A stretch of DNA of 64,000 bases from Blastopirellula retiformator. GTDB lineage: Bacteria; Planctomycetota; Planctomycetia; Pirellulales; Pirellulaceae. Below, in pieces: positions 1-64,000 of this stretch. The notes beneath the pieces are model-generated. The model searched no databases, was not told where the DNA came from, and worked only from the letters and a program-made list of their open reading frames with translations. The stretch's first letter is position 1, and each line of letters starts with the position of its first letter. The stretch is from positions 62,001 to 126,000 of the forward strand of contig NZ_SJPF01000003.1 of assembly GCF_007859755.1 (NCBI RefSeq), in the 5' to 3' direction. Made by a program: the position numbers and the translations under genes.

Positions 1-364
1 AATGCGAAGAGGCATAGCGCTTCCTGGAAATCCGTAGGTGACTGCAGTTGGGTAGGCGGGACGCGGCAAAACTGCGGGCATTTTGGGTGGGATCATGTTG
101 CGGTGGGAAGTTCCAACTTAGTCTATTTTGGCGCTGATGGAAACAGAATTGGAACCAAGGCGCGGTCGAAAGCCGCCGGTATCGGAAAAAGTCGGCAACT
201 CTTCAAGTCCAATTCTACTAAGGACTTCAGGTTCCTGAAAACGATCTCAATCGCGGGTCGCATCGTTTCCTAAAATGCGCGAAGTGCGGCCGAAGTGATT
301 AGTTCGCTGCCTACAGGTTTGTTGGTCGCAAGTATGGCGATGTCCCGATATTTTAATCTGTCTG
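1..364. other. Intergenic stretch, no gene seen
   Basis: I see no convincing reading frame, RNA fold or repeat here. It lies upstream of the decayed sulfatase, and probably includes sequence left over from the lost 5' part of that gene. Confidence 0.4.
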
Positions 365-807
365 TTGTCGTACAGTGTGGGTAACGACGGCGGCCATGAT
401 TGGCACCAAGATGATCAGGTCAATCGCGATGAAGGGTACGCAACCCATTTCATCGCCAACGAGGCGGTTCGCCTGATTCAAGCTCGCGACAAGAAGAAGC
501 CGCTGGATGGCAAAGACGTCTGGCCGGCGATCACCCAGGGAGAGCCCTCGCCACACGAAGTGATCGATTGCAACATCACGCCGACCAGCGCGGCCGCAAC
601 CAGCCAGAACGATACAGATGGAGGAAAACCGCTCTAAGCGTCGACCTCGGCGAGCAGACGAACCTGGCGACCAAAGACGCGAAAAAGCGAATCGAACTCC
701 GCGCCCGTTTCGATCAGCTGGCCGCCGAAGCGGCCCCGGCTCAAAACGCCGGACCGCAGCCGAAGAACTACCGCGTTCCGGCTGTCTGGGGCGAGGCGAG
801 GGAGTGA
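365..807 (+). pseudogene. Decayed sulfatase, internally deleted and interrupted by a repeat
   Basis: Two remnants of one arylsulfatase-family gene are visible. The first (about 371-577) encodes a stretch containing HDWHQDDQ, DEGYATHFIANEAVRLI and, directly joined to it, LDGKDVWPAI and EPSPHEVI. In intact sulfatases the first block lies in the middle of the protein and the LDGxxVWP block near the C terminus, so the sequence between them has been deleted at the KKP/LDG junction. Translation then enters a repeat fragment (578-636). After the repeat, in another frame, the usual sulfatase tail appears (EQTNLATKD, ELRARFDQLAAEA, NYRVPAVWG) and ends at the TGA at 805-807. The N-terminal catalytic Cys/Ser motif is absent. 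The family assignment rests on motif recognition. Planctomycetes have many sulfatases, so this is one dead member of a large set. Confidence 0.8.
578..636 (-). repeat. Half copy of the 161-bp TA-flanked miniature element (family M1)
   Basis: These 59 bases are the reverse complement of the left end of the element seen complete at 7528-7688 and 41194-41354, ending at the same TAGAGCG terminus (here CGCTCTA, 630-636). The other half is missing, which fits the deletion seen in the surrounding sulfatase remnant. Confidence 0.85.
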
Positions 808-1000
808 GACGACCGAAAAACGCCGCCAATAGCGTCTGTTCCCCTCCATTTTTGCGGTGACTGCGCCGCTTTTCCCGCTGCTCGGGCGATTGACGCATCG
901 CGACTCCCCCCCGACAATGACGGATTCTTCGGTCGCACCGGAAGAGGCTTAGGGCCCAGTCGCGACCATTTCCTTTCGCCCCGCTTTACTGCAATACGCT

Positions 1001-2254
<1,254 letters not shown>

Positions 2255-2282
2255 GAGTTGTGCGAGAGCGAAAACCAGCCAG

Positions 2283-2312
2283 AAAGAGCCCCGTGATGGG
2301 GCTCTTTTTTTG
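2283..2312 (+). terminator. Rho-independent terminator of glyA
   Basis: AAAGAGCCCC (2283-2292), a 5-nt loop, GGGGCTCTTT (2298-2307), then a run of T. It starts 29 bases after the glyA stop. Confidence 0.9.
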
Positions 2313-2422
2313 TGCGCATTTCGACGACGCACGCTGTTTGATTGATTTTCGAATTTCGCTCTCTGTATACTTCGTGAATCCTCGAGATTGCAGCTTTCCG
2401 GCATATTCAACAAGGCAACAAG

Positions 2423-2848
2423 ATGAGCGAAGCGGCAACCCCGAACGACAAACCAAACCCCAACATGGTCGCCGTCTGGATTGGCCGGGTAACCACCGTC
2501 TTAGCCGGGCTGGCGTTTTTGGCGGCCGGGGTGATGAAGCTGTCGATGGCTTTGGGGGGCGAGCTTCATCCGGAAGTGGTCAAGCAGATGGAAGAAGGAG
2601 GCTTTCCGGTCGACAAGCTGTTGCCGCTGGGAATCTTGCTAACAACCTGCGCTTTGCTCTACCTGATTCCGCCGACATCGGTCTTGGGGGCGATCTTGCT
2701 GACGGGGTACATGGGTGGCGCGATCTGCGTCCATTGGTTGAAGAGCGAGGACATGACGGTGCAGATCATTCTGCCGATCATGGCCTGGCTGGGGATCTAT
2801 CTGCGGGATCAGCGGCTGTGGAAGTTGATTCCGTTTCGCTGGGGTTAG
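2423..2848 (+). CDS. DoxX-like integral membrane protein
   Basis: 141 residues with about four hydrophobic helices (near 17-42, 67-85, 88-106 and 112-130). The arrangement, with GRVTTVLAGLAFLAAGVMKL in helix 1 and a pattern like LPLGILLTTCALLYLIPPTSVLGAILLTGYMGGA in two pieces later, resembles the DoxX-like family of small membrane proteins, whose function is mostly unknown. Start ATG 2423 is the first in frame. Its 3' end overlaps the convergent gene ending at 2778 by 71 bases. Confidence 0.75.
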   Translation: MSEAATPNDKPNPNMVAVWIGRVTTVLAGLAFLAAGVMKLSMALGGELHPEVVKQMEEGGFPVDKLLPLGILLTTCALLYLIPPTSVLGAILLTGYMGGAICVHWLKSEDMTVQIILPIMAWLGIYLRDQRLWKLIPFRWG

Positions 2849-3569
2849 TTGGCGTTTCTTCGGTCGTCGGTTCCAGCTCGGTCGATTCCTTTGGGGGCCA
2901 CTCGCGCGGAAGCCAGTTGACCTCGACCTGGCCATGATGGTTCGTCTTTACTTCCATGCTCATGCTCCCTTCCGAGATCACGCGTGACTCGTCGGTTTGT
3001 GCTGGCGCGTCTGCGGTGGGAGCGTTTAGGTGAACCTTGCGAGGGTACCGCTCGAGCAGTTGGCGAACCGCGTCCGTTTGCGGAACATTGTCGACGAGCA
3101 CGATCTCGACCTCGGGGAAGACGCGCAAGATCGCTTCCAGGTCGTTCGCATCGCGGATCGGCCCGCTGGTGATCAAGTGCTTTACCTGCGGCAAGACGGT
3201 CGTCTGCTCGTCGATCATTTCGACAGGCAGATTCATGATCGCGATCGGCGGCCGCAGCAGCGGCATCAGTTGGCTGGGGGGCTGCAGCTTGCTTAAGTCA
3301 TCGAGTGACGGGTCGGGCGGTGCGCCGACTGCGTGGGATAGGTATTTCGCATGGCCGCCGCCAGGGAGGTAGCTGATGATGTACTCTTGTTGGGACGGGG
3401 CGCGATCGACCGACGTTCCATAGACGGAATTCAGTTGGTCCAACTGCTCATCGTATTGCTGCAGGACCCGCACCTGCCAAATGGCGACCCCGGCGAAGAT
3501 CGTCAGCAGCGTGACGGCGACGCCAACGATCCAAGGGAGCGCGCAGCGGGAGAAGCTGGTTGGTTTCAT
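2778..3569 (-). CDS. Membrane-anchored protein of unknown function
   Basis: 263 residues. One N-terminal membrane helix (about 13-31) is followed by a long exported region. A central part (about 100-190) reads like a single leucine-rich-repeat-type segment (LEAILRVFPEVEIVLVDNVP), and the C-terminal 60 residues are rich in E, P, T and S and probably unstructured. I recognise no catalytic family. The last 71 bases overlap the 3' end of the DoxX-like gene on the other strand, so its acidic tail is encoded opposite that gene's last helix. Confidence 0.6.
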   Translation of the reverse strand: MKPTSFSRCALPWIVGVAVTLLTIFAGVAIWQVRVLQQYDEQLDQLNSVYGTSVDRAPSQQEYIISYLPGGGHAKYLSHAVGAPPDPSLDDLSKLQPPSQLMPLLRPPIAIMNLPVEMIDEQTTVLPQVKHLITSGPIRDANDLEAILRVFPEVEIVLVDNVPQTDAVRQLLERYPRKVHLNAPTADAPAQTDESRVISEGSMSMEVKTNHHGQVEVNWLPREWPPKESTELEPTTEETPTNPSETESTSTAADPADRSPARP

Positions 3570-3898
3570 GAGCGCCGCTTTCGCTGGAGGTAAGTGGCTG
3601 GTTCGATGTCAAAGGAGTTCGCCGGAGCCGCGAAGGTCTTGGCGTCGGACTTTGCCCAAAGTCGGAACTCCTTTTGCGATAAGGGGTTGCGGCTGGCAGG
3701 GATTTTCTCTGCCAGCGCGAACCCATCCCCGGCTGGGTTGTCTACCTAGAAGCCGCCGCGAGAATTGCTCTTGCAGAAGAGAACCAAGTGGCGCAAAGTT
3801 GAAGTATCGGGTTGCGTTAACGCGACGCAATTTACTAGAGCCCAGACCGACGCCGTCTAACAGGCTTGTATCGGCGCTGGCTGGGGTGGCTTTAGTGG
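3570..3898. other. Intergenic stretch upstream of the candidate RNA
   Basis: No credible coding region. It should hold the promoter of the gene starting at 3569 (minus) and, if real, that of the structured RNA at 3899-4009 (plus). I could not pick a clear -10/-35 pair. Confidence 0.35.
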
Positions 3899-4009
3899 AA
3901 AGGAGGTGGTTCAGTGGAATCTGTCTGTATTAGCCGAAGAGGTGGCGACGCCTAACGGCTGCCGGCGGGTTGCCGGTAGGCGCCCCACTGCCACATTAGA
4001 TCCTTTTTT
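3899..4009 (+). ncRNA. Candidate structured RNA with terminator-like 3' end
   Basis: Nested complementary segments form one long interrupted hairpin: 3899-3904 with 4001-4006 (AAAGGA/TCCTTT), 3906-3909 with 3991-3994 (GTGG/CCAC), 3912-3917 with 3985-3990 (CAGTGG/CCACTG), 3949-3954 with 3977-3982 (CGCCTA/TAGGCG), and 3962-3966 with 3972-3976 closing a GGGTT loop. A run of six T follows the outermost stem. The region has no open frame and lies between a divergent gene and DUF1559. It does not carry the signature loops of SRP RNA, RNase P RNA or tmRNA that I can recognise. A 6S-like or lineage-specific RNA is possible. The true 5' end is unknown. Confidence 0.45.
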
Positions 4010-4030
4010 GATCTGATTTGGTTTCAATCG

Positions 4031-4071
4031 GGACGTGCGAAGAGTTCTCTTTTCGCACGTCCTGTTTTTTT
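4031..4071 (+). terminator. Strong rho-independent-type hairpin
   Basis: An 11-bp stem GGACGTGCGAA (4031-4041) with TTCGCACGTCC (4052-4062), then TG and seven T. There is no protein gene just upstream on this strand, so it most likely ends the transcript of the candidate RNA at 3899-4009. Confidence 0.8.
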
Positions 4072-4432
4072 GCGCGTCCTTCAGGCTCTCTCGAGACGCG
4101 ACCTCTGAATCGACCTGTTCTCTGCAGCGTCGAGTTTGCCCAATGTTAAAGACGTTGAGTACATTCGCGCCGCCACCACGCTATCGATTGGCGCCAAGTA
4201 TTCCAATCGGTTGATTATCGATAGAGCTTGTTGTGTTTGCTGGTTGAGTTTCTCGACGCGTGCGTCGAATTGCAGCGATCTGCTTTCGCTCGCAGAAATC
4301 TCACTTGCTCCAATTCGTCAGATTCCCTTCAATAGCCAACAGGCGTCACGGTTGAGCGAATGAGAGTTCGCAAAACGTTCGCCTCCTATTCTTCCATCTC
4401 TTCTTCTTACAATTTGATCAAGGAACGGCGTC

Positions 4433-5464
4433 ATGATATGTCATCGCGCATGCGCTTCCGTCAACCGACGTAACGCTTTTACGTTGGTCGAACTATTGGT
4501 GGTCATTGCGATCATTGGAGTCTTGATCGCACTCTTATTGCCTGCGGTACAACAAGCCCGCGAAGCGGCTCGTCGCAGCCAGTGCTTGAACAACCTGAAG
4601 CAACAGGGGCTCGCGTTTCACAACTATCACGGCACCTACCAATGCTTCCCCTTCGGCTGGAACATCACTGGCGACTTGAACGGCTCAGGCTGGCCCTTTC
4701 AGCTTCTGCCGTACCTGGAGCAAACGGCCCTAAACGACAAATGGGACTCGCGCGTGCCGGCGATGGATCAGGCCGCCGCGATTGGTTTTCCGGCCGCTGC
4801 AGCGGCTTCCAATTTGGAAGTGATCCGCACGCCGATCGATGCGTTCATGTGTCCGTCAGCCGCCGAAGATACGGTTCATGATTACGGCGTGCCGGCCGAT
4901 GGTATTGATCCAGGCGTTCCCCCGGTCGATCTGACCTGGACCGCCGCCCGCAGCGACTATTCGGCCACCAGCGGCATTCGGGGAGATTTCGCGTCGCTGG
5001 CGTACGCCTCGAACCCGGCCGCTAGTCGATCAGGCGTCCTTTGGCAGACCGGTTATGGCGGCAAGAGTTCCTGCCCCCGGATCGCCGACATCGTCGATGG
5101 GACGTCGAATACCTTTCTGGTTGGCGAACGTCTTGGCGGCTCGAACGTCTACAAGTTGCGGAAGATCGACGCGACGTTCACTGCCGCAGCAGGTCCGGTG
5201 CAAGGGGGCGCTTGGGGCGACATTTTGATCGGCGAACATTGGGCGCAAGGTTCGCTCTATGACGGCTCAATTGCCAGCAGCGGCGGCCCCTGCATCATCA
5301 ACTGCTCCAACGGTCGGGGCTTTGGGTATTTCGCCTTTCATCCCGGCGGCGCCAACTTTCTGATGGGGGACGGTTCGGTGCGGTTCGTTCCATCGACGAT
5401 TGCGTCGTACACGTTTGCGGCGATGGTCACGGCCAATAACGGCGAAGTGGTTAGCGATCTGTAG
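4433..5464 (+). CDS. DUF1559 protein with type IV pilin-like N terminus
   Basis: 343 residues. A short basic leader ends in RRNA, then [20 protein letters not shown] (Phe16, Glu20) forms the classic class III prepilin helix, followed by [16 protein letters not shown], the hallmark of the planctomycete DUF1559 family. The C terminus carries the H-x9-DG region ([17 protein letters not shown]). Such proteins are expected to be processed by prepilin peptidase and exposed outside the inner membrane; their role is not established. Residue -1 of the cleavage site is Ala rather than the usual Gly. The lipoprotein at 5524 follows after 59 bases and is probably in the same transcript, a common pairing for this family. 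Confidence 0.93.
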
Positions 5465-5523
5465 TCGAGATTCATTGCGCGGTATCGCTGTTCGCCTTCG
5501 TCCCGACCGAGAGGATCGATTTG

Positions 5524-5970
5524 ATGAGCATTTGGAGATCGGCTGCGCTGGTTGTCTCCGCAGCGCTTGTTCCGCTGGGGTGCGGCCAGGAAGAGCACCA
5601 ATATTACGCGAAACCAACCACCAAAGTCCTGGGTAAGGTCACTGTCGACGGCGCTGTACCAAGCAGTCCAATCGTGATCAAATGTCACCCAGTCGAAGGT
5701 ATGGATCCCGAGCATCCTTCGGTCACCCAGGCGCTGACCAACGCCGATGGCGAATTTGTCCTTTCAACCTACCAGGAAGGAGACGGCGTTCCGCCGGGCG
5801 ACTATTCACTGACGTTTTTCTGGGGCAAGTACAACGCCATTTCGGCTGGTTTTGTCGGACCAGACCGGTTGAAAAATCGGTATGTTAAACCTGACAAGTC
5901 GCCGATTACGCTGTCGGTCGCCGATGGCGAACCAATCGATATGGGAACGATCGCGCTGACGACCAAATAA
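5524..5970 (+). CDS. Lipoprotein with carboxypeptidase-regulatory-like domain
   Basis: 148 residues. The leader ends with a lipobox-like LVPLGC, giving a predicted lipidated Cys20. The rest (GKVTVDGAVPSSP, TNADGEFVLSTYQEGDGVPPGDYSLTF) matches the beta-sandwich pattern of transthyretin-like/carboxypeptidase regulatory domains that commonly accompany DUF1559 genes in planctomycetes. I chose ATG 5524; a TTG directly before it at 5521 is the only nearby alternative. Confidence 0.8.
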   Translation: MSIWRSAALVVSAALVPLGCGQEEHQYYAKPTTKVLGKVTVDGAVPSSPIVIKCHPVEGMDPEHPSVTQALTNADGEFVLSTYQEGDGVPPGDYSLTFFWGKYNAISAGFVGPDRLKNRYVKPDKSPITLSVADGEPIDMGTIALTTK

Positions 5971-6040
5971 TCGTCGGCCAGGTCGCCGCTGAATGTTCCA
6001 AGAGCGCCAAGTCTTACCCTCCAAGTTGGAAAGTCCGCAT

Positions 6041-7369
6041 ATGATTCGCCCCTGGGTCGCCTGTTGGTTCGTCGCACTGACCATCACCTTCGTATCGCCC
6101 CGGTCTCTCTGGGCCGAGTCAATCGCCGAACCGGCGCCAACGGCGCTGCAAGAGTATGTCGCTAGGCCGGACGATAGCTTCACTTGGAAACTGGTCGAAA
6201 CGACCGAATTGCCGTTGGCGATGGGCAAGTTGCACGAGGTGCAGTTCACGTCGCAAACCTGGCAAGGAATCGCTTGGACGCACACGCTGGCGATCTTCGA
6301 ACCGCAGAAGATCGTGCATCCCAACCACTCGTTGCTGTTCATCACCGGCGGCCGCGTTGGCGGCAAGTTGCGCGACCGCGACATGATCGCCGGGGCGCGA
6401 ATGGCCAACGCAGGCGGCGTTTGCGTCGGCTATTTGCTGCAGGTGCCCAACCAGCCGCTCCTGGGCGATCGGGTGGAAGACGATTTGATCACCGAGTCGT
6501 TTCTCCGCTATCTCGATTCGAAGGACGCAACTTGGCCGCTGCTCTTTCCGATGGCCAAAAGCGCCGTCCGCGCGATGGATGTGATGCAGGCAGTCGCCAA
6601 AGACCAATGGGATGGCAAGATCGAAGAGTTCGTCGTCTCGGGCGCCTCGAAACGGGGCTGGACCACCTGGCTGACCGCGGTGGCCGATCCGCGCGTCGCC
6701 GGGATCGCTCCGATCGTGATCGACACGCTTAACTTCCAGCCGCAGATGAAGCATCAGATTGACGTCTGGGGGAAGTACAGCCCGCAGATTGAAGACTACA
6801 CTAGCAAAGGACTGGTCCGGGTGATGCAAGAACATCCCGAGGTCCCGCTGTGGCGGTGGGTCGATCCGTATACCTATCGCTCACAGCTGACCCTGCCCAA
6901 ACTGATCATCAACGGCACCAATGATCCGTATTGGGTGGTCGACGCGCTAAACATCTACTGGGACGGGCTGTCAGGACCCAAGCATATCTTGTACGTCCCC
7001 AACGCCGGGCATGGTTTGGAAGGAGGCGTCGAAACGGCGCTCACCACGCTGGTCGCGTTCGTCAAACATGTGGCTGACGAAAAGCCGCTGCCGAACTTGA
7101 AATGGGAATATGGCGAAGCGGACAAGAAGATGACGCTGAATGTCCAAAGCGACGTTGCGCCGAAGGAAGTCCGGCTCTGGTCGGCCAAGTCGAGCGACGG
7201 CGACTTTCGCCCGTCGAAGTGGACGTCGACGCCGATTGAGCCTGCCGACGGCAACTACCTGGCCAGCGTCGAGTTGCCTGAAGAAGGTTTCGTGGCGATG
7301 TACGCCGAAGCCCGGTACGAGCTGGGAGGACACGTCTACTCACTGACGACGCAGATTCGTCGTCAGTAG
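6041..7369 (+). CDS. pqaA: PhoPQ-activated pathogenicity-related (PqaA-type) alpha/beta hydrolase
   Basis: 442 residues with a signal peptide (about 1-27, ending SLWA). The family is the PhoPQ-regulated PqaA group of secreted alpha/beta-hydrolase-fold proteins. The nucleophile elbow VSGASKRGW puts the probable catalytic Ser at 203. The later NGTNDPYWVVDA and PNAGHGLEGG supply the expected acid and His regions. Start ATG 6041 is preferred over an in-frame ATG at 5993 because it begins the signal peptide. The substrate is unknown. The gene follows the lipoprotein after about 70 bases on the same strand. Confidence 0.88.
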   Translation: MIRPWVACWFVALTITFVSPRSLWAESIAEPAPTALQEYVARPDDSFTWKLVETTELPLAMGKLHEVQFTSQTWQGIAWTHTLAIFEPQKIVHPNHSLLFITGGRVGGKLRDRDMIAGARMANAGGVCVGYLLQVPNQPLLGDRVEDDLITESFLRYLDSKDATWPLLFPMAKSAVRAMDVMQAVAKDQWDGKIEEFVVSGASKRGWTTWLTAVADPRVAGIAPIVIDTLNFQPQMKHQIDVWGKYSPQIEDYTSKGLVRVMQEHPEVPLWRWVDPYTYRSQLTLPKLIINGTNDPYWVVDALNIYWDGLSGPKHILYVPNAGHGLEGGVETALTTLVAFVKHVADEKPLPNLKWEYGEADKKMTLNVQSDVAPKEVRLWSAKSSDGDFRPSKWTSTPIEPADGNYLASVELPEEGFVAMYAEARYELGGHVYSLTTQIRRQ

Positions 7370-7527
7370 TTCTCGTAGGGCAGGCCGCGCCTGCCGAATG
7401 CAAACGGCCTGCCGTCTTGTTGACTTGCAAGCGCAAAGTTGGGTTACGCTACGAGGCGCCCAAGCTACCCTTGCCAACGCTCTTGATGTCTAGCGTTTTG
7501 GCCTTCGGCAGGCACGGCCAACCGCAT
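7370..7527. other. Intergenic stretch with a GGCAGGC inverted motif
   Basis: Holds a GC-rich motif (GGCAGGCCGCGCCTGCC at 7380-7396) and a related CGGCAGGCACGGCC at 7506-7519. No gene is seen. It separates pqaA from the miniature element at 7528. Confidence 0.35.
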
Positions 7528-7688
7528 TAGAGCGGTTTTTCTCCATCTGTATCGTTCTGGCTGGTTGCGGCCGCGCTGGTCGGCGTTGACCTGCATCGAC
7601 GAATCTTGAGGATTCGCCTGCTTCGGTCGCCTTGACCAGCTTGCCTCACTAACGCCAGAAACGCTACAGCTATCAGAAAAACGCTCTA
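7528..7688 (+). mobile_element. Miniature inverted-repeat element, family M1, 161 bp
   Basis: Begins TAGAGCGGTTTTTCT and ends AGAAAAACGCTCTA, so the ends are near-perfect inverted repeats, flanked by TA that looks like a 2-bp target duplication. The same 161 bp recurs at 41194-41354, a 115-bp deleted form at 23831-23945 and a half copy at 578-636. It encodes no protein. TA duplication is typical of IS630/Tc1-mariner transposases, so a transposase of that type may act in trans (inference). Its right-hand TA lies within the stop codon of the pseudogene that follows. Confidence 0.85.
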
Positions 7689-8390
7689 CGCCATCGGGTT
7701 GTTGGCCATAAAGTCGGCCCACAAATCGTCCAGGTTTTTGCCGGTCAGCTCTTCGAACATCTTTTCGTTGTACTGGCGACTGTGCGCAGAACGCCATCCA
7801 GTTTTGGCACGATGCGGCGATCGTACTTTCAGGTCAAGAAGGCGAGGAACGCGGCGGTGTTGTTGTAGCCGTCAGTGTACTTGGTGCGACCGCGATTGAG
7901 CGGATAGCGGGGGCGTTCCGCTTCGTACTTCCAGTAGCGGATGTAGTCGGCGATGCCTTCGACCAACTAGCCTGGCTTGTTACGAGCGCGAGGATACGAC
8001 TGGACGACGTGCGTCAGTTCGTGGATCACCATCCCAAAATCTTCCGGATGCTTTTTGATCCAGGCAACGCTGATGTAGATGTTCTGGCCGATGGTGACGC
8101 TGCACTTGCTTCAGTACCAGCTCAACGCGCTTGGGGGCGTCCACTCGTCGGTATCCAGCAATTGGCAGATGACCGGGAACCACTGGTCGCACAACTGCTT
8201 GGCGTGTTCGCCCCAGGCGATCGCTTCTTCGTCATCGGCCGCTTCGTCGGTGATTAGCACAAACTCGGGCGTCGCCGGCGCTTTGGCGGTAGCGGGATAC
8301 CACTTCATTTTCCAGGTCGTCGGCGGCGCGGCACAGCGAGGGAGCGAGTACCACAGACATTAGCAAGGTAAGGCAAGAGGAACGCAACAT
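7686..8390 (-). pseudogene. Decayed basic-secretory-protein-type metallopeptidase
   Basis: Reading the minus strand from ATG 8388-8390: a signal peptide (MLRSSCLTLLMSVVLAPS), then across several frame changes WYPATAKAPATPEFVLITD, KRVELVLKQ, SVTIGQNIYISVAWI, HPEDFGMVIHELTHVVQSYP (HExxH zinc motif), an in-frame TAG after NKPG, LVEGIADYIRYWKYEAE, GYNNTAAFLAFLT, a TGA, and finally RQYNEKMFEELTGKNLDD and NNPMA then stop. The order matches the plant-basic-secretory-protein (BSP) peptidase-like family. At least three frameshifts and two nonsense codons (TAG near 7967, TGA near 7830) make it a pseudogene. Confidence 0.85.
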
Positions 8391-8597
8391 CACGGGTCGT
8401 TTCTCCCGGGTCCTGAAGGATAAATCGCGCAAAGATGTAACTGATGATTGCCGAGAGAAGCGGACTGGATAGCGAAATGCGGGAGCTGCCGGAAAAATCG
8501 ATTTCTTCCGACCGGTGCGCAAACCGCAAGCTAAGCTTTCGATAGAGGGGAAATCTCCCTCGACGGAAGTAGTTTTTCTCCAACCGGAACGATAATC

Positions 8598-9143
8598 ATG
8601 TTCGCGACTCAAAACCGCATTGCGATTTTTTGCGTAGCGATGACGCTGCTCGGATCTGAGAATGTTCTTGCCCAAGACGGCGACGCCACCAAAAGCGACG
8701 ACAATTTCTACTCGTTCATGATGGATGGCCAGTCCGATAAGCAGCGCCGCGGGAAGACGCCGGAAGTGCTCGCTCCTTACAACGCGCCGATGCCGGCGAT
8801 GGATTTCTGGGGCGGCGACTTCGGGCATGGCCCCGAGTTTTGGGGCGGCTATGGCATGCCTTACGGCGGCTACGTTGGCTTCAACCCAATTGGCTATGGG
8901 CCGATTGGCTATGGCGTCCCTTACAGCTATCCAGCCGGCATCGGATACCCGGGCGACTATGGATATGGCTACGACTACGGATTCGGGCCGCAACCGGTTC
9001 CGACCGGACCTGGCCTGCGTACCGAGCTAGAATCGCGGGCCGCGAGCCAACAGCCGGTGAAGCTGGAGCAGCATCCCAAGATGCCGTTTGGCGGTGGACC
9101 GGGACCGATTCGACCGCCGATGGCCGCGCCGCCGCAGAAGTAG
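8598..9143 (+). CDS. Secreted Gly/Tyr-rich protein of unknown function
   Basis: 181 residues with a cleavable signal peptide (ending NVLAQ at about residue 25). The centre (about 75-140) is low-complexity, rich in Gly, Tyr and Pro, with repeated units such as NPIGYGPIGYGVPYSYPAGIGYP, here quoted in part as GYGPIGYGVPY. Similar Gly-Tyr-rich exported proteins are found near many planctomycete genes and may be surface or matrix proteins, but no function can be assigned. Upstream bases 8391-8597 hold no other gene and probably its promoter. Confidence 0.75.
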   Translation: MFATQNRIAIFCVAMTLLGSENVLAQDGDATKSDDNFYSFMMDGQSDKQRRGKTPEVLAPYNAPMPAMDFWGGDFGHGPEFWGGYGMPYGGYVGFNPIGYGPIGYGVPYSYPAGIGYPGDYGYGYDYGFGPQPVPTGPGLRTELESRAASQQPVKLEQHPKMPFGGGPGPIRPPMAAPPQK

Positions 9144-9144
9144 T

Positions 9145-11115
9145 CTACTCGTGCGACATCGATTGTTGCAGCGCGTGCAGTTCGGTCTGCCGCGCCAGCG
9201 TCGGCAGTTTCACGAAGATCTGCGTCCCGGCGCCGATCACGCTGTCGATGTTCGCCGACCCGCCGAATAGTCGCGCCCGCTCGATGATGCCGCGGACGCC
9301 GAACCGTTCGTGCGACACCTTCGATAGATCGAAGCCTTTCCCGTCGTCGGAGATTTCGATTTCGATCTGATCTCCTGCGCGGCGGACCATGATGTCGGTG
9401 TGCTTGACGCCGCTATGACGACGAACGTTGGAGATCCCTTCCTGGACGATCCGGAACATGGCGCCGGTTAGCAGCGGATCGAGGTCGTCGAATTCTCCTT
9501 CTGACGCAATCGCCACGTCAAAGCCATAGCGATCCGCTTCCTCGGCCGCCAGGTAACGCAGCGCTTCGGCCAGGCCGTCGTCATCAATCACCAGCGGACG
9601 CAACCGGCTGATCGTGCGGCGGGCTTCGGTGATCGCCGAACGGAGCATCTCGAGCCCTTTCGTTTGATCTTCGACCGCCGGATGATTTTCGTCCTGCAGT
9701 CGATAGCGAACGGCGTCGAGCGCGAACTGGGCGCCGACGACGTACTGAACGAACCCGTCATGAATCTCGAGCGCGGTCAGCTGGCGCTCTTTCTCCTGCA
9801 ACTGCCACAGTTCGCGGAGCAGTTGTTCGTCGTGGGCCAATCGGCGTTGCGTGCGTCGCAGCTCCGAGACGTCGGTCGACGTGATCACGGCGCCTTGGAT
9901 TTCGTCGTCGATGATCAGCGGCCCGCAGCGAACAAGCAGATCTAACACGCCCCCATCGTACGAAAACGTCGTTTCCCATTGCCGCATTTCGCCATTGTCG
10001 AGCGTCGCCTGCAGGTGCGATTTAATCGCCAAGGCGTCGCCTGGGGTGGCCAAATCGACCATCGGGACGCCAATCACTTGCTCACGCGTGACCCCTGGCG
10101 CTGTGCGGTTGATGTAGGTAAAGACGCCCTGACGGTCAAGCGTCATCATGAAGTCAGGCGAGCAATCGCTCATCGCTTGCCATCGGGCAGCCATCGCGTC
10201 GATCTCGGCGCTGGCCTTTACGACCTTTGATTCCAATTCGCCGCGGGCCCTTTCCAGGTGAGTCACATCCCAACAGACGCCGCAGAACAGTTTCGCCTTA
10301 CCGTTCGCATCGCGCTGCACGATGCCGCGGTCGGAGAGGTGATGGACCGAGCCGTCCGGCCAGACGACGCGATAGTTGACCTCGTAAGAAGTCCGGTTGG
10401 CGATCAGATCCTCGATGACTTCCATGATGCGCGGCAGATCTTCGGGATGGAGCGCATTCACGAAGTCGCTCATCTTGATCACTTCGGAGTCGACCTGACG
10501 GCCGAACGCCGGAAAGTTCTTGCCGGTGATCACCAAGTCGTCGGTTTCCAGATTCCAGAAGTAGATCCCCATGTCCGGCGTCGTCAGGGCCAGCTTGACC
10601 TGCTGTTGCGACTCGGCCAGCCGCGCTTCGATCTCTTTTTCTTCGGTGATGTCGATGCAGATGCCGCTGTACGACAGATAGTCGTCGGAAAGCTGACGTG
10701 CATTCGAGCGAATGCGGGCCCAACTCACCTGCTGATCCGGCGAGACGAGTCGCATGTCAATCGCAAACGGCAGACTCGGGTCCTTCAAGCAGGCGTCGGC
10801 CATCGCGTGATATCGCTCGCGATCGTCCGGGTGGATCATCTCGACCATCAACTCGGGCCGGCCATAAACCTGTTCCGGCGAATAGCCAAACCGTTGGATC
10901 CCTTGGCCGATGTAAGTCATCTCCAATTCGCTGCCGTCCACCTTGTTTTTGGTTTGGAACAGGAAGCAGGGGAGACTGTCGGCCACACCGCGCAGCAACG
11001 TGACCTGCTGACGCAGCTCTTGAATCTCGCGATCTTGCTCGGCGCAGCGAGACTCGGCCTGATGAAGTCGCTCCTGGAACTGGGCGATGACTTGTTCAGA
11101 AGTTGGAGAATCCAC
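9145..11115 (-). CDS. PAS-domain sensor histidine kinase, NarX/DegS class
   Basis: 656 residues, no membrane helix, so probably cytoplasmic. An N-terminal coiled coil (about 5-45) is followed by three PAS domains (about 48-160, 170-290, 305-420), a HisKA_3 dimerisation domain with the phospho-acceptor His in ALEIHDGFVQYV (near 445), and a HATPase domain with N box VQEGISNVRRHS and G box ISDDGKGFD. It ends GVRGIIERARLFGG, typical of this class. NarX-type kinases phosphorylate NarL-type response regulators; none is encoded beside it, so the partner is elsewhere. It is an orphan kinase by context. Confidence 0.9.
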   Translation of the reverse strand: MDSPTSEQVIAQFQERLHQAESRCAEQDREIQELRQQVTLLRGVADSLPCFLFQTKNKVDGSELEMTYIGQGIQRFGYSPEQVYGRPELMVEMIHPDDRERYHAMADACLKDPSLPFAIDMRLVSPDQQVSWARIRSNARQLSDDYLSYSGICIDITEEKEIEARLAESQQQVKLALTTPDMGIYFWNLETDDLVITGKNFPAFGRQVDSEVIKMSDFVNALHPEDLPRIMEVIEDLIANRTSYEVNYRVVWPDGSVHHLSDRGIVQRDANGKAKLFCGVCWDVTHLERARGELESKVVKASAEIDAMAARWQAMSDCSPDFMMTLDRQGVFTYINRTAPGVTREQVIGVPMVDLATPGDALAIKSHLQATLDNGEMRQWETTFSYDGGVLDLLVRCGPLIIDDEIQGAVITSTDVSELRRTQRRLAHDEQLLRELWQLQEKERQLTALEIHDGFVQYVVGAQFALDAVRYRLQDENHPAVEDQTKGLEMLRSAITEARRTISRLRPLVIDDDGLAEALRYLAAEEADRYGFDVAIASEGEFDDLDPLLTGAMFRIVQEGISNVRRHSGVKHTDIMVRRAGDQIEIEISDDGKGFDLSKVSHERFGVRGIIERARLFGGSANIDSVIGAGTQIFVKLPTLARQTELHALQQSMSHE

Positions 11116-11239
11116 AGCTTGGCTTTGAACTTACGGCGGCATGAAGAGATAAGGGATCTCTACAATTCTAACCGCAAGTTTCTTATATACGCACCCGGAG
11201 GGGTGTGGATCTCCGCATTGCCCCATCGGAATATGCCGA

Positions 11240-12286
11240 TTACTTCGGCGGAGGCGGAAGTTGCAGCCCGCTGTTGCCAACCGGTTGGGCCAGCGCCGCC
11301 GAATACTGCTCGAGCAACGCCACCAACGAGCGGAAATCGGGGCGCTGCGTCAATTGAGCGTAGTCGGGGTTGGCCATGATGCGGCGGAAGTTCTCCAGCG
11401 ACGTGGCCATCGCCTGGGGCGAAGGTTGGCGTCCGGGGGTGTAGACCTCGGCCGGCAATGCGAGATACTGGCGCCAGTTTTCGTCCAAAACCGCCGCCAA
11501 ACGCTGCGACGCCGACGCGGTCTCGGCCTGCAATTGGTTCAGGTGTTCCGAAGCTTCGGCGACGTTTTCAATCGCCGGCGTGGGCGAAGTCAGTTTCATC
11601 TGCGGCTGTCCTTGCACGACGACCTGTCCCGCCGGAACCGGGGCCGAGTACTTCAGGACCGTGGCGACCAGTTCGTTGGCGGCCGGCGGAACGCCATTGG
11701 CGTAGTAAGCCTGCGTGGCGGCCGGGTTCATCTTCAGGGCGCTGCCGTCCAGCGAAGCGCCGATAAACAGGCCGCGGCTGCGGTTGTACGAGTAGATCTC
11801 GGATTTCAGCTGCAGATCGGTTCCGGCCGAAGCTTGTCGACCGACCGGGCCAGCGGCCGCCGCGGCGTCGACGCCCAGCGTGAACTGCCCCTTAAGCAGG
11901 TTTTGGACGCTGTTCTGAGTGCGGAAGACGAGGATGACGTCGGTCGATTGGACCCCGACCTGCCAGCCGACGCTGCCGCCGGTCATGCTGACGAACTGCG
12001 GAGCGGTCCAGCCGCCGGTGTTGGCGTCGCGGACCATTACCACGCCATTGCCATGCCGTACGCCGACGACGAAGCCCCCTTTGATCATGTTCGGAATGAT
12101 CACCAGGCCTTGGGCGTCTTCCAGCATCTTGTGCGGAATCCCTTTGGCGGGGATCTGCATGATGTCGCTCAGGACGCTGGTCGCCTGAGCGACCGTTTGA
12201 TTTTCGAGCGATTGGGCGTGGGCCGTCGTGGCGGCCGACAGCGCGACCGCACAAAGAGCCGCTAGCGTCAGTTTTGCGTAGTGCAT
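11240..12286 (-). CDS. Secreted SYLF-domain (lipid-binding) protein
   Basis: 348 residues. A signal peptide (ending TTAHA) precedes a SYLF/DUF500 domain, recognised by IPAKGIPHKMLEDAQGLVIIPNMIKGGFVVG and DANTGGWTAPQFVSMTGGSVGWQVGVQ, quoted here in part: GLVIIPNMIKGGFVVG and GGSVGWQVG. SYLF domains bind phospholipids in eukaryotes; bacterial exported members are uncharacterised. I chose ATG 12286 because AAGGAGG lies six bases upstream; a GTG at 12310 is in frame but has no such site. The C-terminal third is helical and Gln/Ala-rich. Confidence 0.88.
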   Translation of the reverse strand: MHYAKLTLAALCAVALSAATTAHAQSLENQTVAQATSVLSDIMQIPAKGIPHKMLEDAQGLVIIPNMIKGGFVVGVRHGNGVVMVRDANTGGWTAPQFVSMTGGSVGWQVGVQSTDVILVFRTQNSVQNLLKGQFTLGVDAAAAAGPVGRQASAGTDLQLKSEIYSYNRSRGLFIGASLDGSALKMNPAATQAYYANGVPPAANELVATVLKYSAPVPAGQVVVQGQPQMKLTSPTPAIENVAEASEHLNQLQAETASASQRLAAVLDENWRQYLALPAEVYTPGRQPSPQAMATSLENFRRIMANPDYAQLTQRPDFRSLVALLEQYSAALAQPVGNSGLQLPPPPK

Positions 12287-12445
12287 CGCAATCCTCCTTG
12301 TTCGTCGCACTCTCTTGTTTCCATGTTTGATACGGCAATTTACCCGGGATGGGTTGGTGGGAAAACAGAGAAATCTTCGCTAGCACCCGCTGCGGACCGG
12401 CATATTCGGATTGATTTCCCCCACCGATGTGTCGATGATCCCGAT

Positions 12446-12625
12446 ATGAAGAAGATCACGTTCACCATCTTGATGCTGATGTTGCTGCCCATGTTGTCGG
12501 GCTGCGCTGCATGCGACTGGCTGCTCGGGGGAATCGCTGACAACTATTATGGCGCCGCCAATCGCACCGAACGTTGGCAGAACTCGACCGGGCACGAATT
12601 TCAGCAAAGCGACTTTCAGTACTAG
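12446..12625 (+). CDS. Small lipoprotein
   Basis: 59 residues starting MKKITFTILMLMLLPML, followed by the lipobox LSGC, so a short lipidated peptide (about 40 residues mature: AACDWLLGG ... GHEFQQSDFQY). The in-frame region upstream to 12281 lacks a leader character. No family recognised. Confidence 0.65.
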   Translation: MKKITFTILMLMLLPMLSGCAACDWLLGGIADNYYGAANRTERWQNSTGHEFQQSDFQY

Positions 12626-12808
12626 CAGCATCGCCCCTATCTCTCGTATCCCCCTCCATTGATCTTTTCGGGCCGGTTGATGTTGACCCCGGTCGGCTTT
12701 GCGGCGTAATCTCCTGCCGAGAATTCGCGGCCGCATGAAATACATATCGCGGCGCGAACTCTTTCCCCCTTTGCTGCTAGCAACCTTGTCTGTTGGATCG
12801 AACCGAGG

Positions 12809-13726
12809 ATGTCCCTTTCGGCCCGTTACCTGTCGCTTCTCACCTTGCTTGCATATTCCGCGTGCGGCTGCGCACTGTGGCAGACCGAACCGACTTCGGA
12901 ACCCTCTTCTCTTCCCTCCAGCGACATCGCCGACGATACGGTCATCCTGGAAACGACCAAGGTTCGCATTCCGACCGTGCACGAAGATGCAATCCAGCAG
13001 ATGTGGCTGGAAGTGGACGAGCAGTTCATGCCGGCCGCGATGCGCAGTCGTCTGTATGAGAACGGGATCCGCGTCGGACTGATCAACTATCACCTGCCCG
13101 AGCAGGTTCGTAATTTGATTTCGGCCAACTCCGGCAAAGCGGGGCTTAACGGACAGTCGTCGGTCTTGATCAAAGATGGCGACGTGCCGATCGCCGAGCA
13201 GCGCCGCTTCCGCAAAGGGAAGCGGGGAGAACTGGTCGCCTCGGACGTAATGCCCGAGCTGACCTGCTTCGTCAAACAGGGGGACGCCGTGACCGGCGAG
13301 ACCTACTACCAGGCGCAGTGCCGCTTTGCGATTCTCACGTATCCCCAGGGAGATGGCCGCGTCTTGATTGAACTGGTACCAGAGATCCAGCATGGTCAGC
13401 CGCAGCGTAAGTTCTCATCCAGCGGTGACGGGGTCTTTCAGCTGGCCGCCAAACCGCGCTCCGAACCGCTCACCGACCTGACCATGAAGGCGATCATGGC
13501 GCCGGGCGAAACGCTCATTTTGGGCGCCACCGACGAGCTGCGCGGGGTCGGCAAATCGTTCTTTACCCGTGATGACGGGCGGCGTCAGGTGCTGCTGATC
13601 CGCCTGGCGGCGAGCCAAACCGACGGTCTGTTTGCCGGCGATGTAGAAAAAACTCCCGAACCCGGGGGGATTTCGCCCATTAAAGCAGAATCTACGGAAA
13701 CCTATGGCTCCGTGACGTTTGATTAG
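12809..13726 (+). CDS. Exported protein of unknown function
   Basis: 305 residues. The leader MSLSARYLSLLTLLAYSACGC resembles a lipoprotein signal (SAC or CGC as acceptor). The mature part has an all-beta look, with pieces such as FRKGKRGELVASDVMPEL, RVLIELVPEIQHGQPQ and APGETLILGATDELRGVGKSFF; the last is reminiscent of secretin-associated beta domains, but I cannot name a family. An upstream in-frame stretch is not needed. It precedes the aldolase gene by 139 bases. Confidence 0.7.
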   Translation: MSLSARYLSLLTLLAYSACGCALWQTEPTSEPSSLPSSDIADDTVILETTKVRIPTVHEDAIQQMWLEVDEQFMPAAMRSRLYENGIRVGLINYHLPEQVRNLISANSGKAGLNGQSSVLIKDGDVPIAEQRRFRKGKRGELVASDVMPELTCFVKQGDAVTGETYYQAQCRFAILTYPQGDGRVLIELVPEIQHGQPQRKFSSSGDGVFQLAAKPRSEPLTDLTMKAIMAPGETLILGATDELRGVGKSFFTRDDGRRQVLLIRLAASQTDGLFAGDVEKTPEPGGISPIKAESTETYGSVTFD

Positions 13727-13865
13727 TTTCCGGGGGATTGACCGGAACGCTCTTGCAGTTTGATAATCGAGCGATTCAATCACGGAAATTACTTACCACA
13801 GGGCGCAACCCGGCGGCGATTTCGCTTCTAGCGCGTCCGAATAGTTCTGCTGAGGAGAGAAGTCT

Positions 13866-14882
13866 ATGCCTCTGGTTACGCTCCGCACCCTGCTCGATCA
13901 CGCCGCCGAAAACGATTACGGCGTCGCCGCGTTCAACGTCAACAACATGGAGCAGATCCAATCGATCATGGAAGCTGCCGCCGAGACCGATTCTCCGGTC
14001 ATCGTCCAAGCTTCGCGTGGCGCTCGCGCTTACTCGCAAGACAACTACCTGCGTCACCTGATGCTGGCCGCTGCGGAACTCTACCCGCAGATTCCGATCG
14101 TCATGCACCAGGACCACGGCAACAGCCCGGAAACCTGCATGAGCGCCGTCGAAAACGGCTTCACGTCGGTGATGATGGACGGTTCGCTGAAGGAAGATGG
14201 TAAGACTCCGGCCGACTTTGACTACAACGTCGCGGTCACCAAGAAGGTGGTCGAACTGGCTCACTCCAAGGGCGTTGGCGTCGAAGGCGAACTCGGTTGC
14301 TTGGGTTCGCTGGAAAGCGGCACCGGCGAAGCGGAAGATGGTCACGGCGCCGTCGGCGAACTGTCGCACGATCAGCTGTTGACCGATCCGGACGAAGCGG
14401 CCGAATTTGTGAAGCTGACCAATGTGGATGCGTTGGCCGTCGCGATCGGCACCAGCCATGGCGCTTACAAGTTCACCAAGAAGCCGACCGGCGAAGTCTT
14501 GGCGATGGACCGCATCGAAGCGATCCACAAGAAGTTGCCGAACACCCACCTGGTGATGCACGGCAGCTCGTCGGTTCCGCAAGAGCTGCAAGACATCATC
14601 AACCAGTACGGCGGCGAAATGAAGCAAACGTTCGGCGTGCCGGTCGAAGAAATTCAACGCGGCATCAAGAGCGGCGTTCGCAAGATCAACGTCGACACCG
14701 ACAACCGCATGGCGATCACCGGCGCCATCCGCAAGGTCCTGCAAGAGAAGCCGGCGGAATTTGATCCCCGCGCTTACATGAAGCCGGCCCGCGAAGCGAT
14801 GAAGCAAGTCTGCATCGCCCGCATGACCGCCTTCGGCCAAGCCGGCCAGGCCGCCAAGATGCGCGACGCCAAGCTGTTTTAA
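13866..14882 (+). CDS. fba: Class II fructose-bisphosphate aldolase
   Basis: 338 residues. Zinc-dependent cleavage and formation of fructose 1,6-bisphosphate in glycolysis and gluconeogenesis. Metal and substrate motifs of class II aldolases are present: VMHQDHGNS (near 80-88), [31 protein letters not shown] and [11 protein letters not shown], and a C-terminal [16 protein letters not shown]. It resembles the CbbA (Calvin-type) subgroup. GAGGAGAG six to thirteen bases before ATG 13866 supports the start. A strong terminator follows at 14920-14951. Confidence 0.95.
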
Positions 14883-14919
14883 TCGCAGCTCGATTCACGG
14901 CCCACAGTTGTAAAACTGA

Positions 14920-14954
14920 AAAACGCCCTGGTCGATTGGCCAGGGCGTTTTGCG
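14920..14954 (+). terminator. Rho-independent terminator of fba
   Basis: AAAACGCCCTGG (14920-14931), 8-nt loop, CCAGGGCGTTTT (14940-14951). The symmetric A and T runs let it work for either strand. Confidence 0.85.
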
Positions 14955-14960
14955 TTTCGA

Positions 14961-14994
14961 ATAGTAGCCCGCAGCGCGAGCGAGGGAAAAGCGG
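14961..14994 (+). repeat. 34-bp dispersed repeat, copy 1
   Basis: Begins ATAGTAGCCCG and ends GAGGGAAAAGCGG. Copy 2 at 15503-15536 is the same sequence inverted with two mismatches; the phosphatase gene lies between them. Weaker relatives are at 24056-24071 and 40018-40038. Confidence 0.8.
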
Positions 14995-15000
14995 TCTCAA

Positions 15001-15420
15001 TCACCCAGCGGCATGCACCGCCAAGAGATCACGCCACAAATGCGGAGAAACCTGCAGCGGCATTCGCTCGGCCAGCTCGGCCAAGACCTCATCCGGAGAA
15101 CGCGATTCGACCTGTGCCAAGGCGATCGCCGCCACCGACGGGGAACGACTCATCCCAGCGCTGCAGAACAGCAGAGTCGGCGTTTGTTCGTCTAACAGTC
15201 GCACAACCGTGGCGACGGCCAACTTCAACGTCGCAGGCGAATTGCCACTTCCATCCAGAATCGGAATGCGACAGTAGATCAGCTCGCGAGTCAAAGGGAT
15301 TGGCGGCTCTTCCATCGCCAGATCGCAAATCGCTACGGCCCCCAGGTCATGTAACCGCCGCAGGTCGCGCGCTTCGACGACGTTGGCGATCCAAAATCGA
15401 TGGCGGAGGAGTTCTTGCAT
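15001..15420 (-). CDS. Dual-specificity-type protein phosphatase
   Basis: 139 residues, close to a minimal dual-specificity/tyrosine phosphatase domain. The P-loop FCSAGMSRSP fits CxxxxxR with Cys86 and Arg92. Upstream are DLGAVAICDLAMEE and IPILDGSGN, the latter where a general acid Asp could sit. Probably cytoplasmic. It is the only gene between two inverted copies of a 34-bp repeat, which suggests that it moved or is regulated as a unit. Substrate unknown. Confidence 0.85.
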   Translation of the reverse strand: MQELLRHRFWIANVVEARDLRRLHDLGAVAICDLAMEEPPIPLTRELIYCRIPILDGSGNSPATLKLAVATVVRLLDEQTPTLLFCSAGMSRSPSVAAIALAQVESRSPDEVLAELAERMPLQVSPHLWRDLLAVHAAG

Positions 15421-15502
15421 TTGTTGAGCGTGCGAGACGTACTTGTGGTTGTTTCTATTGTAGGCCGCCGGTTAGCTTCATGTTGCGGAATTGTTCTGCC
15501 AT

Positions 15503-15536
15503 CCGCTTTTCCCTCGCTTGCGCTTCGGGCTACTAT
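15503..15536 (-). repeat. 34-bp dispersed repeat, copy 2 (inverted)
   Basis: CCGCTTTTCCCTC ... CGGGCTACTAT, the inverse of 14961-14994. It lies just 8 bases before the signal peptidase start at 15544, so it occupies that gene's 5' leader region. Confidence 0.8.
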
Positions 15537-15543
15537 TGGAGGT

Positions 15544-16617
15544 ATGCAACGGCTTTTGACACTGGGGGGACTCTTGGCGATCGCGGCTTTGGCCGGCGGG
15601 TACTTCCTTGCTGCGCGGCAGGCGACCTATCGCGTCAGCGGGCCGTCGATGGCGCCGGCTTTGTTGGGACCGCACTATGAAGTCGTTTGTCCTGAATGTG
15701 GACATGCCTTTGCGATCGATGCGACGCGCGGACCGCTGCCAACCGCCACGTGCGACTACTGCGGCGCGATTGCGGCGGTGAAGACCGGCGAAGTGATCGC
15801 TGGCGATGCGATCCAGCCCAAGTCGGGCGAGATCGAGCGGTTGGACTTGGTGATGTTTCCTGATCCAGACGATCCGGCGCAGCAGGTCGTCAAACGGATT
15901 GTTGGACTGCCGGGCGAAACGATCGCTGGTCGCGACGGCGACTTGTGGATCAACGGCCGGCGGTATCAAAAGTCGTGGGAAGAATTCCGCCGCGTCGCCA
16001 TTCCGGTCTTTGAGACCACCGGGCTGATCGAGCAGTCGCCGCCCCACCTCATCAAGTCGGCGGACGGATCGATCGCGTATCATCACCAAGTGCACAGCCA
16101 GGGGATTCAGCTCTCCGGCGAGTCGCCGCCGCTGGATGACTATCCCTACAATCAAGGCCTGCCGGGCAAGCTGCGGCCGATTCGCGATCTCGGACTGGTT
16201 TGCCAGTTGCAAGGGGACGAGGCCCCGTTGGCGTTGGCGATCATCCATCGCGATGGGGAGTGGCGAAGAAAATTTGCCGCGGACTCGGCGGAGAAATCGC
16301 TCGACGTGGGGCTGGCCCTATGCGACGGCCGGCTGATCAGCAATCGCGGAGCCCCTGTATCGATCGACGAGACCGAGCTGGCGACGTGCGAACTGGCTGC
16401 GACTCCCCTTCGCTTAAGTACCGGGGGAAACGGGGGGTTGGGTCGATTTTTGGTCCTGCGGGACATTCATTACGCCGATTTTCCCGAAACCAAGGTACCT
16501 GCACACGCGTACTACGTTTTGGGGGATAATGTGCTGGCATCGCGAGATTCGCGAGAATTTGGCCCGATTTCGGCCAAAAACGTCCGGGGGATGGTCCCCG
16601 CTAGCAAGCCGGACTAA
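15544..16617 (+). CDS. lepB: Signal peptidase I paralog with zinc-ribbon insertion
   Basis: 357 residues. An N-terminal membrane helix (about 4-24) precedes the catalytic Ser35 in SGPSMAP. A CxxC...CxxC pair (Cys49, 52, 70, 73) follows at once, forming a probable zinc ribbon not found in the Escherichia coli enzyme. The general-base Lys117 lies in VVKRIVGLPGE. About 200 further residues lead to the C-terminal box YVLGDNVLASRDSREFGPI. It should cleave signal peptides at the outer face of the inner membrane. ATG 15544 begins the membrane helix; an earlier in-frame ATG at 15400 overlaps the phosphatase start and is rejected. A second paralog follows. Confidence 0.9.
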   Translation: MQRLLTLGGLLAIAALAGGYFLAARQATYRVSGPSMAPALLGPHYEVVCPECGHAFAIDATRGPLPTATCDYCGAIAAVKTGEVIAGDAIQPKSGEIERLDLVMFPDPDDPAQQVVKRIVGLPGETIAGRDGDLWINGRRYQKSWEEFRRVAIPVFETTGLIEQSPPHLIKSADGSIAYHHQVHSQGIQLSGESPPLDDYPYNQGLPGKLRPIRDLGLVCQLQGDEAPLALAIIHRDGEWRRKFAADSAEKSLDVGLALCDGRLISNRGAPVSIDETELATCELAATPLRLSTGGNGGLGRFLVLRDIHYADFPETKVPAHAYYVLGDNVLASRDSREFGPISAKNVRGMVPASKPD

Positions 16618-16695
16618 AGTTCCTTCCGATTGGCAAATCCGGTATAGTTTCGCTTTTGGCGCCCAAATTGCGCCCCCTATCGTCTGAGAACGTGC

Positions 16696-18468
16696 ATGGC
16701 CCGTAAGAATCGAACCAAGTCCGCCATTCCCGACGCCCCCCAAGCGAAACCGACGGCGGCGACGAAGGCCGCTCCGCCGAAGAAGTCGGCCGCCGACAAC
16801 TTTGCGATCACGCGCGAGTTCATCGAGTCGGTGGCGATCGCGATCGTGTTGGCGCTGCTGTTCCGCGCGTTCGAGGCCGAAGCGTTCATCATTCCGACCG
16901 GTTCGATGGCCCCGACGCTATTCGGGCGGCACAAGGACGTCCTGGACGAAGAGACGGGGTACGAGTACCACGTCGGCGCCAGCGAAGAAATGAACAAACA
17001 GTCGGGGCAGAAGATCGACGGCAACGATCTGGTCAGCACGATCGATCCGCTCTACCACACCGTCCAAAATATCGAACACCTGCCGTCGTATCCGGGCGAC
17101 CGGATCCTGGTCAGCAAGTTTGCGTACGAGTTCTTCTCGCCCAAGCGGTGGGATGTGATCGTCTTCAAGTTCCCGCTCGAGCCGAACGTCAATTACATCA
17201 AGCGGTTGATCGGCCTGCCGGGCGAAACGGTCAACATCTGGCACGGCGATATTTACATCACGGAAGATCCCGAGGATGAAGTCGGCAAGATTGCCCGCAA
17301 GCCTCCCCGCAAACAGCTGACGATGCTGCAGATGGTCTACGATTCCGACTTTCCGAATCCCGACCTTCAGCAAGCAGGCTTTCCTGATCGTTTTGAGCCG
17401 TACCCGCTAAGCAGTGCGGCCTGGCAAAAGCAGGACGACGCCGAGTTTCCGTACGTCTGCCAGCCGACCGGCGGCGAGATCGATTGGCTCCGCTATCGCA
17501 ATATCTTCCCCGATTCGTCGGACTGGAACATGGCCAAGCATGGCCAGAAGGTTAACGCGGAAAAAGCGCGAGAAGAAGACAGCAGCCTGATCACCGACTT
17601 CAACGTCTACAACGCGGCCTGGTACTCGGGACGCCCCGGTTTGCAGTCGCTCGATTACGGCATGCACTGGGTTGGCGACTTGGCGATAGAAGCCGATTTG
17701 AACATCGAGTCCGACTCGGGCGAAGTGATCTTGGAGTTGGTCGAAGGTCAGCACAAGTTCCGCTGTACGTTTGACGTGGCGACCGGAGCGACGACGCTGT
17801 CGATTCTGGGAGACAAGATCACCTTTGACGCCAACGACGCCCGGTCGTTGGAATTCAAGACCTCGGTTCGCGGGCCAGGCAATTATTCGGTCCGCTTCGC
17901 CAACTGCGACGACGAACTGCGACTCTGGATCGATGAGAGCCTGGTGACGTTGCCGTCGCCGGCAACGTTCGTCTCGCCGCGCAACGTCAAACCGTTTTGG
18001 AGCGAAGAAGACCCGGGCGACCTGTTGCCGGTCGGCATCGGCTCGCGCGGCGCCAAGCTGTCGGCCAAGAGCCTACGAATCAAACGCGACGTCTACTACA
18101 TCGCCGACTCGGCGCAAGCGCGCGAGTCCCGTGGTCGCGATCCGATCTTCGACTATCACACGCCGACCGGCGATCGACCGCAGACCGACGAACAGATTCT
18201 GGATACGATGCGTGATCCGGCGATCTGGAATACGACCGACCTGTGGGACATGCGGGCCCTGGCGCAGTTTACGCTCGAAGAAGAACAGTATTTCCCCCTG
18301 GGAGATAATAGTGCGGCGAGCTTTGACGGGCGACTTTGGCCGCCCGGCGAACAGCATGTGCCGAGCGACTTGTTGATCGGCAAGGCGCTGTTCGTCTACT
18401 GGCCCCATTCGACGCACAAACCGATTCCTTACTTTCCCAATTTCCGTCGGATGAAGTTCATCGAGTAA
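16696..18468 (+). CDS. lepB: Large signal peptidase I paralog with inserted beta domain
   Basis: 590 residues, nearly twice the usual length. A Lys/Ala-rich cytoplasmic tail and one helix (about 44-64) precede catalytic Ser70 (IPTGSMAPTL) and Lys169 (NYIKRLIGLPGE). Between the Lys box and the last box (YFPLGDNSAASFDGRLW, near 532) lie about 330 extra residues. Within this insertion a stretch near 330-460 (ADLNIESDSGEVILELVEG, FKTSVRGPGNYSVRFANCDDEL quoted in part) resembles a concanavalin/LamG-like jelly roll. The position of the zinc ribbon of the neighbour paralog is occupied by a Cys-free version (DEETGYEYHVGAS). Likely cotranscribed with 15544 and lptB. Confidence 0.9.
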   Translation: MARKNRTKSAIPDAPQAKPTAATKAAPPKKSAADNFAITREFIESVAIAIVLALLFRAFEAEAFIIPTGSMAPTLFGRHKDVLDEETGYEYHVGASEEMNKQSGQKIDGNDLVSTIDPLYHTVQNIEHLPSYPGDRILVSKFAYEFFSPKRWDVIVFKFPLEPNVNYIKRLIGLPGETVNIWHGDIYITEDPEDEVGKIARKPPRKQLTMLQMVYDSDFPNPDLQQAGFPDRFEPYPLSSAAWQKQDDAEFPYVCQPTGGEIDWLRYRNIFPDSSDWNMAKHGQKVNAEKAREEDSSLITDFNVYNAAWYSGRPGLQSLDYGMHWVGDLAIEADLNIESDSGEVILELVEGQHKFRCTFDVATGATTLSILGDKITFDANDARSLEFKTSVRGPGNYSVRFANCDDELRLWIDESLVTLPSPATFVSPRNVKPFWSEEDPGDLLPVGIGSRGAKLSAKSLRIKRDVYYIADSAQARESRGRDPIFDYHTPTGDRPQTDEQILDTMRDPAIWNTTDLWDMRALAQFTLEEEQYFPLGDNSAASFDGRLWPPGEQHVPSDLLIGKALFVYWPHSTHKPIPYFPNFRRMKFIE

Positions 18469-18516
18469 ACGCTTACTCGATTGCTTCTCGACGCGGCATG
18501 GATGCGCAGCGAGATC

Positions 18517-19272
18517 ATGGAAGAGCTCATTCTCTCGGCTAACGACCTGGAAAAGGTCTACGGCAAACGCAAGGTGGTCGACGGAGTCACCTTTGACGTC
18601 CGTCGTGGCGAAATCGTCGGTTTGCTCGGCTCCAACGGCGCCGGCAAGACGACCAGTTTCCGCATGACCTGCGGCATGATCGAACCGAACAAGGGGAAGG
18701 TCTATCTCAACGGCAAGAACGTCACCGACTGGCCGATGTTCAAGCGTTGTCGCGATGGCGGGATGGGCTACTTGGCCCAAGACTCCAGCGTCTTCCGTAA
18801 GCTGACGGTCGAGCAGAACCTGTTGGGCGTGATGGAACTGCTGGGGATGGATGGCAAGACCCGCCGCAAACGGTGCGACGAGCTGCTCAACCGCTTTGAC
18901 ATCACCCACATTCGCAAGTCGCGAGCCGCTTCGCTTTCTGGCGGCGAACGTCGCCGGCTGGAGATCGCCCGCTGTCTGGTCTCCGATCCCGAAATCATCA
19001 TGCTCGACGAACCATTTACCGGGATCGACCCGGTCACCGTCGATAGCATCCAGGTGATCATCAAAGAACTGCGGCAGTGGGGGATCTCGATCTTGATCAC
19101 CGACCACCAGGCCGAAAAGACGCTGGAGATCATCGACCGCTGCTACGTTGTCCATCGCGGCAAGATCTTGTGCGAAGGTCGCCCGGACGAAGTGGTGAAG
19201 CATCCCGATGCGATCGAGTATTACTTCGGCAACTTGCACCGAGCGTTTGATCGCCCCGGCGCCGCTGCTTGA
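18517..19272 (+). CDS. lptB: LPS export ABC transporter ATPase
   Basis: 251 residues. ATPase that powers lipopolysaccharide extraction from the inner membrane with LptF/G/C. Walker A GSNGAGKTTS, Q-loop LAQDSSVFRKLTVEQNL, signature LSGGERRR and Walker B IIMLDEPFTGIDP are all intact, and the Q-loop region and the ending EVVKHPDAIEYYFG are typical of LptB. I place the start at ATG 18517 (MEELILSAND); an in-frame TTG at 18481 adds twelve residues. It follows the second signal peptidase by 48 bases. LptF/G are not in the window. Confidence 0.92.
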   Translation: MEELILSANDLEKVYGKRKVVDGVTFDVRRGEIVGLLGSNGAGKTTSFRMTCGMIEPNKGKVYLNGKNVTDWPMFKRCRDGGMGYLAQDSSVFRKLTVEQNLLGVMELLGMDGKTRRKRCDELLNRFDITHIRKSRAASLSGGERRRLEIARCLVSDPEIIMLDEPFTGIDPVTVDSIQVIIKELRQWGISILITDHQAEKTLEIIDRCYVVHRGKILCEGRPDEVVKHPDAIEYYFGNLHRAFDRPGAAA

Positions 19273-19363
19273 AGCGAAGGATAGCGAAGCGGCGTCTTGT
19301 GAGTCACGATAGTTAGTCGGCCTTGTCGCCGCCTAACTATTTCTTACGCCGAAAGCCAATCGC

Positions 19364-19771
19364 ATGTCTGACAATCCGTTCGCTTCGCCTGCTAGTGACC
19401 AGCCGTCTCATTCCGCCGCCGACGTTGATGCGCTTGGATCGCTCGGCATCTTGCAACCACTGCTGAACATCGGCGTCTGGGCGAAGGTGCTGGCGATTTC
19501 GATGATCCTGTTGGGGATTGGTTTCGTCATGTCGATCGTCGGGATCGTCGTCGGCTGGCTGCCGATCTGGGCCGGCGTGCTGTTGTGGCAACATTCGACG
19601 CAAATCGCCGAGGCCCAGCGTCTGCAAGATAGTCGCATGTTGCGCGAATCGATTGAGAAACTGGCGACCTCGATCAAGCTCGCCGCCATCTTTTAAGCGG
19701 TCATCATGGCGCTGTACGCCCTCTATTTCCTGGTCATCATCGTGGTGATTATTCTGGGAGCGAACTTTTAA
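19364..19771 (+). pseudogene. Small membrane protein (DUF5362-like) split by an in-frame TAA
   Basis: Reading from ATG 19364, a 110-residue product stops at TAA 19694-19696. The same frame continues without interruption: AVIMALYALYFLVIIVVIILGANF, ending at 19769-19771. The first part has two hydrophobic helices (about 41-60 and 62-78) and an amphipathic segment; the second is a further membrane helix. Together they look like one three-helix protein resembling DUF5362. Either the stop is a nonsense mutation, a sequencing error, or is read through, or the short second part is its own 21-residue peptide (ATG 19706). I cannot tell which. Confidence 0.55.
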
Positions 19772-20532
19772 ATGACGCCAGCTAACGCCGCGTTGATCGC
19801 CGACAACGTGGCGCCGATGCCGCCGGTCAGTTTGACGTCGGCAATGTTGTCGAGACCGGTCTCGTCGCGGTTGAGAATCACAATGCGGCCGCCGCTTCGC
19901 TTGACGTAGACCGGCAAGTCGGCCGCTGGAGTGACGATCAGCGAAGAGCCGATCGCCAAAATCAACTCCGCCTCGCCGCACCAATCGTACGCTTTTTCCA
20001 GCACGTCGGTCGGCAACATCTGGCCAAACGATACGGTCGCATGTTTTAAGCGCCCGGTCTCGCACTGGGGGCAGAGTGGGACCTGGCCGCTCGCGCGAAA
20101 CTCAGCGACCAGCGGCTCGATATCAAAGCGGGCCGAGCAATCGAGGCAGGTCGCCGCCCGCGCCGTTCCGTGCAACTCCAGCACGTTCTGGTTGCCGGCG
20201 ATCTGGTGCAAGCCGTCGATGTTTTGCGTAATCACGCCGCGAGCGATCTGCCGCGTTTCCCAATCGGCCAACACCTGGTGTCCGGCGTTGGGCGCAGCGG
20301 CGGCGAACTCGGTGTGCGCTTCCGCCTTTTGCTCCCAGTACTCACGCCGCGCCGATGCGGAGCGGCAGAACTCGTCGTAGTAGATCGTCCGGTAACGCGT
20401 CCAGACGCCGCCGGGAGAACGAAAGTCGGGAATGCCGCTCTCGGTGCTGATGCCGGCGCCGGTAAACAGGACGGTCGATTTGGACGCCGCCAACCACTTG
20501 GCGACTTGGGCGATGTCGTCCGCTTCGCTCAT
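19768..20532 (-). CDS. cobB: Sir2-family NAD-dependent protein deacylase
   Basis: 254 residues. Removes acyl groups from lysines using NAD. NAD-binding motifs GAGISTESGIPDFRS (about 24-38) and TQNIDGLH (catalytic His follows in LELHG) are intact, and the zinc site is formed by CLDC and CPQC. The late NRDETGLDNIADVKLTGGIG is typical. ATG 20532 has AGGAG nine bases upstream; the frame is open back to 20673 but that region is not Sir2-like. It converges with the small membrane gene, sharing the last bases. Confidence 0.92.
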   Translation of the reverse strand: MSEADDIAQVAKWLAASKSTVLFTGAGISTESGIPDFRSPGGVWTRYRTIYYDEFCRSASARREYWEQKAEAHTEFAAAAPNAGHQVLADWETRQIARGVITQNIDGLHQIAGNQNVLELHGTARAATCLDCSARFDIEPLVAEFRASGQVPLCPQCETGRLKHATVSFGQMLPTDVLEKAYDWCGEAELILAIGSSLIVTPAADLPVYVKRSGGRIVILNRDETGLDNIADVKLTGGIGATLSAINAALAGVI

Positions 20533-20690
20533 GTTGTTCCCACTCCTGCGAGGACTGCTGAAGACCGCATTGCCATCATTGTACCGCTTGTCGTGACAAG
20601 TTCGGACTCCGCCTGGTTCGACCAGGGCGGACGGAAGAATGCTATACTTCAATCGGCCTCCCTCTTCTCCCAAACTGATCGAGCCGCATC

Positions 20691-21794
20691 ATGAAGATCA
20701 CGTCGATTACCGTCTATCAGGTTGATTTGCCGCTGCACGAAGGAAACTACGCCTGGAGCGAAGGCAAAAGCGTCTCGGTCTTTGACAGCACGGTCGTGCG
20801 CATCGAGACCGACGAAGGCATTACCGGCCATGGCGAGGTCTGCCCCTTGGGCCCGGTCTATTTGCCCGCCTATGCCGCCGGCGTACGGACTGGCGTCGCC
20901 GAACTGGCGCCGCAGTTGATCGGCGATGACCCGACCGAACTGGCCAAGCTGAACCGCAAGATGGATACCCTGCTGAAAGGGCACCCTTACGTCAAATCGG
21001 CGATCGACGTCGCCTGTTGGGACATCCTGGGGCAAGCGGCCGGCATGCCGGTCTGTACGCTCCTAGGCGGTCGCTTTGGCGACGATGTGGTGCTCTACCG
21101 GGCGATCTCGCAACGACCGCCGGCCGAGATGGCCGAGAACGTCGCCATGTATCGCGGCGAAGGTTATCGCCGCTTTCAGCTGAAGGTAGGTGGCGATCCG
21201 AACGAGGATATCGAACGCATCCGCGAGGCGGCCGAGATGCTGCAGCCTGGCGACAAGCTGGTCGCCGACGCCAACACCGGTTGGCTGAAGCACGAAGCGC
21301 TCCGCGTGGTAAACGCCGTTCGCGCCGTGGACGTTTACATCGAGCAGCCCTGCGCCTCGTACGACGATTGCCGCGTTGTGCGCGAGCGTACCGCCCTTCC
21401 CTTCATCTTGGACGAAGTGATCGATAGCGTTGGTCGCATTGCCGCCTGCGCCACCGATCGTGCCGCCGACGTCGTCAATCTGAAGATCAGCAAGCTGGGC
21501 GGATTGACCAAGGCTCGCCAGGCCCGCGACCTGTGCGTCTCGCTAGGGATCGCAATGACAATCGAAGATAGTTGGGGCGGCGACATCGTCACCGCCGCGA
21601 TCGCCCATCTGGCCCACAGTACGCCAACCGAGTTCCTCTTCTCGTCGACCGACTTCAACAGCTACGTCACCAAAAGCATCGCCGACGGAGCGCCCCAGCG
21701 GATCAGCGGAAGAATGGCCGCGTCTACCGAGCCGGGATTGGGCGTCACGCCGAAGTTAGACGTGCTCGGCAAGCCAGTCGCCGTCTATAAGTAA
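20691..21794 (+). CDS. Enolase-superfamily (mandelate racemase/muconate lactonizing) enzyme
   Basis: 367 residues. The N-terminal capping domain (1-125) and TIM barrel are complete. The barrel has FQLKVGGD (in place of KxK), metal ligands in [14 protein letters not shown] and FILDEVID, and LKISKLGG with a second Lys. This pattern fits the subgroup containing cis-3-hydroxy-L-proline dehydratase and 4-hydroxyproline-betaine epimerase, but the substrate cannot be proved from sequence. A TATACT -10-like box at 20643-20648 lies 43 bases upstream. Confidence 0.85.
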
Positions 21795-21806
21795 CCACTC
21801 TATATG

Positions 21807-22142
21807 GTTAGCCCAGAAAGCTCCGCTTTCTGGGCCGACATCGTCGACAGGAGGCATCAATCCGCGGTGGGATTATCTGCGGCGGTTCCCTAGCAGTCCG
21901 TTGATTTTCTCGACGGACTGCGTGATCGCATGGATGCGATCCCAAAATAGCGACGTAAGTCGTTATTTTGCGAGCCGCGAAGAGCTACGCTCTGAGCCTG
22001 GCGAGGTTGGAAAATGCCACGATGGCATTTTTCAACAGGCAGCTAGTCGTTTGAGCCGGCGCACCTCCGATCTTTCTTCTCTACCTCGGCCTGATGCCTC
22101 CTGCGGCTGCGCCGCCCCGAAAGCGGAGCTTTCGCGGCTAAC
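21807..22142 (+). repeat. Repeat family A, copy 1 (about 183 bp) carrying an inserted M2 element
   Basis: Ends are GTTAGCC (21807) and GGCTAAC (22142), with longer imperfect terminal inverted repeats that include GGAGGCATCA and TGATGCCTCC. A perfect 10-bp hairpin CCCAGAAAGC/GCTTTCTGGG (21812-21834) stands at the left end. The central CTAG is duplicated around an M2 element (21890-22046); without it the unit is 183 bp. Compare copy 2 at 23746-24041. Not coding. Confidence 0.85.
21890..22046 (+). mobile_element. Miniature inverted-repeat element, family M2, with CTAG duplications
   Basis: Bounded on both sides by CTAG (21890-21893 and 22043-22046). Inside, the left end CAGTCCGTTGA and right end TTCAACAGGCAG are imperfect inverted repeats. 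A second copy of equal length is at 62902-63058. A 4-bp CTAG target is typical of IS5-group insertion, so an IS5-type transposase may mobilise it (inference). It has a short open frame but this is not conserved as a gene. Confidence 0.85.
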
Positions 22143-22169
22143 CAATTTGGGTGCGCCAATCTAGGTGCG

Positions 22170-22955
22170 CTATGCCGAGCAAACCACGATCCAGCCGCTG
22201 GCCCGCAATCCGCCGAAGAGCCAGCTCGCTCGCAGGCGGTTTTGTCGATTCATCGCCAGTGGCACGACGCGGTCGATTTCCAGCCCCGGGGCTTTCAGGG
22301 CTCGCAGTAGCTCGCCACGACTGAAGACGTGCAGGAAGAAGTTCGGGATGTTGCGGTAGTGGTAGTACTTGTCGCCCCGCTCATGCCACTTCCGCACATA
22401 CGAGCGAAACAGGTGCAGCATCACCCAGCTGAATCCGCTTGGCTCAAACAGGTTGAACCAAAAGTTGTGGACGTGCACCACGAACTTGCCGCCCGGCTTG
22501 AGGATTCGTTTTACGTGGGTGAGGAACGCGGCGCGGTTTTCGGCGCCATGGATCATGCCCAGCGTGCTGAAGAGACAGATCGCATGATCGACCGAATTGG
22601 TTTCGATCGCACTTAGGTCGACCAGGTTGGCCTGCACGCACGTAATATCGAGATCGTCGAGCTTCGCCTTCTCGGCGACGACCCGCAGCATCTCGGCCGA
22701 CAGATCAACCGCCAGGCCCCGATTGCCGCGGCGGACGAGCGGAACGAGCGCCCGAGCCGTTCCACAGCCAAGATCGGCGACTAGGCCGGTAGGAGGAATT
22801 GACTCGGCGACGACCGCTTCGTCAAACTGAAACAGGTCGCTGAAGGCGAAGTATTCGTCGTAGTCATCCGCGATCGCCGGCGACTCGACGTAATCCATCG
22901 TGCCGCGGGTTACGCCGCTGGGAAGCTGCCATCGAGGTTGAGATTTGCCGGCCAT
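22170..22955 (-). CDS. Class I SAM-dependent methyltransferase
   Basis: 261 residues. The SAM-binding motif I VADLGCGTARALVPL (near 58-72), acidic VDLSAEML (motif II) and LVDLSAIETNSVDHAICLF, then VKRILKPGGKFVVHVHN, are the standard order of the class I Rossmann fold. The N-terminal MDYVESPAIADDYDEYF is typical of small-molecule methyltransferases (methyltransferase type 11/25). Substrate unknown. Its stop lies 28 bases from repeat A copy 1. Confidence 0.88.
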   Translation of the reverse strand: MAGKSQPRWQLPSGVTRGTMDYVESPAIADDYDEYFAFSDLFQFDEAVVAESIPPTGLVADLGCGTARALVPLVRRGNRGLAVDLSAEMLRVVAEKAKLDDLDITCVQANLVDLSAIETNSVDHAICLFSTLGMIHGAENRAAFLTHVKRILKPGGKFVVHVHNFWFNLFEPSGFSWVMLHLFRSYVRKWHERGDKYYHYRNIPNFFLHVFSRGELLRALKAPGLEIDRVVPLAMNRQNRLRASWLFGGLRASGWIVVCSA

Positions 22956-23036
22956 AGACGGCGATTATAAGCGGCCGAGGGTGGTTTCGATCAGGGGGCG
23001 TCGCCTGCGGACGCGTCGCTTGTTAGGCTAATTTGC

Positions 23037-23750
23037 ATGACTGGCAAACCGCCCCTGGGGCTCTTTATCACTGGCAATAACACCGAAGTCGGTAAGACCT
23101 ACGTATCGGCCCTGATCGCGCGGCAGATCGTCGCGTCCGGAATTCGGCTGGGGGTCTACAAGCCGGCGGCCAGCGGTTGTCGGCTGGAAGCGGGGGGCTT
23201 GGTCGCTGAAGACGCGGTACAGCTGTGGGAAGCGGCCGGGCGTCCGGGGACACTGGATGAGGTTTGCCCGCAAAAGTTCGCCGCTCCTCTGGCGCCCCAT
23301 CTGGCGGCTCGAGCCGAAGGGAAAGAGCTAGACGCGGGGCTGCTTCGCCGCGGGGCCGAAGTCTGGGCCGATCGCTGCGACCTGCTGTTGGTCGAAGGGG
23401 CTGGCGGCTTGATGTCGCCGATGTCGGACGCGGAATACGTCGCCGACCTAGCTGCCGATTTCGGCTATCCGCTGATCGTTGTCGCCGCGAATCGGCTGGG
23501 TGTGATCAACGAAACGATGCAGACGCTGATCACCGCATCGGTCGTCAAAGGGGGCAGTCTGCAAACCGCCGGGGTAATTCTGAACGACCTCGCCCCGCAG
23601 CCCGATGATGTGAGCCGAGACAGCAACTTCGAGCAGCTCCAAAAACGCTGCGAGCCGCCGATGCTGGCCCACGTACCGTATGCCGCACCGCAGTTGCCGC
23701 AAGAGATCGATTGGGTGGCGCTGGCGCAGGGGAAAATAACCGACGGTTAG
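23037..23750 (+). CDS. bioD: Dethiobiotin synthetase
   Basis: 237 residues. ATP-dependent closure of the ureido ring of dethiobiotin from 7,8-diaminopelargonate and CO2, the step before biotin synthase. The P-loop GNNTEVGKT (11-19), LYKPAASG-like VYKPAASGC with the catalytic Lys, LVEGAGGLMSPM and VVAANRLGVINET are all family motifs. No other bio gene is adjacent. The stop codon TAG (23748-23750) is formed by the first bases of repeat A copy 2, so the repeat has inserted at, and now supplies, the end of the gene. Confidence 0.93.
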   Translation: MTGKPPLGLFITGNNTEVGKTYVSALIARQIVASGIRLGVYKPAASGCRLEAGGLVAEDAVQLWEAAGRPGTLDEVCPQKFAAPLAPHLAARAEGKELDAGLLRRGAEVWADRCDLLLVEGAGGLMSPMSDAEYVADLAADFGYPLIVVAANRLGVINETMQTLITASVVKGGSLQTAGVILNDLAPQPDDVSRDSNFEQLQKRCEPPMLAHVPYAAPQLPQEIDWVALAQGKITDG

Positions 23751-24041
23751 CCCCGATAGCTCTCGCTATCGGGGCCGACGAAGTCGGCAGGAGGCATCAA
23801 TCCGCGCCTGGATTGTCGGCGGTGGTTGCCTAGAGCGGTTTTCTTCAATCTTTAGTGTTCTGGCTGGTTGCGGCCGCGCTGGTCGGCGTTGACCAGCTTG
23901 CCTCACCAACGCCAGAAACGCTACAGCTATCAGAAAAACGCTCTAGTCGTTTGAGCCGGCGCACCTCCGGCATAGCGCACGACCTCGGCCTGATGCCTCC
24001 TGCGGCTGCGCCGCCCCGTAAGCGGAGCTTTCGCGGCTAAC
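23746..24041 (+). repeat. Repeat family A, copy 2 (about 183 bp) carrying an inserted M1 element
   Basis: GTTAGCC (23746) to GGCTAAC (24041). Left hairpin CCCCGATAGC/GCTATCGGGG (23751-23774) differs from copy 1 by two compensatory base-pair changes. The centre is split by a 115-bp M1 element (23831-23945) at the same CTAG where copy 1 carries M2. After removing the insert the unit is 183 bp. It begins inside the bioD stop codon. Confidence 0.85.
23831..23945 (+). mobile_element. Miniature element M1, 115-bp deletion derivative
   Basis: Same ends as the 161-bp copies (TAGAGCGG ... CGCTCTA). It lacks exactly 46 bp, and the missing segment is bounded in the full copies by a TTGACC direct repeat, which fits slippage or recombination between those repeats. 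Confidence 0.85.
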
Positions 24042-24210
24042 CGGGAAGGTGTGCCGGGATTGCGCCTCGGGCTACTACGAGCCATAATGCTCGAAAAGAT
24101 CCCCCGCATTTCCCGAAACTGCCGCGAACAATGGCTGGCGCAAATCGCCGCGCCGGGTATCATAGGGGCTACGCCAACGCCACTTGTTTTCTCGCCAGGA
24201 GGGCAATCCC

Positions 24211-25134
24211 TTGCCGAAGGTCGCGATCGATAAGCTGAAGAACGAAGACTGCATCCAAGGGATGAAAAAGCTGCCGGACGGTTCGGTCGATTTGGTCTTC
24301 GCCGATCCGCCGTTCAACATCGGCTTTAAGTACGACGTCTACGACGATCGCCGCTCGGCCGATGAATACCTGGAGTGGAGCCGCGGCTGGATGGAGCAGG
24401 TCGTCCGCGTGCTGAAAGAGGATGGCAGCTTTTGGTTGGCGATCGGCGACGACTTTGCCGCCGAGCTGAAGGTGCTGGCGACGCGCGATCTGGGACTTCA
24501 CTGTCGCAACTGGGTCGTCTGGTACTACACCTTCGGTATGCACTGCAAGGCGAAGTTCACTCGCAGCCATACCCATCTGTATTACTTCGTTCGCGATCCC
24601 GAGAAGTTTACCTTCAACGATACGCCGATCCGCGTGCCATCGGCGCGGATGTTGGTCTACGGCGATCGCCGCGCTAATCCGAAGGGGCGCATCCCGGATG
24701 ATACCTGGGTGTTGCGGCCGCAAGATATTCCCGACAGCTTCCAGGCCGAAGAAGATACGTGGCACTTTCCGCGGGTCGCCGGCACGTTCAAAGAGCGGGC
24801 CGGGTTTCATGGTTGCCAGATGCCGGAACAACTGCTCGGCCGGATCATCAAGGTCTCTAGCAGCGAAGGAGAGACGGTGCTCGATCCGTTCGCGGGCAGC
24901 GGTTCGACGTTGGTCGTCTCCAAGAAGCTGGGACGGCGGTTCCTTGGTTTCGAGATGTCGCCGGAATATGCGACGGCCGCGCAGTCTCGCATCGACGAGG
25001 TGAAGTCGGGCGATCCGCTGACCGGTTCGCCAGAGCCTTCGGTCAGCGCTCCCAGCACCGCCAAAGGCCGTCACGTGGATGATGTGAAGCCGCAGAAGCG
25101 AACCGCCAAGAAACGGGCGACCGCCAAAAAGTAA
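24211..25134 (+). CDS. Solitary beta-class DNA methyltransferase (N6-adenine/N4-cytosine)
   Basis: 307 residues from TTG 24211, preceded by AGGAGG (24197-24202), which decides this start over a TTG at 24184. The catalytic motif DPPFN (32-36) precedes the SAM motif DPFAGSGST (near 225), the order of beta-class enzymes such as CcrM and HinfI methylases. The C-terminal 25 residues are Lys/Arg/Ala-rich ([12 protein letters not shown]), like a histone H1-type DNA-binding tail. No restriction endonuclease or specificity subunit lies nearby, so an epigenetic rather than restriction role is likely. The recognition sequence is unknown. Confidence 0.9.
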
Positions 25135-25247
25135 CGTTCCCGTGAACGTCTCGTGAAGATTTGTCGCGACTGCTGGCCTTAACGTCGATCGCATCTCCAT
25201 AATCGGGGTTCTTCATCGAACCTTGATTTCCTGCTGAGACAGTTGTT

Positions 25248-26132
25248 ATGAGCCATCTGCTCGTCGTGGACGATGCGGCGGTCGATCGAAAATTGGTCGG
25301 CGGCCTGCTCGAAAGCCAAACTCACTACCAGGTCGAATACGCATCCAATGGCCTCGATGCGCTCGAACAAATCGAGGCGAAGTTGCCCCTGGCGGTGATC
25401 ACCGACCTGCAGATGCCTGACATGGACGGCATGCAACTGGTCGCGCAGCTGCGCGAGCACTATCCGACCGTGCCGGCGATCTTGATCACCGGCTACGGCA
25501 GCGAAGACATCGCCCTGCAGGCGCTGCTGCAAGGCGCGGCCGACTACGTGCCGAAAGATACGCTCGCCAAAGAATTGGCCCACTCGGTCGAAAGCGTCCT
25601 GCAGATCTCTGATCGCGAGCGACCGCAGACGCGGCTGTCGCACTGTTTGCAGTACGAAGAGCTGCGTTACGAAATCGAAAACGACGTCAGCCTGGTAGGA
25701 CCGCTTGTCTCCAAACTACAGCAGTCGACCGTCGAGTTTGGCATTGTCGATCAGCATGGTTCGATTCGACTAGGCAAGGCGATTGCCGAGGCGATTCGCA
25801 ATGCGATCTACCACGGAAATCTCGAGATCTCGTCCAGCCACTTGGATCATCCCGACGAAGCGGCCGCCGTCCGTCGCGAAGAGGCGCCGTACACCCACCG
25901 TCGAGTCCATGTCCGGGCGAATCTGGCGCCAGATCAGGCGCGCTTCATGATTCGGGACGAAGGGAACGGCTTCGACCTGGGGCAACTGCCCGACGTGCAG
26001 CTTGATCCGTCGCGCCTGACCCAGGCCGAAAAGCGCGGCTTGGTGCTGATTCATACGTTTGTCGATGAAGTGATCTTCAACGAGTCGGGGAACGAGGTGA
26101 CGCTGGTGGTCAACTCGCCGGCTTACGTCTAG
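25248..26132 (+). CDS. Response regulator fused to an anti-sigma-type ATPase domain
   Basis: 294 residues. Receiver domain (3-120) with acidic pocket VVDDA, phospho-acceptor Asp53 (VITDLQMPDMDG) and conserved Lys in YVPKDT. A linker leads to a GHKL ATPase domain (about 150-290) with N box EAIRNAIYHGN and G box IRDEGNGFDL, followed by KRGLVLIHTFVDEV. The ATPase resembles RsbW/SpoIIAB serine kinases rather than a sensor kinase; there is no His phospho-acceptor. It may be a phosphorylation-switched partner-binding or serine-kinase module in a general stress pathway. The STAS antagonist partner is not adjacent. Confidence 0.88.
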   Translation: MSHLLVVDDAAVDRKLVGGLLESQTHYQVEYASNGLDALEQIEAKLPLAVITDLQMPDMDGMQLVAQLREHYPTVPAILITGYGSEDIALQALLQGAADYVPKDTLAKELAHSVESVLQISDRERPQTRLSHCLQYEELRYEIENDVSLVGPLVSKLQQSTVEFGIVDQHGSIRLGKAIAEAIRNAIYHGNLEISSSHLDHPDEAAAVRREEAPYTHRRVHVRANLAPDQARFMIRDEGNGFDLGQLPDVQLDPSRLTQAEKRGLVLIHTFVDEVIFNESGNEVTLVVNSPAYV

Positions 26133-26138
26133 AGCCGA

Positions 26139-27269
26139 CTAGCAAGCGGCCGAATCGGTCTCTTGCTGGCGAGCGGCGCGGCGCTGGGCGGCGTTACGAC
26201 GTTCCACTTCTTTTGAGCGCCGCCACAAGTCGATCACGCCTGAGAAGAGCGTCACCCGATTGGTTTGCCGATACGGGGCGTCTTCCGGCAGTTGCTCCAT
26301 CAAGCGGCGATGCGCTTCCGGCATGTTGTGATACGGCAGCGACGGAAAGAGGTGATGCAGCGCGTGATAGCGGGTGCCGGTCGGTCCCCATAGTTCGGTG
26401 ATCCACGGGCGGTGCGGGTAGTTGACCGAATCGAGCAGTTGTTCCAGGAAGGTCATCTCCCCTTCGTCGTTGTTATAGCGATGGGCGCCTAAAGTGCGGA
26501 TCGCGTTTAGCATCAGCACGGTCACCCCGGTCAGGTACGCTTGCAGGATGAAGGGATACGGATATTCGCCGACCGTGACTACGGCGATCGCAATTCCCAA
26601 GCACCACAAGAAGCAGGCGGTCTCCTGCAGACGCATGATACGAACCGCTTGGGCGGTCGGTAGCGGGCGAATGTAGGTGGGGTCGATGATCATCGACGAA
26701 AGGTGGGTATAAACGAACTGCCGCAGTTTGGGGCTGACCCAAGTCAGCGGCGTCAGCACCAGGCAGCGAAAGACGACGATTGGCGGAATAACGAAGCTGC
26801 TCAAGACGAACAGAATCAACTGCCACCGCCCCGTCTGACCCATCGGCAAGTACTCCCCATCTTTATCGGTGCCGTAGTGCTTGCGGCGATGATGATCGAG
26901 ATGGGTGTAATAAACGAATGAAGGCATCAGGAACGGAATACCGATCAAGATGTTCCAGACGATGCGAAAGTAGGTGAAGGTCCCGGTTCGCATATGAACC
27001 ATCTCGTGGATGAACATCGCCAGGCGATAAAACATCAAACAGCTCAGCAGGAACAGGCCGATCTGAGCCACCGAGAAGACGGGGCAGAACTTCACAAAGT
27101 GAAACGCCGTGGCCCCAATCGCAAACGAAACCAGCATGTCGGTCCAAAAAATGACTGGATTCGGTTTCAATAGATCGTGGACGATCCGCCGGGCATTGGC
27201 CAGCGAAACTTCGGGGCGAGCGGTAGCGCGTTGTTGCGAAATCGAGGAATGCGTATCGGCGAGACTCAT
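26139..27269 (-). CDS. Membrane fatty acid desaturase
   Basis: 376 residues. The three histidine clusters of the membrane di-iron desaturase family are present: HEMVH (near 89), HLDHHRRKH (near 124) and HALHHLFPSLPYHN (near 303). Hydrophobic helices lie between them. It would insert a double bond in an acyl chain or hydroxylate a related lipid at the membrane. It stops at 26139, seven bases from the receiver-ATPase stop, and is divergent from the ketoacyl synthase at 27614, with which it may share control. Confidence 0.9.
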   Translation of the reverse strand: MSLADTHSSISQQRATARPEVSLANARRIVHDLLKPNPVIFWTDMLVSFAIGATAFHFVKFCPVFSVAQIGLFLLSCLMFYRLAMFIHEMVHMRTGTFTYFRIVWNILIGIPFLMPSFVYYTHLDHHRRKHYGTDKDGEYLPMGQTGRWQLILFVLSSFVIPPIVVFRCLVLTPLTWVSPKLRQFVYTHLSSMIIDPTYIRPLPTAQAVRIMRLQETACFLWCLGIAIAVVTVGEYPYPFILQAYLTGVTVLMLNAIRTLGAHRYNNDEGEMTFLEQLLDSVNYPHRPWITELWGPTGTRYHALHHLFPSLPYHNMPEAHRRLMEQLPEDAPYRQTNRVTLFSGVIDLWRRSKEVERRNAAQRRAARQQETDSAAC

Positions 27270-27613
27270 GGATGCTGATCCCTTGTCGCAGCTTTAATTG
27301 CGAGAAATCCAAGCCCTCGGTAGAAACCTTCCTACGTCGGGTTGAGTGGTTCGGCGAAAACTATCCATAATTAACGGCAATTGATACTTTGCGGGCTACC
27401 AAACTTCCCGTGATCACTAAAGTCGCTGTATTCTACCCAGAATGACTAGTATTTTGGAAGTTCGGGTATTTAAGTAAATGGGCGGGCCTTTGCGCATGTG
27501 CTACAACGGCGACAATCAGTAGATTCACTAGCGGACGGCATTTTTGGCGTTGTCGGCCCGATTTAACTACCGTTACCGCTTATTTTATTCCAACCGGGCT
27601 TTTCGGACCCCTC
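27270..27613. other. Divergent promoter region, AT-richer than its surroundings
   Basis: 344 bases between the desaturase and the ketoacyl synthase. It is lower in G+C than the genes beside it. I see no gene and no clear palindrome. It should contain both promoters. Confidence 0.4.
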
Positions 27614-28879
27614 ATGGCAGAACCTGGCGAAGTTGTGATCACCGGCCTGGGCGTCGTCGCCCCGACCGGCATTGGCGTTCCCATTTTCTGGAACGCAATG
27701 CTGGAAGGAAAAAGCGGCATCGCCCCCCTTGAGCAGTTCTCGGCTCCGGGGTTCCCTGCAAATTTTGGCGGGGAGATTCGCGACTTTGACCCCAAGGTCT
27801 ACGTCAAACCGCGGAAGAGCCTGAAGGTGATGTGCCGCGAGATCCAGACCGGGTTCTCGGCTGCTGCGATGGCGATGGAACAAGCGGGCCTGCAGCCTGG
27901 CAGCGTTGATCCCGATCGGCTGGGGGTCGTCTACGGCAGCGAGATGTTCTTCTCGAACTACGACGACATGATCTCGGCCTACCAGAAGTGCCTGCAGGAT
28001 GGTGAGTTCCTGTTCGAGAACTGGGGGGACGCGTTCACCTCCGAAATCAACCCGCTTTGGATGCTGAAGTACCTACCGAATATGCCGGCCTGCCATGTCG
28101 GGATCTACTTTGACGGCCGCGGCCACAACAACACGATCTGTAGCGACTCGATCTCGTCCCACGTCGCCTTGTCGGAAGGGGTCTCGCAGATCCGTCGCGG
28201 GCACGTTGACGCGATGATCGTCGGCGGAACTGGTTCACGCGTGGCGATTAACGCGTTGATGTTCCGTGGCCCCGAACTGCTCTCGCACCAAAACGTCGAC
28301 CCTAGCAAAGCTTGCCGTCCATTCGACAAAGACCGAGATGGCACCGTTCATGGCGAAGGCGCTGCGGCGTTGGTTCTGGAAAGTCGCGCGGCGGCCGAAG
28401 CTCGCGGCGCACAGATCTTGGCGGTGGTGGGCGGCGATGCGTGCCGCTTTGCCTGTACCGAGAAGGAACAGCCTTTCACCTCCGGCGCCGTCTCGAGCAG
28501 TATCACCGCTGTGCTAGACGACGCCAAGTTGACGGCCCAGGATGTCGGTGCGGTGATCGCCCATGGCGTCAGCATGCGATCGGACGACGCGTTGGAAGCG
28601 GCGGCGATTGCCGAAACGCTGGGCGACGTACCGGTGACCGCGCCCAAGAGCATGACTGGCCACATCGGCGCTGGGTGCGGCGCGCTTGATCTGGTGACCG
28701 CCACGATGATGCTGCAAGAGTCGGTCGTTCCGGCGACGCTCAACTACGAAACGCCTGATCCGGGCTGCCCGATCAAGGTCGTGCATAGCGAGCCGTTGTC
28801 GGCGCCGCTGAAGTCGGTCGTCAGCTTGACGCAAAACCGCACTGGTCAGGTTACCGCTGTCGCGCTGAAGCGAGCCTAA
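27614..28879 (+). CDS. Beta-ketoacyl synthase (FabF-like condensing enzyme)
   Basis: 421 residues. Thiolase-fold enzyme that extends an acyl chain by decarboxylative Claisen condensation. The triad is complete: Cys176 (TICSDSISSH), His317 (VIAHGVSM) and His350 (KSMTGHIGAG), with Lys345. The N terminus VVITGLGVVAPTGIG is typical of FabF. The active-site sequence CSDSISS differs from CASS-type housekeeping enzymes, and no ACP, ketoreductase or malonyl transferase is nearby, so it is likely a specialised paralog acting with the divergent desaturase (inference). Confidence 0.88.
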   Translation: MAEPGEVVITGLGVVAPTGIGVPIFWNAMLEGKSGIAPLEQFSAPGFPANFGGEIRDFDPKVYVKPRKSLKVMCREIQTGFSAAAMAMEQAGLQPGSVDPDRLGVVYGSEMFFSNYDDMISAYQKCLQDGEFLFENWGDAFTSEINPLWMLKYLPNMPACHVGIYFDGRGHNNTICSDSISSHVALSEGVSQIRRGHVDAMIVGGTGSRVAINALMFRGPELLSHQNVDPSKACRPFDKDRDGTVHGEGAAALVLESRAAAEARGAQILAVVGGDACRFACTEKEQPFTSGAVSSSITAVLDDAKLTAQDVGAVIAHGVSMRSDDALEAAAIAETLGDVPVTAPKSMTGHIGAGCGALDLVTATMMLQESVVPATLNYETPDPGCPIKVVHSEPLSAPLKSVVSLTQNRTGQVTAVALKRA

Positions 28880-29994
28880 GCCGGCTGTTCGGCGTCACTC
28901 CCCTGCTCGGCTCGCGCGGCGACCGCTGCTCTTCCACGCAAGAACCGCCGCCGCATCCAAATCCAGATGCAGACGCCAATCCCGCCGAAGGAGCCAAAGG
29001 CGTAGGCGGCCGAATGGGCCCACATGTCGATGATCGCGCCAACGTGCGCTTCCGGCGGCACCTTCTCGGCCAGCCGTGGCGTCAGGAACACAGCGCCAAA
29101 GCTCGCCAATTGCCAGCCGACCAGACCAGCGACCAGCGAGCCGATCGCCATCGTCAGCAGCAGATAGCCAATCGGGCGAACCAGGTCGCCGGCCGTCAAT
29201 TTCGGCGGAGCGCCGAAGCGTGCCAAGATCACCGCCGGAAACGACAGAATCAAGCCGACCCACCAAGTCGCGATCACGCCCCAGCTGAGCGCGAGCACCG
29301 TCGGATCGGTCGCTCCGCCCCAGATCGGCGGATGCAGGATCGTGAAGTACTCGACGCAGATCCGGGTGGTGATCAGGTCGTGGCAGATGCCAAATAGAAC
29401 CGCCGCCGCAATGCAGAGCCCCACGATCTTGAGCCCTTCCCACAGCGAAGCGCGAAGGCTGCCCGGCGAAACCGCATCGGGGTTGCGCAGTGCCAGCCGC
29501 TTCCGCCACAGCGAAATCAAAACGACGCTTCCGCCAAAGAAGCCGAAAAAGTAAGCCGCCAGATGCGCCCACAGGTCGACCAGAAACCCAATGTGCGCCT
29601 CGGCCGGCATCGCAGCAGCGAAGTCCGGACCGGGGCGAACGACGCCTGCGCTGGCCAGAAACCAGCCCGTTAGCCCCGCGACCAGCGAGCCAATCGCCAT
29701 TACCAGCAGCAAGTAGCCAATCGGTCGAATCGCGTCACTGGCCGTCAATCTCGGCGGCGCGCCAACGCGGGCAATCAACACGGCCGGAATCGACAGAATC
29801 AAGCCGACCCACCAGGTCGCTTTCACTCCCCAGGTCAGCGCCAACAGGTTCGGGTCGGTCGTGCCGCCCCAGACCGGCGCGTGGAAGACCGTAAAGTATT
29901 CCAGGCAAATTCGCGTCGTGATCATGTCTTGGCAAATGCCATACACGACCGCCGCTGCGATGCACATCAAGATGATCTTCAGCGATTCGGACAT
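28876..29994 (-). CDS. Membrane protein with internal tandem duplication
   Basis: 372 residues made of two closely similar halves (about 1-185 and 186-372). Each half has roughly four membrane helices and shares long identical stretches, such as TTRIC(L/V)EYFT, GVxATWWVGLILS and RPIGYLLLxMAIGSLVAGL. The similarity between halves is high enough to imply recent duplication. No known family recognised. Its stop overlaps that of the convergent ketoacyl synthase by four bases. It may be cotranscribed with the genes starting at 31380 and 32017, though its start is the last in the run. Confidence 0.75.
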   Translation of the reverse strand: MSESLKIILMCIAAAVVYGICQDMITTRICLEYFTVFHAPVWGGTTDPNLLALTWGVKATWWVGLILSIPAVLIARVGAPPRLTASDAIRPIGYLLLVMAIGSLVAGLTGWFLASAGVVRPGPDFAAAMPAEAHIGFLVDLWAHLAAYFFGFFGGSVVLISLWRKRLALRNPDAVSPGSLRASLWEGLKIVGLCIAAAVLFGICHDLITTRICVEYFTILHPPIWGGATDPTVLALSWGVIATWWVGLILSFPAVILARFGAPPKLTAGDLVRPIGYLLLTMAIGSLVAGLVGWQLASFGAVFLTPRLAEKVPPEAHVGAIIDMWAHSAAYAFGSFGGIGVCIWIWMRRRFLRGRAAVAARAEQGSDAEQPA

Positions 29995-30000
29995 GTCGTC

Positions 30001-31380
30001 TTACTTCCGCGACGCGGTTTCGATGCGGTCGACGACCGCGACTCGCAGGTCACAGACGTTGGTATGAGTCGGCCCGGTTTGCAGCAGCCGATCGAGTGGC
30101 TGAAAGAAGTGATAGGCGTCATTGCGGCGTAAGAAATCGACCGCCGGCAGTTGCAACGCTTCCGCCTGCGCAGCGCCTGCCGCATCGATCCAGGCGCCGG
30201 CCGCGTCGGTCGGGCCATCTTCGCCATCGGTGCCGCCGCTGAGGATCGCCATACCGGTCATCGGCTCGTTTGGCGAGAGCTCCTGCAGTCGTTCCAGCGC
30301 TGCCAGCGTCAACTGTTGGTTACGTCCTCCCAGGCCACGCTCCGCTTCATCGGCCAGTTGCACGACCGGCTCACCGCCGGTGATCAAGCAGTCAGGCCCC
30401 TTCTCATCGCGCATCCGCAGCGTCATTTCGGCCAGGTGACGCCCGACCGCTTCGGCCTGCCCTTCGCTTTGCCGGGCCGAGGTCATCGCGTGCGAATAGC
30501 CGCGGCGTTCCGCTTCGATCCCGGCGGCGTCGACCGCGACGGCGTTGTTGCCGATGACGAAGTTGTAAACGCTGGCGGTCGGCTCCGGCTCGGTCGCTCG
30601 CTTCTTCTTTAAGACTTCCACGATCGATGCGAACTCGGGCCGATCGACGCCGTCAAAGTCATGCAAGATCTGCAGCGCGTCAGCGGCGGTGGCCGAGTCA
30701 GGTACCGTCGGGCCCGAGGCGATCACGTCGAGCGGATCCCCCAGCACGTCCGAGATGATCAGCGAAACGAGATACCCGGCGCGGCACGCCGTCGCCAAGC
30801 CGTTCCCTTTGATCTGGCTGAGCTGTTTGCGAACCGTATTCAGTTGCACGATATCGGCGCCGGCGCCGCTGAGATACTTCGTGATCGCTTGCTTGTCGGC
30901 TAGCGTGATTCCCGCGACCGGCGCCGGCAACAGCGCCGATCCGCCGCCCGAGATCAGGGCGATGCACAGGTCCCGTTCGCCCAACTGACCTACGCCGCTC
31001 AAGATCTCGCTGGTGATCTGCACGCCGGCTTCGGTGGGCGCGTTGACGCCGGCCGGGCGACCGCCGCGCAGCTGGATGCGCGATAGCTGGCGAACGCAAT
31101 CCTCGGGCACGCTCAGCAGCCCCGATAGTCGCTTCGCCTGCATCAGGTCGGCGCCGAGCGCCGCTTCTAATCCGGCCGCCATCCCGGCGCCTGCCTTGCC
31201 GGCGCCAACAACGTAGATCCGCTCGATGTCGGCCAGGTCCAGCTCGATATCGGCCAGGCGCAAGTAGTTGCCGGCCAGTTCGACGTTCTCTCGCACCAAT
31301 CGCTCGCTATCGACGGCGTCGACGCCTGCCTTCCAGATGGCGAGCAGGTCTTGTTGCAGTTGGGCGGCGGTACGTTTCAT
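30001..31380 (-). CDS. Glycerate 2-kinase (DUF4147/MOFRL family)
   Basis: 459 residues. Phosphorylates D-glycerate to 2-phosphoglycerate. The family signatures are VVGAGKAGAGMA (near 60), ALISGGGSALLPAP, NVVRKQLSxIKGN-like NTVRKQLSQIKGN, LITGGEPVVQL and the C-terminal MOFRL part ILSGGTDGEDGPTDAAGA. ATG 31380 starts the protein in register with homologs; an in-frame extension to 31494 overlaps the upstream gene and is unlikely. It lies 4 bases after the gene ending at 31385, so the two are one operon. Confidence 0.9.
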   Translation of the reverse strand: MKRTAAQLQQDLLAIWKAGVDAVDSERLVRENVELAGNYLRLADIELDLADIERIYVVGAGKAGAGMAAGLEAALGADLMQAKRLSGLLSVPEDCVRQLSRIQLRGGRPAGVNAPTEAGVQITSEILSGVGQLGERDLCIALISGGGSALLPAPVAGITLADKQAITKYLSGAGADIVQLNTVRKQLSQIKGNGLATACRAGYLVSLIISDVLGDPLDVIASGPTVPDSATAADALQILHDFDGVDRPEFASIVEVLKKKRATEPEPTASVYNFVIGNNAVAVDAAGIEAERRGYSHAMTSARQSEGQAEAVGRHLAEMTLRMRDEKGPDCLITGGEPVVQLADEAERGLGGRNQQLTLAALERLQELSPNEPMTGMAILSGGTDGEDGPTDAAGAWIDAAGAAQAEALQLPAVDFLRRNDAYHFFQPLDRLLQTGPTHTNVCDLRVAVVDRIETASRK

Positions 31381-31384
31381 CCGA

Positions 31385-32017
31385 TTACTTCGTTCCTGCT
31401 TCCCGAATCCGAAAGATGTCGAGCCATTGCTGCGGGCGATCGACTTGAATGTGACTGAGCGAGTTCTCTTCGTCGGCGCAGCAAACCAGGCCAATCAGGT
31501 ACTGTTGTCCGCCGCAGTCGAAACGTCCGGCGACGGCGCACCACTCGGTGCCGACTCCCTTTTCGCCCGGCAACGCCGCTTCGACAAAGAAGCTTTGGGC
31601 GAAGCCGCTGACGCTGAGTTGGCCTGGCCAACGAAAAAAGTCAGGCCGGTGCGAGCGGACCACCTGCATCATGCCAGGGGCGAACGCTTCCATGATTTTT
31701 CGCAATTGATCCTCGTCCGGAATCGAGCGATTGCGACCCGCTGGGGCGATCACCACCGCGATCACGCGCACCGGCACATGGTAGACCTCGACCCGAGGTC
31801 CGATCAGCGTGCGTGGTCCTTGGGCCGCGTCTCGCTCGATATCGATCCGCGTGACGCGGCGATCCGGGGGAGGCGCCGGCTGTGGACGAAGCCAACGTAT
31901 CGCCGCATACGCCAACAGCCCGACTCCCGCAAACGCGCCCAGCAGAATTGGGGACGTGACGTAGTCCAACCACGATGCGGTCGTCTCAGGTTCAACTTGG
32001 AAAAATAAGACCGGCAT
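31385..32017 (-). CDS. Membrane-anchored protein of unknown function
   Basis: 210 residues. One helix (about 22-42) follows a short N terminus. The rest (for example VYHVPVRVIAVVIAPAGRNR and QSFFVEAALPGEKG) is soluble and unassigned. Its stop is four bases from the glycerate kinase start, so the pair is probably translationally coupled. No motif ties it to glycerate metabolism. Confidence 0.7.
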   Translation of the reverse strand: MPVLFFQVEPETTASWLDYVTSPILLGAFAGVGLLAYAAIRWLRPQPAPPPDRRVTRIDIERDAAQGPRTLIGPRVEVYHVPVRVIAVVIAPAGRNRSIPDEDQLRKIMEAFAPGMMQVVRSHRPDFFRWPGQLSVSGFAQSFFVEAALPGEKGVGTEWCAVAGRFDCGGQQYLIGLVCCADEENSLSHIQVDRPQQWLDIFRIREAGTK

Positions 32018-32098
32018 CAGGCGACAGGCAGGGCAAGTGGCGGTAAACGAGGGGAGCCGAAGTAAACGTATCGTAGCTTCCCGTGCGCCGACTGCAAA

Positions 32099-34777
32099 CT
32101 ATCGCAGCCACGCTTCGTCGAGCGACGCCTCGCTGCTGGTCTCGGGCGGCGGGCGGCGCTTGCGGCGGCGGGGCTCGTACAACTCGACGGTGACCTCGTC
32201 GATCGTCGCTTCGGCAAAGCCGGTCATCTCAAACGTCAGCCGCATCTCGCCTGCCTTGTCGGCGGCGCGAATCAGCGAAAACTCTTGCCATTGGTTGATC
32301 GCCGGCAGATGCAGTCCCAGCCGTCTGCCCCCGAGCGAATCGTAGATCGAAAGCGCATTCTTGCCTGGCGCCGTCTGCGAGCTGACTTTCACCCAGCCGC
32401 GAATCAACAGCAGCTGACCCGGCTGCACGTCGACCACCGCCGAGTCGATCTTCAGCGGCGGCAATCCCGACAGCACTGGGGCCTGTTCGTTCTCGGCAAA
32501 GACCCCCAAGTGCAGCGCGTAGTTCCCCTCTTTGACATCGGTGCTGGTCAGTTCGCACAGCCGCTTGACGCCCGGCGTGGGATACTCGGTCTGTCGCCAG
32601 CCGGTCGCCAGTAAGAATGAGAGGTCTTCCATATCGCCGCCAGCCAAACGATTGGCCGAAGGTTCCAAGATCGCCAGCCGCGATTGCAGCTGGAGCGCCA
32701 GCGGCAACAAGTCGTACGAAATCGTCAGTGGGTTGGTCAGGGGCGAGTAGTACTGGGCGATCGTCCGTTCCCACTGCAGCCGCTGCACTTGCTGCAGCGC
32801 CGTCATTGCGTCGGTGATCTTCGCTTCGGCGGTCGCGATGCTGCCGACCTCCAGGCCGCGCTGCGCTTCACGCAAATCGCCCCAGGCCGCCGCGATCAAG
32901 GTGTTGGCGACTTGATCGCCGCCGCGCAATTGCGCGGTAACGTCGCGGGCCAGCGACAGCGTCTGCTGCGCGATCTCGTATTGCAGTTCGGTAATGCGGC
33001 GACCGTTTTCTTGCAGGCGGCGGCGCATATCACGCAGCACGATCGGATCTTGCGTCAGCACGATCAGGGCCACGCGCGATTGATCATGCAGCACCAGTCG
33101 CATGCCACCGCTGCGTCGCGAGTGCTGCATCGGCTGATAGCTGGAATTGTGCAGGACGTACGGCTCGCTGTCGGTCGGCACGCCGGGAACTTGAATCTCG
33201 ATGGCCCGCGACTGCGGCGGCGCAACCGTGAATTGATCGCCGGGCGCCGTGCGAACCACAATCAGCAGCTTGGCGGTTGGCGTCGAGAGCATCGTCGCTT
33301 TGATGGTCGGGTTGTTGGTCGTCACCGGCGTCAGCTGATTGGCGGCGGCGATCCATGGCTCGACCACCATCAGCCGACGATTGGCCAGCTCCAGCGCCGC
33401 GCGGCGGTATTCGTTGACCGGCTGCTCGTCGGCCAGCGTCGAACGACTGGTGTAAACGAATCCTCGTGCGCCGCCGCTGGCCGCGAGAAAGAGGTGCTCT
33501 TGCAGCTGATCGGCTTCGATCGCCGCCGAGATCTGCGGCAGCGACGAGAGCGCTTCCAGCTGGCGGCGGGTTTCGTCGGGATAGTCGGTCTCGATCACGC
33601 TCCAGTGCGTCGTCGTCGGCGAACAGAAGAGCGAACGCTTTTCGATCTCGGCGGTGATCTCCATCGCGGAGGTCGAGCCGCCGATCATCGGCACGTTGTG
33701 CAAGATGATGTCGGCGAAGCGGCTATGTTCGTACAGCGAGTTGGTCGGCGCGGCCAACACTGGGCGATTAGCGCCTTGATCGGCGCGGCGAATGTCGTCA
33801 GCCGTCAGGGCGAAGTTCGGGAAATCCTCGGCGCGCTCTGATGTGGGAATCTGCCAGGCCAACAGCCGTTGGTAGACGCCGTCGATCGTCCCTTGTTGCG
33901 GCGGCGGGGCGACGAAGGTCATCCCGTTGCGCTGCAGATCGTACAGCAGCGCTTCGTCGGGCGCTTGATTCAGGCGAATGGCGTTGAAGCCAAGTTGACG
34001 CAGCATCGGCAGCGGCTCGCCGTGATAGTCGATCACCCGATGGGCGAGCGGCTGATTGTCGACCAGCAGCAAGTTGCCGTCCCGCGTGACGACCGAAACC
34101 GGCGGCGTGCCGATCTCTTCGGTTCGCATCCCGCCGGCTCGCAGGCTAACGCTGACCGGCGACTTTTCGCCTTGCGGCGTCAGCTGGCCGACCATCTCCA
34201 GGTCGTCAAACCAGTACTCAGTAAACCCAGGTCCGGCGTAGAGATTCAGGCCGACCGTGTCGACGTAAGCCTCGCGGGGGTCGAACTCGGGGCCGTACTG
34301 AGCCCGCAGCGCCGCGGTGCGGCGTTCGACATCCGCTTTCAGGTCTCCCATCGTCAACTGCTGCCACCGGCCTGACTGTTGATAGGTCGAGCCGCCGAGC
34401 AACATCGTTGCCGGAATGCCGTTGGAGTCAGTGAATCGGGGGAAGACGATCCGGACGACCAGCTGGGCGCCGGGGCGATCTCCTTTAACCCAGAGCGTCG
34501 GTTTGAGGTCGGAGATGACGGTGCTGTGGGGAACGGCGGCGCCAAACATCAGCTTGCTGCCGGAGGTTCCCTCGAAGGCGATCGTCTCGGCGCCACGGCC
34601 GCTGCGAACGACTTGCTGCGTCCGCTCGTGACGCACCACCCGAAAGTCGATGTCGAGATCGAGCAGCTGGAAGCTGGTTTGCGCACCCTCGAAGTTCTCT
34701 TGGTACGACGCCTGCGCAGCGGCCGAGAAGGCCGAAACGACGCAAACGATGACTCCAAGCAACCACGAATAACGCAT
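32099..34777 (-). CDS. Large secreted protein of unknown function
   Basis: 892 residues. A signal peptide (MRYSWLLGVIVCVVSAFSAAAQA) places it outside the cytoplasm. The N-terminal part (about 25-240) looks like a carbohydrate-binding-type beta sandwich (YQENFEGAQTSFQLLD, FTEYWFDDLEMVGQL), the centre has a TIM-barrel-like stretch (MLRQLGFNAIRLNQAP), and near 780-870 a second beta-sandwich-like segment (RGWVKVSSQ, LTFEMTGFAEATIDEVTVELYEP). It could be a glycoside hydrolase relative, but I see no firm catalytic motif. ATG 34777 begins the leader; upstream in-frame residues to 34834 do not. Confidence 0.7.
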   Translation of the reverse strand: MRYSWLLGVIVCVVSAFSAAAQASYQENFEGAQTSFQLLDLDIDFRVVRHERTQQVVRSGRGAETIAFEGTSGSKLMFGAAVPHSTVISDLKPTLWVKGDRPGAQLVVRIVFPRFTDSNGIPATMLLGGSTYQQSGRWQQLTMGDLKADVERRTAALRAQYGPEFDPREAYVDTVGLNLYAGPGFTEYWFDDLEMVGQLTPQGEKSPVSVSLRAGGMRTEEIGTPPVSVVTRDGNLLLVDNQPLAHRVIDYHGEPLPMLRQLGFNAIRLNQAPDEALLYDLQRNGMTFVAPPPQQGTIDGVYQRLLAWQIPTSERAEDFPNFALTADDIRRADQGANRPVLAAPTNSLYEHSRFADIILHNVPMIGGSTSAMEITAEIEKRSLFCSPTTTHWSVIETDYPDETRRQLEALSSLPQISAAIEADQLQEHLFLAASGGARGFVYTSRSTLADEQPVNEYRRAALELANRRLMVVEPWIAAANQLTPVTTNNPTIKATMLSTPTAKLLIVVRTAPGDQFTVAPPQSRAIEIQVPGVPTDSEPYVLHNSSYQPMQHSRRSGGMRLVLHDQSRVALIVLTQDPIVLRDMRRRLQENGRRITELQYEIAQQTLSLARDVTAQLRGGDQVANTLIAAAWGDLREAQRGLEVGSIATAEAKITDAMTALQQVQRLQWERTIAQYYSPLTNPLTISYDLLPLALQLQSRLAILEPSANRLAGGDMEDLSFLLATGWRQTEYPTPGVKRLCELTSTDVKEGNYALHLGVFAENEQAPVLSGLPPLKIDSAVVDVQPGQLLLIRGWVKVSSQTAPGKNALSIYDSLGGRRLGLHLPAINQWQEFSLIRAADKAGEMRLTFEMTGFAEATIDEVTVELYEPRRRKRRPPPETSSEASLDEAWLR

Positions 34778-35002
34778 GCAACAACGCTGATTGTAAAATT
34801 GAGGTGAAAACGCAACATTTGTGTTGTCGCGCATAAAGTCGGCTTGTACCTGGATTTACGCGATATCGCCAGATCAATCGCGTGGTATTTTGGCAACGTG
34901 TTGCCCATGTGCCGCAAATTGGCTGTTTTTGTAAGTTGTTGTAGTGAATGGGTTTGCGTCGCCGTGTGGCGTTTGCGCGGCAGTCCTGGCACGGCGGGTG
35001 CT

Positions 35003-35008
35003 TATAAT
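35003..35008 (+). promoter_or_regulatory. Perfect TATAAT -10 box upstream of the 96-residue protein
   Basis: TATAAT sits 54 bases before ATG 35063, within a GC-rich stretch where it stands out. No convincing -35 is at the right distance. Confidence 0.4.
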
Positions 35009-35062
35009 CCCTGGCGAAACCCACCGTCGCTAGTCGCCGAGAGATCGAAGGAAAAAAACACC

Positions 35063-35353
35063 ATGAATCAAGCGCCCAAGACCAAGCGCCATGACGATGC
35101 CGCCCAAGACGAATTGCCGAAAGATCTGGTTGAACTGGCCATCGCCATCGCACAAATGCCAGGGGATGTCCGGATGAAGCTCGAGCCGATCATGAACAAA
35201 GTGATCGACAACAGCCGTCGTCGCCGCCGGATTTACACCCTGGTTCAGGAAGCTTTGAGCCAGCTGCGGCTCGACATGAAGTACCTGATGTTCGACCTCG
35301 AAGCGACCCGCCGCGAACGAGATCATTACAAATCGGGACCGAGTGAAGAATAA
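35063..35353 (+). CDS. Small charged helical protein of unknown function
   Basis: 96 residues, predicted almost wholly helical and rich in Arg, Lys, Glu and Asp (NKVIDNSRRRRRIYTLVQEAL, DLEATRRERDHYKSG, quoted in part). The RRRRR cluster and coiled-coil-like C terminus suggest nucleic-acid binding or an assembly role. It has its own TATAAT-type promoter candidate and terminator, so it is transcribed alone. Its sequence looks well constrained, but I do not recognise the family. Confidence 0.75.
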   Translation: MNQAPKTKRHDDAAQDELPKDLVELAIAIAQMPGDVRMKLEPIMNKVIDNSRRRRRIYTLVQEALSQLRLDMKYLMFDLEATRRERDHYKSGPSEE

Positions 35354-35382
35354 CACCCATCGGTTTACCCTCAGATTGACTG

Positions 35383-35410
35383 ACTCGGCCTCGCGCCGAG
35401 TTTTTTTTTC
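35383..35410 (+). terminator. Rho-independent terminator
   Basis: ACTCGGC (35383-35389), 5-nt loop, GCCGAGT (35395-35401), then nine T. It ends the gene at 35063-35353. Confidence 0.9.
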
Positions 35411-35600
35411 TCTTAACTTCCTCTAGGCGTGGTAACATAAACGTAGCCAGCCTGCCTCGAAGCGACGAATTGGAACAGACGTTTGCTTCGCCACCGCCGC
35501 TCTATTAGATTGTGGCAGTGGGAATAGGTGCTTTTCATACGATTTTTTACTTGTCACGCGAGAAGAGGAAAAAGGCGCGACTGTTGCGCCTTAATGCGCT

Positions 35601-37124
35601 ATGGCTGATCTGTCTGCGGAAGAATTTGCGCAGCGTGTGCTCGATTACGGTCTGATCGAACCAGCTCAGCTGGAGACGATCTGGGGCCAGCTCGGTACCC
35701 GCGAGGTCTCCTTGGGAGAATTTCAGAACATCTTGCTGCGCCGCGAGATCCTGACCAACTACCAGGTCGAGCGTCTCCTGAAGGGCCTGAAAAACGGCTA
35801 CTTCTATGGCAATTACAAGGTGCTCTACATGATCGGAACCGGGACCTTCGCCCGGGTCTATCGCACTGTTCACAAGGACACCGGCAAGGTGGTCGCCGCC
35901 AAAGTGCTGCGGCGTCGCTATTGTGAAGACCCCAAGCGGTCTGGCCAGTTCATGCAGGAAGGGGAACTCGGCAAAGCGCTGCGGCATCCCAACATCTGCC
36001 CGATCTACGAAGTCCATTCGGAAAGCAACCTCTACCAACAGGGGACCAACTACTTTCTGATCATTGAGTTCATCGAAGGTCAAAACCTGCGCGACTTGCT
36101 GCGGATTCGGGGCAAGTTCAGCCCCGTCGAGGCGACCAAGTTGATGATCGACATCTGCAGCGGGCTGGCCTACGCCGCTGAGCGCGGATTGACCCATCGC
36201 GACTTGAAGCTCTCCAACGTGTTGATCTCCAGTCGCGGTCGCGCGAAGCTGGTCGACTTCGGTCTGGCCGCCTTTGCCGAGCAAGTGGCTGACGACGGCG
36301 CCGCCGCCAATCCGCGTACTGTCGACTACGCCGGTTTAGAAATGGCGACCAACGCTCCTCGCGACGACCACCGCAGCGATATCTACTTTGCCGGCGCCAT
36401 CTACTATCAGATGCTCACCGGGCATGCTCCCTTGTACGAAACCCGCGATCGCCAGAAGCGCTTGTCCGCGACTCGCTACACCGGTTTTGAGTCGATTGCC
36501 CGCATCGCGCCTGACTTGCCCCGTTCGGTCGCCGCCGTCGCGATGAAAGCGATGGAACTGAACCCCGACAAGCGTTATCAGTCGGCCGCCGCGATGCTGA
36601 ACGACCTGAAGCTGGCCGCTCGGCGGTTGGAACTGGGTGACGATGGCGCCGCCGGCGAAATTCGAGCCAAGCTCGAAGCCGAAGGAGGCGGCGGTCCGGT
36701 CGCCAAGTTCATGGAAGGGATGAACAAGACGGTTATGGTCGTCGAGGCCAACCTCGAAATGCAGGACGTCCTTCGCGATCGTCTGAAGGCGTACGGTTAT
36801 CGCGTACTGGTGATCAGCAATCCCGAACGTGCGATGGCGCGCTTCGCCGAAGAGGGAGAGCGGGCGGCCGACTTGTGCCTCTTCAGCACGGTCGATCTCG
36901 GTTCGGTCGGGCTCGAGGCGTTCAACAAGTTCGCCACCGATCCGCACACCGTCAACATTCCGGCGATCCTGCTCCTCAAAGAGCGTCAGGCCGGCTGGAA
37001 GAGCGAAGCCAAGCTAGGCGAGCATCGCGCCGCGATGCTGATGCCGATCAAAGTGCGGCAGCTGCGAACCTTGGTTCGCGAACTGCTGAAAGAGCCGGCC
37101 GAAGAGGAAGTTGAAACCTCGTAA
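35601..37124 (+). CDS. Hanks-type Ser/Thr protein kinase with degenerate receiver domain
   Basis: 507 residues, without a membrane helix. After an N-terminal helical region (1-75), the kinase domain (about 77-335) has the P-loop IGTGTFARV, VAAKVL lysine, catalytic loop HRDLKLSN (Asp201) and DFG (Asp219). A C-terminal part (about 375-500) has the fold pattern of a response-regulator receiver (TVMVVEAN ... LMPIKVRQL), but the acidic pocket is EAN and the usual phospho-acceptor position reads LFSTVD, so it probably cannot be phosphorylated in the normal way. It is followed by a terminator. Substrates unknown. Confidence 0.9.
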   Translation: MADLSAEEFAQRVLDYGLIEPAQLETIWGQLGTREVSLGEFQNILLRREILTNYQVERLLKGLKNGYFYGNYKVLYMIGTGTFARVYRTVHKDTGKVVAAKVLRRRYCEDPKRSGQFMQEGELGKALRHPNICPIYEVHSESNLYQQGTNYFLIIEFIEGQNLRDLLRIRGKFSPVEATKLMIDICSGLAYAAERGLTHRDLKLSNVLISSRGRAKLVDFGLAAFAEQVADDGAAANPRTVDYAGLEMATNAPRDDHRSDIYFAGAIYYQMLTGHAPLYETRDRQKRLSATRYTGFESIARIAPDLPRSVAAVAMKAMELNPDKRYQSAAAMLNDLKLAARRLELGDDGAAGEIRAKLEAEGGGGPVAKFMEGMNKTVMVVEANLEMQDVLRDRLKAYGYRVLVISNPERAMARFAEEGERAADLCLFSTVDLGSVGLEAFNKFATDPHTVNIPAILLLKERQAGWKSEAKLGEHRAAMLMPIKVRQLRTLVRELLKEPAEEEVETS

Positions 37125-37152
37125 TCGGACGACACCGCTTTTACAAAACGAA

Positions 37153-37187
37153 GAAAAAGGATGGCCGGCGACAGGCCATCCTTTTTT
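37153..37187 (+). terminator. Rho-independent terminator of the kinase gene
   Basis: AAAAAGGATGGCC (37155-37166 region), 7-nt loop GGCGACA, GGCCATCCTTTTTT. It lies 30 bases after the kinase stop and, being symmetric, may also serve the convergent gene ending at 37201. Confidence 0.88.
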
Positions 37188-37200
37188 GCGTCCGCTTCGA

Positions 37201-37425
37201 TTAGCGACCGTGGCGCCAGTGGTGAACGCGACGAACCGTGTTGCCGTAGAAATGGCCGGGACGATTCGGGCGATGCAGCAGCGGTTGCGAGCGAATCGCG
37301 TCGCGCTGGGCTTCGGTCGTGACGATCACGTCGAACCAGGCGGCCGAACTTTGTCCAGCGCCGATCAAGCAAAACGAAAGAGCCAACAGGGCCAGCAGCG
37401 ACAGTCGAAGTTTGCGTAGGTTCAT
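37201..37425 (-). CDS. Small secreted protein of unknown function
   Basis: 74 residues. The signal peptide (MNLRKLRLSLLALLALSFC) ends near SSA, leaving about 42 residues that are basic and His/Arg-rich at the C terminus (RVHHWRHGR). ATG 37425 is chosen over one at 37440 because it starts the leader. No family recognised. Confidence 0.6.
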   Translation of the reverse strand: MNLRKLRLSLLALLALSFCLIGAGQSSAAWFDVIVTTEAQRDAIRSQPLLHRPNRPGHFYGNTVRRVHHWRHGR

Positions 37426-37651
37426 GTTTGTGTTTCCCAAAATCTAGAATGCGACGTCATTCGATGAAAAATTAGCACACGAATTTCGCGGTGCGTCGTT
37501 TTTTCGCCACACTGCGCGAAGTACCATATCGGGTCAATTGTTTTCACCGCTACAAGCTGTCGCCCCGGAAGTTGAGTAGTTTCGCTCAAGCTTCTCCGTT
37601 ATCTTTAACGGTCAGCCAAGCAGGAACAACATCGTAGACACGGGGTACTTG

Positions 37652-39202
37652 ATGACCGCAGAAGAACCGCAACCGTCCCAACCCTCCAACAGCGGCGGCT
37701 TCACCGGCCTCATTCTGATCCTCGTCGGCATCTTCGCCGGCGCCCTGGTCGGACTGCTGTATGGCGAGACGATGTGGCGGGCCGCGCATGGCCCGTCGAA
37801 AGCGGTCGAAGTGCTCGAAAAAACCTTGGCGCAAAAGGAGTCCTTCTCGCAGCGAGCCGCGGACGCAGCCGCCGCGACCGACGATCGTGAAGCCAAGCAG
37901 CGGCACGAAAAAGAGTCGCAGCGCCTTGCCGATCAAGCGGTCAAGGTCGACGCTCGACTCCAGGAGATGGAAACCATCGCCGCCGATACCGAGAAAGAGC
38001 GGGCCGCCGGTCAGCTCTACTTTGCCGAGACGGTCTGGATGCTGACCGAGTTTTGCGGCGACGTCTTCTTGCAGATATTGAAGCTGCTGGTCATTCCGCT
38101 GGTGATCACCAGCATGATCACCGGCATCACCTCGCTGGGGGACATCCGCAAGGTCGGCCGTGTCGGCGTCTACGCAATCACCTACTACTTCATCACCACC
38201 ACGATCGCCGTGCTCATCGGCTTGATCATGGTGCTGGTGATTCAGCCGGGGACCCAGGCCGACGACACCTTCGCCTATCAAAGCGAATCGGTCGCCGAGA
38301 AAGAACAAGGGACGCCGATCGAAAAGCTGCTGGAAGTGGTCCGTGGCAAGCCAGGCGATCCTGGCAGCGGTATGTTCCCCGCCAACATCTTTCAGGCCGC
38401 CACATCGACCAACGTGCTCGCCCTGATCGTGTTTGCGATCGTGTTCGGTTCGGCGCTGACCACCATCGGCGAAGAAGGGATGATCGTGATTCGCTTCTTC
38501 CGCGCCGCCAACGAAGCGGTGATGAAGATGGTGCACATGGTGATGGCGATTGCGCCGGTCGGCATCTTCGGCCTGGTGGCGACCAACATCGCCAAGAATG
38601 GGGGCGCCGCTGGCTTTGGCGAACAAATGCAGCGGATCGGCTGGTACGTGGCGGCGGTCTCGATCGGTCTGCTGTTGCATGCGTTGGTCCTGATGTTAAT
38701 CGTCTGGTACTTCGGCAAAAAGAATCCGCTGAAATACGCGATGGGAATGTCACGGGCTTTGCTGACGGCGGTCAGTACTGCTAGCAGCTCGGCGACGTTG
38801 CCGATCACGATCGAATGTGTCGAAGAAAACAACGACGTCTCGCCCAAGGCGGCCGGCTTCGTCCTGCCGCTAGGCGCAACGATCAACATGGACGGCACTG
38901 CGCTGTACGAAGCGATCGCGGTGATCTTTATCGCGCAAAGCCTTGGAATTCCGCTTGGTGTTGGCGAATTACTTGTTATCTTCTTAACCGCGTCGCTGGC
39001 TGCCGTTGGCGCGGCGGGCGTGCCGGAAGCCGGCCTCTTCACCATGGTGATTGTCCTCCAAGCAGTGGGGCTACCTACCGAGGGTGTCGGCATCATCCTG
39101 GCGATCGACTGGTTCCTCGACCGACTGCGCACCACCGTTAACGTGTTTGGCGACTCAATCGGCGCGGCCGTAGTTGATAACCTCGTCGTGTCGCGCCCAT
39201 AA
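37652..39202 (+). CDS. Dicarboxylate/amino acid:cation symporter (DAACS) with coiled-coil insert
   Basis: 516 residues. Secondary transporter of the SLC1/GltPh type, moving dicarboxylates or acidic amino acids with Na+ or H+. The reentrant-loop motif TASSSATLPITIE and NMDGTALYEAI (TM7) are intact. Between TM1 (about 11-32) and the next helix lies a charged helical stretch (about 45-125: EKTLAQKESF, KQRHEKESQRLADQAVK, RLQEMETIAAD) that is not part of the core fold and looks like a periplasmic coiled coil. ATG 37652 is preferred to the TTG just before it. Confidence 0.9.
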   Translation: MTAEEPQPSQPSNSGGFTGLILILVGIFAGALVGLLYGETMWRAAHGPSKAVEVLEKTLAQKESFSQRAADAAAATDDREAKQRHEKESQRLADQAVKVDARLQEMETIAADTEKERAAGQLYFAETVWMLTEFCGDVFLQILKLLVIPLVITSMITGITSLGDIRKVGRVGVYAITYYFITTTIAVLIGLIMVLVIQPGTQADDTFAYQSESVAEKEQGTPIEKLLEVVRGKPGDPGSGMFPANIFQAATSTNVLALIVFAIVFGSALTTIGEEGMIVIRFFRAANEAVMKMVHMVMAIAPVGIFGLVATNIAKNGGAAGFGEQMQRIGWYVAAVSIGLLLHALVLMLIVWYFGKKNPLKYAMGMSRALLTAVSTASSSATLPITIECVEENNDVSPKAAGFVLPLGATINMDGTALYEAIAVIFIAQSLGIPLGVGELLVIFLTASLAAVGAAGVPEAGLFTMVIVLQAVGLPTEGVGIILAIDWFLDRLRTTVNVFGDSIGAAVVDNLVVSRP

Positions 39203-39328
39203 TAGCGAACCAGCTTTTCTAATTTCGACTTTTCCAAACTCCTCCTCACTTGCTGCCCGAACCGCGGCGACATCCGCTGCGCGGATCCTCCTCCTGTTCT
39301 CGCTCCTCCTCCAAAAAAGTCTTGTCTC

Positions 39329-39976
39329 ATGCTTCGTTTCCTGTCGGCGACGTTGGTCGCCCTGGCTTGCGCCAGCGCTATGTCAAAACCGCTACTCGCT
39401 CAGTCGTCGAAACCGAAAAAAGTCGAACTGCGCGAGATCTTTGGCGCCCAAACCGAACGCGAAATTACCGTCACTCGCGTCGGTGACCTCGACGACATCA
39501 CGATCCGCTTCGGCGGCAAGCAAGCCAACGTCAGCCTGGCGTCGGTCGCCCCGTTCCACGAGTGGCCGCTCGCTCAAAACGCCGAGTGGGAAAAACAGCG
39601 AGATCAACTGAAGCAACGAGCCGTCGATCAGCTGCTCGACAAAAAGTTCCGCATCCGTCTCTGCTGCTGCCAACAGGCAGGCCAGCACCCGGCCGTGTAT
39701 CTCGACGAGCGCGCCGACTATCTGATTGATCGCGAAAGCATGTGGGAAGGCCTGAAACCGGCCGAGCGAACCGGTTGGGCTCGCACTTCGCAAAATATCG
39801 ATCTGGTCTACCACGGCCTGACCATCTATCGCCCGACTGGCGAACATCGGCCGCAAGACCTGGAAAAGCTGTTTGAACGGGCCCAACAAAACGCCGAGGT
39901 CTTCCGCCGCGGCCTCTGGAAACAATTCCGCTTCGCCCGAGCCGTCGAGTCGATCGACACCCAGGTGAGGCACTAG
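39329..39976 (+). CDS. Secreted protein of unknown function
   Basis: 215 residues with a signal peptide (ending LLAQS). A short N-terminal domain (VELREIFGAQTEREITVTRV) is followed by a mixed alpha/beta part with a CCC cluster (RIRLCCCQQ) and a C-terminal helix. The last part (LEKLFERAQQNAEVFRRGLWKQF) resembles the end of thermonuclease-like domains, but no catalytic residues are clear. Downstream bases 39977-40095 hold no gene. Confidence 0.65.
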   Translation: MLRFLSATLVALACASAMSKPLLAQSSKPKKVELREIFGAQTEREITVTRVGDLDDITIRFGGKQANVSLASVAPFHEWPLAQNAEWEKQRDQLKQRAVDQLLDKKFRIRLCCCQQAGQHPAVYLDERADYLIDRESMWEGLKPAERTGWARTSQNIDLVYHGLTIYRPTGEHRPQDLEKLFERAQQNAEVFRRGLWKQFRFARAVESIDTQVRH

Positions 39977-40095
39977 GAAAAGTCGAAAGCGGAGAGCGGA
40001 CAAGTCCCTCAAACACTAACCCGAGGCGCGAGCCGAGGGAATGTGCCCGCAAGCAAACAAACCGGATCGCAGCACGCACCTTTTGATCCCCATCC

Positions 40096-40178
40096 CCGTA
40101 GGGTCCGCTACGCGGACCAAGGGCCTGCCGCTTCGGCCGTTTGGCGCAGGATCGTGGTCCGCACAGCGGACCCTACGG
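40096..40178. repeat. Inverted repeat with 24-bp arms
   Basis: Arms 40096-40119 (CCGTAGGGTCCGCT ... CGGACCA) and 40155-40178 (TGGTCCG ... AGCGGACCCTACGG) are near-perfect inverted repeats around a 35-base spacer that contains GCCGCTTCGGCCG. Similar GTAGGGTCCGC sequences are typical dispersed repeats of planctomycete genomes (general knowledge). It lies upstream of the barrel gene at 40261. Confidence 0.7.
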
Positions 40179-40260
40179 TCTTTCCAACCATCTCTTGACG
40201 CATCCCATCGCCGGGGGTACTCTTCGGCCCCCAGTGATCACCTGTCAGGGAGCCAACTGC

Positions 40261-41130
40261 GTGACGATTGCCCGGCGGTCCATTTCGACTCTGCTTACGC
40301 TAGCGTTATTGTGCGCGACCGCGAAGGCGGACGGTTTGTTGAATTCGGCCGTCAGCGAGGCTCGCGAGGGACCGACGCCGAGCAGCGCACCGGCCCCCTC
40401 CTCCTCCAGCAAGCAGAGTAACCATACCGACGACGATTGCAGCTGCGATGATAGCTCGTCCGATAGTAGTGGGCTGTTTGCTGGCGGCGTGGTTCTCACG
40501 TTGGGCGCCCTCTCGTCTCCCTGGTGGGGTCCGCACATGGCGCTGGGAGATAAATTTGGCGTCCCCAGTTCGTTCCGCGACTACCCTGGTCAGTCGACGC
40601 CAGGCTACATGATCATTGGCGAGGAGTGGGCCGAGCGGGGCAAACCGTACTCGGTGCGGACCAGCGTCGAGTACGACAACGACTTTAGCGATCTCTCCCG
40701 CATCGGAACCAAGTTGCTGGTCGAATCGAAGCAGCGGTGGGGCGTCGATACGCAGTGGAATCAATACTTTGAAAACCGCCCTGGCCGCGTCGACGAACTA
40801 ACGACCGGCGACGTGAACCTGACCTTTCGCTTCGCCCAAAGCGAAACGATGCAGTTCCGCAGCGGGCTGGGGGTCAACTTTTTGCACGACCGCAGCGGAA
40901 CCGACGCCGGCTTCAACTTTACCTACGGCGTCGACTGGTATCCGACCAAGCTGTTGATCTCTTCCAGCGAGCTCGACTGGGGCTATGTCGGCAACGCCTC
41001 CCTATTCCACTTCCGCACCACGCTCGGCATCCACTACCGCCGGCTGGAAACGTACATCGGCTACGACTACACCAACATCGAAACGGTCGAACTAAACGGT
41101 TTGGTCTCTGGCATCCGCGTGTGGTTTTGA
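40261..41130 (+). CDS. Probable outer-membrane beta-barrel protein
   Basis: 289 residues from GTG 40261, which begins a clear leader (ISTLLTLALLCATAKA); AGGGAG lies 10-15 bases upstream. A linker rich in Ser, Asp and Cys (CSCDDSSSDSS) precedes alternating aromatic/polar strands through the rest (YSVRTSVEYDNDF, TGDVNLTFRFAQ, FRSGLGVNFLHD, GIHYRRLETYIGYDY), and the protein ends GIRVWF, with the terminal Phe common to outer-membrane barrels. Role unknown. Confidence 0.7.
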   Translation: MTIARRSISTLLTLALLCATAKADGLLNSAVSEAREGPTPSSAPAPSSSSKQSNHTDDDCSCDDSSSDSSGLFAGGVVLTLGALSSPWWGPHMALGDKFGVPSSFRDYPGQSTPGYMIIGEEWAERGKPYSVRTSVEYDNDFSDLSRIGTKLLVESKQRWGVDTQWNQYFENRPGRVDELTTGDVNLTFRFAQSETMQFRSGLGVNFLHDRSGTDAGFNFTYGVDWYPTKLLISSSELDWGYVGNASLFHFRTTLGIHYRRLETYIGYDYTNIETVELNGLVSGIRVWF

Positions 41131-41193
41131 AGCAAAGCGGAAGGAAGAAGTGCGATCGAAAAAACGTGCGCTGCGCAACTAGTGTTGGGCTCT

Positions 41194-41354
41194 TAGAGCG
41201 GTTTTCCTCCATCTGTATCGTTGTGGCTGGTTGCGGCCGCGCTGGTCGGCGTTGACCTGCATCAACGAATCTTGAGGATTCGCCTGCTTCGGTCGCCTTG
41301 ACCAGCTTGCCTCACTAACGCCAGAAACGCTACAGCTATCAGAAAAACGCTCTA
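41194..41354 (+). mobile_element. Miniature element M1, full 161-bp copy
   Basis: TAGAGCGGTTTTCC to CGCTCTA, same length as the copy at 7528 with few differences. Flanked by TA on both sides. It lies between the barrel gene and the terminator of the DUF1598 gene. Confidence 0.85.
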
Positions 41355-41502
41355 GTAGGGTCGCGACCCAGCACAATGCGGTCAGAAGCACAGGAAAGGT
41401 CGACCGCTGGGTGAGATTCGCTACGGCTTGAGCCGGCCTACAACACAACTTCGCGAGACGCATTACATGGCCACGCAAGGCCGAGGCCATGCCACCCGCG
41501 CA

Positions 41503-41530
41503 GAAAAAAAGCCGATCCATTGGGATCGGC
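41503..41530 (-). terminator. Rho-independent terminator of the DUF1598 gene
   Basis: On the minus strand GCCGATCC (41530-41523), loop of four, GGATCGGC (41518-41511), then seven T. It starts 32 bases past the stop at 41562. Confidence 0.88.
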
Positions 41531-41561
41531 TCTTGGTTTGTCGTTGGTCAGTAGCGGACGC

Positions 41562-42947
41562 TTAGTCCCACCACCATTGGCCGTCTTTGAGTTGCGGAAC
41601 CTTGTCGGCGGTTCGTTCTTTTTCAAGGGCGCCATCTTTGTCTTCCAGCATCCGTTCCGGCAGCAGGGCGTACTTCGGTTTGATCGAGACGCCGCCGCCG
41701 ATCGGCGTGACCAGGCGGTTCCCTTTCCAGACGGCGTTGACGGCCGTTTCGACCTGGGTCGGGGCGTTGTTCACTTCAACCGGGTAAGCGTTCTCGTCGT
41801 TGAAGACGCCCAGGTTCCACTGAGCTTGACCGTACAGGTCGTACTCTTGGATGTAAGCGGCCGCTATCAGCATGTCGATCTGGTTCTTCATCTGGGCGTA
41901 AACCGGCGAACGCTTGGCCAGTTCGGGATACCTCTTGGTGAAGGCCATCGTAAACATCTTGCTGGCCGCATCTTGGCCACCGGTCTGCACGCGACCGCCG
42001 TCACGAGTGACCAACTCAGCTTCGCCAACCAACTTGACCCCTTGGCCAACCAGTTCCATCGCCAGGCCATCTTCGCTCAGCTTGACGCATTCGTAATCAG
42101 GCGTGAAGAACCAGCGCTGCAAAGCGTTCGATCCGCCGCGCGACTTTTCGGTGTAGCTCGGAATGCGAACCGGCGGGCGTTCCAGCCCGATGCCGATCAA
42201 CTTCATGCGATAGTCGGCTTCGACCAGCGTCTTGGCGAAGTTGGTCTTCGGTGAGATGCCGGTCACGGTCACGTCTTGCTTGCCCAGGGCTTGTTGCATG
42301 CCCGGCACCAGCGTTCGCAAATTGATCTTCGCCAGGTTCGTGCCGACGCTGGCGATGTAAGCCTTGTAGTTCCGCAGGCCTTCTTCGGTCGGGTCGATCG
42401 AGACGCCGACAAAGTTGACGCCGTTGGTCCCCGGGGCGTAGGCCCGCAGCGCGACGATCAAGTCGTCCAGCGACAAGACCGCTTTGCCGGTCGTGGTGCC
42501 GACGGCGCGACCGGTCAGATCGCTGACGAAACCCTCCGCCGGACCGGCGATCACGATGTCGCCCGACTCGGGATAGAAGAAGACGTACTTCAGTCCGGTC
42601 AGACCGGCGAGATTTCGCATCTCTTCCGGAATGGTGTTGTTGTCGGCAGTCGCTTTGGCCAGCGCGGCTTCCAAGCGATTGAGCGAGATCTTACGCAGTT
42701 CGGTCGGCTTGGTCAGCTCGGGCGACAAGTTCGCCTTGGCGGCCTGCAGGCGCTGACGCATCAGCATGCCGGTCGGATCAGCAGCTCGCTGCATCCGCAA
42801 CACGCCCTGGGCGTCAACATACACGCCGGACTGCTCGATGTTGTTGTCGCCGTTGTTGTTCGTTTGAGCTGCGGCCGGCGCGACCAATAGTCCGACAGCG
42901 AAAGTCGCTAGCAGCAAGTGAAACAGCCGGGTCGAGCGGAATGCCAT
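41562..42947 (-). CDS. DUF1598 family secreted protein
   Basis: 461 residues with a signal peptide (ending PAAAQ). The core (LKYVFFYPESGDIVIAGPAEGF, FVGVSIDPTEEGLRN, RWFFTPDYECV quoted in part) matches DUF1598, a family found chiefly in planctomycetes with no known function. It ends KDGQWWWD. The start ATG 42947 begins the leader; the in-frame region up to 43067 is not protein-like. A terminator follows. Confidence 0.88.
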   Translation of the reverse strand: MAFRSTRLFHLLLATFAVGLLVAPAAAQTNNNGDNNIEQSGVYVDAQGVLRMQRAADPTGMLMRQRLQAAKANLSPELTKPTELRKISLNRLEAALAKATADNNTIPEEMRNLAGLTGLKYVFFYPESGDIVIAGPAEGFVSDLTGRAVGTTTGKAVLSLDDLIVALRAYAPGTNGVNFVGVSIDPTEEGLRNYKAYIASVGTNLAKINLRTLVPGMQQALGKQDVTVTGISPKTNFAKTLVEADYRMKLIGIGLERPPVRIPSYTEKSRGGSNALQRWFFTPDYECVKLSEDGLAMELVGQGVKLVGEAELVTRDGGRVQTGGQDAASKMFTMAFTKRYPELAKRSPVYAQMKNQIDMLIAAAYIQEYDLYGQAQWNLGVFNDENAYPVEVNNAPTQVETAVNAVWKGNRLVTPIGGGVSIKPKYALLPERMLEDKDGALEKERTADKVPQLKDGQWWWD

Positions 42948-43230
42948 GTCTGATCCTTGGTCCAAGTACGCAGCAAGAAAGGGTAGGCGCGAAATGCTCA
43001 CTGCGGAGGGTGCCCGCAGCGATAGAGGAGACGACAGGGATATGCAGCCTCTGCCGTTACAGCCCACCGACGGCGAATCGCCGTAAGTAAACTGTCCCTT
43101 TGATCTTAATTTGGGAAAATAGGGAAGGCAAGCAATCGTCGAAAAAGGCTCCGTCTGTACAGGTTTTTCTCCCCAGCCAGCAATCCGAAGTCATTATTGG
43201 CCGCAAGTCATTGTGGTATAAGGTCTTGCG

Positions 43231-46200
43231 CTAATTCTTGCTCGCTCGGCGGGCATTGGGGGGCGCCGTGATCAGTTTAAAATTCCCCTCGCCGAGCAGC
43301 TGATCGACCCGGTCCCGCATCTCCAGCGAGACGTCGACCCGCCGTGAAGTCCGCAACAGGGCCGCGTGGCCGTCGTTCAGCTGCAGCACCAGTTGCAGGT
43401 CGCAATCGCCCGGATAGGCCCGCAAAATCTCGTTCAGACTCGGCAAAATCTCGGCTCCATGATGCGATTCGTCGATCCGGATGCGGACCCCTTTGGTGTA
43501 GCGGGCATGAGCGTCTTCGATCGGCACGAGGTTGTTGACGATCATATTCGCCTCGTCGTCACCCCCTCGTTTGTCGACGCGACCTTCGACAACAAAGACC
43601 GCTTCCGTTTTTACCAGATCTCCGAAATTTGCGTATTGCTCGGGCCACATGATGCAGCGGATCGCGCCGTTGACGTCTTCCAGGTCGAAGTTGGCGTACT
43701 TCGTATTGTTGCTCCCCGGGCGGGCTCGCTTGGTATGGGCCAGCTTGATTGACGAGATCATCCCCCCCATCACCACATCTTGCTTGTCCTTCATCGCCGG
43801 AATGTCGGTCGAGGTGTGCGAGCAATAAATCGCGAACGACTTCTCGTACTCGGCCAGCGGGTGACTGGTCAGGAAGAAGCCGAGCACCTCTTTCTCGTAC
43901 AGCAGCTTTTCCCGTTCGTTCCACTCTTCAACGTCGGGCAGTTTGACCGCTTTCGCTTCGGCGCCGCTCGCTTCTTCAATCGCAGCGAACAGATTCTTCT
44001 GCCCCGCTTTGCGGTCGGCCAGGGCCGCCGCGCCGGCGGTGATCGCCTTTTCGAGGACCGCCGCGATCTGAGCCCGAATCGGGTGGAGCGTGTCGAAGGC
44101 GCCCGCTTTGATCAAGGTTTCAATGGCCGAGCGGTTGCACTGCGAGGTATCGACTCGTTCGCAAAAGTCGAAGATGTCGGTAAATGGGCCATCTTTCTTC
44201 CGCGCGGCGACAATCGCCTCGGCCGCGCCGCCGCCGCAACCTTTGATCGCGCTGAGCGCGAACGGAATATTGCCGTCGACCACCGAGAACTCGACGTCCG
44301 ACGAATTGACGTTGGGCGCCAAGACCTCGATCTCCATCCGGTCGGCATCTTCCATATGCTCAACCAGCGAGTCCTTCGTCTTGAAGTTACGCCCCGAGAT
44401 ATCGCCTGACAGCAAGGCCGCCATAAACTCTTTGGGATAGTGCGCCTTCAAGTAGGCGGTCTGGTAGGCGACCAGGGCGTACGCGGTCGAGTGGCTTTTG
44501 TTAAAGCCGTAACCCGCGAACTTGACGATCATCTCCCAGAACTCTTCGGCTTCTTTCTTGGAGAGACCTTTGTCGGTCGCCCCAATCATGAACTGCTCGC
44601 GGTTCTGCTGGATCAGCGCCTCTTTCTTCTTACTGATCGCCTTAATACAGGTATACGCTTTGGCGAGCGGAATATCGCCGAGACGATTCAGAATCCGCAT
44701 GACTTGTTCCTGATAAACCATCACGCCGTTGGTTTCTTCCAGGATCTCTTCGAGCACCTCGTGCTTGTACTCGGCCGCCTTGCGACCGTTCTTCACTTCG
44801 ATGTACTCGTCGACCATGCCCCCTTCGAGCGGGCCAGGTCGATAGAGCGCATTGGTCGCGATGATGTCAAGGAAGCTGTCTGGCCGCATCCGCCGCAACA
44901 GGTCGCGAATACCGCCGCTTTCGAGCTGGAAAACGCCCTTCGTCTCGCCGCGACGCAGCAGCGCGAACGTCTCTTCGTCATCGAGCGGCATCTTGTGGAT
45001 GTCGAACGGCTTTCCTTCTCGCTGCTCGATCAGGTCGATCGCGTTCCGCAAGATCGTCAAGTTGCGCAGGCCCAGGAAGTCCATCTTCAGCAGGCCGGCC
45101 GCTTCGACGTCGTTCATCGACCACTGCGTGATCAAGTCTTCTTTGCCGGTCACGCGGCAGAGCGGCACATACTCGGTCAGCGGCTGATCGGCGATCACCA
45201 CCGCCGCCGCGTGCGTGCCGACGTTGCGAGCCAGACCTTCGATCTTCATCGCCAAGGTCAGCACTTCGCGGGCTTCGCTGTCATGCTCGTAGGCGTTCTT
45301 CAGCTCTTCGCTCGCTTCGATCGCCGCCTTCAACTTGATGCCCAGCGTGTCGGGCACCATGCCGGTGATGGCGTTCACGCGATCCAGCGGCAGACCGAGT
45401 GCACGACCGACGTCTTTGATCGCCGCGCGAGCCGCCAGCGTACCGAACGTACCGATCTGGGCGACGTTGTCTTCGCCGTACTTGTCTTTCACATAGCGAA
45501 TGACGAGCCCCCGCCGCTCTTTGTCAAAGTCGATATCGATATCGGGGGCTTCCAAGCGGTTTTCATCCAGGAACCGCTCGAACAGCAAGTCGTACTTGAT
45601 CGGACAAACGTGGCTCATGTAGAGCGCATAACAGACGATCGCGCCGACGCCGCTACCACGAGCCGTGGCCGGAATATTCTGCTTCCGGGCTTCGACCACA
45701 AAGTCCCACACGATCAAGAAGTAGTTGGGGAAGCCCAACCGGCTGATCACCCCCAACTCGCGATCAAGTCGCGTCATGACGACTTCCGACAGCTCGCCGC
45801 CGGGACACATCTCTTCGTTCCCGTCGTACCGCTCTTTCAGCCCCTGAATGCAAAGCTCGCGCAGGTACTCGTCCGCCGTTTTCTCCGGCGGAAGGTCGAA
45901 CGTCGGGAAGTACCGCTTGCCCAGTTCCAGGTCGATGTCGACCGTGTCGGCGATCTCTTGGCTGCGCGAGACGGCGTGTTCGAGACCCGGAAAGTCGGCG
46001 TACATCTGATCTTGCGAACGGAGGAAGAACTGATCGTTTTCCATCCGCATGCGATTGGTGTCGGTCCGGAAACGACCAGTATTGATGCAGAGCATCACGT
46101 CTTGCGCTTCGGCGTCTTCTTGATCGACATAGTGCGTGTCGCTGGTCGCCACCAGCGGCACGCCCACCTTGTTGGCGATTTCGACCGCGCCTTCCAATTG

Positions 46201-46776
46201 CATCCGCTGGATGTCGAGACCATTGTTCATGATCTCGATGAAGTAGCGATCGCCGAACACCTTCTCGAACCAAGAGCAGATGTTGGCGCCTTCCTTCATC
46301 AAGTCTTCGGTCGACGTGCCGCGGAGGATCGCTTTCGAGAATTCGCTGCTGACGCAACCGCTGAGACAGATGATACCTTCGCTATGCTTCTCCAGAATCT
46401 CTTTGTCGATCCGAGGCTTGAAGTAGAACCCTTCCAGGTAGGCGGCCGACGAGAGTTTGACCAGGTTGCGAAAGCCGGTCTTGTTTTGCGCGAGCAGCGT
46501 CAGGTGATAGTTCGAGTCGCGCTGGCTGCCTGACTTTTCAAACCGGCTGCCAGGGGCGATGTACGCTTCGTAACCGATGATCGGATTGATGTCGTTCGAC
46601 TTGCACTCGCGATAGAACTGCAGCGCGCCATGCAGGTTGCCGTGGTCGGTGATCGCCAGCGAGTTCATCCCATGGCTCTTCGCTCGATTGACCAGTCGCG
46701 GAATCGATCCAGCTCCATCGAGCAAGCTGTAGTGCGAATGGCAATGCAGATGGACGAAGCGGCGATCATCGCTCAT
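43231..46776 (-). CDS. dnaE: DNA polymerase III alpha subunit
   Basis: 1181 residues, normal for DnaE1. Replicative 5'-3' polymerase. The PHP domain opens the protein (HLHCHSHYSLLDGAG, AITDHGNL), the palm motif APDIDIDFDKERRG carries catalytic Asp412 and Asp414, and a later ATARGSGVGAIVCY and KKMGSK-like region are present. A C-terminal OB-fold part (VVMGGMISSIK ... FDLEDVNGAIRCIMWPEQY) follows. It is transcribed alone, divergent from the gene at 46996. Confidence 0.96.
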   Translation of the reverse strand: MSDDRRFVHLHCHSHYSLLDGAGSIPRLVNRAKSHGMNSLAITDHGNLHGALQFYRECKSNDINPIIGYEAYIAPGSRFEKSGSQRDSNYHLTLLAQNKTGFRNLVKLSSAAYLEGFYFKPRIDKEILEKHSEGIICLSGCVSSEFSKAILRGTSTEDLMKEGANICSWFEKVFGDRYFIEIMNNGLDIQRMQLEGAVEIANKVGVPLVATSDTHYVDQEDAEAQDVMLCINTGRFRTDTNRMRMENDQFFLRSQDQMYADFPGLEHAVSRSQEIADTVDIDLELGKRYFPTFDLPPEKTADEYLRELCIQGLKERYDGNEEMCPGGELSEVVMTRLDRELGVISRLGFPNYFLIVWDFVVEARKQNIPATARGSGVGAIVCYALYMSHVCPIKYDLLFERFLDENRLEAPDIDIDFDKERRGLVIRYVKDKYGEDNVAQIGTFGTLAARAAIKDVGRALGLPLDRVNAITGMVPDTLGIKLKAAIEASEELKNAYEHDSEAREVLTLAMKIEGLARNVGTHAAAVVIADQPLTEYVPLCRVTGKEDLITQWSMNDVEAAGLLKMDFLGLRNLTILRNAIDLIEQREGKPFDIHKMPLDDEETFALLRRGETKGVFQLESGGIRDLLRRMRPDSFLDIIATNALYRPGPLEGGMVDEYIEVKNGRKAAEYKHEVLEEILEETNGVMVYQEQVMRILNRLGDIPLAKAYTCIKAISKKKEALIQQNREQFMIGATDKGLSKKEAEEFWEMIVKFAGYGFNKSHSTAYALVAYQTAYLKAHYPKEFMAALLSGDISGRNFKTKDSLVEHMEDADRMEIEVLAPNVNSSDVEFSVVDGNIPFALSAIKGCGGGAAEAIVAARKKDGPFTDIFDFCERVDTSQCNRSAIETLIKAGAFDTLHPIRAQIAAVLEKAITAGAAALADRKAGQKNLFAAIEEASGAEAKAVKLPDVEEWNEREKLLYEKEVLGFFLTSHPLAEYEKSFAIYCSHTSTDIPAMKDKQDVVMGGMISSIKLAHTKRARPGSNNTKYANFDLEDVNGAIRCIMWPEQYANFGDLVKTEAVFVVEGRVDKRGGDDEANMIVNNLVPIEDAHARYTKGVRIRIDESHHGAEILPSLNEILRAYPGDCDLQLVLQLNDGHAALLRTSRRVDVSLEMRDRVDQLLGEGNFKLITAPPNARRASKN

Positions 46777-46995
46777 CAGATCCTCCCAGGCGAAAAGAGC
46801 AGCGTTCCTTCAGGGCGGCGAAAGCGTCGCCGCGGTAGACAGCCCTGATTCTACCGTGACCGGGTCGCGATGATAACCGGCAACCTTTTTTTGCGGATCT
46901 TCGTGAGGGACATTTTCCGTTTCCCAGCTTGCCCAGCCCGCATCTTGGGTTTCAATAGAGAGGTCCCCCGTTTTCAACCCGCGGAGTTTTCACTG

Positions 46996-47850
46996 GTGTT
47001 ACGTATTTTCTCGCTTGTTTGCCTGGCGTCGTTGGCCCTGACCCCCTCGCTTGTCATGTCGGCTGAATCCCAAAATTCGCTCGGCGTCATGTCGTTCAAC
47101 ATTCGGTATGGCGCCGCCAATGATGGCGAAAACCGTTGGGACCTGCGCAAGCCGCTGGTGGTCAATACGATCAAGCGATACGACCCCGACCTGCTGGGGA
47201 CGCAAGAGTGCCTGCCGTTTCAGGAAGCGTACCTGCGTGAAAACCTGCCGCAGTACGATTGCTACGCCGTCAGTCGCGAAGGTAAGGGGACCAAGGGAGA
47301 AGAGTGTGCGATTTTTTATCGCAAGTCGCGGTTTGAGCGGCTCGATCAGGGGAGCGTCGCGCTGAGCGAAACGCCGCAGAAGATCGGTTCGGTCAGCTGG
47401 GACTCGTCGCTACCGCGTATCGCCTCGTGGGTGAAGCTGCGCGACAAGCAGTCAGGCCGCACGTTCACGTATTGGAACGCCCACTTCGATCATCGCGGCG
47501 CCACGGCCCGCACCGAATCAGCCAAGCTGCTGGTCGCGTTAATGAAAGCCGCCGACGACAGCGGCCCGGTCATCTTGACGGGCGACTTCAACGCCGACGC
47601 CGGCTCGCCGCCCCACAAGGCGCTTAGCGGCTATTTGAAAGACGCCTGGGACGCGGCCAACTGGAAAGGCTCGGCCTGGACGTTCAACGGCTGGAGTGAT
47701 CGCGACAGCGGCGCCCGGATCGACTGGATCTTCCACTCCCCCAGCTTCACCGCGTCCGACACGACGATCGACCGCTGGAAAAGCGACTCCGGCCGTTACC
47801 CGTCCGATCACTGCCCAGTCACGACGACCCTGACGTTTGGGGAAAAGTAG
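46996..47850 (+). CDS. Secreted endonuclease/exonuclease/phosphatase-family protein
   Basis: 284 residues from GTG 46996, which starts a signal peptide (LRIFSLVCLASLALTPSLVMSA). The EEP fold motifs are in order: MSFNIRYG, LLGTQE, YWNAHFDHRG, LTGDFNAD, RIDWIFHS and SDHCPVTTTL. Such exported members are often phosphodiesterases or nucleases; the substrate is unknown. An in-frame ATG at 46870 would add a non-leader stretch. Confidence 0.88.
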   Translation: MLRIFSLVCLASLALTPSLVMSAESQNSLGVMSFNIRYGAANDGENRWDLRKPLVVNTIKRYDPDLLGTQECLPFQEAYLRENLPQYDCYAVSREGKGTKGEECAIFYRKSRFERLDQGSVALSETPQKIGSVSWDSSLPRIASWVKLRDKQSGRTFTYWNAHFDHRGATARTESAKLLVALMKAADDSGPVILTGDFNADAGSPPHKALSGYLKDAWDAANWKGSAWTFNGWSDRDSGARIDWIFHSPSFTASDTTIDRWKSDSGRYPSDHCPVTTTLTFGEK

Positions 47851-47882
47851 TCGATTGTTGGGCAGCAATTAGCTCAAGACAC

Positions 47883-47960
47883 GTGTGCCACTGCTGGCTT
47901 GTCCAGCAGTGCGTAGCGGGTACCAGGTATCTATTGCTGGGCAAGCCAGCAGTGGCACAC
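47883..47960. repeat. Inverted repeat with GTGTGCCACTGCTGG arms
   Basis: Left arm GTGTGCCACTGCTGGCTTG (47883-47901) and right arm CAAGCCAGCAGTGGCACAC (47942-47960) are perfect complements. A partial second layer (CCAGCAGTG) lies in the spacer. It sits between two convergent genes and may act as a terminator or be a dispersed planctomycete repeat. Confidence 0.75.
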
Positions 47961-47984
47961 GCCAGAAGAGCCCCGCGACTACAC

Positions 47985-49148
47985 TTACGCACACCACAAC
48001 GGGTGAGGCCCATCCAATAGCTGCGGCGGCTCCGGCGCTGCCGAGCGAATCGATTGTTCCATCTCGGCAACCGATTCCGCTCCTTCATGAAAGCCGAGTT
48101 GAATCTCGAAATTCACCTCGCCGCCCGGCGGCAGTTTCACCACCCGATCTTGCTTCCCTTCAAACGAACGCGGGTTCGGGAAGTTGGTCGCCGGCTCGAG
48201 TCCCGTGACATAGCCATCCGCCTCGGCCGCCGTGTTTTTCCAGAGCGAGAAGCAGGGGAGATTCGTGGCGTCGTACGATACCGAGACGCCCCGATCGCCG
48301 CTGGCGCTTTTCAGCATCGTCCGCGTCAGGCCATCGCTCCCGGCGGCGTTCTCGCAGAAGTAGACCATCTCTTCAAAGCCAGCCTGCGGGCCGCGATAAC
48401 GATCCCAACTGGCGATCTCGCCCGCCGAGTGATCATTTCGCGGCACGATCTTCTTGGCCGGCAACACCGCGGTCGCTCCTTCGGCCAGCAGCGGCGCGCC
48501 CAGGTTGATGTGATACAACAACTGCGCTTCGCAGGACTGCGCCGACAGATTGGTGATCGTGTCGGTCAGGCAAAACCCTTTCTCACCGCGCCCAATCCGA
48601 TACTCAACCGTTAGCTTGACGTTGTAGGCCAAGACGCGGGTCTCGTAGACTTCGCCCCGAATGACGATCTCGCCATCGTCGGTGATCTCGGCGGTCACCT
48701 TTTGCGCCGGCTTGTTGGCGATGCGGCCATGCAGCGGGTAAAGCAGCTGATGCGTTTGCGGATCGAACTCCGGCGCACCGTTGCTTTGCAAACCGCAGCG
48801 GACCAGCAGTTCGTTAAAGCCTTCGAGCCAACCGATGCCGCTTGGTTCGGCAATCGGCACCAGGCCGGGATGAACCGGCGAAGTGACCGGCGAGTTCCAA
48901 CCGATCCGCACGCCGTCGCAGTGTGCGTCCCAAACGCCCATGCCGCGGGTCGGCAAGATCCGCATGCGAAAGTGGCCGCTGGTCACTTCAACGACGTCGA
49001 CCCCTTGAGACATGCCGCCGAGCATCGTCCACTTCCGAATCGACACGTCGCCGAACGGCTCGCGCGCCAGCGTCGCGACTTCCCCTTCCGGCGTCTCCAA
49101 AGCAAGGTTGTTCTCGGCGTCCAACAACGTCCAAAACATGCTCGTCAT
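47985..49148 (-). CDS. DUF4432 family (aldose-1-epimerase-like) protein
   Basis: 387 residues, no signal peptide. The galactose-mutarotase-type beta-sandwich pattern is seen (VVEVTSGHFRMRILPTRGMGVWDA, WNSPVTSPVHPG, GFNELLVRCGL quoted in part), and the protein fits DUF4432, whose members act on sugars or sugar lactones. Late VTGLEPATNFPNPRSFEG matches the mutarotase catalytic region. It is divergent from the cupin gene at 49450 and so likely belongs to the sugar locus. Confidence 0.85.
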   Translation of the reverse strand: MTSMFWTLLDAENNLALETPEGEVATLAREPFGDVSIRKWTMLGGMSQGVDVVEVTSGHFRMRILPTRGMGVWDAHCDGVRIGWNSPVTSPVHPGLVPIAEPSGIGWLEGFNELLVRCGLQSNGAPEFDPQTHQLLYPLHGRIANKPAQKVTAEITDDGEIVIRGEVYETRVLAYNVKLTVEYRIGRGEKGFCLTDTITNLSAQSCEAQLLYHINLGAPLLAEGATAVLPAKKIVPRNDHSAGEIASWDRYRGPQAGFEEMVYFCENAAGSDGLTRTMLKSASGDRGVSVSYDATNLPCFSLWKNTAAEADGYVTGLEPATNFPNPRSFEGKQDRVVKLPPGGEVNFEIQLGFHEGAESVAEMEQSIRSAAPEPPQLLDGPHPLWCA

Positions 49149-49449
49149 CCCGGGCCCCCAAACTGTTTAGTGTGTTCAAGACAATTTTTTGGCGCTTTTC
49201 GACACCGCGATCACGCTACTGCGCTAAAGACAACCATTCCAGCATTGTCCCGGCGTTAAGGGAAGCCCGTTTACTTGCGATGGCCAAAAAACCTGCTAAA
49301 ACAGGCGTTTCGCGAGAGATCTAGATTACGCCCTGGGGGCGTAAAGCGAGCCGCGAGTCGCTGTCGGCGACGACAAATTTTTTGATTGTTTCCGACATCC
49401 GCCATCGCCCCGCAAGTCGCTCCATCTTACACAGAGAGACAAGAACGCG

Positions 49450-50697
49450 ATGATCGAAAACGTGGTGAAAGGGGACAGCGTCGCCCCGATTCTCGATCGT
49501 GCTTTGGATGCCGGCGAAGGTCTGTTGCGGCTCTCGCCGAACTGGGTCCCCCGCAGCTTCTTGCATCCCGGCAAGCGCATCAAACTGCATCCAGATGATT
49601 GGTACGCCTATGGCGCCGAGCGCGGCGGTATCGACGAACGTTGGTTCGCCAGCACCACCGATGCCGCCAACGAGGGGCGGGTCTGGTACGAAGGACAAAG
49701 CTTCGCGCTGTTTGAAGGTCAGCACTTCCTGCTGAAAGAGGCGGTTGCCGAGCTGGGCGATCGCTTGATCGGCAAAGAGATGTTCAGCAAGTACAACCGC
49801 TGGCCGATCTACTCGAAGTTCTTCGACAACATGGGGCCGATCCCGCACCACTTCCATCAAAGTCACAAAGACGCCGCGCTCGTCGGTCAGGAAGGAAAGC
49901 CCGAAAGTTACTACTTCCCGCCGCAGTTGAACAATGTCGACAACAACTTCGCCTACACCTTCATGGGTTTGACGCCCGACACGACGAAGTCGCAGCTCCG
50001 CAAGTGTCTCGAAGATTGGAACAAGGGGGACAACGGCATCCTCTACCTTTCGCAAGCCCATCGCCTGAAGCGGGGGACCGGCTGGTTGATTCCGCCTGGC
50101 GTGCTGCACGCCCCCGGCTCGCTTTGCACCTACGAACCGCAATGGGGCAGCGACGTCTTCGGGATGTTCCAGTCGCTTGTCGAAGGGCGCGAGGTCCCCT
50201 GGTCGCTGCTGGTCAAAGATATGCCGGAAGAGAAGCACCAGGACCTCGACTTCATCATGGGCCAGCTCGACTGGGAAAAGAACGTCGACCCCAACTTCAA
50301 GGCCAACAACTATCTAGAGCCGATCATTGACGAGTCGCGCAGCGGCCAAGGCTACACCGATCGCTGGGTCGTGTACGGCACGGTCGATGGCGAGCAACTC
50401 TTCAGCTCGAAAGAACTGACGGTCGAGCCTGGCGCCAAGTGCACGCTTCAGGACCCCGGCGCCAGCGGCTGGATCACCGTCCAAGGGAGCGGCCGCATGG
50501 GTAAGCTGAAGCTGCAGACCCCGGCCATGATTCGCTTTGGCGCCGAGACCGAGGACGAAGTCTTCATCTCGCACGAAGCGGCGAACGCTGGCGTCGAAAT
50601 CGAAAACACCGGCAGCGAGCCGCTGGTCGGGCTCCGTTACTTCGGGCCGCACGTCCATGACAACCTGCCGGCCGTTGGCGACTTCCGCAAGTCGTAA
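49450..50697 (+). CDS. Cupin-fold sugar-phosphate isomerase-like protein
   Basis: 415 residues. Two cupin-like halves. The first has the metal motif GPIPHHFHQSH with a later ESYYFPPQ, resembling class I mannose-6-phosphate isomerase (His, His, Glu), then IPPGVLHAPGSLCTYEPQWG as the closing His box. The C-terminal half (ELTVEPGAKCTLQDPGASGWITVQGSG) is a second cupin. It is probably a sugar isomerase or lyxose-isomerase relative; substrate not proved. Terminator at 50715-50747, and the epimerase gene follows after 109 bases. Confidence 0.8.
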   Translation: MIENVVKGDSVAPILDRALDAGEGLLRLSPNWVPRSFLHPGKRIKLHPDDWYAYGAERGGIDERWFASTTDAANEGRVWYEGQSFALFEGQHFLLKEAVAELGDRLIGKEMFSKYNRWPIYSKFFDNMGPIPHHFHQSHKDAALVGQEGKPESYYFPPQLNNVDNNFAYTFMGLTPDTTKSQLRKCLEDWNKGDNGILYLSQAHRLKRGTGWLIPPGVLHAPGSLCTYEPQWGSDVFGMFQSLVEGREVPWSLLVKDMPEEKHQDLDFIMGQLDWEKNVDPNFKANNYLEPIIDESRSGQGYTDRWVVYGTVDGEQLFSSKELTVEPGAKCTLQDPGASGWITVQGSGRMGKLKLQTPAMIRFGAETEDEVFISHEAANAGVEIENTGSEPLVGLRYFGPHVHDNLPAVGDFRKS

Positions 50698-50714
50698 GAC
50701 CGCCTGATCTACCG

Positions 50715-50747
50715 AGCCCCAGAGCCACGTTCGCTCGGGGCTTTTTT
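50715..50747 (+). terminator. Rho-independent terminator after the cupin gene
   Basis: AGCCCC-A-GAGC (50715-50725), 7-nt loop, GCTC-GGGGCT (50733-50742), then T run. It separates the cupin gene from the downstream epimerase transcript. Confidence 0.85.
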
Positions 50748-50806
50748 GTCGCTTTGCGACGCCCACCCCATCACTCGATCACTACCGTTTCTGCAAGGGA
50801 TGAAAA

Positions 50807-51841
<1,035 letters not shown>

Positions 51842-51932
51842 ATGACGAATGTCTAATTCCATCCTAGAGATCCACGCCCTTTGGGCGTGGTCAGAGTTCA
51901 ACGGCTCTGCCAGTTGAACGGTCACAAAAAAA

Positions 51933-51984
51933 CGGTTTACTCCCAACATTGGCTGTCGTCGCAGCTTTTGAAAGGAGTAAACCG
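51933..51984 (+). promoter_or_regulatory. tnpA: RNA stem hiding the tnpA ribosome binding site
   Basis: CGGTTTACTCC (51933-51943) is perfectly complementary to GGAGTAAACCG (51974-51984), which contains the GGAG Shine-Dalgarno sequence and abuts ATG 51985. In a read-in transcript the stem should block translation, as described for IS200 in enterobacteria. Confidence 0.85.
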
Positions 51985-52398
51985 ATGTCACGATTTCGCA
52001 GATTATCACATGCCATTTGGCACTGCCAGTATCACTTAGTTTGGGTTCCCAAGTATCGCTACCGAATTCTGAGCGGTCCGATCAGTCATGAAGTGGAACT
52101 TTGCATTCGGGCGTTTTCGGAACGGCTCGGAGCGGAGATCGTCGAGTTGAATATTCAGCCCGACCACGTCCACCTGTTGGCGATGGTGCCGCCTAAAGTT
52201 TCGATTTCGGAGTTCATGGGAACGTTAAAAGGTCGAACTGCCATCCGCGTTTTGAACAAGTTCCGGCATTTGAAGCAAAAACCCTATTGGGGTAATCACT
52301 TCTGGGCTCGAGGCTACTGTGTCGACACGGTTGGTTTGGACGCGGAGAAAATCCGCAAGTATGTGAAGTACCAAGAGGCCCAGGAAAAACGTAAGTAA
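51985..52398 (+). CDS. tnpA: IS200-type HUH transposase
   Basis: 137 residues, the usual length of IS200 TnpA. Makes single-strand cuts at hairpin ends. The HUH motif is His61-Val-His63 (QPDHVHLL) and the catalytic tyrosine is probably Tyr126 in KIRKYVKYQ. YHLVWVPKYRYRIL near the N terminus is typical. It seems intact. The ribosome binding site is sequestered by the stem at 51933-51984. Confidence 0.92.
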   Translation: MSRFRRLSHAIWHCQYHLVWVPKYRYRILSGPISHEVELCIRAFSERLGAEIVELNIQPDHVHLLAMVPPKVSISEFMGTLKGRTAIRVLNKFRHLKQKPYWGNHFWARGYCVDTVGLDAEKIRKYVKYQEAQEKRK

Positions 52399-52520
52399 CG
52401 GAAAGCCATTCGACGGCAGCCATCAAAAGTCCTTGCCTCCTCAGGGGGCAAGGCATTTCATGCCCCTCTGGGGCTTATCCTGAAAGCCACCGGCTCCGCC
52501 GGTGGATGCTTTACTGTCTA

Positions 52521-52886
52521 ATGAATGACGAAGGCGTCCCATCGAAGCGATCGTTCGATCTAGAAGAACGAACGGCGCGGTTTGGCAAGGCGGCGATTCG
52601 ATTTCTTCGCACGATTCCGGAAAACTCGGTTACACGACCACTCATTCAACAGGCAGTTCGATCCGCCACCAGCGTCGGCGCAAACTACTGCGAAGCGGAC
52701 GACGCTGGCTCAAAGAAGGAATTCAAATATCGCATCAGCATGTGCAAACGAGAAACTCGGGAAACGAAGCACTGGCTTCGCATGCTCGCGACGGCAGATC
52801 CCGAAAGAAAAGAGGAATGTCGCAAGATTTGGCAAGAGGCCAAAGAACTTCACCTGATATTCGCGACGATTTTCCGCAACTGCTAA
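52521..52886 (+). CDS. S23-type four-helix-bundle protein
   Basis: 121 residues matching the four-helix-bundle family (S23-like) known from 23S rRNA intervening sequences and elsewhere: [40 protein letters not shown] and [19 protein letters not shown], quoted in part. The start at 52521 lies 15 bases beyond the IS200 right hairpin; an in-frame ATG at 52506 falls at the element's edge. Its function is unknown. It seems to have arrived with or beside the IS element within the sugar locus. Confidence 0.85.
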
Positions 52887-52972
52887 CCTCCGAATTCGAG
52901 CTTCGGATTTCATTAGAAATTTCGCAGCATCTACGCCAATTCAACACCCCTTTTCCGAAAGGTAATCAATAC

Positions 52973-54112
52973 ATGTCAAAAAAGCCCCTCAACATCGGCC
53001 TCGTCGGCTACGGCTTCATGGGCCGTACTCACACCAATGGTTACAAGCGCGTCGCTGACTTCTTTCCCGAACTCGGCATCACCCCGGTCCTTAAGGCTGT
53101 CTGCGGCCGTAGCGAAGACAAGACCAAGGCCTTCTCCGAGCAGTGGGGTTATGAGTCGTACGAGACCGACTTTGAAAAGCTGATTGCTCGTGATGATATT
53201 GACGCGATCGATATCTGCACGCCGAATGATACGCATGCTCCGATCTCGATTGCCGCCGCCAAGGCAGGCAAGATGATTTTGTGCGAGAAACCGATTTCGC
53301 GGACCACGCCCGAAGGGGAGGAGATGGTCGCCGCGGTCGAGCAGGCCGGCGTCGCCAATACCGTCTGGTACAACTATCGCCGTTTGCCGGCGGTCACCTT
53401 GGCCAAGCAGATTATCGATAGCGGCAAGCTCGGCAAGATCTTCCACTATCGCGCCAACTTCCTGCAAGACTGGACGATCAACGCCGATCTTCCCCAAGGC
53501 GGAGCAGGTCTATGGCGTTTGGACGCCGCTGCGGCGGGTTCTGGCGTCACCGGCGACTTGCTCGCTCACTGCATCGATACGGCGATCTGGCTCAACGGCG
53601 GCATCAGCGACGTCACTGCGATGACCGAGACCTTCATCAAAGAGCGGATGCACACCGGCACCGGCAAGGTCGAGAAAGTCGGCATCGATGACGCCTGTGC
53701 GTTCATGTGCCACTTCGAGAACGGCTCGCTCGGCCTGTTCGAGTCGACCCGCTATGCCCGCGGCCACAAGGCGCTCTACACGTTCGAGATCAACGGCGCC
53801 GACGCGTCGCTCCGCTGGGACCTGCACGACCTGAACCGCCTGGAGATGTACGATCACTCCGACGAAGGTCCGCAGCGCGGTTGGAAGTCGATCCACGTCA
53901 CCGACGGCGAACATCCCTACATGGATCACTGGTGGGTGCCGGGCCTGATCATCGGCTACGAACATAGCTTCGTCCACCAGGTCGCCGACTTCCTGAAAGC
54001 CCTGGAAGAAGGGAAGCCGTGCGAACCGACCTTCAAGAGCGCCCTGGAAACCGCCAAGGTCTGCGACGCCGTCCTGGAAAGCGGCAAGTCCCGCCAATGG
54101 GTCAACGTCTAA
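52973..54112 (+). CDS. Gfo/Idh/MocA family oxidoreductase
   Basis: 379 residues. NAD(P)-dependent sugar or polyol dehydrogenase. The Rossmann motif [12 protein letters not shown] (about 9-20), [12 protein letters not shown] and CEKPISRT with the catalytic Lys (EKP) are standard, and the C-terminal half has [14 protein letters not shown] (His-rich substrate region) and [19 protein letters not shown], quoted in part. ATG 52973 with GAAAGG upstream is chosen; the frame is open much further but overlaps the S23-like gene. A terminator hairpin follows at 54139-54164. Confidence 0.93.
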
Positions 54113-54138
54113 CGGGCGAACCACCAGCAAACGAAACT

Positions 54139-54164
54139 AAAGGCTCGCCCCACAGCGAGCCTTT
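54139..54164. terminator. Bidirectional terminator hairpin
   Basis: AAAGGCTCGC (54139-54148), loop CCCACA, GCGAGCCTTT (54155-54164). It lies between the convergent oxidoreductase and AraC genes. T runs are short. Confidence 0.65.
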
Positions 54165-54247
54165 GGTCGTTTCTTGGAGGGGCGGAAGAAAAGCGGAAAA
54201 CGGCAAAAGGCGTCTCCACTTAGGCTGGGTCAAAACCCAGCAGACCT

Positions 54248-55135
54248 CTAGACCGGCAAGGCCGAGGTCTTGTTCGCTTCGAGGAAGGTCGAGCGATACT
54301 CGCGCGGAGTCATCTGTTTGATCTTGCGGAAGCTGCGGTTGAAGCTGGAGAGGTTGTCGAAGCCTGACTTCAGGCTAACGTCCAGGATGCTGTCGCCGGT
54401 TTCCATCAGCAGGCGGCAAGCGATGCCGATCCGCAGTTCGCTGACGTACTGCGTCACGGTGCGGCCCGTCGCTCGCTTGAACATGCGGCTGAAGGAGGAC
54501 GGGTTCATGTCGACCTCTTTGCAGATCGCGGCGTGCGACAGCTCGGGGTCTTCCAGATGTTCATTGATGTAGTTGCAGGCCTTGTCAATTCGCCAGTCCG
54601 ACGCGTTGTCGAAGCCAGGCGTATAACCTTCGCTGGCCAGCACTTCGCCGCCATCTTCGGCCAACAGGTTCAAGCACTCCAGCAGCGAGATCAACTGCGT
54701 CAGCCCTTGCTCTTCGGGCATCCGTTTCATGATCTCGCCCACTTTGGCAGTCGTTTCGGGGCCGAAGAGGAGCCCGCGACGTGCCTTTTGCAGGGCCATG
54801 CGGACGTCGGTCAGTTCCGGCGCGTCGAAGAACGTGGCGCCGAGAAAGTCGATGCTGAACTGAATCACGTAGGCGATGTGCCGGTCGAACTTCTTGCCGA
54901 CGAAGTCGTCCGATAGCCAGGTGTGCGGCAGGTTTTCGCCTGAGAGCACCAAATCGCCCGGCGTGTAACGGGCGACGTGATCGCCCACCAGCCTAGTCCC
55001 GGTGCCATAAGGGACAAAGGTAATTTCCAATTCCGGATGCCGGTGCCACTTGGCTGGCGTCTCTAAAGCGGAGCGCTCGAAGCAGCGGAAAGAATGTCCA
55101 GGTGGCGGAACGAGTTTTTCAAATGCGATCGTCAC
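54248..55135 (-). CDS. AraC-family transcriptional regulator
   Basis: 295 residues. An N-terminal cupin sensor (WHRHPELEITFVPYG, GDLVLSGENLPHTWLSDD) is joined to two helix-turn-helix motifs (LSHAAICKEVDMNPSSFSRMFK and SILDVSLKSGFDNLSSFNRSFRK, in part). It likely senses a sugar and controls the adjacent locus (47.9-54.1 kb). AT-rich, partly palindromic TGATAT/ATATCA half-sites lie about 110-130 bases upstream of its start. Confidence 0.92.
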   Translation of the reverse strand: MTIAFEKLVPPPGHSFRCFERSALETPAKWHRHPELEITFVPYGTGTRLVGDHVARYTPGDLVLSGENLPHTWLSDDFVGKKFDRHIAYVIQFSIDFLGATFFDAPELTDVRMALQKARRGLLFGPETTAKVGEIMKRMPEEQGLTQLISLLECLNLLAEDGGEVLASEGYTPGFDNASDWRIDKACNYINEHLEDPELSHAAICKEVDMNPSSFSRMFKRATGRTVTQYVSELRIGIACRLLMETGDSILDVSLKSGFDNLSSFNRSFRKIKQMTPREYRSTFLEANKTSALPV

Positions 55136-55243
55136 GGCACTGTCTACGCATGGGTTTGCGATTCTTGGGGCTCTCTTTTAGAATAGCCAGACTGGGCACC
55201 TCTGTACACGAGAACTTCCATTTTTCGGGAAATATCGCAATAA

Positions 55244-55267
55244 ATCACCTGATATCACCGTATATCA
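55244..55267. promoter_or_regulatory. Cluster of ATATCA half-sites upstream of araC-type gene
   Basis: ATCACCTGATAT (55244-55255) followed closely by ATATCAG (55262-55268). The same core occurs as a two-fold site at 56279-56292. Possible operator. Confidence 0.35.
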
Positions 55268-56101
55268 GTCACGGATGCCAGCCTTGTATCCCCCAGACGG
55301 GGCGATGTCGATGACGGTTCTCCGCGGCGGCGCGAGCGACATTTCCCCCCGATGGCGCCAGAGCTGACCGGGCCGAATTCCGGCCACCGCATCGCCGGCG
55401 GCGACTCGGCCGGTTTCAAACAACGTGCAGGCGGCGTGGTAGAGCAGCGGCACAACCTGCTGGGCATCAATGCCGCGAAAGTGGCACTGCACATCGGGTA
55501 GGCCCAGCGTGCCCAGCCCGACGCTGTCGAGCAGCGCATCGTGCGAGTCGGCGCCGGCGCCATCTTCGTACTCGACCACCCGAAACTGGCGAATCTGAAT
55601 CGCGCCCGGGGCGAGCCACGGATTGGCGTCGAGCGAATCGACCACCTCTAGGAACTCGGTCGGCGAAACGAACGAGCGGGACGCGGTCCAGTAGATCGCA
55701 TCGCATGGCGCTGAGTGCAGAATGGCGGCGACCACTTGCTGGATCATCTGCAGGCGTCGCGCCGGCGGCAGATCGATCGCCCGCAGATCGGCGACGGTGA
55801 TTTCGTACTTGCACTCGCTGACGATGGTGGGCGCTTCGGGCCAGTTCCAGGCCTGCTCCAGACCTTCGGTCCAGGCCTCGTCACAGGAAGCTTCGTCGAG
55901 CGGGGACGGCGTGGCGATCCACTGCGCTTTTTCGTAGGGAACGTCGCTGCGGACGAAGACGAGCAGCCCCTCTTTGCGGTCCCCATCCAGCGGCGCCATG
56001 TCGGGCGCGAACTGCTCTAGCCGCTGAAGAATCTGGGGTTTGCTGGCGGTCGGCCGGGCGCGATAGAGCAGACGAACGACATACGCTTTGGCGGCTTCCA
56101 A
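55265..56101 (-). CDS. DUF4261-like protein
   Basis: 278 residues, soluble, acidic. Its C-terminal part (DSVGLGTLGLPDVQCHF, LLYHAACTLFETGRVAAGD) and the middle (AIYWTASRSFVSPTEFLEVV) resemble DUF4261, a family without known function. It is not obviously related to sugar use. The gene is bracketed by the shared ATATCA-type sites at 55244 and 56279. Confidence 0.6.
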   Translation of the reverse strand: MEAAKAYVVRLLYRARPTASKPQILQRLEQFAPDMAPLDGDRKEGLLVFVRSDVPYEKAQWIATPSPLDEASCDEAWTEGLEQAWNWPEAPTIVSECKYEITVADLRAIDLPPARRLQMIQQVVAAILHSAPCDAIYWTASRSFVSPTEFLEVVDSLDANPWLAPGAIQIRQFRVVEYEDGAGADSHDALLDSVGLGTLGLPDVQCHFRGIDAQQVVPLLYHAACTLFETGRVAAGDAVAGIRPGQLWRHRGEMSLAPPRRTVIDIAPSGGYKAGIRD

Positions 56102-56278
56102 CGAATTAAGTCCCGTAGACGTTTAGGGGTGCGAACTCCGGCCAAGCGGCCGAAGAGTCAGGCTGAGCGGCGCTGCCTGGGGTGTCGCTAATTGTAGACG
56201 AAACGTTTGCGCATCGCGACTTTCGCCGTCGAAATCTATGCAGGTTAGCGGCGTTGGGATTTGCGCCTTATTTCGAAA

Positions 56279-56292
56279 ATATCAGGTGATAT
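56279..56292. promoter_or_regulatory. Two-fold symmetric site ATATCA-GG-TGATAT
   Basis: A 6-2-6 inverted repeat lying 178 bases upstream of the DUF4261-like gene (minus) and 117 bases upstream of the hemerythrin-like gene (plus), so it could act on both. Related half-sites are at 55244-55268. Confidence 0.4.
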
Positions 56293-56408
56293 GGCTTCCG
56301 AAGTGAACGTATAATTGAAGATGCCCTGCCTGTGATCACTGTCGCCGCCGGCGCCGCGTCCCATGACCGCTCCGAACCAATTCAATATCCTGGGCTGGAG
56401 GATGGACG

Positions 56409-56843
56409 ATGACAGAGCACACCACACGGTTAGATTTTCATGCGCTCACCATGGAGCATGACCTGCTCCACGATATCCACTGCGTTCTCTCGGCGGACGA
56501 CAATGGACGACTTGGGCAGATCTCGTTGGCCGACAAGCTGAACCAGCTTTACGACCGTCTGTACGAGCACTTCCTGGCCGAAGAGGATGGCGGCTACATG
56601 AGCGACGTGCTGTTCCGGGCGCCGCACCTGGCCGACGAAGCGGCCCGCCTATCAGGCGAGCACCCGTTGTTCTTGCACGAAATCCGCGAGTGTCGCCAAG
56701 CGGCCAACGAACAATCGGCGCCCTACAGCGCCGAGTTGCGAGGACGCTTCCGCAAATTCGCCGAGCGTTATCTGCACCACGAGCATCATGAGAACTCGCT
56801 GGCGCAGCGGGCCTTTGACGTCGATATCGGCGTCGGCGATTAG
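56409..56843 (+). CDS. Hemerythrin-like protein
   Basis: 144 residues. Four-helix bundle with candidate iron ligands in HALTMEHDLLHDIH, LYEHFLAEEDGGY, EHPLFLHEI and YLHHEHHENSL, the H...HxxxE...H...HxxxH-like spacing of hemerythrin domains. It may bind a di-iron centre and sense or carry oxygen or related species. Divergently arranged from the DUF4261-like gene and adjacent to the flavoprotein below, ending seven bases before its stop. Confidence 0.75.
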   Translation: MTEHTTRLDFHALTMEHDLLHDIHCVLSADDNGRLGQISLADKLNQLYDRLYEHFLAEEDGGYMSDVLFRAPHLADEAARLSGEHPLFLHEIRECRQAANEQSAPYSAELRGRFRKFAERYLHHEHHENSLAQRAFDVDIGVGD

Positions 56844-56849
56844 TAATCG

Positions 56850-58367
56850 TTATCGCCGCCGCCAGGCGAGCCACTTTTGAAACAACGTTTTCACCAGCGG
56901 CGACAGTTTGGTACGGCGATATTGGTCGGCGATCCGTTTCAGAACTTCGACCTGCGTCGGATAGCAATGAATGAGGCTAGCCAGCGTATCGAGCTTTTTG
57001 CCGGTCGTCATCAGCAAGGTGATCTCGCCGATCATCTCACCGGCGTGCGACGCCACGATCGTCGCGCCGATCACCTTGCCGGTACCGCGTATGGTGTGAA
57101 CCACCGCGAAGCCGTTCGTTTCGCCGTCGACCACGGCGCGATCGACGTTCTTCAGCTCTTCGCGATAGCTATCGATTTTCATACCCTGCTCTTGCGCTTC
57201 GCCGGGCGTCATGCCGACGTGGGCCACCTCGGGATCGGTGTAGGTCGTTCGCGGCATGACCATGTGCGAGAGTCGCTCGTTGCCGTAAAAGAGAGCGTTC
57301 CGTAAACAGGCTCGGGCCATCGCATCGGCGGCGTGCGTGAACTGATAACTGCCGGCGATGTCGCCCGCGGCGAAGATCCGCGGGTTGGTCGTCTGCAGCC
57401 GATCGTTGACGATCACGCCTCGCTTGTTGAACTCGACGCCCGCTTTGTCGAGCCCGAGGCCTTCCACGTTGGGGCGACGTCCCAGCGCTACGAGCAGCGC
57501 GTCGACTTCGATCTCTTTGGTCTCGCCGCCGGTCTCGATGGTGATTCGCGTGACGTCGCCGGTTTTCTCGACCCGCGTTACCAGGTGATTCAGATAGAGA
57601 TGGACTCCTTCGCGAAGCAACTGTTGGCGAATCACTTCGCTGGCGCCGGGGTCTTCTCGCGACAGCGGTCGTGACTGTTTCTCGATCGCGTGGACTTCGC
57701 TGCCAAAACGGCGAAAGGTCTGCGCCATCTCGGTTCCGATCGGTCCCATGCCAAGCACCGCCAATCGCGCCGGCAATTGCGGCAGCGAGAAGATCGTCTC
57801 GTTGGTCAGATAGCCGGACTCTTCCAGCCCGGGGATCGGCGGAATCTGCGGGCGGCTGCCGGTGGCGATCACGCAGCGCGAGAACTTAAGCGTCTGACCA
57901 TCAACATGCACCGAATCGGGCCCCACAAACTTGGCCGAGCCGAGATAGACGTCGACTCCCAGATTCGCAAACCGGTGGGCCGCGTCATGCCGCGAGATGT
58001 CGGCCCGAGCGTGCCGCATTCGCTCCATCACCTTCTCGAAGTCGACCCGCGGATCACAGACCGGATCAATCCCGTAGGAGGAAGCGGTCTTAAACGCATG
58101 CGCCGCCCGGGCCGAGCGGATCAGGCTCTTGCTCGGCACGCAGCCGAAGTTCAAACAGTCGCCCCCTAACAGGCCGCGCTCGATCAATGCCGATGTGCCT
58201 CCCAAGCCGGCGGCGCCCAGCGCCGAGATAATCCCAGCCGAACCGCCGCCGATCGCAATCAGGTTGTACCGTCCGCTGGGGATTGGGTTGCTCCAATCGG
58301 CTGGATGGGCGTGTTTGACCAGAGCCGTGTTGTACTGGTCGGCAGGCTGCATTTCGATCGGATTCAT
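56850..58367 (-). CDS. MerA-like FAD-dependent pyridine nucleotide-disulfide oxidoreductase
   Basis: 505 residues. FAD motif AIGGGSAGIISAL, redox pair Cys71/Cys76 (GGDCLNFGCVPSK), NAD motif LAVLGMGPIGTEMAQ and the FAD site RIFAAGDIAGSYQF are complete. The C-terminal region has IHCYPTQVEVLK in place of the HPHPTxSE of dihydrolipoamide dehydrogenase. There is no N-terminal HMA domain and no C-terminal vicinal Cys pair as in true mercuric reductase, so mercury reduction is unlikely. It is the closest homolog class used by many bacteria for unassigned disulfide reductions. Confidence 0.88.
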   Translation of the reverse strand: MNPIEMQPADQYNTALVKHAHPADWSNPIPSGRYNLIAIGGGSAGIISALGAAGLGGTSALIERGLLGGDCLNFGCVPSKSLIRSARAAHAFKTASSYGIDPVCDPRVDFEKVMERMRHARADISRHDAAHRFANLGVDVYLGSAKFVGPDSVHVDGQTLKFSRCVIATGSRPQIPPIPGLEESGYLTNETIFSLPQLPARLAVLGMGPIGTEMAQTFRRFGSEVHAIEKQSRPLSREDPGASEVIRQQLLREGVHLYLNHLVTRVEKTGDVTRITIETGGETKEIEVDALLVALGRRPNVEGLGLDKAGVEFNKRGVIVNDRLQTTNPRIFAAGDIAGSYQFTHAADAMARACLRNALFYGNERLSHMVMPRTTYTDPEVAHVGMTPGEAQEQGMKIDSYREELKNVDRAVVDGETNGFAVVHTIRGTGKVIGATIVASHAGEMIGEITLLMTTGKKLDTLASLIHCYPTQVEVLKRIADQYRRTKLSPLVKTLFQKWLAWRRR

Positions 58368-58456
58368 GAGCGGGTCTATCTGGCCAAGGGGAAAACATCG
58401 GCGCTACCGTAGAGAAACATGGTAACGCATCAGCCGAGCGTCGGCTGCAGGCAGAA

Positions 58457-58488
58457 AAGAAGCCGGAGTCTTTCCGAAGACTCCGGCT
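58457..58488 (-). terminator. Rho-independent terminator of the DUF1501 operon
   Basis: On the minus strand AGCCGGAGTCTT (58488-58477), loop, AAGACTCCGGCT (58472-58461), then TCTTTTCT. It lies about 160 bases past the stop at 58649. The rest of 58368-58648 shows no gene. Confidence 0.8.
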
Positions 58489-58648
58489 GCGAAAGAAGTG
58501 AAAAAATATAGCTGGGCCCGTGGGGCGTGGTGCAGCGCATCCCTCCTTGGGGCGCTTTACAGCCGAAGATTTCCCACGGGGATCGGTCGGCTGGGCGGAT
58601 CCTGTTCACCCCAGAATGTGAGGTGAGCAGGTCGCCGGTGCTTTGGTG

Positions 58649-59914
58649 CTAGACGACCAATTCCTTGATCACCTTACCGCCGTTGGCGATTTTCATCGGA
58701 CGGCCGTTCTTGCTTGTGAAGGTCGTTTCGAGTGAAATGCCCATCGCTCGGCACACGGTCGCCATCAGGTCTTCGGCCGAGTATGGTTCGGTCTCGACGC
58801 GGGTACCGTCGGCGCTCGTTTCGCCAACCGCGATGCCGCCGTTGATGCCGCCGCCGCCGACGACGGTGCTCCAGCTGCGGGCCCAGTGGTCACGGCCGGT
58901 GTTGCCGTTGATCCGCGGGGTGCGGCTGAATTCGCCCATCCAGACGATGGTGGTGTCTTGCAGCAGACCGCGCTGTTCGAGGTCGGTCACCAGGGCCGAC
59001 ATCGCCTGGTCCATGACCGGCAGCTTGTTGTCGGACAAGGTGTTGAAGATGTTGGCGTGGTTGTCCCAGCCGCCCAGATCGACTTCGATGAATGGCACGC
59101 CCGCTTCGACGAGACGACGAGCGAGCAAGCAACCCTGGCCGAAGCCGTTGGCGCCGTACATCTCTTTCATCGCGTCGGGCTCTTCGTTGACGCGGAAGGC
59201 CTTCATCTGCTCGCTGGTCATCAGGTTGACCGTCTTGTTCAAGATCTTGGCGTGATCTTCGGCGGCCGGCCCACGACGTTGGCTGATGAAACCATTCTCG
59301 ACCAGCTTCAGCATCTCGAGACGCTTGCCGAGCGTTTGGTCGCTCATGCCTTGCATCTTCAGATTGCGAACCTGACCGTTGCTGCTGACGGTGAACGGCG
59401 CCCAAGTCATGCCCAGGAAGCCCGGCCCCACGCTACCGCCGCCGACCGAAACGAACGGCGGGATTTCCAAGTAAGGACGTTGGTCGAACAGCTCGTGAGC
59501 GATGACCGAACCGTAGCCTGGGTGCTCGATGTTCGGGTTCGGGACGTAACCGGTGTGCATGTAGTAGCGACCGCGGCCGTGATCGGCTTCGCGGGTGCTC
59601 ATCGAGCGAACGACCGACAGGTTGTTCATGACCTTGGCGGTCTTCGGCATGTGCTCGGTGATCTGCAGATCGCCGGCGGTCGAAATCGGACGGAACGGAC
59701 CGCCGGTGGTTTGGCCCGGCTTGAGGTCCCAGATATCCATGGTGCTTGGCCCGCCACCCATCCAAAGCAAGATGCAGCTCTTGCCGCGGCTGGTGAGATC
59801 CGCGGCGTGAGCGCGGATCGATTGGCCCATCATCATCGCCGGAGCGACCATGGCCGAAGCGCCCGCCATATGCTTCATAAAGTGACGACGCGACATCCCG
59901 GTGGGAATGGACAT
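58649..59914 (-). CDS. DUF1501 exported protein with Tat signal
   Basis: 421 residues. The Tat-type leader MSRRHFMKHMAGASAM shows SRRxFMK and predicts folded export. The sulfatase-like DUF1501 core has LLWMGGGPSTMDIWDLKP, GRYYMHTGY, EVDLGGWDNHANIF and FSRTPRINGNTGRDHW, in part. DUF1501 proteins are a large planctomycete family related to alkaline-phosphatase-like enzymes. I chose ATG 59914, preceded by GGAGAGAG; a TTG at 59932 is in frame. The DUF1549 gene lies 47 bases upstream, so they form an operon. Confidence 0.92.
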   Translation of the reverse strand: MSIPTGMSRRHFMKHMAGASAMVAPAMMMGQSIRAHAADLTSRGKSCILLWMGGGPSTMDIWDLKPGQTTGGPFRPISTAGDLQITEHMPKTAKVMNNLSVVRSMSTREADHGRGRYYMHTGYVPNPNIEHPGYGSVIAHELFDQRPYLEIPPFVSVGGGSVGPGFLGMTWAPFTVSSNGQVRNLKMQGMSDQTLGKRLEMLKLVENGFISQRRGPAAEDHAKILNKTVNLMTSEQMKAFRVNEEPDAMKEMYGANGFGQGCLLARRLVEAGVPFIEVDLGGWDNHANIFNTLSDNKLPVMDQAMSALVTDLEQRGLLQDTTIVWMGEFSRTPRINGNTGRDHWARSWSTVVGGGGINGGIAVGETSADGTRVETEPYSAEDLMATVCRAMGISLETTFTSKNGRPMKIANGGKVIKELVV

Positions 59915-59961
59915 GAACTCTCTCCGATTCAAAAAGGGTGATAAGCCTTGCCGGTGTTCGT

Positions 59962-62172
59962 TTAGTGATCGAGCAAAAACTCGTTACTGTTCAAAAGGGC
60001 CCACCAGACGTCTTGGAGCGCCGCGGGCATTTCGTTCTGACGAGCGGACAGAATTTGCCCGATCGCTTTTCGTTCGCGACCGTTCGGCTTGCGAGCCAAG
60101 GCGGCCAAAAAGAGGTGATCGATTTTCTCGCTAGGAGACATGCTGCTGTTGATGACGCTCTTTAGGACGCCGCTGTCGAGCCGCGTCGCTTTTTCCATCA
60201 AGCGGCCGTTCATCATTTCGAGCGACTGCGAGTAGCCGTCCAAAGCGTGTTCGACCGAGCCTTCGTCGTCACCCATCTCGCGGGCAAATTGCCCCAGCCA
60301 TTGATGACGTGCGGCCGGATCGGCGATCAAAGCCGGCGTCCGCCGCGACTGCGCGACCATCTCCAGCGATTGGTACAACTGTTCCGCTTCCATCCGCCGC
60401 GTGTAGTAGTGCGTAAACAGCGGCTGACCGGCGTAAGGTTGGTCGGCAACTTGATCGTTGGAAGTTTGACTCGAAAGCTGGAATGCGTCGGTCAGGGCGA
60501 TCCACCGCATCAGTCGCTTCAGGTCGAAGCCGCTGGCGGCGAAGTCGCCGGACAGTTCGCCGAGCAGATCCGGGTGCGATGGCGGGTTGTGGGCGCCCAT
60601 ATCATCGACCAGCGGCGTAAAGCCAACGCCGAAGAAGTGTTGCCACATCCGGTTGACGGTCGCTTCGGCGAACATGTCGCTGTGCGTAACGTACTCTGCC
60701 AGGTAGTCGCGGCGATTGACGTCGCTGACGCGTCCGCTGGGCGGAATCGGCTGTTGGCCGGGGAACTGCGGATAGGCGACGTCGACCAGGCCGTTGTTCC
60801 GCTCGAAGTAGACGAAGCCTTGCTCCGGCTTGTCTCCCGGCGGGGCGTAGTCTTTGTCGACCACCGCCAGGCTATCCTTCCCCTTCACCGCATGCGATTG
60901 GCGGAAGAAGGCGTTGAGCTGCCAGTACTGACGTTGGTCGAAGGCATCCCACGGATGATTGTGGCACTGCGAGCATTGGGCTTGCCGGCCGAGGAAGACC
61001 TGGCAGGTCTTGGCGGTGGCGAGGGTCGCGTCTTGATCAAGCAGCGCTCCCAGGAAGTTGACGGCCGGGTTGTAGTCGGCGGCGCCACGCTTGTTGCTGC
61101 CGGAGGCGGTCAGCAGTTCGCGAGTCAGCGCATCGTACGACTTGCCCGCGGCTAGGCTTTCGCCCAGGTAACGCTCAAAGGCGGCTCGGTCGACTTCGCT
61201 GCCGTCGCTCATGCCGGCGGCGCGACCGATCAACGTGTTGGCCAGACGCGAGCCCCAGTACTGCGACAGTTCGCCGTGATACTTCTCGCCATACAAGATC
61301 TCGTCGACCAGTTTCTCGTCGCGGTCACGACCTCGCTGCGAGGCGAAATACTTGATCTCGTCGACCGTCGGAATCCGGCCGAGCAGACGCAGATAGACGC
61401 GACGGCACCATTCTTCCGGCGTCGCGTGATCGGTCGGCTTGGCGCCGGCCGCTTTCCAACTGGCGGCGAGTGCGTCGTTGATTTCGGTAACGACCTGGGC
61501 GTCGGTCTTGGCGAGCGACGGGATCGGCTCGGCGACAATCAGCGGGCGGTTGGGCGTAGCGGCCGGTTTGTCCGGTTGGGGCTCGGTCTTGGCGACTTGC
61601 GGCTGCGGCGGCGTCACGATCGTTGGCGCCGGGGTGTTGTCGGCCATCTGCGTCTTGGGGGGCGATGGCTGAGCGGGCTCGACCGGCTTGTCAGGCGTCG
61701 CTGGCTTAACTGGATCGGCCGTCACAGCGAGATTCGTGTTGGGATTCGCAGCGGGGTTTGCCGCTTCGTTGGCCAACCGCTCTTGCTCCAACTGGTTGCT
61801 GCGAATCACCCAGGCGCCAAACGCGACCAAGGCGAGCAGCGTGATCGACATCGCAATCGAAGCTGCCCATTGGCGACGCCGGGCCCAGACGGTGCGGCGG
61901 CGAGCCAGCTCACTGCGGGTGACGCCAGACTCGGTGACATCCTGCTCAGCAACAGTTTCAGCGGTCGCAGTACTATTGCCGTTTGTCTGCAGCGCGGCTT
62001 GATAGACGGGGGCCGAGATCGGAGCAGGTTGCGGCGCGCCGTTTTGGGTGTGATCGGTCTGAGGTTGCGCCGGAAGTTGAGCCAGGATGCGCGCGGTCAG
62101 ATCGGGCGGGCTTTTCTGTTGGAAAAGCTCGTCGAGCAGAGAGTCGATCAGTGGATCGTCGCGATCGGTCAT
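59962..62172 (-). CDS. DUF1549/DUF1553 protein with anti-sigma-like N terminus
   Basis: 736 residues. The cytoplasmic N terminus (LIDSLLDELFQQKSPPDLTARILAQL) resembles planctomycete anti-sigma proteins. A membrane helix (about 99-120, WARRRQWAASIAMSITLLAL) is followed by a Pro-rich linker, then an exported DUF1549 region (WCRRVYLRLLGRIPTVDEIKYF), a heme-c-type motif CSQCH (Cys400-His404), and DUF1553 (NRMWQHFFGVGF, LMRWIALTDAFQLSSQ). These pairs normally accompany DUF1501. The gene overlaps the sigma factor gene by four bases, so it is probably its anti-sigma partner. Confidence 0.9.
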   Translation of the reverse strand: MTDRDDPLIDSLLDELFQQKSPPDLTARILAQLPAQPQTDHTQNGAPQPAPISAPVYQAALQTNGNSTATAETVAEQDVTESGVTRSELARRRTVWARRRQWAASIAMSITLLALVAFGAWVIRSNQLEQERLANEAANPAANPNTNLAVTADPVKPATPDKPVEPAQPSPPKTQMADNTPAPTIVTPPQPQVAKTEPQPDKPAATPNRPLIVAEPIPSLAKTDAQVVTEINDALAASWKAAGAKPTDHATPEEWCRRVYLRLLGRIPTVDEIKYFASQRGRDRDEKLVDEILYGEKYHGELSQYWGSRLANTLIGRAAGMSDGSEVDRAAFERYLGESLAAGKSYDALTRELLTASGSNKRGAADYNPAVNFLGALLDQDATLATAKTCQVFLGRQAQCSQCHNHPWDAFDQRQYWQLNAFFRQSHAVKGKDSLAVVDKDYAPPGDKPEQGFVYFERNNGLVDVAYPQFPGQQPIPPSGRVSDVNRRDYLAEYVTHSDMFAEATVNRMWQHFFGVGFTPLVDDMGAHNPPSHPDLLGELSGDFAASGFDLKRLMRWIALTDAFQLSSQTSNDQVADQPYAGQPLFTHYYTRRMEAEQLYQSLEMVAQSRRTPALIADPAARHQWLGQFAREMGDDEGSVEHALDGYSQSLEMMNGRLMEKATRLDSGVLKSVINSSMSPSEKIDHLFLAALARKPNGRERKAIGQILSARQNEMPAALQDVWWALLNSNEFLLDH

Positions 62173-62723
62173 GGCTTACGGGTCGACAGGTGATCTTCGA
62201 GACGCAGTTTTCGTTCGATGCATTGTCGCAGTTGCGTCTTGGCGCGTTGCATCAGGTTTTTCGCTCCATGTTCGCCCACGCCCAACGCATCGGCGATCTC
62301 TTGCCGCGACTTGCGACTTTCAAATCGCATTCGCAGCGCCTTTTGTGCCCGGCCGGTCAGCGAGTCCATGCATTCCTGCAGCACGCTGATGACCTCTTTT
62401 CCTTGGTCGACGGTCGTCACTTGCTGCCAGAACGCATCGATCTGCTCGATGTCGTCAGTCACGATCTGCCGCTTTTGGCGACGCCGCAGATCGATTAGCA
62501 GGTTGTGCGCGACCCGTCGCAGGTAAGCGGCGGTGGCGGTTCGATCAAAGTCGTCAAACGGCTTCTGCAGGACTTTGAGAAAGGTTTCCTGCGTCAGGTC
62601 TTCCGCCTCGTGATCGTCACAGCCAAGCGAACGCAGATACCGCCAGACCCCTGTTTGGTGGGTCTGAATCAGGCGAGTCGCCTGAATTGCAGCGTCTGAC
62701 AGATCGGGTGACTGTTCACTCAT
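62169..62723 (-). CDS. ECF sigma factor
   Basis: 184 residues. Sigma region 2 (GVWRYLRSLGCDDHEAEDLTQETFLKVLQ, in part) and region 4 (DSLTGRAQKALRMRFESRKSRQEIADALGVGEHGAKNLMQRAK, in part) are both present, the size is normal. The stop overlaps the start of the DUF1549 gene (ATGA), which indicates translational coupling and suggests the sigma controls the DUF1549/DUF1501 operon. Confidence 0.92.
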   Translation of the reverse strand: MSEQSPDLSDAAIQATRLIQTHQTGVWRYLRSLGCDDHEAEDLTQETFLKVLQKPFDDFDRTATAAYLRRVAHNLLIDLRRRQKRQIVTDDIEQIDAFWQQVTTVDQGKEVISVLQECMDSLTGRAQKALRMRFESRKSRQEIADALGVGEHGAKNLMQRAKTQLRQCIERKLRLEDHLSTRKP

Positions 62724-62901
62724 AGAAGCGGCCGAAACGGGCGATCGTACTCAAAAAGAGGGTTGCGGGAGGCCGATTGCTTCGCAAGTTGTTATTGGGA
62801 AACTAGTTAGCTTGCAAGGCAAACCGCCCGAGGGAAGCGGCCGGGGGCTCTATTCTATTTGCCGGGTCTATTTTTTTCACCGATTTTGTCAGGCATCATC
62901 G

Positions 62902-63058
62902 CTAGCAGTCCGTTGATTTTCTCGACGGACTGCGTGATCGAACGGATGCGATCCCAAAATAACGACGTAAGTCGTTATTTTGCGAGCCGCGAAGAGCTAC
63001 GCTCTGAGCCTGGCGAGGTTGGAAAATGCCACGATGGCATTTTTCAACAGGCAGCTAG
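62902..63058 (+). mobile_element. Miniature element M2, copy 2, with CTAG duplications
   Basis: Same 157-bp form as 21890-22046, CTAG at both ends (62902-62905, 63055-63058). The restored target would read ATCGCTAGCGAT, a perfect palindrome. The remaining bases between 62724 and 63256 show no gene. Confidence 0.85.
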
Positions 63059-63256
63059 CGATCGCAGGCCAAGGGAGGAGAGCCTGCCGTGTTCCTTTTT
63101 CGCCGCTGGGGTCGCGGCGCCTTTAGTTCGGTTCGTGGCGAACCTCTGAATTTATTGTACTGCGCTCCCGGCTTCTTTTTGTGCAATCTGCGACGCACAG
63201 CCGATACAATGCCGTTAGAGGGAGTTTCTACCGAGTTTGGCGAGGGAGACGATTTC

Positions 63257-63730
63257 ATGCGGTCCAGCTGGTTGATTTGCGGTTTGATCGGGATGTTGAC
63301 GTTGGCGTGTTCCGTAACCGCTGCGGCGCAAGAGGTGCGCGTCTCGCCGGGCCAACACGCGCTTCCCAACGACCTGACCGCCTACATGAAGTTCTTGGCG
63401 GGGCAGCAGATCGAATCGCTGCGTCTCTTCAGCGACTACATGCAGCAGCGGGCCGACGACAAGCAAATTCCGCGTGGGCTCTACCTCAACGCGAAAGCGA
63501 TGCAGTTGCAAGCCGAGTTAGCGTCGGCCCAAGACCCGATGGCTAAGAAAGAGCTGCTGACCGAAATGGCCAAACTGTACGACCAGCGCGTTCAGCTTGA
63601 CGCGGGGTCGCCGCAGCAAACCTGGTACGGCGTCGATCGAACGAAACTGGCCCAGTATATGAAGCGGGAGTATCAACTCTTCCAGCAACAAGCGGCCGAG
63701 CAGACCAAGAAGCCGGCGGCCGAAAAGTAA
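63257..63730 (+). CDS. Small secreted helical protein of unknown function
   Basis: 157 residues with a signal peptide (MRSSWLICGLIGMLTLACS, cleaving near AAAQ). The rest is almost entirely helical and Gln/Lys-rich (KFLAGQQIESLRLFSDYMQQ, ELASAQDPMAKKELLTEMAKL in part). No family recognised. ATG 63257 is chosen because it begins the leader. It is followed eight bases later by the peroxiredoxin-like gene, so the two form an operon. Confidence 0.75.
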   Translation: MRSSWLICGLIGMLTLACSVTAAAQEVRVSPGQHALPNDLTAYMKFLAGQQIESLRLFSDYMQQRADDKQIPRGLYLNAKAMQLQAELASAQDPMAKKELLTEMAKLYDQRVQLDAGSPQQTWYGVDRTKLAQYMKREYQLFQQQAAEQTKKPAAEK

Positions 63731-63738
63731 CGCGAACC

Positions 63739-64000
63739 ATGAACACGATCGCAGCAAAAAACCGTCTGGTCGTCGGCGACGTGGCGCCGCAAGTGAAGGT
63801 GCAATCCTGCCAAGGCGAATCAGTCGCGCTGGCCGATCGCTGGAGCAAGCAACCGCTGCTGATTCAGTTTGCTCGGCATCTGGGGTGTCCCTTCTGTCGC
63901 GATCGGGCGCAGCAGCTGAAGCTCGACTACGAAGAGATTGCCCAACACCAGGGGAACGTCGTCTTCATCACGATGGGCCCGCAGGAGCGAGCCCAGCAAC
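63739..64000 (+). CDS. Peroxiredoxin-like protein, 5' part (cut by window end)
   Basis: The first 87 codons are present. After GDVAPQVKVQ the sequence GCPFCRDRAQQL carries a CxxC redox motif at the N terminus of a helix, as in AhpC/TSA-type peroxiredoxin-like proteins of the PRX-like group. The rest lies beyond base 64000. It starts 8 bases after the preceding stop, in an operon. Confidence 0.8.
   Translation, partial: MNTIAAKNRLVVGDVAPQVKVQSCQGESVALADRWSKQPLLIQFARHLGCPFCRDRAQQLKLDYEEIAQHQGNVVFITMGPQERAQQ

Follow-up and report, generated by a model that had tools for sequence, protein, structure and literature searches.

Two copies of repeat A, in a window of 64,000 nucleotides from the Blastopirellula retiformator genome (the whole stretch of DNA analysed), are interrupted at the same CTAG by different miniature elements, M2 in copy 1 and M1 in copy 2. 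The two inserts have separate target duplications, both elements favour the site YTAR, and copy 1 has an M2-free ortholog in a sister species. It is likely that two abundant YTAR-preferring elements separately entered the CTAG of tolerant REPIN-like spacers. Independent insertion of unrelated elements into a homologous CTAG, as proposed in a sequence-only reading of the window, is upheld by the 4-bp duplication and IS4-like parent of M2, the TA duplication and different ends of M1, and the M2-free copy, but the hot spot drawn from it is not established, since most copies of repeat A are without a spacer insert. The double hit is neat yet mostly ordinary, because both elements prefer such a spot.

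The two copies of repeat A

The flanks of the two copies match as had been noticed, with 82% identity over 88 bp on the left (E 2e-19) and 90% over 101 bp on the right (E 1.5e-34), and this likeness is more than chance because further copies of each of repeat A, M1 and M2 are spread across the genome. The pair had been located correctly apart from its limits: set by the ends GGTTAGCC...GGCTAACC, each copy extends one base further at either end (Table 1), and with the flanks joined at the duplicated bases both measure 185 bp rather than about 183 bp. The interrupted CTAG is indeed the same in both, inside the common string CCTAGTCGTTTGAGCC; CTAG stands on either side of M2, and TA on either side of M1. 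Among 24 aligned copies, the two spacers are mutual nearest relatives (78% identity; 62% for the next-nearest relative of copy 1), and the copies, 1.9 kb apart, form one subfamily whose spacer carries CTAG. At the start of copy 2, GGTTAG (23745-23750) provides the TAG stop of an open reading frame at 23037-23750 with an AAA_26 domain.

Table 1. Positions of repeat A, its arms, the two inserts and their target duplications in the window
Feature	Position	Strand	Basis
Repeat A copy 1, REPIN-like, 185 bp without insert	21806..22143		flank comparison, genome recurrence
Copy 1 left arm, two hairpins	21806..21860	-	profile match, stem covariation
Copy 1 right arm, two hairpins	22092..22143	+	profile match, covariance model match
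CTAG, M2 left target duplication	21890..21893		sequence reading
M2, IS4-like miniature derivative	21894..22042	+	right ends genome-wide, full-length parent with same ends
CTAG, M2 right target duplication	22043..22046		sequence reading
Repeat A copy 2, 185 bp without insert	23745..24042		flank comparison
Copy 2 left arm	23745..23800	-	profile match, covariance model match
Copy 2 right arm	23991..24042	+	profile match, covariance model match
TA, M1 left target duplication	23831..23832		sequence reading
M1, miniature element, ends GAGCG...CGCTC	23833..23943	+	genome matches, 400-kb sample
TA, M1 right target duplication	23944..23945		sequence reading

Repeat A as a REPIN-like family

A covariance model of the arms, built from 58 arm sequences, gave 91 matches in the genome of the window (G000; 6.2 Mb in 10 contigs, 97% complete). 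Pairing of 82 of them gave 35 two-armed copies and left 12 one-armed ones, a procedure that misses copies whose arms are split far apart; the remaining nine matches came from seven single-hairpin remnants, two of which were matched on both strands. Repeat A occurs in all four genomes of the genus, and its presence elsewhere, on which the sequence-only reading depended, is thereby confirmed for this and for related genomes. Solo 35-bp hairpins GGTTAGCC...GGCTAACC, consisting of the outer half-arms only, were found at L139, L247, L248, L249, L250, L251 and L019 (291-325) and look like collapsed copies.

Each arm is about 54 bp long with two hairpin stems, and the two arms are inverted around a spacer. 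The stems covary strongly: for an arm structure derived from the same alignment, 97.6% of cells are paired and the covariation score is 0.272. None of 500 shuffles reached this score (mean 0.090), and slid versions scored 0.008-0.052. The spacer lies between genes and is near-constant in length and poorly conserved in sequence: it measures 74-77 bp in 26 of the 29 copies without a spacer insert (58, 68 and 82 bp in the other three), and the mean identity at its centre is 44%, versus 80.5% and 86.5% in the arms (24 aligned copies).

A 171-aa open reading frame with repeat A on both sides scored 112 bits against the RAYT model NF047646 (cut-off 80). This model had 18 matches in the genome, four above cut-off, and only this one has repeat A arms in the flanks examined. 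A contig scan with the protein recovered one distant relative, from a Terriglobia MAG, at 36% identity. An open frame in the window (52105-52371) matched the same model weakly, at 29.9 bits.

REPINs have inverted palindromic ends, a less-conserved spacer of fixed length, compensatory changes and a linked RAYT, according to Bertels and Rainey (2011, PMC3116915). Repeat A likewise has an inverted pair of palindromic, hairpin-capable ends, a spacer fixed in length and less conserved than the ends, compensatory changes and a RAYT gene flanked by the repeat, and it is therefore a REPIN-like family of known kind with unusual two-hairpin arms. It differs from the elements described there in the length and double hairpin of its arms and in having tens rather than hundreds of copies; moreover, its arms start by eye with GGTTAGCC, so that the GTAG tag at the palindrome foot of the GTAG REP superfamily is absent, for which reason the name REPIN-like is used. 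Linkage points to the resident RAYT as the agent that probably spread repeat A. In REPtrons/TIRtrons, members of other repeat families lie on the flanks of RAYT-like genes, and R. baltica is named as one of the genomes in which these genes and repeats abound (Di Nocera et al. 2013, PMC3733652). The arrangement here is alike in that members of a repeat family border a RAYT-like gene, but differs, as far as the descriptions go, in that entire two-armed elements border the RAYT on both sides.

Origins of M2 and M1

Right ends of M2 (16-mer, at most one mismatch) occur 299 times in the genome, corresponding to about 300 copies, nearly all of them outside repeat A; another such copy lies in the window at 62902-63058. 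Full-length elements of 1709 bp with M2 ends were found at L199 (1050-2758) and L197 (942-2650), and M2 corresponds to parent positions 1-134 and 1682-1709, approximately the first 134 and last 28 bp with the interior deleted. M2 is an internally deleted miniature (MITE) of a resident IS4-like element, whose transposase scored 215 bits against the IS4_1 model NF033592 (cut-off 115; three residues read X) and kept, by eye, the YREK motif. Target duplications are about 10 bp in the IS4 family and 4 bp in IS701 (PMC2266710). The parent resembles the former family in score and YREK motif, but does not show the duplication of about 10 bp: exact 4-bp duplications were found at 24 of 30 M2 loci, and 4 bp also at L197, L199 and L207. 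It shares this length with IS701, but an IS701-type transposase was likewise rejected, IS701 models reaching 21.9-26.9 bits versus cut-offs of 150-250. A literature search found no paper combining the IS4 family, IS701 and YTAR. The 1265-bp element at L207 (731-1995), which has the ends of M2 and is bordered by TTAA on each side, is probably a shortened M2 parent. At L248 (G000:C1:686000-686700), two right ends of M2 form a short palindrome that adjoins a solo repeat A hairpin.

M1, with the ends GAGCG...CGCTC, has at least 49 genome matches at E<=0.001 (40 of 138 candidates scored), and the 10 copies in a 400-kb sample extrapolate to roughly 150 (about 155) in the genome. Of 30 M1 loci examined, 29 could be parsed, and at 26 of these the element stands between two TAs, a TA target duplication as in IS630 elements. 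The IS630 transposase domain DDE_3 (PF13358) had no match in G000, which is 97% complete, and the control found it in 3 of 14 genomes; nor was an M1 parent found among 23 DDE_Tnp_1 loci, and it is possible that G000 has lost it. Further M1-like copies lie in the window outside repeat A, at 578-636, 7528-7688 and 41194-41355.

A common target preference

Both elements favour YTAR. The 30 loci read for each were the best-scoring matches rather than a random draw. The 24 exact M2 duplications comprised 11 CTAG, nine TTAG, two CTAA, one ATAG and one GTAG, YTAR thus accounting for 22. A separate count of exact 15-mer M2 ends followed by YTAR gave 185 (a different denominator from the 299 above), and the 100 of these listed carried 33 CTAG, 41 TTAG, 23 CTAA and 3 TTAA. 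When the empty sites of M1 were rebuilt at the 26 loci with TA on both sides, all 26 were YTAR (CTAG 10, CTAA 9, TTAG 6, TTAA 1). Because M1 and M2 share this preference, a shared site in two copies of repeat A is likely. M1 and M2 also lie within or adjoining each other at 4 of 30 M1 loci and 2 of 30 M2 loci.

Order of events

Forty genomes were searched, that of the window included, and three others of the same genus (G001, G002 and G003) were read at the locus. The sister species G002 has repeat A at the place of copy 1 without M2, which indicates that M2 arrived after copy 1; this ortholog has no CTAG and is truncated on its right side, and it is therefore not an exact empty site. Repeat A is absent from the place of copy 2 in G002, and from both places in G001 and G003. 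Another spacer of G000 that holds M2 is that of L011; the G002 ortholog of this copy, L118, is free of M2 and reads CCTAG at the corresponding place, and the flanks of the two are 81% and 88% identical.

A single insertion would offer another history, in which repeat A was duplicated locally and the insert exchanged afterwards. The nearness of the two copies in spacer sequence and in position would suit it, but M1 and M2 differ in their ends, each has its own exact junction duplication, exchange would require crossovers inside 4 bp, and G002 has no repeat at the place of copy 2. Exchange of inserts is accordingly disfavoured, and we regard this history as very improbable. According to the separate-insertion account, repeat A would have been spread by the resident RAYT, as its linkage suggests; with copy 1 in place, an IS4-like transposase may have put M2 into its CTAG, and the insertion of M1 into copy 2, again at the CTAG, may have been the separate work of another YTAR-using transposase. 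That both copies are hit at one site would then reflect a target preference common to two abundant elements, together with a presumed tolerance of the dispensable spacer.

Occupancy of the spacer site

The sequence-only reading held that mostly empty copies, together with M1 and M2 spread without preference, would speak against a hot spot, and this is found in part: 29 of the 35 two-armed copies are without a spacer insert, and M2 lies mostly outside repeat A. The six long spacers belong to copy 1 (M2), copy 2 (M1), L011 (M2), L134 (M2 at GTAG), L020/L142 (another repeat-like insert) and L241 (an ORF-bearing stretch). Five of the 12 one-armed copies also carry something: the spacer holds M2 in L256 and a different insert in L255, an element lies at the edge of the truncation in L240 (M2) and L244 (M1), and M2 sits in the terminal TTAG of L238; M2 also occupies the terminal GGCTAACC of the two-armed L022/L090. 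Counted by eye, a YTAR at spacer positions 84-90 is filled in 4 of 12 copies (copy 1, copy 2, L011 and L256) and empty in eight (L008, L010, L016, L017, L019, L022, L026 and L242); the filled site L136/L256 is without a left arm, and its homology is judged from the sequence right of CTAG.

Other spacer contents deserve mention. At L241 (162-628; G000:C6, about 351061-351527) the spacer is longer by about 280 bp, which include a short ORF (82 codons before the stop); it looks like one copy with cargo because both arms have the same unusual stem. The spacer inserts of L142 (G000:C1:1238259-1238590; GTAGGTTGGGT...ACCCAACA-like) and L255 (G000:C1:286687-; GTAAGGTGGGT...ACCCACC-like) are hairpin-rich; L176 has matches to parts of each, and window 7424-7468 to part of the L142 insert. 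We guess that they perhaps represent another REP family.

How often other sites are hit bears on the hot-spot reading, in which some property of the REPIN (supercoiling, a bound protein, cruciform extrusion or RAYT nicking) would attract different transposases to the CTAG of the spacer. In 400 kb, with genes delimited by a crude gene caller, 278 intergenic YTARs were empty and 21 (at least one non-genic flank) to 26 (all) were filled, so that with a background of 7-9% (21/299 or 26/304) filled spacer sites are expected somewhere. The 4 of 12 homologous sites exceed this background (Fisher p 0.010-0.019, post hoc), but only with the two window copies included: without them the count is 2 of 10 (p 0.17-0.22). 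Over all spacer YTARs it is 4 of 22 (p 0.08-0.13), and the two end YTARs are filled in 2 of 68 (p 0.13-0.28). The excess, which may reflect a modest true preference for the spacer site, is suggestive at best. Among the 150 of 233 arm matches listed for the three sister genomes, 49 pairs had spacers of 49-79 bp and hence no insert, a comparison that takes no account of the M1/M2 load there and leaves 52 unpaired rows whose partners may lie outside those listed. Precedent favours the hot spot, REPs being known insertion targets, but the many empty copies, the sister pairs and the copy-to-copy differences in CTAG pairing tell against it, and we hold it to be rather unlikely.

Exposure of the site by hairpins, which had been offered as a possible cause of a hot spot, is not supported, as the CTAG lies in the variable spacer, outside the conserved arm hairpins. 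In predicted single-strand folds, set to DNA parameters with a possible silent fallback to RNA parameters, the CTAG would be unpaired in copy 1 (0.92-0.96) and mixed in copy 2 (0.20-0.55) and in two empty copies. The predicted folds of these four copies disagree on CTAG pairing, and hairpin exposure was rejected on that basis. Just two cases of an element inserted at the end of an arm came to light (L022/L090 and L238). The common YTAR preference is a simpler account.

Precedent and implications

That REPs serve as insertion targets, even for two elements at a single point, has been published before. Tobes and Pareja (2006, PMC1525189) report that ISPpu9 and ISPpu10 share one point of insertion in a REP, and that ISPsy8 and ISRm22 insert at a REP symmetry axis. 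The present case is similar in that two different mobile elements occupy one point of a REP-type repeat, but differs from what is described there in that the elements are miniature, the inter-arm spacer is hit and the site is a general YTAR; REP-specific recognition is not indicated. Our literature search, covering titles and abstract openings, found no account of repeat A, M1 or M2 themselves, which is no proof of absence. A bolder reading is speculative and in our judgement improbable: the near-fixed-length spacer of this REPIN with two-hairpin arms would attract insertions about 4-fold more than the remaining intergenic YTARs do, and such spacers would be docking sites at which unrelated transposons that target YTAR, and even a stretch with an ORF, accumulate at little host cost.

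Three mobile systems of one genus have left nested traces at the locus that can be put in order: a RAYT-linked REPIN with unusual arms, an IS4-like element that has a miniature form in high copy number and makes an atypical duplication of 4 bp, and the TA-duplicating M1. A striking double hit can come from a common four-base target preference, and, if the modest excess at the spacer site is true, REPINs would shelter other transposons.
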